Positions 1 to 20,727 of a DNA stretch of 20,727 bases are shown here, piece by piece. Made by a program: the position numbers and the translations under genes. The notes under the pieces are model-generated. The model did not search any database. It worked only from the letters and a program-made list of their open reading frames with translations, and was not told where the DNA came from. Source of the stretch: a virus; the IMG/VR virus record IMGVR_UViG_3300035698_000685, positions 1-20,727 of that record; one strand, 5' to 3'. Position 1 is the first letter of the stretch; each line of letters opens with the position of its first letter.

Positions 1-75
1 ATCGCCCGCCGCGCTGCGGAAAACCACTACCGCCGCGAAGGCGTCAACATCAAACAATTCGTAGAGGAGATAGCC
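1..75 (+). other. Ambiguous 3' end of an upstream plus-strand gene
   Basis: The first 75 bases are open in two frames, so I cannot say which is coding. Frame 2 gives a Ser/Thr/Ala-rich tail that stops with TAG at 62-64. That stop overlaps the GAGGAG ribosome-binding site of the next gene, a typical gene junction. Frame 1 continues without a stop straight into the next gene and also has high third-position GC. Either an upstream gene ends at 64, or the next gene is longer and begins outside the window. Confidence 0.4.
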
Positions 76-237
76 ATGATGCCATATCCCGAAGTAGAGC
101 GCCAAGCGCGCATGTACGACAAGCCGATGATCACAGGCTGGCACATGGCCGCGCTGGCGATGTTGTTGGGCATGACCGTCGCGTTTGCTTATGCAGCGAC
201 TGCGCCCGCCACGCCATGCCCAACGGAAAGGTGCTGA
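76..237 (+). CDS. Small single-pass membrane protein (53 aa)
   Basis: The product is 53 residues. A short polar N-terminus (MMPYPEVERQARMYDK) is followed by one hydrophobic segment around residues 20-42 and a short tail ending CPTERC. The start is chosen because GAGGAG at 64-69 lies six bases before ATG at 76. The frame is also open back to base 1, so this could be the C-terminus of a longer protein. The stop at 235-237 lies one base before the ATG of the next plus-strand gene, so the two are probably co-transcribed. I do not recognise a family. Its place at the end of the plus-strand unit suggests an early or accessory phage gene. A role in lysis or in the membrane would only be a guess from the single helix. 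Confidence 0.55.
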   Translation: MMPYPEVERQARMYDKPMITGWHMAALAMLLGMTVAFAYAATAPATPCPTERC

Positions 238-238
238 G

Positions 239-478
239 ATGACCAGATGCGCAAACACTGAGGCGCTGGACGCCCACCATGACCGCCACGAGGTTGGCAC
301 AGAGGAAGGCCAGCCATGTCTCAGATACGCCGAGCCTGATCCGGCAGAAACTGTCTGCCAGACTTGCTGCGAAGACCACGATTATGAACGCAACACAGAT
401 GCCGGGTGGGCGACATGCATCCACTGCAATGCGTTCGCCCCATGCGACTATTATGACGAGCAACCGGGCGACTACTAA
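239..478 (+). CDS. Acidic cysteine-rich small protein, zinc-ribbon-like
   Basis: The product is 79 residues, strongly acidic and holds eight cysteines: Cys4, Cys27, a CQTCC cluster at 40-44, CIHC at 60-63 and Cys69. Two CxxC knuckles about 20 residues apart suggest a zinc-ribbon or zinc-finger fold, but no known family is recognised. ATG at 239 is preferred over the upstream in-frame ATG at 185, because it follows an AAAGG-type site and starts one base after the stop of the preceding gene. It is the last gene of the plus-strand unit and converges on the leftward late operon. Small acidic zinc-binding proteins are common among early phage proteins that bind host enzymes, but nothing here shows a target. 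Confidence 0.7.
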   Translation: MTRCANTEALDAHHDRHEVGTEEGQPCLRYAEPDPAETVCQTCCEDHDYERNTDAGWATCIHCNAFAPCDYYDEQPGDY

Positions 479-511
479 GCCCCATCATTTTAAGGACCGC
501 CCGCCAAACGC

Positions 512-545
512 AAAATGCCCGCCCCGCAATCAAGCAGGACGGGCA
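512..545 (-). terminator. Rho-independent terminator of the leftward late operon
   Basis: The arms TGCCCGCCC (516-524) and GGACGGGCA (537-545) pair over nine positions with one mismatch, around a 12-base loop. Read on the minus strand, the stem is followed by TTTTGCGTTT, a short T-tract. No T-tract follows on the plus strand. The hairpin lies 32 bases past the stop of the last minus-strand gene and in the convergent gap between the two transcription units. It therefore most likely stops late transcription from running into the plus-strand genes. Confidence 0.7.
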
Positions 546-576
546 ATGCAATTCGGTTGCTATCGGGCGATGCAAT

Positions 577-831
577 CTATGTCGGATCGCCGGTTGATCG
601 TCGCAGGTTTTCCAGCCCTTCGAGATAGCCGTAAACCCCGACGCGAACGCAAAACACGGCGCTTTTGACGCGCGGGTTCTTGATGCGATCAGCGATAAAC
701 TTCGCCATGCGCTTTCGGTTTTCCTCGCATTCAGCCAGCGTGTCATAGGTGCGCGTGGAGAATGCGTCTTCGGGATGCGGTGTCATGTTTTCCGGCGTCG
801 TGAACAGCGCCAGAAGGACAAACCAGTGCAT
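577..831 (-). CDS. Small secreted protein at the end of the lysis block
   Basis: The product is 84 residues. It has a short hydrophobic N-terminus (MHWFVLLALFTTP) that could be a signal peptide or anchor. A polar region with two cysteines follows (in LAECEE and VFCVRV), which could form a disulfide in the periplasm. The ATG at 831 is preferred to the GTG at 834, because GGAGGT lies six bases before the ATG. The gene overlaps no neighbour but follows the GTA-type holin stop almost directly, so it is the last gene of the late operon. There is no lipobox cysteine, so it is not an obvious outer-membrane spanin. The function is unknown and a lysis accessory role is inferred from position. Confidence 0.75.
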   Translation of the reverse strand: MHWFVLLALFTTPENMTPHPEDAFSTRTYDTLAECEENRKRMAKFIADRIKNPRVKSAVFCVRVGVYGYLEGLENLRRSTGDPT

Positions 832-835
832 CACG

Positions 836-1195
836 CTACCTCCGCAACCCCGTCACGCCGACGACGCCAAAGATTGATATGATAATCAGGCCCGCCCAAT
901 CGCTCAGAGGCGCTGGCAGGGCCGCTATGGTCCATCCTTGCGGATAGGCACACCCAGCGCACCACAAGATCGAGTACAGCACCACAGCGCCAAACCACGC
1001 GGCTAGCGGCACGGCAAACAGCAACATCAGCACAAAGCCCCCGGCCCGCATAAATCCGGCCCGCGTTTCGTAGTGTGCCTTGATGATGTCGGCTTTCAGC
1101 GCGTCCCGATCCGTCTTGGCGTCAATCGTCCGGTCAACGGTCGAAAGCACCCGATCCAGAACGCCGCCTGTCAGCAGGTTCAGCAACCACTTCAC
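836..1195 (-). CDS. GTA-type holin (three transmembrane helices)
   Basis: This holin resembles the three-helix family linked to gene transfer agent release (GTA_holin_3TM). An amphipathic start (WLLNLLTGGVLDRVLSTVDR) and a charged helix are followed by hydrophobic segments FVLMLLFAVPLAAWFGAVVLYSIL and AGLIIISIFGVVGV. Holins permeabilise the inner membrane so that endolysin reaches the wall. Two starts are possible. A TTG at 1210 would give 124 residues. A GTG at 1195 would give 119 residues and overlaps the stop of the preceding 28-residue ORF as GTGA. I prefer 1195 because almost every junction in this operon is coupled in that way. Neither start has a strong ribosome-binding site. A second holin-like gene lies just upstream, so one of the pair may act as antiholin. 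Confidence 0.85.
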   Translation of the reverse strand: MKWLLNLLTGGVLDRVLSTVDRTIDAKTDRDALKADIIKAHYETRAGFMRAGGFVLMLLFAVPLAAWFGAVVLYSILWCAGCAYPQGWTIAALPAPLSDWAGLIIISIFGVVGVTGLRR

Positions 1196-1278
1196 GGCAG
1201 CATCGCCCAAATGCAGATGACGACAAAGCCGATCACGCCGAAAGCCAGCATTGCGGTGCCAAGGGGATCGCCGATCAT
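1192..1278 (-). CDS. 28-residue single-helix membrane peptide
   Basis: This ORF begins MIGDPLGTAMLAFGV and ends IWAMLP. Almost all of it after residue 8 forms one transmembrane helix. Its ATG overlaps the stop of the upstream holin as ATGA. Its own TGA overlaps a GTG start of the downstream holin as GTGA. It thus fills exactly the space between two real genes, in a third frame, with coupling signals at both ends, which is the best evidence that it is translated. It has only a weak purine-rich stretch before its start. In a lysis block it could be a pinholin or antiholin-like modulator, but that is inference. No family is claimed. Confidence 0.55.
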   Translation of the reverse strand: MIGDPLGTAMLAFGVIGFVVICIWAMLP

Positions 1279-1493
1279 TCTGTGGCCCGCTTCAATACCG
1301 CGCGACTTGCGCTGTAGAGATACCAGACAAGCGCCACAACGCCCGTCACGGCACCAACTGCCAATTCAATGACTGCCGGGTCGCTAGCGAACGTGCTTGC
1401 GTCCTCAACGCCAAACCAGCCGCGCGAAACCAGATGCGAAGACAGCGCGATCAGCGCGTACCGAATAAACGGGGTCCACTTGCTTATGTTCAT
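1275..1493 (-). CDS. Putative two-helix holin (Pam3-gp28-like)
   Basis: The product is 72 residues, starting MNISKWTPFIRYALIALSS. It has a first hydrophobic segment at about residues 9-26, a short polar linker with acidic residues, and a second segment at about 42-62 (AVGAVTGVVALVWYLYSASR). A basic C-terminus follows. This size and layout match small class II-type holins, and the sequence style resembles the Pam3-gp28 group of putative holins found in Rhodobacteraceae. ATG at 1493 is chosen because it sits one base after the endolysin stop with an AAAGGG stretch upstream. The much longer open frame upstream of it is only the shadow of the endolysin gene. The stop overlaps the next ORF as ATGA. 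Confidence 0.8.
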   Translation of the reverse strand: MNISKWTPFIRYALIALSSHLVSRGWFGVEDASTFASDPAVIELAVGAVTGVVALVWYLYSASRAVLKRATE

Positions 1494-1494
1494 G

Positions 1495-2037
1495 TCATTT
1501 CCCTTTCGTGAAAATTCTGATGATTGCGGCCAGCAGGTTAGCCAGCCAGTTTGATGCAGGGATTTCGATTGCAGGTGGTGCGGCGGGCGCTGCATGAGAC
1601 AGAAACAATTCTCGCTCCGCAGCGCGGCGGCGCACCAATCCGGCCAGCACCTTTCCGCCCGCTTTATTCCAAAGCAGGATTGAGTTAGCGGCCTTGGCCT
1701 TGTCGCCCGCATTGAAGTGGCGCAGCGCGGAAGATCGTTTGAACGCCGATGGCCCGATATTGTAGGCCAGCGATACAAACGCACCCCACTCATTTTCATT
1801 GATCGGCGCGGTAATGGCAGGGCGGATAATGGCAGCGAATTTGTCCACTGCTTTTTGCAGATAGAACTCCGCTTCGGCTTTGCTGATCACCATGCCGGGA
1901 TGCGGGTCAATGCCCACGCCCGCGCGTCCAGTGGTGCCGTATCCTATCGTCAGCACCCCCGCCGAATCCCGGTATGTCTCGGCCCGAAAACCCTCAAATT
2001 CCTTGATCAGGTTCAGACTGCGTTGATTGATTTTCAT
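1495..2037 (-). CDS. Endolysin, GH24 (T4-type) lysozyme with hydrophobic C-terminal tail
   Basis: The product is 180 residues and is predicted to cleave the beta-1,4 bond between N-acetylmuramic acid and N-acetylglucosamine. The GH24 catalytic triad is visible with the spacing of T4 lysozyme: Glu15 in EFEGF, Asp24 in YRDSAG and Thr30 in TIGYGTT. The domain covers about residues 5-147. An Ala/Pro linker follows (AAPAAPPAIEIP), then a hydrophobic or amphipathic end (WLANLLAAIIRIFTKGK). There is no N-terminal signal or SAR segment, so export should depend on the holins encoded just downstream. The ATG overlaps the stop of the preceding gene as ATGA, with GAAGGA eight bases upstream. The C-terminal tail is unusual and could bind membranes. 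Confidence 0.95.
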   Translation of the reverse strand: MKINQRSLNLIKEFEGFRAETYRDSAGVLTIGYGTTGRAGVGIDPHPGMVISKAEAEFYLQKAVDKFAAIIRPAITAPINENEWGAFVSLAYNIGPSAFKRSSALRHFNAGDKAKAANSILLWNKAGGKVLAGLVRRRAAERELFLSHAAPAAPPAIEIPASNWLANLLAAIIRIFTKGK

Positions 2038-2603
2038 GGTCGTGGTCCTTCGATCAGTTCAAATGCCGCCGTGCTTGTCTGGTCAAAAACAGTCCTGCCG
2101 TCGCAGGTGTAAACAAGGATCAGGTACAGCGTGACGCGCCCCGGTCGCAGATTGGCAGGTGGCGTATATCCGGGCCGCAGCGGTGTCGGATCGTCGCGGA
2201 TTTGACGCGCGGCCTCACGCTTCAACCCCGGCGTTGGTGTATTCAAAATGTCGGTGAAGATCGGCTGCGAATGTTGCAGTATGCAGGTGCGTCCCAACCG
2301 GGTGCGCTCGGCCACGAAATTGAACACGACCTGTTCGTTCTCATAGACTGGTTCCGAAACGTAGGTCAGGCCGGGAGTCTCTCGGATTACCCGGTCCTCG
2401 CCTTGCACCTGCCGCATGTTGTCTTGCAGTTCGGCAATGTCGATTTGCATGGTGCGCCACTGGTCAAGGAACAATGCCACCGGGCCATAGGTAAAAGCCC
2501 AGAGCGTTGTAGCTGACCCAAGGATGATGCCGATGGCCGCGACCACCTTTGCAACCTCAACAATTCGCCCCGCAATCGTGTGCGGGAATTCGTCACCTGT
2601 CAT
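2034..2603 (-). CDS. Membrane-anchored protein of the lysis block, unknown function
   Basis: The product is 189 residues. It has a short N-terminal tail, one or two hydrophobic segments at about residues 17-46 (KVVAAIGIILGSATTLWAF), then a short charged helical stretch (QIDIAELQDNMRQVQGEDR). The rest looks like an extracytoplasmic beta-rich domain with two cysteines, in RTCILQ and YTCDGR, that could pair. This topology (anchor, coiled coil, periplasmic domain) and the position just before the endolysin recall inner-membrane spanin components. The length and beta-rich C-terminus are not typical of Rz, so I call it unknown. Its stop overlaps the endolysin start as ATGA. Its ATG lies three bases after the preceding stop, with AAGGT upstream. 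Confidence 0.8.
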   Translation of the reverse strand: MTGDEFPHTIAGRIVEVAKVVAAIGIILGSATTLWAFTYGPVALFLDQWRTMQIDIAELQDNMRQVQGEDRVIRETPGLTYVSEPVYENEQVVFNFVAERTRLGRTCILQHSQPIFTDILNTPTPGLKREAARQIRDDPTPLRPGYTPPANLRPGRVTLYLILVYTCDGRTVFDQTSTAAFELIEGPRP

Positions 2604-2606
2604 GTG

Positions 2607-2807
2607 TCATACCTTTGGAAAACGCCGTTCATACGATCTGCGGCAATGGTCGCGCTCAATGTGTCGCGCCACGCGGTCCAGCCCGCGCAAAACAATCCGC
2701 CAGCGGCGCTTGTCCTTGCGCCACCACGCATAGGCGCACAACGTCATGTCAAAGCCCGTGAGACGCCTGCACAGCCACCGTGACGCGGGCGCGCAGGCGT
2801 CCAGCAT
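2607..2807 (-). CDS. Small basic phage protein with AWWR and HCRRSYE motifs
   Basis: The product is 66 residues, highly basic, with aromatic clusters (MTLCAYAWWRKDKRRW) and a C-terminal HCRRSYERRF. From memory it follows a pattern common in small phage proteins near lysis genes: an AW-containing N-terminal part, an Ile/Leu-Asp segment, then a His-Cys...Ser-Tyr-Glu ending. No biochemical role is known to me. The ATG follows the TAA of the preceding gene with no gap, which supports translation by coupling. The first codons lie in a nine-base inverted repeat (2762-2770 with 2793-2801) that could fold in the mRNA and limit expression of this gene. Confidence 0.65.
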   Translation of the reverse strand: MLDACAPASRWLCRRLTGFDMTLCAYAWWRKDKRRWRIVLRGLDRVARHIERDHCRRSYERRFPKV

Positions 2808-3077
2808 TTAGTAGGTGCCGTCCCAGACGCGGAACGCTCCAACGTCGCCTGACAGCAGTTTCTTTTTAATCACATCGTCCATTGCCGGGTCATCCCAAGC
2901 AACGCCCGCTTCCTTCAGCCATTCGCCAACCAGCCAGGCCGGAACCTCGGCAATCATCTTACTGTCGCCAAAGTCCTGCTTTCCGGCATCGCGCAGATGC
3001 TTGACGCGCTCCATAACGGGGTTTGGGTCGTGCGTTCTTTGCAGGATCAGCTTGCCGTCATCATGGAAGTGGCGCAT
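2808..3077 (-). CDS. Conserved phage protein ending FRVWDGTY
   Basis: The product is 89 residues. It starts MRHFHDDGKLILQRTHDPN and has an amphipathic middle section (VPAWLVGEWLKEAGVAWDD). Its C-terminus, KKKLLSGDVGAFRVWDGTY, is typical of a small phage family in which a lysine-rich helix precedes an F-R-V-W/T-x-G end. I recognise the pattern but not a function. The protein looks soluble, with no membrane segment. Its ATG directly follows the TAA of the upstream gene, and its own TAA directly precedes the next ATG, so it is part of a tightly coupled group between the decoration-like gene and the lysis genes. Confidence 0.8.
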   Translation of the reverse strand: MRHFHDDGKLILQRTHDPNPVMERVKHLRDAGKQDFGDSKMIAEVPAWLVGEWLKEAGVAWDDPAMDDVIKKKLLSGDVGAFRVWDGTY

Positions 3078-3254
3078 TTAGATAATCTCCAGCCGATACT
3101 CACGCTCGGCCATCACGTCGCCTTCACGGATGCTTTCGGCCCATTCTTTATCGCACTCAAAGCGCGCGCCCTTGAGCCGCTTTTCGCAGTCCGGGTCATA
3201 GATGTTGCTGCACATCACAATGACGGTTGCAGTCTTTTCGGGGGATTTTGACAT
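3078..3254 (-). CDS. Small soluble phage protein, unknown
   Basis: The product is 58 residues, MSKSPEKTATVIVMCSN..., with an acidic helical C-terminus (WAESIREGDVMAEREYRLEII) and three cysteines. The ATG at 3254 is chosen because GGAGA lies a few bases before it. The alternative in-frame GTG at 3278 would start inside the stem of the terminator hairpin at 3273-3294 and has no ribosome-binding site. The gene is the first one after that hairpin, so its transcription depends on read-through or on a promoter I cannot see. It abuts the next gene with no gap. No family is recognised. Confidence 0.7.
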   Translation of the reverse strand: MSKSPEKTATVIVMCSNIYDPDCEKRLKGARFECDKEWAESIREGDVMAEREYRLEII

Positions 3255-3263
3255 ACATTCTCC

Positions 3264-3294
3264 AATGAAAGAGGCCACCCCCGAAGGGATGGCC
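3264..3294 (-). terminator. UUCG-loop terminator hairpin downstream of the decoration-like gene
   Basis: On the minus strand a nine-base-pair stem (GGCCATCCC with GGGGTGGCC, one G-U pair) closes a TTCG tetraloop and is followed by TCTTTCATT. This is a classic intrinsic terminator layout. It starts seven bases past the stop of the 3302-3736 gene, so capsid and decoration messages would end or be trimmed here. The sequence after it (TTTCATTGGAG) holds the ribosome-binding site of the next gene. The same arrangement occurs before the portal gene. Confidence 0.8.
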
Positions 3295-3301
3295 CGTTAG
3301 G

Positions 3302-3736
3302 TTAGCTGACAGCCGCAGAGAACGGTGTCACCTCAACGCCGCTGGATTCGGACGTCACAAGGACGTTCCACACGTCAGCCGCAACGTCGATCAGCTCGAC
3401 CCGCGCGCCCTTCAATCCGCCGCTGGTTGTGCCGTTGAGCGTGATGGTGTCCGTTGCGTCCGCCGTTGCAAAAATCACGCCCGTCATATCGGTAAGCGCA
3501 ATGCCTTGCATGGTGTTGCTGGCATCCGGCACCTGCACAACCAAATCGCCTGTTTGATCGGCGATTGTTGTGACGGTGTACTTATTACCGGACCCCGTGG
3601 CGTCGGGAAGTGTAATTGTACACCCCGCAGCCCGGTTGATTACAATGGTGCGCCCCGCATGTGCGGCGGCGGTGATTGTCAGTGTTGCGGCAGTCACAGT
3701 GTTGATGCCGTAGTTAGAGACATACGGTGATGGCAT
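3302..3736 (-). CDS. Probable capsid decoration or head protein
   Basis: The product is 144 residues, rich in Thr, Ala, Val and Gly, and looks all-beta (INRAAGCTITLPDATGSG, TDTITLNGTTSGGLKGARV). The NRAAG-x-T-ITLP-ATG and SDTITLNGTT-GG style is common in small phage head or decoration proteins. Its position directly after the major capsid gene fits a protein that coats the capsid and is needed in large amounts. The ATG at 3736 has AAGGA about seven bases upstream. The gene is bracketed by two hairpins (3770-3791 and 3273-3294), so its mRNA could be a stable separate segment. The role is inferred from composition and position. A head fibre protein is an alternative. Confidence 0.75.
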   Translation of the reverse strand: MPSPYVSNYGINTVTAATLTITAAAHAGRTIVINRAAGCTITLPDATGSGNKYTVTTIADQTGDLVVQVPDASNTMQGIALTDMTGVIFATADATDTITLNGTTSGGLKGARVELIDVAADVWNVLVTSESSGVEVTPFSAAVS

Positions 3737-3769
3737 GTTCTCGTCCTTTCAGTTCAAAATGGGGGGAAT

Positions 3770-3791
3770 GGGGTGGCCGTTAAGCCACCCC
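3770..3791 (-). terminator. Perfect hairpin between the capsid and decoration-like genes
   Basis: The arms GGGGTGGC (3770-3777) and GCCACCCC (3784-3791) form a perfect eight-base-pair stem with a six-base loop, starting seven bases beyond the capsid stop in the minus direction. No good T-tract follows; the next bases on the minus strand are ATTCCCCCCATTTTG. It may therefore be a weak or partial terminator, or an mRNA-stabilising or processing hairpin, instead of a complete stop. It shares the GCCACCCCGA core with the hairpin at 8022-8043. Confidence 0.6.
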
Positions 3792-3798
3792 GACCGGA

Positions 3799-4734
3799 TT
3801 AGTTGCAGTCGTAAACCGCGCCGGATGCCTTTTCATTGCGGGAAACCAACGTAAGTTCCGCAACGATCTGGCGCTTTTCGCTGTCGCCAGTCTTGGCAAG
3901 CGGCGTGTTCTTGACCGGGCGCAAGTTGGCAACTGCCCACTTGTCCTTTTGCAAGATGAACACGTCGCGCGCGCGATGCTCACGGGACATGACCCACTTC
4001 ACCTGACCCCAAGGGGTGCTGTAGAAGGTGAGCGTGTTGCTGATCTTGCCTTCGCCCGCAGCGTTCCGCTGGTTGTTGTTACCAACGAAGTCCAGCGCCT
4101 TATCCATCTGCGTAGAGGACAGATAAACACAGTCAGGCTTGCCCCCCGCGATCCAGATATTCTGCATCACGCCGTCAAACAGCGCCTGCGAGAATGCACG
4201 GGTTGAACCGTCCACGCGCGCATCGCTGCCGTCGCCCGTGGCATCGGTAGAACCGCCATCGGAACTGACGTTGGTTGCAATCCAGCTTGGCAGGCCAGCA
4301 AGTTCGCCAGCCGTGGAACTGTCGCGGGCCACCTTGGCATTGTTCGCAAACAACGCCTTTTCAATGTCCAACTTCATTTCCTTGGTCGCCAAGACAACCT
4401 GGTAGGCCATTTCGCCAGCGCGGCCCGCTTTATCCAGCCCGTCATCGGTGCCGGAAATAGTCGCGGATTCCTTGAAAATCTGACACTGATTGTTCAGACG
4501 CACGGTAGGGGTGCGCGCCGTTGCAATGGTGTCGTCTCCCTCCAGATGTTTGTTTTCAGCCGACGCCCTCAAAGCGTCCGTCATCCAGTCATGCTGAGTG
4601 GCCTTTGCTTTGATCTTCGCAACCATCGAGTAAAGCGGCGTATCATCCGGGTCGATGTTGTAGATGGTATCCTCAAGGTCCTCGCGAATACCAACCTGGT
4701 CCACCGAAGTGAACGTGTTCTGTGGTGCAGCCAT
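3799..4734 (-). CDS. Major capsid protein, SU10-type (DUF5309 family)
   Basis: The product is 311 residues, a normal length for this family of HK97-fold capsid proteins. The N-terminus MAAPQNTFTSVDQVGIREDLEDTI followed by a DDTPLYSMV segment is characteristic of phage SU10-like major head proteins. So is the C-terminal half, with VYLSSTQMDKALDF, TFYSTPWGQVKWVMSREHRARDVFILQKDKWAVANLRP and a final ELTLVSRNEKASGAVYDCN. It would form the icosahedral shell, using the scaffold encoded just upstream and the portal at one vertex. AAAGG lies eight bases before the ATG. The following hairpin and decoration-like gene support a head-gene module. Confidence 0.92.
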   Translation of the reverse strand: MAAPQNTFTSVDQVGIREDLEDTIYNIDPDDTPLYSMVAKIKAKATQHDWMTDALRASAENKHLEGDDTIATARTPTVRLNNQCQIFKESATISGTDDGLDKAGRAGEMAYQVVLATKEMKLDIEKALFANNAKVARDSSTAGELAGLPSWIATNVSSDGGSTDATGDGSDARVDGSTRAFSQALFDGVMQNIWIAGGKPDCVYLSSTQMDKALDFVGNNNQRNAAGEGKISNTLTFYSTPWGQVKWVMSREHRARDVFILQKDKWAVANLRPVKNTPLAKTGDSEKRQIVAELTLVSRNEKASGAVYDCN

Positions 4735-4758
4735 TGTTACGGCCTTTCAATTTGTGAT

Positions 4759-5712
4759 TTAGGTGAGAAGCGTCTTCGCCCAATCTTCGGAACGCTGGGT
4801 TTGGATCGCTCGATTTTTGCGGGCTTTCTGAGCGGCCTTCGGGTTGGCGGCTTTGGTTGCGCCGGGCTTCAAAACCGGACGCGCGCCTTCCACTTTTTTA
4901 TGGCCTTTGGCAGTCGATGATTTCAGTGCCTGATAGCGTGCTGCATCATTGAGAAGTGCCAGTGCGCGGGCATCCATCACGCCTTTGACCTCGGCTTCAT
5001 CGAAGCCGTAGGCACCCGCCGCGCTCACTAAATCCCGCATGATCTTGGGTGCCTTTTCGGCGTCCCCAAGTTCCGGGATCAGTTCCACCGCGCGTTGCCG
5101 CTGTTCTTGCATGTAGGCGTTGTGTGCCTGCTTTTGCTGCGCGTCGTTTTGCGCCTGCAACTGTTGCAAAGAACCCTGCTGCTGCTGATACCGGGACAGG
5201 TCGTTTTGGTAACGTGCCTGTTCCTGCATCCAGCCAATCGGGTCTTGATCTGCGTCAATTTGTGGTGGTTGTGGCGGGTGTGCGATGTTGCCTGACCGCA
5301 AGGCTTCAAAAGCCTGCAAAACGGCCTGTCGCTCAGATTGAAGGGTTTGGGCCTGCTGCTGATACTGCTTTGCAGCCTCGGCGTTTTTGGTCATTCCCTT
5401 CTGGACGTAATCCTGCCCCGCGTAGCCTCTGACAAGTTCTTCGTAAGGTACCTGCTTTTCTACCCCGTCCACCTTTACGGTGTGGAGTTGCGCAGGGCTT
5501 TCGTCGGCCTCGTCATCGCTATCATCGTCGGCGTCGGTTTCGTCCTCGTCATCGGTTGAGGCGTCAGCCTCGTCATCCGTTTCCGTCTCTACGTCTTCGG
5601 CTTCGGTCTGGTCTTCAGATACCTCGTCCGCTTCTGTTTCGGTTTCCTCGGATTGGTCCATCACAAGGGATTGCGCCACTTGCTCTGTCGTCATCGGTTC
5701 AGTCGCTTGCAC
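4759..5712 (-). CDS. Capsid scaffolding protein
   Basis: The product is 317 residues, in the usual place between portal and capsid genes. It has three parts: a very acidic low-complexity N-terminus (about residues 19-72, nearly all Asp, Glu, Ser, Thr and Ala), a short domain HTVKVDGVEKQVPYEELVR followed by a Gln-rich coiled coil (about 110-215), and a basic C-terminus (about 268-312). The VDG-VPY-EL-RGYAGQDY motif is typical of podovirus scaffolds. A basic end that contacts the capsid and an acidic end that can be expelled fit such a role. The start is GTG with AAAGGT seven bases upstream, overlapping the preceding gene by 14 bases. An ATG at codon 7 is an alternative. Confidence 0.88.
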   Translation of the reverse strand: MQATEPMTTEQVAQSLVMDQSEETETEADEVSEDQTEAEDVETETDDEADASTDDEDETDADDDSDDEADESPAQLHTVKVDGVEKQVPYEELVRGYAGQDYVQKGMTKNAEAAKQYQQQAQTLQSERQAVLQAFEALRSGNIAHPPQPPQIDADQDPIGWMQEQARYQNDLSRYQQQQGSLQQLQAQNDAQQKQAHNAYMQEQRQRAVELIPELGDAEKAPKIMRDLVSAAGAYGFDEAEVKGVMDARALALLNDAARYQALKSSTAKGHKKVEGARPVLKPGATKAANPKAAQKARKNRAIQTQRSEDWAKTLLT

Positions 5713-5947
5713 GGTGCTGACCTTTCTTGTTGTCGGCGAGTTTTGGGGCGTCTATCTGCGCCCTGATTTTTCGCTGGATTTCTGCTAATCCGACGACTGC
5801 GCGTCGGGCCTCGGCCACGGCGTCGTCAGACGACCGGGCATCAAGGAGGGTCTTGCTTAGACCCGCCTCAATCTCTGAAATGACGTTCTGAAATGCGGAA
5901 TCGTCCCGCAGTCGCCTTGCGGCGTCAGCGCGCTCAAAAATGTCCAT
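5699..5947 (-). CDS. Small coiled-coil protein between portal and scaffold
   Basis: The product is 82 residues, almost entirely alpha-helical by composition, starting MDIFERADAARRLRDDSAF and continuing through EARRAVVGLAEIQRKIRAQI. Small helical proteins with this ADAARRL-D-F start are common between the portal and scaffold genes of podoviruses. Their function is unproven, and they may assist procapsid assembly. AAAGG lies six bases before the ATG, nine bases after the portal stop. The gene overlaps the start of the scaffold gene, which suggests coupled, matched expression. Confidence 0.8.
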   Translation of the reverse strand: MDIFERADAARRLRDDSAFQNVISEIEAGLSKTLLDARSSDDAVAEARRAVVGLAEIQRKIRAQIDAPKLADNKKGQHRASD

Positions 5948-5956
5948 GATTGGCCT

Positions 5957-8005
5957 TTAGTATTGGCGGGGCTGCGCCTGCATTTGCTGGATTGGTGCTG
6001 CCATTTGTGGCTGCGGTGCCTGCCCGTATTTCATAAAGAACTCGCCCGCCTTGAAGGTGGCGTCCTGTTCCATCTGGTCGCGTTTCAGGTCGTCTTCGGC
6101 CCGCAGCTTCACAACATCGCGCTGGTGCTTTTGCTCGGCTTCCTGCGCGCGCTGCCGCGCCTTCATTTGCTCTGCTTGAAGGAATGCCGCGTTGGGGTCG
6201 GACCCTTGCTGCTGTTGCGTCGCTGCCTGCTGTTGCGCCTGAATAAGCTGCTGCTCTGTCTCAGGGTTCATTGGCTGGTAATAGCGGTCAGAGTTGTGCA
6301 GTCCTGCCAGCGCCAGACGGTCCTCAAGCGCGTTGCGGATGCCCGTCATGGTCACAAGCCCATTGCTGGGTCCGTAGCCCTGCCAGATTGCCTGCTGCGT
6401 CTGGATGGTTTGATCCAGCGCCATTGCGCGTTCGGCCTTCTGTCCGGTGCCAAGACCCACGTTGGTTGACACGTCCATTTCCGCATTCCAGCCGCTCGGA
6501 TCGACTGGCACGAAATTGCCCGACAGGCGCATGAATTCGCCCGGCGGGACATTCTTGCGGATCAGCTTGAACATCAGCTTAAACAGCCGCTTATAGCCGC
6601 CCTCGGCCAAGTGCCGCGCCATCAGTTCGACGGTTGATTGCGCCGCCTGCACCATTGCGTTCGCGCCAACAACGGTCTGGCTTTGCAGTGCGTCGGCATT
6701 CATGCCCATGCCCGCCTGTGCAACGCCTGTTTTGGCATCCACGGTCATGTCAAAATATTGCATCGCGGGAAGTGCCGCCATTGCGGTGTTTGGCGCTGAA
6801 AACTCCATGATATCGGCTGCTGGGTTTTCGCACTCGATCAGCGCGCCGTATTCGTTGTTGAGCAGCGCCTCCACATCCACGCGGTCGCGCGCATATGCCG
6901 TCTTCGGGTTGTTCGACATGTGAACACCGTCGATCAGGCCGCGCAGCAGGGATGTGCCTACGTTCTGGTCTTCGATGATCAGATCCACGAGGCTGCGGCC
7001 AAAGAAGGTATGCGGTTCGGGGTCAATCTCAAACACGGCAAACGGCACATCATCGGCCAGTTCGTAATCCAGCATTTTGTAGTCAGAACCGCCGCACATG
7101 AATTTGTAGAGCCGCGCAATTCCGGTGCCTTCAATGTCCATCCGCATGTAAGCTTCTGTCAGCGTGACAGGCTTCATGGATGGATCGCCGTTGTCGGTGT
7201 CATTGTCGGTATCGTCGCGGCGCTCGTAATCGGCTTCTTTTTCGCTTTCGGTGCCAAGTTCCGCGACCTCTGCCGCGTCAAAGCCCATTTCCACCAGATC
7301 AGTGACGCGCTTGTCCTCGGAGTGGCCGACAATGTAGAAGTCCTCCATTCCGGTGGCGTTGGCATCCACAAAGAAGTTCTCCGGCGGAACCGTCTTGATC
7401 CGCAATTCGCCGGATGTGTTAGTGCGCGAAACCTTCATATCGTGCAGCGTGATGGGCTGCGCCCCTTGCGGCGTCTGGATCATTGATTGAACTGGCGAAT
7501 GCTCCACGACCTTCACGTCATCGGGGGCCAGGATCATGCCGACTTCTTCTTCGGTCAGGTTGGTATATTCGTCGATTTCGACCGTTTCGGTTTCATCCCA
7601 ATACGTCTTGGCAATGCCCGTTTTTGACACAAGCGCATCATGGAACACGCTGTGTAGCGTCGTGAAACCGCCGCTCTGGTCGAACTTCCACGTTGCATAG
7701 TCCGTCGCCTGATCCGCGCCCGCCACGTCATCCGGGCCGCGCGGGATGAACTCCGCAGGCTTTTCAGACTGCAAGAATATCCGCATCAGGACAGGCATAA
7801 CGGATCGCACCGCGTTTCGGCATTTGGTGCTGACTACCTTGGAGCGGTCAGATTCAAACGACAGATCAGTTTCGCCATTGAAGTATCGCATCGCCTTGAT
7901 GCGCTCCGCCTCAACCTCGTTTGTAACGTGGTCCTTGGCGTCAGTGATGGCGCGCTTGAGGATGGCGTTGATCTGATCGTCTGTTTTTTTGGTTTTTTCG
8001 GCCAT
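5957..8005 (-). CDS. Portal protein
   Basis: The product is 682 residues, within the usual 600-750 of P22-like portals. The portal forms the dodecameric ring through which terminase packs DNA. Visible parts are a helical N-terminus with YFNGETDLSFESDRSKVVSTKCRNAV, a wing/stem region with KTGIAKTYWDETETVE and KTVPPENFFVDANATG, the central FGRSLVDLIIEDQNVGTSLLRGLIDG stretch, and a Gln-rich tail (about the last 90 residues) ending QPQMAAPIQQMQAQPRQY. A Gln-rich helical end could form a barrel like that of P22. ATG at 8005 is chosen over the longer frame to 8056, because GGAG lies five bases before it and the longer version would be translated through the terminator at 8018-8043. Confidence 0.93.
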   Translation of the reverse strand: MAEKTKKTDDQINAILKRAITDAKDHVTNEVEAERIKAMRYFNGETDLSFESDRSKVVSTKCRNAVRSVMPVLMRIFLQSEKPAEFIPRGPDDVAGADQATDYATWKFDQSGGFTTLHSVFHDALVSKTGIAKTYWDETETVEIDEYTNLTEEEVGMILAPDDVKVVEHSPVQSMIQTPQGAQPITLHDMKVSRTNTSGELRIKTVPPENFFVDANATGMEDFYIVGHSEDKRVTDLVEMGFDAAEVAELGTESEKEADYERRDDTDNDTDNGDPSMKPVTLTEAYMRMDIEGTGIARLYKFMCGGSDYKMLDYELADDVPFAVFEIDPEPHTFFGRSLVDLIIEDQNVGTSLLRGLIDGVHMSNNPKTAYARDRVDVEALLNNEYGALIECENPAADIMEFSAPNTAMAALPAMQYFDMTVDAKTGVAQAGMGMNADALQSQTVVGANAMVQAAQSTVELMARHLAEGGYKRLFKLMFKLIRKNVPPGEFMRLSGNFVPVDPSGWNAEMDVSTNVGLGTGQKAERAMALDQTIQTQQAIWQGYGPSNGLVTMTGIRNALEDRLALAGLHNSDRYYQPMNPETEQQLIQAQQQAATQQQQGSDPNAAFLQAEQMKARQRAQEAEQKHQRDVVKLRAEDDLKRDQMEQDATFKAGEFFMKYGQAPQPQMAAPIQQMQAQPRQY

Positions 8006-8017
8006 GCTGGCTCCAAT

Positions 8018-8043
8018 AAAAAAGCCACCCCGAAGGATGGCTT
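8018..8043 (-). terminator. UUCG-loop terminator hairpin just upstream of the portal gene
   Basis: On the minus strand AAGCCATCC and GGGTGGCTT pair over nine positions (one G-U) around a TTCG tetraloop, followed by TTTTATTGG. The T-tract makes this a strong intrinsic terminator. It lies after the ejection-protein genes and only 13 bases before the portal start. It would separate the tail/ejection message from the head message, unless antitermination operates. The bases after it hold the portal ribosome-binding site, as in the hairpin at 3273-3294. Confidence 0.8.
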
Positions 8044-8070
8044 GATTTTCGCGCAAACTTTGCGCATATC
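8042..8070 (+). promoter_or_regulatory. Perfect 7-1-7 palindrome, candidate operator
   Basis: GCGCAAA and TTTGCGC form a perfect dyad around one base at 8051-8065, in the only sizeable gap inside the late operon. On the plus strand it lies in a 17-base spacer between a TTGATT (8042-8047) and a CATATC (8065-8070), which is a weak match to a sigma-70 promoter. That promoter would drive the small plus-strand ORF at 8077. It could equally be an operator for a leftward promoter of the head genes. The dyad is certain; any function is inferred. Confidence 0.35.
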
Positions 8071-8076
8071 TGTCAG

Positions 8077-8175
8077 ATGGACAGCATATTTTATGTGATA
8101 GCGGTTTGTGCTTTAGGGCTTATTGCCTACGGCCTGATCGCGCTCGTGGGTTTCACGGCGTTTTCTATTTTCTAG
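8077..8175 (+). CDS. Candidate 32-residue membrane peptide on the opposite strand
   Basis: An ATG-initiated plus-strand ORF fills the gap between the ejection-protein gene and the portal terminator. It encodes 32 residues that are almost all hydrophobic (MDSIFYVIAVCALGLIAYG, then a second half ending TAFSIF), enough for one transmembrane helix. Its TAG overlaps the TAG of the minus-strand gene in the palindrome CTAG at 8172-8175. There is no clear ribosome-binding site, and third-position GC is lower than in neighbouring genes, so chance is a real alternative. The gap does not encode anything comparable on the minus strand. Confidence 0.35.
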   Translation: MDSIFYVIAVCALGLIAYGLIALVGFTAFSIF

Positions 8176-9806
8176 TTCCCGAATAGGGAAAGGATGCCCG
8201 GCATGGTTGGCGCTGACTGCATAACTGTGCCTGCCGGGTTCCGCATCATTGATTGGACCGGGTTGCTGCGCATAAGCGATTGCCCCATGAATGGGATGGT
8301 GGCAGCGCCTATCCCCGCAGCAGCCATGCCAGCCGGACCAAGCCCCGCGCCGTAACCCATAGCTGCGCCGCCTGTTGCCAGCGCTGCGGGTAGCGCTTCG
8401 GTGATAGTGCGCGCGCCGCCGGGATTGACTGATGGTGCAGGACGTAGAACCGCCGCACCAGACCGGGTGAAGTCGCCCATCGGGGTTGTGCGGCCTGTGG
8501 CGTATGCTTCGCGGCCTTGCGCCCTAATAAGTGACTGATTGAGTTGAGTAGGCGAAAGAGTGCCGCCTTCCGCCCCCGCCCGCGATGCCGCATCGCGAAC
8601 CCCAATAAAGTTCCGATAGGTTTCCCGCGCGGATTTCAGATTAGCAATATCGTCAACACGCCCGGCGGCTGTCAAACCTGTGTCTGTCATATCGTCCACG
8701 AGAGAACGCAAACCATGCGCCGCCTCCCGCGTTGCGGCGTCCGGTGAAACCGTCATCTTGCCAATATCAGACCGCCATTTTTTAAGATGCGACAGCGGAA
8801 CCGGAGTATTCGACCTTGAGAACGCGGCAATTTCATTGGCAATCCCGCGAATACGAGGGGTCAAACTGCCTTGCGGAACTCTCTCAGTATAATCCGCAGC
8901 GACCTTAATAGCAGCCCGATAAGCGCCGCTATCTGGAATGATTGACACGCCTGCAACGGCGTCGTCCATACGCTTTACAATCGCTTCACTTGCGCTTTTG
9001 AGCGCCGCAGGCGTCGCCACTTTGTCAGTGCTGCCAATCTGGCGCATGGCCGAAGCCGTGAAGTCGTCAAGCTGGCTGTTTGTAGGCGCTAGACGCCCTT
9101 CAAGGCGCATAAGTTGCTGTGAATTTCTCGCCTGCCCCACGGTAAGCCCGCGCACACCTTCGTCCTGCAACTTATTCGCCATCCGCGTGGCTTCGTCCGC
9201 ACCGTTGAACGCGCCCGGTTTGGGCGCGGCTGCGATGGACGCGCCTAGCGCTGCACCGACGCGGGCATAAGGCTCCGCCGCCGTGCCTTCTGTCGCTTGA
9301 CCTGCCGCTTCGCTCGCCAAGCCGGGGATAGCCCCATAACGCAACATTGCGCCCGGCCCAGCCGCAGCCCCCGCGCCGCCTGCGAATTCACCCACTGTCG
9401 ATATAAATTCGCCCACCTTACCGGGAGCTTTGAACCTGCTTTCCTCGCCAATAACGGGAACGGCCCCAAGCATGTCGCGCGTGTCTGGCAGCTTATTCAA
9501 GGCACGGGAAACCATAGAAGGGCTTTCCATTCCCGCTGCTTTCTCAACGCCCATCGTTGCTAACTGTGCGAGATTTGCGGGGATGGCAGGAACGTCAGCA
9601 ATACCTCGGGCCACAGCCGCCGTGCCGCCCCTGATAGCCGTTCCCAACTTTTCGCCCCAAGAGTTAACACCGTCATCTGTACCGACTATGTTGTCTTTAA
9701 TGCGTCCCGCAAACGACATATCTGCATCCGCGCCCGCCGTTGATGCGTATTTGCTCCACGGGCCTGCTGATGCCTGACTTTTGTACTTCTCCCAAGGTCC
9801 GGCCAT
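8172..9806 (-). CDS. Internal virion (ejection) protein with GPW repeats
   Basis: The product is 544 residues. The N-terminus contains a 12-residue tandem repeat (AGPWEKYKSQAS, then AGPWSKYASTAG), a motif often seen at the start of large phage ejection proteins. The middle is helical (about 200-420). Two regions are rich in Gly and Ala and hydrophobic (about 145-195 and 475-515, for example GLGPAGMAAAGIGAATIPF), which could insert into the host membrane. Proteins of this kind leave the capsid with the DNA and help it cross the cell envelope. The ATG overlaps the upstream stop as TAATG. Assignment rests on repeats, composition and position among the other ejection-type genes, not on a named family. 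Confidence 0.75.
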   Translation of the reverse strand: MAGPWEKYKSQASAGPWSKYASTAGADADMSFAGRIKDNIVGTDDGVNSWGEKLGTAIRGGTAAVARGIADVPAIPANLAQLATMGVEKAAGMESPSMVSRALNKLPDTRDMLGAVPVIGEESRFKAPGKVGEFISTVGEFAGGAGAAAGPGAMLRYGAIPGLASEAAGQATEGTAAEPYARVGAALGASIAAAPKPGAFNGADEATRMANKLQDEGVRGLTVGQARNSQQLMRLEGRLAPTNSQLDDFTASAMRQIGSTDKVATPAALKSASEAIVKRMDDAVAGVSIIPDSGAYRAAIKVAADYTERVPQGSLTPRIRGIANEIAAFSRSNTPVPLSHLKKWRSDIGKMTVSPDAATREAAHGLRSLVDDMTDTGLTAAGRVDDIANLKSARETYRNFIGVRDAASRAGAEGGTLSPTQLNQSLIRAQGREAYATGRTTPMGDFTRSGAAVLRPAPSVNPGGARTITEALPAALATGGAAMGYGAGLGPAGMAAAGIGAATIPFMGQSLMRSNPVQSMMRNPAGTVMQSAPTMPGILSLFGN

Positions 9807-11407
9807 TACTGCACCTTCGTCCAGTTATTTTGATCACCGGGGTCGCCGCCGTTGAACGTATAGCCCTCGACAACATCCCCGGCACTTGGGCCACCTTCGT
9901 TAGGTGCAACCCCCATCAAAAGACGCTTCATTTCGGGCGACATGATTGACTGCCCGTCAATCTCGGAAACCATCTTGCGCGCCTCGACTGCTGTCAATTC
10001 GCCATTCTGGTATTGCTGAATAACTTGCCCGCGCTGCATGTTGATTTGTGCCTTAGACTTCATCACCTGAGAAATAAGCGCGTTAGCCTCTGGCTTGTTT
10101 ATGAGGGATGGAAGGCTTCGCAGCATACCAGTATATTCAATGTCAGACGTGGAGCCTGACCCCTCCGCCCGCATCGTTGGCGCGATCCGTTTCACGATTG
10201 AGTTGAAAGCATCCCCCGCGCTATTCACTCCGGGGAAAGTTTCGGCCAATCGCCCACTGATCGGGCCTTGCGGCGCAAGCTGTATCAACTCGTCCAATAC
10301 CTGAAAATCCTGACCCAACGAAGACGACGCATTGCCCATCTTCAAGTAAGTTCCCCAGAGAGCGCCTTCGTCTTTATTCAGTTCTTTGCGCAGGTCCGCG
10401 TCGGCGGGCGTACCATCGCTGTTGTTGACGTTGACTGTAGAATTTGACGCCCCGGAGCGCTTCAATTCCATCTGGTAATCCATCAGGGTGCCTTTGTAGC
10501 CTTGCTGCACCGCCTGCGCGTATTGCTGCTGCACCGCCGTTTGATCCGGCCCCTTGTTCTGCGCCTGCCACATCTGCAAGCCCGCGCTTGCTGGCAATGC
10601 GCCGCTGGCAATGGCCTGCCCGTACTGCGCGCCGCCCGGCTGTTGCATCAGCCATTCAGCCGTCACGATGCGCTGCTTCGCATCCTTGGCATCAGAAGCC
10701 CGCGTATCGCGGCGCTTGTCGATGCTATCCATAACCCGCGTGTTTGCCCCGGTGACGGACAGACTGCCAAGGTTGGCAAGCCCGTAGCGAATGCTTTCGC
10801 GGGTTTCCTCATCCATGTTTGGAAACATGCGGCCCAAAATGCCACGCGGTTGTTGCTGCTGCATGGGTTCCCCCTGAAGGTTGTCGTTGCCTGCGCTGCC
10901 TAGCAAAGACAGAATGCCCCCGCTGCCTTTTGGCTCTGGCTGCGGTGCCTTGCCAATCGCGGCCATCGTCTGGTCCGCAATGGCTTGGTTTGGCTTCGAT
11001 TTGCGCCCGGCGTCAGCAAAACCGAAAACGTGGTTGCCGATTTTCTGCCAATCGTCGCCGTTTCTCTGGCCCCATTTCGGGTTCGCCACCGCAGGATTGT
11101 AGTAGTGCGTTGCGCCGCCTGTCGGATCTTCATATTGCCCGGACAACAGCGTGTCTGCCGCCTGATAGGCTGTCGCGCTTGGCCGCATGTTCTGCATATC
11201 CAAGCCGCCCTGACCGCTTGCATATCCTGTAACGCCGTTCCATGCGGAGAACTGCCCCGGCTTCATGATTACGCCGCTCAGCCCGTCGCCATAACCGCCA
11301 TTCTTGACCCGGTTGTTGATGACCGATCCAGCAGCCAGCATCCCCTGCAACCCCTCGCCCCCGGCTTCCGCCATGAGGGTTCGGGCGAGAAGTTCGCGCG
11401 GGTCCAT
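9806..11407 (-). CDS. Ejection-type virion protein with N-terminal SleB-like wall hydrolase
   Basis: The product is 533 residues. About residues 5-130 match the SleB / Hydrolase_2 cell-wall hydrolase fold: LLARTLMAEAGGEGLQGM with probable catalytic Glu14, then VINNRVKNGGYGD, a GVI-KPGQFSAWN segment, GGATHYYNPAVANPKWG and IGNHVFG. Such enzymes cut peptidoglycan as lytic transglycosylases or amidases. The rest is a long Gln/Ala/Gly-rich helical region without a recognised domain. A virion enzyme of this type would open the peptidoglycan locally during DNA entry, unlike the lysis endolysin at 1495-2037. The ATG directly follows the TAA of the preceding gene. The stop overlaps the next start. Confidence 0.85.
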   Translation of the reverse strand: MDPRELLARTLMAEAGGEGLQGMLAAGSVINNRVKNGGYGDGLSGVIMKPGQFSAWNGVTGYASGQGGLDMQNMRPSATAYQAADTLLSGQYEDPTGGATHYYNPAVANPKWGQRNGDDWQKIGNHVFGFADAGRKSKPNQAIADQTMAAIGKAPQPEPKGSGGILSLLGSAGNDNLQGEPMQQQQPRGILGRMFPNMDEETRESIRYGLANLGSLSVTGANTRVMDSIDKRRDTRASDAKDAKQRIVTAEWLMQQPGGAQYGQAIASGALPASAGLQMWQAQNKGPDQTAVQQQYAQAVQQGYKGTLMDYQMELKRSGASNSTVNVNNSDGTPADADLRKELNKDEGALWGTYLKMGNASSSLGQDFQVLDELIQLAPQGPISGRLAETFPGVNSAGDAFNSIVKRIAPTMRAEGSGSTSDIEYTGMLRSLPSLINKPEANALISQVMKSKAQINMQRGQVIQQYQNGELTAVEARKMVSEIDGQSIMSPEMKRLLMGVAPNEGGPSAGDVVEGYTFNGGDPGDQNNWTKVQ

Positions 11408-13369
11408 TTAAGCGAACCCCGCCAGCGCGCCCAGAATGCCCAGAATGCCGGGGTTTGTGGATTGCGTGGTTGTGCCGCCGCCTCCCGGCATGGCGCCAAG
11501 CGATCCGACAAGCTGCTTTAGCGCGTCCTCCGGCGATCCGGTGAAGTCGCCATACTGCCCTTTTGCGGCGTTGATAAGCGCCTGCTGCATGGCCTGCACC
11601 TGCCCGCCTTGCTGCATCTGCTGGTCTGTGATGGTGTTGCCCATGCCAAAGCCAAGGTTGCTGAGATTGCCAAGCTGCTGCGCGCCCGACATGGCGTTGC
11701 CGAACTGCTGTTGTCCGTACTGATTTTTCGCACCTGCGTTCCACTGGCCCGCAGTATTGGCAGCGTTCAAATTCTCAGACACGCGGGAATTGTTGGCGGC
11801 TGCGTTATTGCCTGACACGCCCGTCATGTTGCCTGCGTTCCACTGGCCTGCGCTGTTGGAAGCGCCTTGGTTTGAGGATGCGGCCCCCTGTTGCTGGCCT
11901 GCATTGAACTGCGAATTCGCCATGTTCCCGGCCTGCCCGGTCATGTTGTTGCCCGCGTTATACTGGCCCATGTTGTTCGTGGCACCAGCATTCCACTGGC
12001 TTGCACCCTGCTGTTGGCCCGCATTGAACTGGTTGTTTTGCAGGTTCGCGATCATTTCTTGGATCGTGCTGCCTGCGTTGAACTGCCCCATATTATTTGA
12101 CGCACCTGCGTTCCACTGATTTGCGCCCTGCTGATTTCCTGCATTGAACTGCGATGCGTTGTTCATAAACCCCAGATTGCCGCTGGTCATGGAGTTTTTT
12201 TGGCCTGTGTTGAACTGGCCCGCCTGATTGAGCGATGCCATGTTGGCAAGTCCGAATTGGTCGGACGCATTCGCATTCGCAGCACTTGCAGCCGTATCCG
12301 CACCGAATTGGCTCAACCCAAAGTTGTTGCTTGCCGCTGCATTCCCCGCGTTTGCCCCGGTGCCTAGCTGTGCATTGAGAGCCGATGCAGCGTTCCCGGC
12401 GGATGCCCCGAACTGGCTGGCCTGCTGATCGAGATTGGCTTGGGAAAGTGACCGATTGTTGCGCGCCGCTGCGCCAAACTCTGCCGCCCGGTTGGAGGCG
12501 TCCATGTCGCGCCCGCCGACCTGCAAGCCCGCCTGCTGGTTTGCGCTTGATGCGTCAAACCGCTTGCCAATGTCAAACTGCGCCGAATTCAGGGCGGTGT
12601 TATACCCATCCATGTTCATGCGCGCGGTATTGCGTCCCACTTCTTCGGTGAAGTTGCGGTTTTGCTCCGCCTCAACCAAACCATGCCGCGATCCGCCGAA
12701 AGCCTTCGCCGCCGATGCCTGCGACCCGATTTGGTTCATCAGCATCTGGTTGGTGCGGCCCGCCTCGTTATTCGTGTTTTGAATGACCTGCTGCGTGTAG
12801 GGATTCATGTATTGCGACATGTCGGTATTCGACAACTGCCCCGCGCTGATGTTCTGCAAGTCGCCCCGGTCAAAGCTGCTGGCCCCATAGCCGCTTGACG
12901 GGTCAATCTGCGCCGCGTTGAACCCTTGTGATCCGGCCTGCTCTGCCCCGTAGGTAGCCGCCGGGCCTAGATTGCCCGCGCTGTATCCTGTTGCCTGCCC
13001 GGTGGCCGCGTCATAGCCTGCCGCCTGTCCTGTGGCGGCCTGCATCTGCGCGGCGTTCATTGTGGATGTGCCGACTTGCGGTGCGTTGCCCATGCCTAGC
13101 GATGTGCTGGCGTTCATCTGCGCCGTGCCGACCGTGGGCGCGTTGATCTGCGCGTTGGACCCGTAGGAATTCATCATCGCTGGGTTGTATGTCGTGGCCT
13201 GCTGCTGACTGGCTGGCCCGCCAAATTGGGGGTTGTATTGCGCCGCCTGCCCGTTGGCGTTTGCCGCCAGCGCGCCGTTTACTTGCCCCAGCGCGCCGCC
13301 GTATGCCCCCGCCGATTGCCCATAGATATTCGGCTGCGCAAGTTGCGCAGGGTTTTGTGCTTGAGCCAT
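11408..13369 (-). CDS. Large Asn/Gln/Ala/Gly-rich repeat protein, putative ejection protein
   Basis: The product is 653 residues and very low in charge. A more complex central part (about 183-265: MSQYMNPYTQQVIQ, SAAKAFGGSRHGLVEAEQN) looks conserved in phage virion proteins. Around it lie low-complexity regions. Residues 385-546 hold ten copies of Q-(F/W/Y)-N-(A/T)-G. The C-terminus is a Gly-rich hydrophobic tail (GILGILGALAGF). AAGGA lies upstream of the ATG. Its place before the SleB-fusion and GPW-repeat genes suggests a subunit of the ejected internal complex that forms a conduit into the cell. The function is inferred. A tail structural role is possible. Confidence 0.75.
   Translation of the reverse strand: MAQAQNPAQLAQPNIYGQSAGAYGGALGQVNGALAANANGQAAQYNPQFGGPASQQQATTYNPAMMNSYGSNAQINAPTVGTAQMNASTSLGMGNAPQVGTSTMNAAQMQAATGQAAGYDAATGQATGYSAGNLGPAATYGAEQAGSQGFNAAQIDPSSGYGASSFDRGDLQNISAGQLSNTDMSQYMNPYTQQVIQNTNNEAGRTNQMLMNQIGSQASAAKAFGGSRHGLVEAEQNRNFTEEVGRNTARMNMDGYNTALNSAQFDIGKRFDASSANQQAGLQVGGRDMDASNRAAEFGAAARNNRSLSQANLDQQASQFGASAGNAASALNAQLGTGANAGNAAASNNFGLSQFGADTAASAANANASDQFGLANMASLNQAGQFNTGQKNSMTSGNLGFMNNASQFNAGNQQGANQWNAGASNNMGQFNAGSTIQEMIANLQNNQFNAGQQQGASQWNAGATNNMGQYNAGNNMTGQAGNMANSQFNAGQQQGAASSNQGASNSAGQWNAGNMTGVSGNNAAANNSRVSENLNAANTAGQWNAGAKNQYGQQQFGNAMSGAQQLGNLSNLGFGMGNTITDQQMQQGGQVQAMQQALINAAKGQYGDFTGSPEDALKQLVGSLGAMPGGGGTTTQSTNPGILGILGALAGFA
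11732..12217 (-). repeat. Q-aromatic-N-A-G repeat array inside the 653-residue gene
   Basis: Ten Q-(F/W/Y)-N-(A/T)-G motifs are spaced 22, 11, 11, 18, 11, 11, 18, 22 and 33 residues apart. An 11+11+18 block of 40 residues occurs in tandem, starting at 12151 and 12031, with a third, altered copy from 11911. At the DNA level this is a 120-bp imperfect repeat. It could expand or shrink by recombination or slippage. Confidence 0.85.
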
Positions 13370-13380
13370 GTGATTTTCCT

Positions 13381-14235
13381 TTAGAAAAAGCCGAAAAGGC
13401 CCTTGCCGGGTTCTTTGCCAAGAGCGTTGCTTACGCCCCCGAACGCGCCGCCGAACTTATCGCCGCTCGTTCCCGGCCCGCCGCCGTCAAACATATCGCC
13501 AAGGCCAGAATAACCGCCGAACCCGCCGAACCCGTTGGTGCCTGCACCGCCACCACCACCGTAGCCGTGGTCCGCTGCGCCACCGCCGCCACGGTTGCTG
13601 AATGCCTCAAGTATCCCTTGGATCATCTCAGCTTGCTGTGTGTCCGCCTGCGGTGCCGCGCCTGTCTGGGGGTTGATAAACGGCGCGTTGATTGCGTCGT
13701 ATTGCCCCGGATTGCGCTGCTGCAATTCCGCCTTGGCGCTTTCAAACATCGGCGCGCTGGAATAGCCGCGCACACCGTTGAATGTGCCGGGCATTGTCAG
13801 TCCCGTCAGCGGGTCCATGCGGGTTCCCGCCGCGAAGTCATTGGCGAATGTCTCCGGGTTGTAATTCTGCATCCAGAAGTCGAAGCCAGCCTGATCGGGG
13901 TCGCGCCCCAACTGATTTCGGTACGCGTCTGAAATGGTCCGCGCCGCGTCTGGGTTGCCGTATTGCGAAGGATCAATCGGAGCCGTCATGCCATTGATCT
14001 GCGCCAGCGGGTCTGATTGCGGCGTCTGCATTCCAAACGCGCTGGCCGCGCCCGCAGTGTTGCGCATTGCGCTTTCCTGCAAGGGCGACAGCGCTGCAAC
14101 ATCTGGCCCGTAATACGGCACATGGCCGATTTTGGATGCCTCCTGAGAACGGCCAATCGTGTATTTACTGGCGTCTTCGAGATATTGCGGGATTTTGCTT
14201 TCGCTCGTTTGCGATCCGCTAAACATTTTGCCCAT
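13381..14235 (-). CDS. Putative virion protein with DUF4214-like motif and Gly-rich tail
   Basis: The product is 284 residues. The N-terminal third (MGKMFSGSQTSESKIPQYLE ... GPDVAALSPLQESAMRNTAG) resembles the start of small phage virion proteins with ejection roles. Around residues 101-135 a motif ISDAYRNQLGRDPDQAGFDFW matches the DUF4214 pattern (Y-R-LGR-PD-G-W) seen in surface and S-layer-associated proteins. From about 214 on it is Gly/Phe-rich (GGFGGYSGLGDMF, GKGLFGFF). The ATG follows the preceding TAA directly. It lies first among the four putative internal-virion genes. It may be a virion component that contacts the envelope. This is inferred, not shown. Confidence 0.75.
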   Translation of the reverse strand: MGKMFSGSQTSESKIPQYLEDASKYTIGRSQEASKIGHVPYYGPDVAALSPLQESAMRNTAGAASAFGMQTPQSDPLAQINGMTAPIDPSQYGNPDAARTISDAYRNQLGRDPDQAGFDFWMQNYNPETFANDFAAGTRMDPLTGLTMPGTFNGVRGYSSAPMFESAKAELQQRNPGQYDAINAPFINPQTGAAPQADTQQAEMIQGILEAFSNRGGGGAADHGYGGGGGAGTNGFGGFGGYSGLGDMFDGGGPGTSGDKFGGAFGGVSNALGKEPGKGLFGFF

Positions 14236-14601
14236 TTAGAACTCCTTCACCAGCACGGTTGATTGCTCCGCCCAGCCATGTTTTTTGAATGCCCGCACCC
14301 AGCCGCGCCGTCCGGTAATCACGGCCTCAGTGCAGCCTTGTGTTTTCGCCCATGCGATTACGTCGCGGTGCATGTCGGCCAGTTGGTCCAACTCGCCACC
14401 GCCTAAGAATACGTCTAGGACCGTCTTTCGCGGGAATGCGACAATCTCAGTAACCAGACAGCCGCGCGGAGCAGGCCACAACTGCATGACGCCCGTTCCG
14501 ATTGCCGCCGCCACATCATCGAAGCTGTGCGTTCCGCCGTTGTGGGCGAGTGCTGCCTCAATCCACGGCCTACAGCGCTGAAGTTGACAAGGTGCCTGCA
14601 T
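14236..14601 (-). CDS. GNAT-like phage protein in the virion gene cluster
   Basis: The product is 121 residues. The pattern HSFDDVAAAIGTGVMQLWPAP, LVTEIVAFPRKTVLDVFLGGGELDQL, then DVIAWAKTQGC-EAVITGRRGWVRAFKKHGW matches small phage proteins with an acetyltransferase-like (GNAT) fold. They are found among the tail and head genes of many podoviruses. Their enzymatic activity is unproven, and they may be structural or regulatory. ATG at 14601 is chosen because GAGGTGG lies just upstream; a TTG at 14616 has no such site. The gene overlaps the end of the preceding one by 32 bases and abuts the next one (TAA-ATG). Confidence 0.85.
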   Translation of the reverse strand: MQAPCQLQRCRPWIEAALAHNGGTHSFDDVAAAIGTGVMQLWPAPRGCLVTEIVAFPRKTVLDVFLGGGELDQLADMHRDVIAWAKTQGCTEAVITGRRGWVRAFKKHGWAEQSTVLVKEF

Positions 14602-14761
14602 TATCCACCTCAACAACGTAAAGCGTCCCGTCCGGGCTGGTCAGGATGACCCGGCCCGGCGCAACGTATATATCGCGCGCCTTCTTGTGGTTCTCGCTGT
14701 CCGCTTGCTCGATTGTTCGCCGCTCATTCGGGCCAAGGTTGGCGCTTAGCGGTAGTTTCAT
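14570..14761 (-). CDS. Small conserved tail-region protein (63 aa)
   Basis: The product is 63 residues. It has a short helical N-terminal half (MKLPLSANLGPNERRTIEQA) and a C-terminal beta region (DIYVAPGRVILTSPDGTLYVV, then EVDNAGTLSTSAL). The V-L-SPDGT-Y-V-VDNAG-L-T pattern recurs in small phage virion proteins that follow the gp10-like gene. The ATG at 14761 overlaps the stop of the gp10-like gene as ATGA, and the longer upstream in-frame start would only extend into that gene. A tail accessory or trimeric adhesin-like role is plausible but not shown. Confidence 0.8.
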   Translation of the reverse strand: MKLPLSANLGPNERRTIEQADSENHKKARDIYVAPGRVILTSPDGTLYVVEVDNAGTLSTSAL

Positions 14762-16236
14762 CGCCGCCCCCGTTCCTGAACGCGCAGACGCGGAACGCCC
14801 ACCCGCCAATCACTCATGGCAACGCCATCAACCCGCAGCCGGATTTGACGCCCGGTAAACCGCACTGATGTTGGGTTGCTCATGGTGTATGGCCCATAAT
14901 CTCGCTCGGTGTCATTCGGGTGAAACCGCGTCTTGAATGTCGCGGTCACGTCGCCCTGCGTCTTTTCATCCGGTATCATTTCAGTGACGGAAAATGTGTT
15001 TTCACCCACGCCCATGCTGATCGGCCCGGTTTCCGCAAAGATGGAACCGCCGCCCCAAGAGTAAGCCGCGATTTCGTGCTGGTAGCCTGCCCCCGCGCTG
15101 TCAAACATCGTTGGATAGCGCGATGCGCCTGCGTCCACGCCTGCGGTGCGGTCCAGCGTTCCAATATCCCAGACGCCTTGAACCACGTTTAGCTTCACAT
15201 AGCTGTCAACCTCGACCGACAATTTCGACGGATAGAACCACCAGATTTCGTTCTGTTCGCCCATCGTGACCGCAAAAACCTTGCTGATCTGGTCGCGGTT
15301 TATATTGCTGAAAACGTAGTCTTCAACATCGCAAGTCAGTGGATCAACAGACCCGCCGGAATAGCTGTAAAAGCTGTGCCGCCCCATCCAGAAGGCATTG
15401 CCCTGGATGGCCTTGCCCGCCTGTGGTGCCACTATGCCGCAGTGTGTGCCGACCCGCTCAAAACCGTAAACGAATGGCGGGCCTTGGTAGGTCGCCGCGT
15501 GTGCGTCTGTGCTTGTCAGGATCAGCGTTTGCGATGGCAACTTTATGGCGTTGACGATCCGGCCCGTTGTTGCCAATTCGATTGATCCGGCCTCATTCGT
15601 GGCCGATGGCGTCCAAGCGGTGTTGTCCTCCCGGTCAGACCATTTTATCAGGCGGTCATTGCCCGACGCACCCAGCGCAAACACAAAACGATCGTCAGTC
15701 ACACAAACTGCCGTGCAGGACGTTGGCGCGCCGCTCAGTGCCGCTGCTACTGTTCCGGTGTCCAACTGCCATTCGTATATCTTGCCGTCATCGGGCGAAC
15801 ATGCCACGAGGTATTCGCCCCAGTTATCCATTGTCCAGACTGTTGCGGATGCGAACGCGCCCGTTTCTGGACGCTTGGTTCCGTAGGTGCCGCGACCGTA
15901 GAAGCCGCCGCCGTAGCCCGTATTAACCGCCGCGTCCTCGGTGCCGCTGGTAAAGCCGACAGGCGTCACATCCGTCACAGTGCCGTCAGACGCCGTGACG
16001 TACAGCTTGCTGAATGTGCCAGCCGCAATCCACGGCGTTCCCGTCTGCGTAACCCATGAATGCGCCCCGCGTGGGGCTGCGTTAAATGCCGTGCCGCCAA
16101 AGTCTCGCCAGCCGCCAACGGGCTGCAATGCACCGTCAATCCAGCGGATCAGGTTGCTATCGCGCCAACGTCCTGTGGCCTGCATGTCCGTCCCGTTGCG
16201 GTACACACCCGGCGAGATTTCAAGCGGCAACAGCAT
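14758..16236 (-). CDS. Tail hub / packaged-DNA stabilisation protein, P22 gp10-like
   Basis: The product is 492 residues, close to the 472 of P22 gp10. It appears all-beta with repeated W-rich strands, consistent with a beta-propeller. Typical segments are SDREDNTAWTPSATNEAGSI, TLILTSTDAHAATYQGPPF, FERVGTHCGIVAPQAGKAI, FWMGRHSFYSYSGGSVDPL and EIWWFYPSKLSVEVDSYVKL. This series (event count / reference curve / instrument-like strand / G-C-A/V-A-P / YWLG-x-YS) is the usual signature of gp10-like hubs, which plug the portal after packaging and attach the tail. The gene overlaps its neighbours as TGATG and ATGA. It is probably essential for infectious particles. The homology is judged by eye and is likely distant. 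Confidence 0.75.
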   Translation of the reverse strand: MLLPLEISPGVYRNGTDMQATGRWRDSNLIRWIDGALQPVGGWRDFGGTAFNAAPRGAHSWVTQTGTPWIAAGTFSKLYVTASDGTVTDVTPVGFTSGTEDAAVNTGYGGGFYGRGTYGTKRPETGAFASATVWTMDNWGEYLVACSPDDGKIYEWQLDTGTVAAALSGAPTSCTAVCVTDDRFVFALGASGNDRLIKWSDREDNTAWTPSATNEAGSIELATTGRIVNAIKLPSQTLILTSTDAHAATYQGPPFVYGFERVGTHCGIVAPQAGKAIQGNAFWMGRHSFYSYSGGSVDPLTCDVEDYVFSNINRDQISKVFAVTMGEQNEIWWFYPSKLSVEVDSYVKLNVVQGVWDIGTLDRTAGVDAGASRYPTMFDSAGAGYQHEIAAYSWGGGSIFAETGPISMGVGENTFSVTEMIPDEKTQGDVTATFKTRFHPNDTERDYGPYTMSNPTSVRFTGRQIRLRVDGVAMSDWRVGVPRLRVQERGRR

Positions 16237-16589
16237 CAGGTGAAACTCACTTTGTACAGCGTGCCATCAACCAGCGCCGTAACGCCCGTGGTCCACCGAA
16301 ACAGCGAATGCCCGGCGTAGTCTGTGCGCGCAGCACCCGACGCAAGATATGTAACGGAGCCGATCACAAGAGCCGTGAATATCGCGTTTGGCTTCAGAAT
16401 CAGATCAATTCGCGTTGGATTGTAAAATATGTAAGGCGCGGCACTGACCCCAACGCCAGTAGGAGTTGACGACAGTGATCCAAATGCCGCGCCGGGTGAG
16501 CCTACAAGCGACTGCCCATCACCAAAGCCGACATTAGCGCCGCTTGTTCCTGCGATGAGAACCGCGCCCGCGCTCTTTAGGAGCAACAT
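16236..16589 (-). CDS. Small beta-rich tail-region protein (117 aa)
   Basis: The product is 117 residues: MLLLKSAGAVLIAGTSGANV, then beta-like stretches (APYIFYNPTRIDLILKPNAIF, ALVIGSVTYLASG) and a C-terminus GVTALVDGTLYKVSFT. ATG at 16589 overlaps the stop of the upstream gene as TAATG, and its own stop overlaps the next start as TGATG, so the start is well supported. A longer in-frame extension is only the shadow of the upstream gene. The hydrophobic N-terminus is too weak to call a signal. It is probably a small tail or fibre-associated structural protein, given its position between two tail genes. Confidence 0.75.
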   Translation of the reverse strand: MLLLKSAGAVLIAGTSGANVGFGDGQSLVGSPGAAFGSLSSTPTGVGVSAAPYIFYNPTRIDLILKPNAIFTALVIGSVTYLASGAARTDYAGHSLFRWTTGVTALVDGTLYKVSFT

Positions 16590-16999
16590 TATGCTGCTGG
16601 CCCGGCATAAACGGCAAACAATGTGCTGCCCTTCTTCCACCACTGGATAACCTCCTGCGCGGCGGAAAGCGTGGGTGCGCTTGATCCAACCCAGGTCGTG
16701 GTCGGCAGGGTGGCTGTATAGGTATCGGCACCCAGGATGTGCGTGATGATCCAATCACCATCTGCAAGGCTGTCCGTGAATGTCGTGTTTGCGGCCATCG
16801 TGTAATCGACAATGTTTCCCGCATCCGGGTCGATGGCTGCGCTGCCCAAGGTCACAGTATCCCACCGGATGCACTTTACAGGCGTGGTTCCGTCCAGAAG
16901 GTCATCAACGTCATCGAAGTTATCGTTCAGCAGCCCTCCCCAAGTGTCTTCCTCGGCTCCAGGCGTTGGCGTGTTCAGTGCGTAAGTGGTGGTTGCCAT
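16589..16999 (-). CDS. Small tail protein with TWGGLLNDNFDDVDDLL motif
   Basis: The product is 136 residues. The N-terminus YALNTPTPGAEEDTWGGLLN, followed by DNFDDVDDLLDG, is a recognisable phage tail-fibre signature (Thr-Trp-Gly then N-x-N then a short helix). The remainder is a Thr-rich beta region (YTMAANTTFTDSLADGDWI, YTATLPTTTWVGSSAPTLS), as in fibre or host-contact proteins. AAGGA is immediately upstream of the ATG. It is much shorter than most fibres carrying this motif, so it may be a stand-alone domain or an adaptor that joins a longer fibre to the tail. Confidence 0.8.
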   Translation of the reverse strand: MATTTYALNTPTPGAEEDTWGGLLNDNFDDVDDLLDGTTPVKCIRWDTVTLGSAAIDPDAGNIVDYTMAANTTFTDSLADGDWIITHILGADTYTATLPTTTWVGSSAPTLSAAQEVIQWWKKGSTLFAVYAGPAA

Positions 17000-17002
17000 T
17001 CC

Positions 17003-17284
17003 TTAAATCCCTTTGATTTCTGAGAGGTGCTTCCGCAGCCTATCGCGCACAGCGGCCCGCGCTTGCCTCGGATTCATGCCGGGATTTGCGGCCTGCCAGA
17101 AGTCGGCCAAGAGAAAAACAACCGCCCTTTGCGGGTCATTAGCTTTGTCTGTAATTGCGTCCAATTCGGCTGTCAGCGCGGCGTCTGCCCTCGCTGCCAT
17201 TTCTTCTTTGGTTGGCGGCTTGCCCCAGACTTCCTCTTCGGTCACACGAACGCGGGTTCCCCCTGATTTCCTAACAAAAGCCAT
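17003..17284 (-). CDS. Small helical tail-region protein, possible fibre chaperone
   Basis: The product is 93 residues, mostly helical and charged: VTEEEVWGKPPTKEEMAARA, DAITDKANDPQRAVVFLLADF, and a C-terminus RAAVRDRLRKHLSEIKGI. The start overlaps the stop of the tail fibre-like gene as TGATG, so both are probably translated together. Its position directly after the fibre gene, small size and helical character are compatible with a tail-fibre assembly or chaperone role. No family-defining motif is visible, and a structural role is equally possible. Confidence 0.75.
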   Translation of the reverse strand: MAFVRKSGGTRVRVTEEEVWGKPPTKEEMAARADAALTAELDAITDKANDPQRAVVFLLADFWQAANPGMNPRQARAAVRDRLRKHLSEIKGI

Positions 17285-18282
17285 CAGGTCGCCTCCGCTA
17301 TGCCATATAGGTTAAAATCACCCGACTCGATGTTGCCCGAAGTATAGTAAAACCGAACTTCCGTGATCGCGGTCGTCTCTTTCCGTGATCCGCCTGTCTC
17401 AAAACCTTCGATATAAGCACTCAAATTGATAGCCACGCCTTTACCCATAATTCGCGTCCACAGTGTGCCGTCCGATGGGTATATCCAGATCAAAAAACTG
17501 CCACTTTCGCCCGCCGCTGAGCCTTGGACGAGGCCCAAGGGTACGAAACTTGACGATGCGCCAGAGGCGTAACTCGCAGACGAACTGTATCGCTGATAGA
17601 AATAGCTGTAATCGGACGCCCCGGAGTCAAAAGTGGTCCCGTCTGTAGATGTTCGGAGAGCCAATGACCCGCCGTCTGTTGCTGGTATAACCCGGTTAAT
17701 AACGGCAAGATACGCCTTGTATCCGCCAGTTAGGGAGACGTCTATTGCCGCATCTGCGGCGGCGACTGTCTTGCTGATTGGGACAAGCCCGCCGCCGCCG
17801 CCAGCCGTTGCAAAGCCTAGTGTTCCAGCCCCGTCCGTCTTTAGCACCTGATCAACCGTGCCGTCTGTTGTGGGCAGCGTGAATGTCGTCACAAACGATT
17901 GCAGGTTGGCGTCATGGGCCAAAACGTCGGTGCTGATGACAACGCCAAGGTTTGTCCGCGCGGTCGCGGCATCGCTTGCCCCTGTGCCGCCGTTTGCAAC
18001 AGCCAGATCGGTGCCCGACCAATTGGCATTGTTGACCGATGTCAGATATGCGCCCAGGTCGCTGATTTGGCTTTCGGTTAGAGTAAGTGCGCCCTCATGC
18101 GCGGTCACGTCACCCTCGGTCACTGTGTAGCTGGCAAGGTCCGCAATCGACTGCGCCGTAAATGTCACGACCTCGCCGTTTGCGTCGTTGTTGGTGTTTG
18201 ACACATCAATGCCAAGCACCCGATCCGTCGCCGCTGGCGTGGTTGCCGGATATTCAGTCGGGTTGTTGATTTTCTTGCCCAT
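17284..18282 (-). CDS. Tail fibre-like protein
   Basis: The product is 332 residues. It has an N-terminal part, then TLTESQISDLGAYLTS and ANGGTGASDAATARTNLG at about residues 97-113. Both are common elements of phage tail fibre shafts and receptor-binding proteins. A Gly-rich linker (TAGGGGGLVP, near 160) is followed by a beta-rich C-terminal domain (about 170-332) with many Ser and Tyr (DYSYFYQRYSSSASYASGAS), probably the receptor-binding head. It would recognise the host surface and may define host range. The start overlaps the upstream stop as TAATG. The C-terminal domain does not match any family I recognise. Confidence 0.8.
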   Translation of the reverse strand: MGKKINNPTEYPATTPAATDRVLGIDVSNTNNDANGEVVTFTAQSIADLASYTVTEGDVTAHEGALTLTESQISDLGAYLTSVNNANWSGTDLAVANGGTGASDAATARTNLGVVISTDVLAHDANLQSFVTTFTLPTTDGTVDQVLKTDGAGTLGFATAGGGGGLVPISKTVAAADAAIDVSLTGGYKAYLAVINRVIPATDGGSLALRTSTDGTTFDSGASDYSYFYQRYSSSASYASGASSSFVPLGLVQGSAAGESGSFLIWIYPSDGTLWTRIMGKGVAINLSAYIEGFETGGSRKETTAITEVRFYYTSGNIESGDFNLYGIAEAT

Positions 18283-18467
18283 TACACATCAACCCATGTT
18301 TCGGCATTCGCCGCTGCCGCCGACCAAGGCAAAAGAACGCCCCAGATCAGTTTGTTGCCGGAATCGTCCAGCAGTGCATTGCTGCTTTCATCCAACATCT
18401 GAATTTCGCCGCCTACTGCCACATCGCCCCATTGCTCAGCATTGGCGCTGGCATCGGTCCAGGTCAT
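18282..18467 (-). CDS. Small protein with duplicated W-x-ANAE-W-DV motif
   Basis: The product is 61 residues. It begins WTDASANAEQWGDV and ends WSAAAANAETWVDV, an internal near-duplication that flanks a central QMLDESSNALLDDSGN stretch. Small proteins of this form occur among phage tail genes next to fibre genes. The ATG overlaps the stop of the adaptor gene as ATGA, and its stop overlaps the fibre start as TAATG, which supports translation. A short spacer or tail-tip component is plausible, but no function is known. Confidence 0.75.
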   Translation of the reverse strand: MTWTDASANAEQWGDVAVGGEIQMLDESSNALLDDSGNKLIWGVLLPWSAAAANAETWVDV

Positions 18468-19078
18468 TTACGCACCCGCTTGCGCTTGCCCGCGCCGCCA
18501 TACTTGCCAGCCTCGCCGTCCGCGTTCAGCCGCGCAATGCCCTGCCCGTAGAGCGCGCCCCACGTTTGAATGCGCGCGTCCTCTTGCAGAAACGGCGCTG
18601 AATGCACCAGCGATCCGTAGAGGTACACATCCGGCGCGTTTACCAGCAGCCAATTGCTTGTGTTGCCGTCCGACAGTGCCGGAATGGTGGCGCGGTAAAG
18701 AAGCGTTGCCGTGGTGGATGATGTTGGCGTTGGGAAGAACTCGAATTCATTACCGACCAGCGCGTAGAAACACGGCGTTCCGGTGTTGTCGTCAGCCGCC
18801 GCGCGTCTGTCGTGCATGTCCTGGACGCTGATTGGCTGCATTGGCGCATCGGTTGTGCCGACCTGAAACCGGATCGGCGCAACAAAGTCCGTTGGCACCG
18901 CAGAGAACCGCGCGTCAATCGTGGCTGTGGCCCTCTTTTCACGCCGCCAATGCTTTACGTCGCGCTGCGCGTTGGCCTCACATAGCGCAATCCAATCGGC
19001 TACGTATGCGGCCAGATCATCGCGGTTAAGCGTGCTGGCGATGGCCGTTTGCAGTTCCGCGTAGGTGCTAAGTGCCAT
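18464..19078 (-). CDS. Head-tail adaptor (SU10-type phage adaptor protein)
   Basis: The product is 204 residues. The N-terminus STYAELQTAIASTLNRDDLAAYVADW, then IALCEANAQRDVKHWRREKRAT, matches the SU10-type adaptor family. These adaptors form a ring below the portal and connect it to the tail. The middle is beta-rich (VPTDFVAPIRFQVG, FYALVGNEFEFFPTPTSSTT) and a C-terminal basic tail (GKRKRVRK) may contact DNA or the portal. Together with the SU10-type capsid protein it supports a common origin of the head-tail connector genes. The ATG directly follows the terminase stop as TAG-ATG. Confidence 0.85.
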   Translation of the reverse strand: MALSTYAELQTAIASTLNRDDLAAYVADWIALCEANAQRDVKHWRREKRATATIDARFSAVPTDFVAPIRFQVGTTDAPMQPISVQDMHDRRAAADDNTGTPCFYALVGNEFEFFPTPTSSTTATLLYRATIPALSDGNTSNWLLVNAPDVYLYGSLVHSAPFLQEDARIQTWGALYGQGIARLNADGEAGKYGGAGKRKRVRK

Positions 19079-20368
19079 CTAGTATCCCTTAATCCCGCGC
19101 TTGGGGCTGGACCACTTGCGCGCCTCTGACTTGGGCCTGTCGATCACATCAACGGCCATTGCACCGAATGCGTCGGCTGAATGGCTGGACCAATCATGCT
19201 CAGGACCAAGCCCCATATCGCGCTTTTCGTCTTGTTTCTCGTGATACCAACCAAGCGCCTCGCGCCCGCCTTCGGTCTTTGTGCGGTCAAACACGATGCG
19301 CGGGAATACACGCCGCACTGCGGCAACACGCTTCATCGCAGCGCCCGTGCCGATGTTCCGGCACACATCAACGGCAAAGCCCGCATCCTTCAGGAACGAT
19401 TCAGGGGTCACACGCTGCACCGTGTCGTGCTTGCGGCCATCGTGCGGCAACATCTGCACCGACTTGGAATAGCCGTTCTCGTGGAGCCAGCCAACGTGTT
19501 CGCCGAACTCCTGCCCGACTGCCTCGTAATGATCAATCACCCGGATTTGTTCGCCTGCAAACTGCGCAATCCAGATTGCCGTCGCATCCGACTTGTCGCT
19601 GGTGCCGCCAATATCCCAATAGGCGTAGAGGCGCAGAAGCGGATCAGCGGCGATAACGTCTATGCGCCCATCACGTTCCGCTTGATTCAGCGCGTCAGCG
19701 TAATATGCGCCCTTGTATACGCGAGCATATTCGCCTTCCCAGACATGCCCATATTGATCGGGATCGTTCTTTAGCGCGTCCTCGCGTTCGTTTTTGAGAA
19801 CATCGGGAAACCACGGGTTGTCAGACCAGTTGGCGCGAACAACTGTGGAATGCTCCGGCTTACTTGCCCCGCGCAACAGCTTGTCGACCGGGTCTTTCGC
19901 GTGGCGCGGGTTCCAACTGAACCACAATTCAGAGCCAGGCTTGCGGATTGTTGGGCGCAAAAGCTGCAATGACAACTCCGAAAGCGTCTGTGCTTCTTCC
20001 ACCCATGCGCAATCAAAGCCTTCCAGCGATTTGATGCTGTCTGCCGTGTGGTCCTGCATCCCCTGGAAGATGATAGTGCCGCTGCCGGGTGTTTCAATAA
20101 ACTCGTTTGTGGATCTGAACCCATGTTTCACAAGCTGGTAATGCTCGATCTTGTCTTCGATCAACCGCTTGGCCGATTGCTTGAGAGACTTCTGCACTTC
20201 CCGAATACAGACTGTCCGCCTGCCGGGGTTGCCCATATGCGCCTTGATCATTTCCTCGGCAAAGAATTGAGACTTGCCGGAGCCGCGCCCGCCCCATGCG
20301 CCTTTGTACCGTGATGGCGACAGTAGCGGGGCAAAGCATCCCGCCGTCCTAGTCTTTAGGATAGACAA
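19079..20368 (-). CDS. terL: Terminase large subunit
   Basis: The product is 429 residues, the ATP-driven motor and headful or site-specific nuclease that packs DNA into the procapsid. The ATPase part has Walker A GGRGSGKS (26-33) and Walker B with catalytic Glu in AWVEEA (121-126). The nuclease part has acidic residues in YWDIGGTSDKSDA (Asp252, Asp258/261), PHDG (Asp310) and SHSADAFGAM (Asp399). The series resembles PBSX/Terminase_3-type subunits. The only in-frame start after the upstream stop is TTG at 20368. It overlaps the small subunit gene by 20 bases and has no strong ribosome-binding site, so translation is probably coupled to that gene. Confidence 0.95.
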   Translation of the reverse strand: MSILKTRTAGCFAPLLSPSRYKGAWGGRGSGKSQFFAEEMIKAHMGNPGRRTVCIREVQKSLKQSAKRLIEDKIEHYQLVKHGFRSTNEFIETPGSGTIIFQGMQDHTADSIKSLEGFDCAWVEEAQTLSELSLQLLRPTIRKPGSELWFSWNPRHAKDPVDKLLRGASKPEHSTVVRANWSDNPWFPDVLKNEREDALKNDPDQYGHVWEGEYARVYKGAYYADALNQAERDGRIDVIAADPLLRLYAYWDIGGTSDKSDATAIWIAQFAGEQIRVIDHYEAVGQEFGEHVGWLHENGYSKSVQMLPHDGRKHDTVQRVTPESFLKDAGFAVDVCRNIGTGAAMKRVAAVRRVFPRIVFDRTKTEGGREALGWYHEKQDEKRDMGLGPEHDWSSHSADAFGAMAVDVIDRPKSEARKWSSPKRGIKGY

Positions 20369-20639
20369 TCTCTGTCACAATCTTGTGGACGTGTTCACCG
20401 TCATCGCCGGGTCCGTTGACTTGAAGCGGCATCAGCTTGGGAAACACGTTCGTCCAGAACGCGCGTTCGTTCTCTGGCGCTTCCCTTGCCCATGCCAACA
20501 GCCGATCAGCGCCGCCTAAACCTTGCGCGGCCTCTTCGATGATGGCTTTGGCCGTTGCTGTGACCTTGTTTTTACTGCCCTTCGGTCGTCCTGCGCCGCT
20601 GCGCTTGGCAATATTGCTGACCGCTATTTTATTCGCCAT
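20349..20639 (-). CDS. terS: Probable terminase small subunit
   Basis: The product is 96 residues: a basic N-terminus with RSGAGRPKGSKNKVTATAKA, which is typical of small DNA-binding phage terminase subunits, then helices (IIEEAAQGLGGADRLLAWAREA, NERAFWTNVFPKLMPL). Its position directly before and overlapping terL is the main support. Small subunits of this type recognise the packaging site and load the large subunit. No ribosome-binding site is visible before the ATG, which lies within the end of an upstream open frame. Translation may therefore be coupled to that gene. Confidence 0.8.
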   Translation of the reverse strand: MANKIAVSNIAKRSGAGRPKGSKNKVTATAKAIIEEAAQGLGGADRLLAWAREAPENERAFWTNVFPKLMPLQVNGPGDDGEHVHKIVTEIVYPKD

Positions 20640-20727
20640 AGGTGTTGCTCAGTCCCGTTGCCGGGATGCTGGCCTCCTGTGATGTTGGGATTTGCGTTAT
20701 CGCCGCCGTGTGTTGCGCTATGTGCGC
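20624..20727 (-). CDS. 3' end of an unidentified gene upstream of terS (frame uncertain)
   Basis: Two minus-strand frames are open from the window edge into the terS start. One ends with TAG at 20624-20626 and gives a Gly/Asn-rich end (THGGDNANPNITGGQHPGNG, then TEQHLWRIK). The other ends with TAA at 20629-20631 and gives a Ser/Thr/Ala-rich end. The third frame has stops. Either one would overlap the terS ATG, in line with the coupling seen in this operon. I lean to the Gly/Asn-rich frame but cannot decide, and no function is claimed. Confidence 0.4.
   Translation of the reverse strand, partial: AHSATHGGDNANPNITGGQHPGNGTEQHLWRIK

Follow-up and report, generated by a model that had tools for sequence, protein, structure and literature searches.

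The window analysed here is the whole stretch of 20,727 nt (positions 1 to 20,727) of the IMG/VR record IMGVR_UViG_3300035698_000685, and all features with coordinates below lie on its minus strand. A domain scan of the ORFs revealed SU10-type portal (5957–8056; PF23899, E 1.6e-178), adaptor (18464–19078; PF24175, E 1.8e-33) and capsid genes, and the virus is therefore probably a short-tailed phage of bacteria, with a host that is probably Gram-negative. Tail tube, major tail protein and tail assembly chaperone genes were absent from the scanned ORFs of this 20.7-kb fragment, in which several ORFs had no match and some small ones lay outside the scan. Our subject is a 653-residue ORF (11408–13369), a putative ejection-type virion protein with a hendecad segment, classed by family and position. 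Upstream of it lies a 284-residue gene (13381–14235) that resembles an N-terminal domain which certain members of the family carry as a fusion (5 of 171 sequences, phmmer E 2e-7 to 3e-4) and has a DUF4214 match below the Pfam cut-off. A 126-residue gene (14236–14616) matches phrog_22172, annotated as function unknown, and nothing in Pfam above the cut-off; by position only, it occupies approximately the place of an acetyltransferase-labelled gene in relatives. Directly downstream of the 653-residue ORF, a gene with a Hydrolase_2 cell wall hydrolase domain (9806–11407; E 1.5e-23) and a 544-residue gene without family matches in the PHROG and Pfam scans (8172–9806) are probable further ejection proteins, the latter by position only.

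Ten Q[FWY]N[AT]G motifs occupy residues 385–546 of the 653-residue protein (12217 down to 11732). They start at residues 385, 407, 418, 429, 447, 458, 469, 487, 509 and 542, giving steps of 22, 11, 11, 18, 11, 11, 18, 22 and 33, exactly as the first-pass annotation of this DNA had listed them; 10,000 shuffles of the protein yielded a mean of 0.02 such motifs and a maximum of 1. The tandem 40-residue (120-bp) super-repeat that it described is likewise present. Unit 1 (residues 407–446; 12032–12151), with aromatics spaced 11-11-18, is identical to unit 2 (residues 447–486; 11912–12031) at 25 of 40 residues and 80 of 120 nucleotides, and a partial third unit (residues 487–514; 11828–11911) shares 20 of 28 residues with unit 2. 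Because Tandem Repeats Finder missed the 120-bp super-repeat at score 50, it is not a fresh copy. Sequence comparison also defines two conserved landmarks. The first is a core (residues 174–304, YMNPYT..V ... AxAFGGSR; 12458–12850), the part common to named phages, in which AFGGSR (residues 223–228; 12686–12703) lies between two predicted helices; the second is the C-terminal motif LINAAKGQYGDFTGSPEDAL (residues 598–617; 11519–11578), which contains Y606. Pfam returned no match for the protein at E up to 0.01.

Taken alone, the window protein does not carry a significant aromatic lattice; significance appears once the family is included. Fourier analysis of its 20 aromatics between residues 270 and 580 gave powers of 3.6 to 5.1 at helical periods of 3.60–3.67 residues, compared with a null maximum averaging 5.8, and its highest peak fell at 5.73 residues (power 9.06; null 95% 7.75, 99.9% 10.9). 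On an ideal helix of 3.6 residues per turn, simple arithmetic puts each 11-residue step 20 degrees out of register and brings only an 18-residue step back exactly, so an aromatic stripe would wind slowly unless the helix supercoils.

The core is common to a large environmental family, whose members we gathered by pattern scans that kept the best 80 of at least 600 stretches, a sample that leans towards the conserved core. Removing core duplicates from 232 ORFs left 170 members among the matches listed, with ORF lengths of 212 to 1,288 residues. The closest relative among these matches, L002 (818 residues), aligns with the window protein across the repeat region without gaps and keeps 9 of the 10 motif aromatics in register. 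The repeats are absent from the short relatives L004, L006, L076 and L088, read by eye, and most of the segment length is therefore dispensable within the family. The match of phiM5_27 to the family HMM (E 4.8e-98) is inflated because the alignment includes L209, which is nearly identical to it at the N terminus; judged from its sequence, phiM5_27 is a member by its visible core and not by its E-value. We excluded phiGT1_17 and EPV2_27, whose weak HMM matches (E 4.7e-8 and 1.8e-8) cover a stretch ending in the S74 region and which do not contain AFGGSR.

Across the family, the spacer that separates the AFGGSR core and the C-terminal motif has a length quantised in units of 11 residues. Measured wherever both anchors are found (A223 and Y606 in the window protein, 383 residues apart), spacers range from 101 to 508 residues, and 76 of the 94 measurable members among the matches listed share a single class modulo 11. 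The other 18 fall at −7 (nine), +7 (three), −14 (two) or elsewhere (four). The main class also holds 24 of 35 representatives with less than 70% core identity and 20 of 29 distinct spacer lengths; for the same representatives, the best class at other moduli from 5 to 25 contains 14–43%, except at modulus 22 (51%). In 31 disjoint pairs of unequal length and at least 60% core identity, which are close in sequence without being sister branches of a tree, 23 differ by a multiple of 11, six leave a remainder of 7 and two leave 3, as 14 does. Four of 17 loci from another collection have both anchors, three of them in the class and one at −7. The C-terminal motif is absent in 76 of 170 members, of which 14 have a loose second anchor, with eight of these in one class. 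As a control, the N-terminal lengths of the same proteins, which depend on mechanically set start codons, and their C-terminal lengths show no preferred class (largest shares 15% and 17%).

The same unit appears in the DNA. All 44 tandem arrays longer than 30 bp downstream of the core (that is, starting after it and so including the C-terminal tail, with rows that may overlap) repeat with a period divisible by 33 bp, compared with only 6 of 21 upstream; 41 of 169 genes carry downstream copies. Growth by duplication, proposed at first from the super-repeat, is thus supported by these arrays, with a family unit of 33 or 66 bp instead of the suggested 120 bp. Residue phases were tabulated for 17 of the 35 representatives, after 11 outside the main class and seven with short spacers were dropped. 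Aromatics make up 35% of residues at one hendecad phase and at most 5% at any other; Ala reaches 87% and 72%, and Asn 60% and 58%, at fixed phases, and Pro is 0.00 at every phase. In the resulting unit, an amide-rich side lies opposite an apolar strip made of an aromatic or Ala followed by two Ala, at 4-4-3 spacing. The window protein is outside those 17; of the 13 aromatics it has through residue 431, 7 occupy the phase preferred by aromatics in the family. This family-wide lattice backs the helix-compatible spacing that had been read from the one protein.

An AlphaFold2 (AF2) monomer model agrees in part with the very long helix envisaged in the first-pass annotation. It predicts a continuous helix at residues 226–350 (12320–12694; block pLDDT 76–89 over 231–340 and 64 at the end), in which F265, F298 and F320 sit at the family's aromatic phase. 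Across the motifs agreement ends: pLDDT is low (42–64 at residues 381–520, 69–76 at 521–550), and residues 446–492 are assigned no structure. The model contains no strand and no confidently predicted disorder, and the spacing is kept in L002, so the outcome named in the first-pass annotation as refuting its reading did not appear. Helix may also span the motif region, possibly with the aromatics on one face. The family had no PDB match by sequence profile, nor did the model of the short relative L088, the one compared, by fold. Seven BFVD entries matched the window model at E ≤ 0.001, with uninformative names and TM-scores of 0.12 to 0.34; entries named 'Internal virion protein' and 'Tape measure protein' were discarded at E of only about 1 to 2.3.

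Gene order and family matches suggest that the 653-residue protein is likely a DNA-delivery protein. PHROG 4287, 'DNA ejection protein', is matched by 48 of the 80 best representatives kept, and six of ten members inspected span its positions from ≤10 to ≥315 of 392. The window protein and L002 matched no PHROG family at E up to 10; the window protein shares its core with L003, L005, L006 and L007, which themselves match PHROG 4287 from positions 1–4 to 317–386 of 392, weakly in the case of L006 (E 4.6e-5). L061 matches only from residue 367 onward, and part of the 48 matches may rest on the S74 end. PHROG 4287 proteins such as that of Ochrobactrum phage vB_OspP_OH (L005) have the AFGGSR core and gene position in common with the window protein, whereas the matching members inspected are 257–468 residues long and the 653-residue window protein and 818-residue L002 match nothing there. 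In relatives, a tail hub gene precedes the family gene and neighbouring genes are labelled internal virion, injection or hydrolase; in one, the gene that follows bears the label tail tape measure protein together with a note of peptidoglycan hydrolase. A peptidoglycan hydrolase domain occurs in the next large ORF at no more than 13 of 73 loci, the window included. The phiM5_27 record states 'detected in phage particle proteome'.

We consider it reasonably probable that this is an ejection protein whose phase-locked hendecad helix acts in a DNA conduit. By position and family, it would come first in a set of DNA ejection (internal virion) proteins, with a long, most likely α-helical segment built of 11-residue hendecads of three turns each. 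The segment would grow and shrink mostly by whole 11-residue steps, often 22, with some steps of 7, so that helix faces would remain aligned all the way between the AFGGSR core and the C-terminal motif. Its most likely job would be performed after leaving the head, when copies may pack into a helical tube or bundle through which DNA crosses the envelope and whose length the number of units would set. The trans-envelope conduit raised in the first-pass annotation would thus be the likeliest use, as gene order and PHROG 4287 suggest. A precedent is the phiX174 DNA pilot protein H, described in the available part of PMC7354561 as a solved 170-Å decameric tube of amide-rich, DNA-delivering helices. 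Both systems are amide-rich and join hendecads to heptads; our family, with spacers up to 508 residues, is known from sequences and monomer predictions. T7 gp14 and P22 gp7 are likewise first ejection genes after a hub and an acetyltransferase-like gene; gp14-like proteins, however, are given as 181–240 residues in PMC8954989, against 212 to 1,288 for family ORFs. Profile comparison of single sequences with the 35-member alignment detected no homology to gp14 or gp7 (probability 0.1%), and single T7 gp15 and P22 gp20 sequences also gave none. A search of titles and abstract beginnings, in which subscription journals were mostly uncovered and which is no proof of absence, found no ejection protein quantised in 11-residue steps.

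To our knowledge, how short-tailed phages bridge envelopes of differing thickness is an open question, and we know of no structures for the ejection proteins of most environmental phages. Because length varies mostly by whole helical steps over a several-fold range, the number of units can be read from sequence, increased or decreased, and set against the width of the envelope. A bolder reading, which we hold only tentatively, is a tape measure without a tail: an ejected, amide-lined tube whose count of 11-residue units would fix its reach, making it an evolvable ruler of how thick the host envelope is, under the physical rule that also governs siphophage tape measure proteins. The accessible portions of PMC3271669 and PMC5099701 describe aromatics 11, 11 and 18 apart, a 40-residue super-repeat and variable repeat number in the lactococcal p2 and TP901-1 tape measure proteins, as in the aromatics and super-repeat of the window protein; we found the 11-11-18 pattern on inspecting the TP901-1 sequence, and pattern 2, as given in the part of PMC3271669 available, fits the window protein provided that Tyr is accepted at a single position (Y470). 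Those phages are long-tailed, whereas long-tail genes were not found beside the window protein among the scanned ORFs. Should the phage have the short tail that its genes point to, the pattern would not be solely about measuring tails. In TP901-1, swapping one repeat for 6 or 11 alanines had little effect, according to the text available of PMC5099701, which, for that analogue, speaks against a strict step length and against a role for the aromatics.

Unlikely, in our estimate, is a tail-tip or fibre protein, in which the segment would form a long trimeric coiled coil (a needle or fibre stalk) ending in many members in an S74 intramolecular chaperone. Peptidase_S74, known from trimeric fibres and spikes, is carried by 30 of the 80 best representatives kept, relatives bear such labels as tailspike/chaperone or tail fiber domain protein, some members match several tail fiber PHROGs, and a trimeric coiled coil also fits the 4-4-3 hendecad core. 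However, S74 is missing from the window protein and from a total of 50 of the 80 representatives, and it can by itself explain the fibre labels: in L061, the matches to most tail PHROGs are confined to the S74 end. The internal virion, injection and hydrolase neighbours and the name of PHROG 4287 also count against a fibre.

Unlikely, too, is a low-complexity linker that varies by replication slippage, with 11-residue steps reflecting a duplicated unit free of structural constraint. Residues 226–606 are 30% Asn+Gln and 32% Ala+Gly, and the low pLDDT at residues 446–492, the downstream tandem copies and the insignificant helical periods of the single-sequence scan all fit such a linker. Against it, position-specific phases persist below 70% core identity, the exceptions cluster at 7 residues, another helical step, and the lattice extends into the better predicted helix 226–350; arrays upstream of the core in the same gene set have other periods. 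Prion-like aggregation, an extreme form of this idea that the first-pass annotation had entertained, is disfavoured because residue positions are phase-specific.

We regard as very improbable an assembly tape measure, a helix that measures or templates something in the head or core outside the conduit: the p2 and TP901-1 likeness speaks for it, but tail tube and tail chaperone genes were not found among the scanned ORFs (several matchless, some small ones outside the scan), a single TP901-1 sequence showed no homology (hhalign, probability 0.5%), of the 170 members among the matches listed just 1, the window protein, has the double 11-11-18 pattern, and charged residues make up 18% of the TP901-1 protein against 2% of the Asn/Gln/Ala-rich family segment.

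With the lattice and the AFGGSR core as markers, a large group of environmental phage genes becomes recognisable; some of these are now labelled 'hypothetical' or, probably via the S74 domain, 'tail fiber' or 'tailspike'. When members are divided by a regular expression for that domain, median spacer lengths are 134 (42 members) and 168.5 (52 members).

The ten Q[FWY]N[AT]G motifs (window 12217..11732) lie in a 653-residue ORF encoded on the minus strand (13369..11408), and their number and spacings are exactly as described in the first-pass annotation; shuffled proteins contain a mean of 0.02 such motifs. Fourier analysis of the window protein alone singled out no helical period, so the argument for a helix cannot stand on this sequence by itself. 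The spacing is retained in the closest relative among the matches listed, L002 (L-numbers denote sampled family members), which aligns without gaps through the motifs apart from a 66-residue insertion, equal to six units, inside the repeat segment, and keeps nine of the ten motif aromatics.

The length of this segment is quantised across the family. We measured a spacer from the alanine of AFGGSR (residues 223–228 of the window protein), which lies in a conserved core (residues 174–304), to the Tyr or Phe of a C-terminal motif (residues 598–617; Y606), both anchors being present in 94 of the 170 distinct cores among the members listed. The spacer is 2 modulo 11 in 76 of these 94, with lengths of 101 to 508 residues; the others lie at −7 (nine), +7 (three: the window protein, 383; L002, 449; L049, 317), −14 (two) or elsewhere (four). 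When each distinct length is counted once, 20 of 29 are in this class, as are 24 of 35 representatives with less than 70% core identity; the other moduli between 5 and 25 place 14 to 43% of the 35 representatives in their best class, with the exception of modulus 22 (51%). Among 31 disjoint pairs of similar proteins with unequal spacers, the difference is divisible by 11 in 23 and by 22 in 17 of those; modulo 11, the remaining differences leave 7 (six pairs) or 3 (two pairs), and 14 also leaves 3. Two control lengths taken from these proteins, that of the N-terminal part and that of the C-terminal tail, showed no preferred class (largest shares 15% and 17%). The C-terminal motif is missing from 76 members, of which 10 are truncated at the 3′ end; a looser second anchor was located in 14 of the 76, and 8 of these share one class. 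In a second collection, both anchors were found in 4 of 17 loci, three in class and one at −7.

The residues within the spacer follow an 11-residue lattice. When 2,074 residues from 17 representatives were counted from the core and binned modulo 11, aromatics made up 35% of phase 9 and at most 5% of any other, Ala 87% of phase 6 and 72% of phase 2, and Asn 60% of phase 4 and 58% of phase 10; Pro was approximately zero after rounding at all phases, and charged residues reached 9% at one phase and at most 4% at the others. The spacing of phases 9, 2 and 6 (4, 4 and 3) is the usual pattern of hendecad coiled coils; on a helical wheel with 11 residues in three turns, these phases fall at 164, 196 and 229 degrees and make up an apolar strip. 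Mean directions in class members are 219 degrees for Ala, 291 for Gly, 43 for amides and 88 for large apolar residues, with modest concentration (0.22 to 0.48); the last lies toward the amide side because of Leu and Met at other phases. In the window protein, F265, F298, F320, F386, F408, W419 and F430 occupy phase 9 (7 of 13 aromatics up to residue 431, P = 5e-5). Of the six motif aromatics after F430, the first three show a shift of 7 and the other three a shift of 14; the motifs therefore extend a lattice already begun close to the core. This lattice is less pure in the window protein than in the family, with 30 charged residues in 381 (226–606) versus 2.1% in the pooled family segment.

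The longer DNA repeats downstream of the core carry the same unit. Tandem Repeats Finder reported 140 arrays in 58 of 169 family genes. Of the 70 that start downstream of the core, 26 have periods of 12 to 30 bp and 44 have longer ones, and all 44 of these have periods of 33, 66, 99, 132 or 198 bp (66 bp in 25). Only 6 of the 21 arrays above 30 bp among the 70 upstream are multiples of 33 bp. The 40-residue super-repeat from which growth by 120-bp duplication had been proposed is present, with 25/40 residues and 80/120 bases identical, but its 120-bp unit is exceptional in a family whose long downstream arrays all follow 33 bp; the super-repeat is absent from the Tandem Repeats Finder output and is thus not a fresh tandem copy. 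In the N-terminal arrays, periods of 15 and 30 bp are commonest, and Pfam Decapeptide is matched by 2 of 80 representatives.

Similar spacings occur in tape measure proteins. Belcaid and others reported 11-residue units in these proteins, along with a mixed pattern in which aromatics are spaced 11-11-18 (PMC3271669). A 40-residue repeat in phage p2 is cited by Mahony and others, who proposed that TP901-1 contains 29 repeats, each of 11 or 18 residues; there, deletions shortened the tail, and exchanging a single repeat for 6 or 11 alanines changed little (PMC5099701). In the TP901-1 sequence itself, 11-11-18 matches begin at 492, 532 and 737, with 40 residues separating the first pair of starts, and window residues F408, W419, F430, F448, W459, Y470 and F488 are arranged alike. 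The composition differs and no sequence similarity to the TP901-1 protein was found, and we therefore read the pattern as reflecting the same physical rule rather than membership. Two 11-11-18 rounds occur in the window protein alone among the 170 members listed, three 22-residue aromatic steps in 30 and three 11-residue steps in 5.

Searched directly, the window protein had no matches in Pfam (E up to 0.01) or PHROGs (E up to 10). Its core matched 8 of 50,697 phage records, each below 60% identity, and three scans of IMG/VR confirmed at least 418, 483 and 496 relatives, the best 80 being kept from each. PHROG 4287, ‘DNA ejection protein’, was matched by 48 of 80 representatives, the window included in the 80. 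Of ten members analysed for extent, eight match, six spanning profile positions ≤10 to ≥315 of 392 and two partially; L061 matches over its second half only, so some of the 48 matches may rest on a Peptidase_S74 end. This intramolecular chaperone domain, not found in the window protein, lies at the C terminus of 30 of the 80, with S74-like ends also in L003, L004, L005 and L061; it may explain the ‘tail fiber’ and ‘tailspike’ labels of relatives and hints at a trimeric stage in them. The longest member ORFs are L218:2729-6592 (1,288 residues), L144:2984-6205 (1,074) and L220:4001-7114 (1,038).

In three of the eight core-matching records, the family gene lies between a hub/stabilisation-type gene, separated from it in two by an acetyltransferase gene, and a downstream gene labelled internal virion protein, cell wall hydrolase or tail tape measure protein with a peptidoglycan hydrolase note. 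We compared this with the P22 order (gp10, gp26, gp14, gp7, gp20, gp16); profile comparison of the family detected no homology to P22 gp7 or T7 gp14. Protein 27 of phage phiM5 contains the core, read directly, and according to its record was detected in the phage particle, as were the products of three downstream genes labelled putative internal virion protein. Position and family suggest that the window protein is an ejection-type virion protein.

An AlphaFold2 monomer model of the window protein, built with 29 family sequences, has 170 unstructured N-terminal residues, helices at 190–220 and 226–350 (block pLDDT 76 to 89 over 231–340), weaker helices at 362–427 (53 to 68) and 493–606 (50 to 76), a short helix at 435–445, residues 446–492 without assigned structure (42 to 51), and no predicted strand. 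A 250-residue relative is modelled as all helical (mean pLDDT 60). Both monomer models are of limited confidence and compatible with an oligomer or with none. Solved structures gave no match by sequence profile, nor a fold match for the shorter model. The trans-envelope conduit envisaged by the first-pass annotation would operate as follows: the motif region would be helical, and ejected copies would pack into a tube through which DNA passes, the number of units setting its reach. Residues 226–606 at 1.5 Å each would span approximately 570 Å in one piece; because this exceeds the usual periplasm, a single rod is less likely than a folded-back chain or several helices. Among solved structures, the best analogue for how such a helix might carry DNA is the phiX174 H tube, in which hendecads join heptads and mostly amides and guanidinium groups line the lumen (PMC7354561).

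Gene content indicates that the window virus is likely a short-tailed phage. The 20,727-base window encodes a large terminase, SU10-type adaptor, portal, major capsid protein, scaffold and lysozyme-type endolysin; the ORFs scanned, several of which had no match, yielded neither a tail tube nor a tail chaperone gene, some small ORFs lying outside the scan. The best named terminase matches include EBPR podovirus 2 (59.8%) and the podovirus phiGT1 (53%), and the portal is closest to Octadecabacter Antarctic DB virus 2 (49%), followed by phiM5 and others. Speaking against a short tail, one core-sharing record is titled ‘Myoviridae sp.’, which we take to be an automatic label. Titles of 17 genome contigs with relatives name Alphaproteobacteria (9), Gammaproteobacteria (3) and other groups (5), several being metagenome assemblies. 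The 284-residue upstream gene (window 13381–14235) resembles an N-terminal domain that certain members carry in one protein with the core (phmmer E 2e-7 to 3e-4 with 5 of 171 sequences), has a below-cut-off DUF4214 match in its middle, and may reflect a gene split in the window lineage or a paralogue. An 18-bp tandem repeat in three copies (window 5504–5557) lies in the scaffold protein gene, within its acidic N-terminal part.
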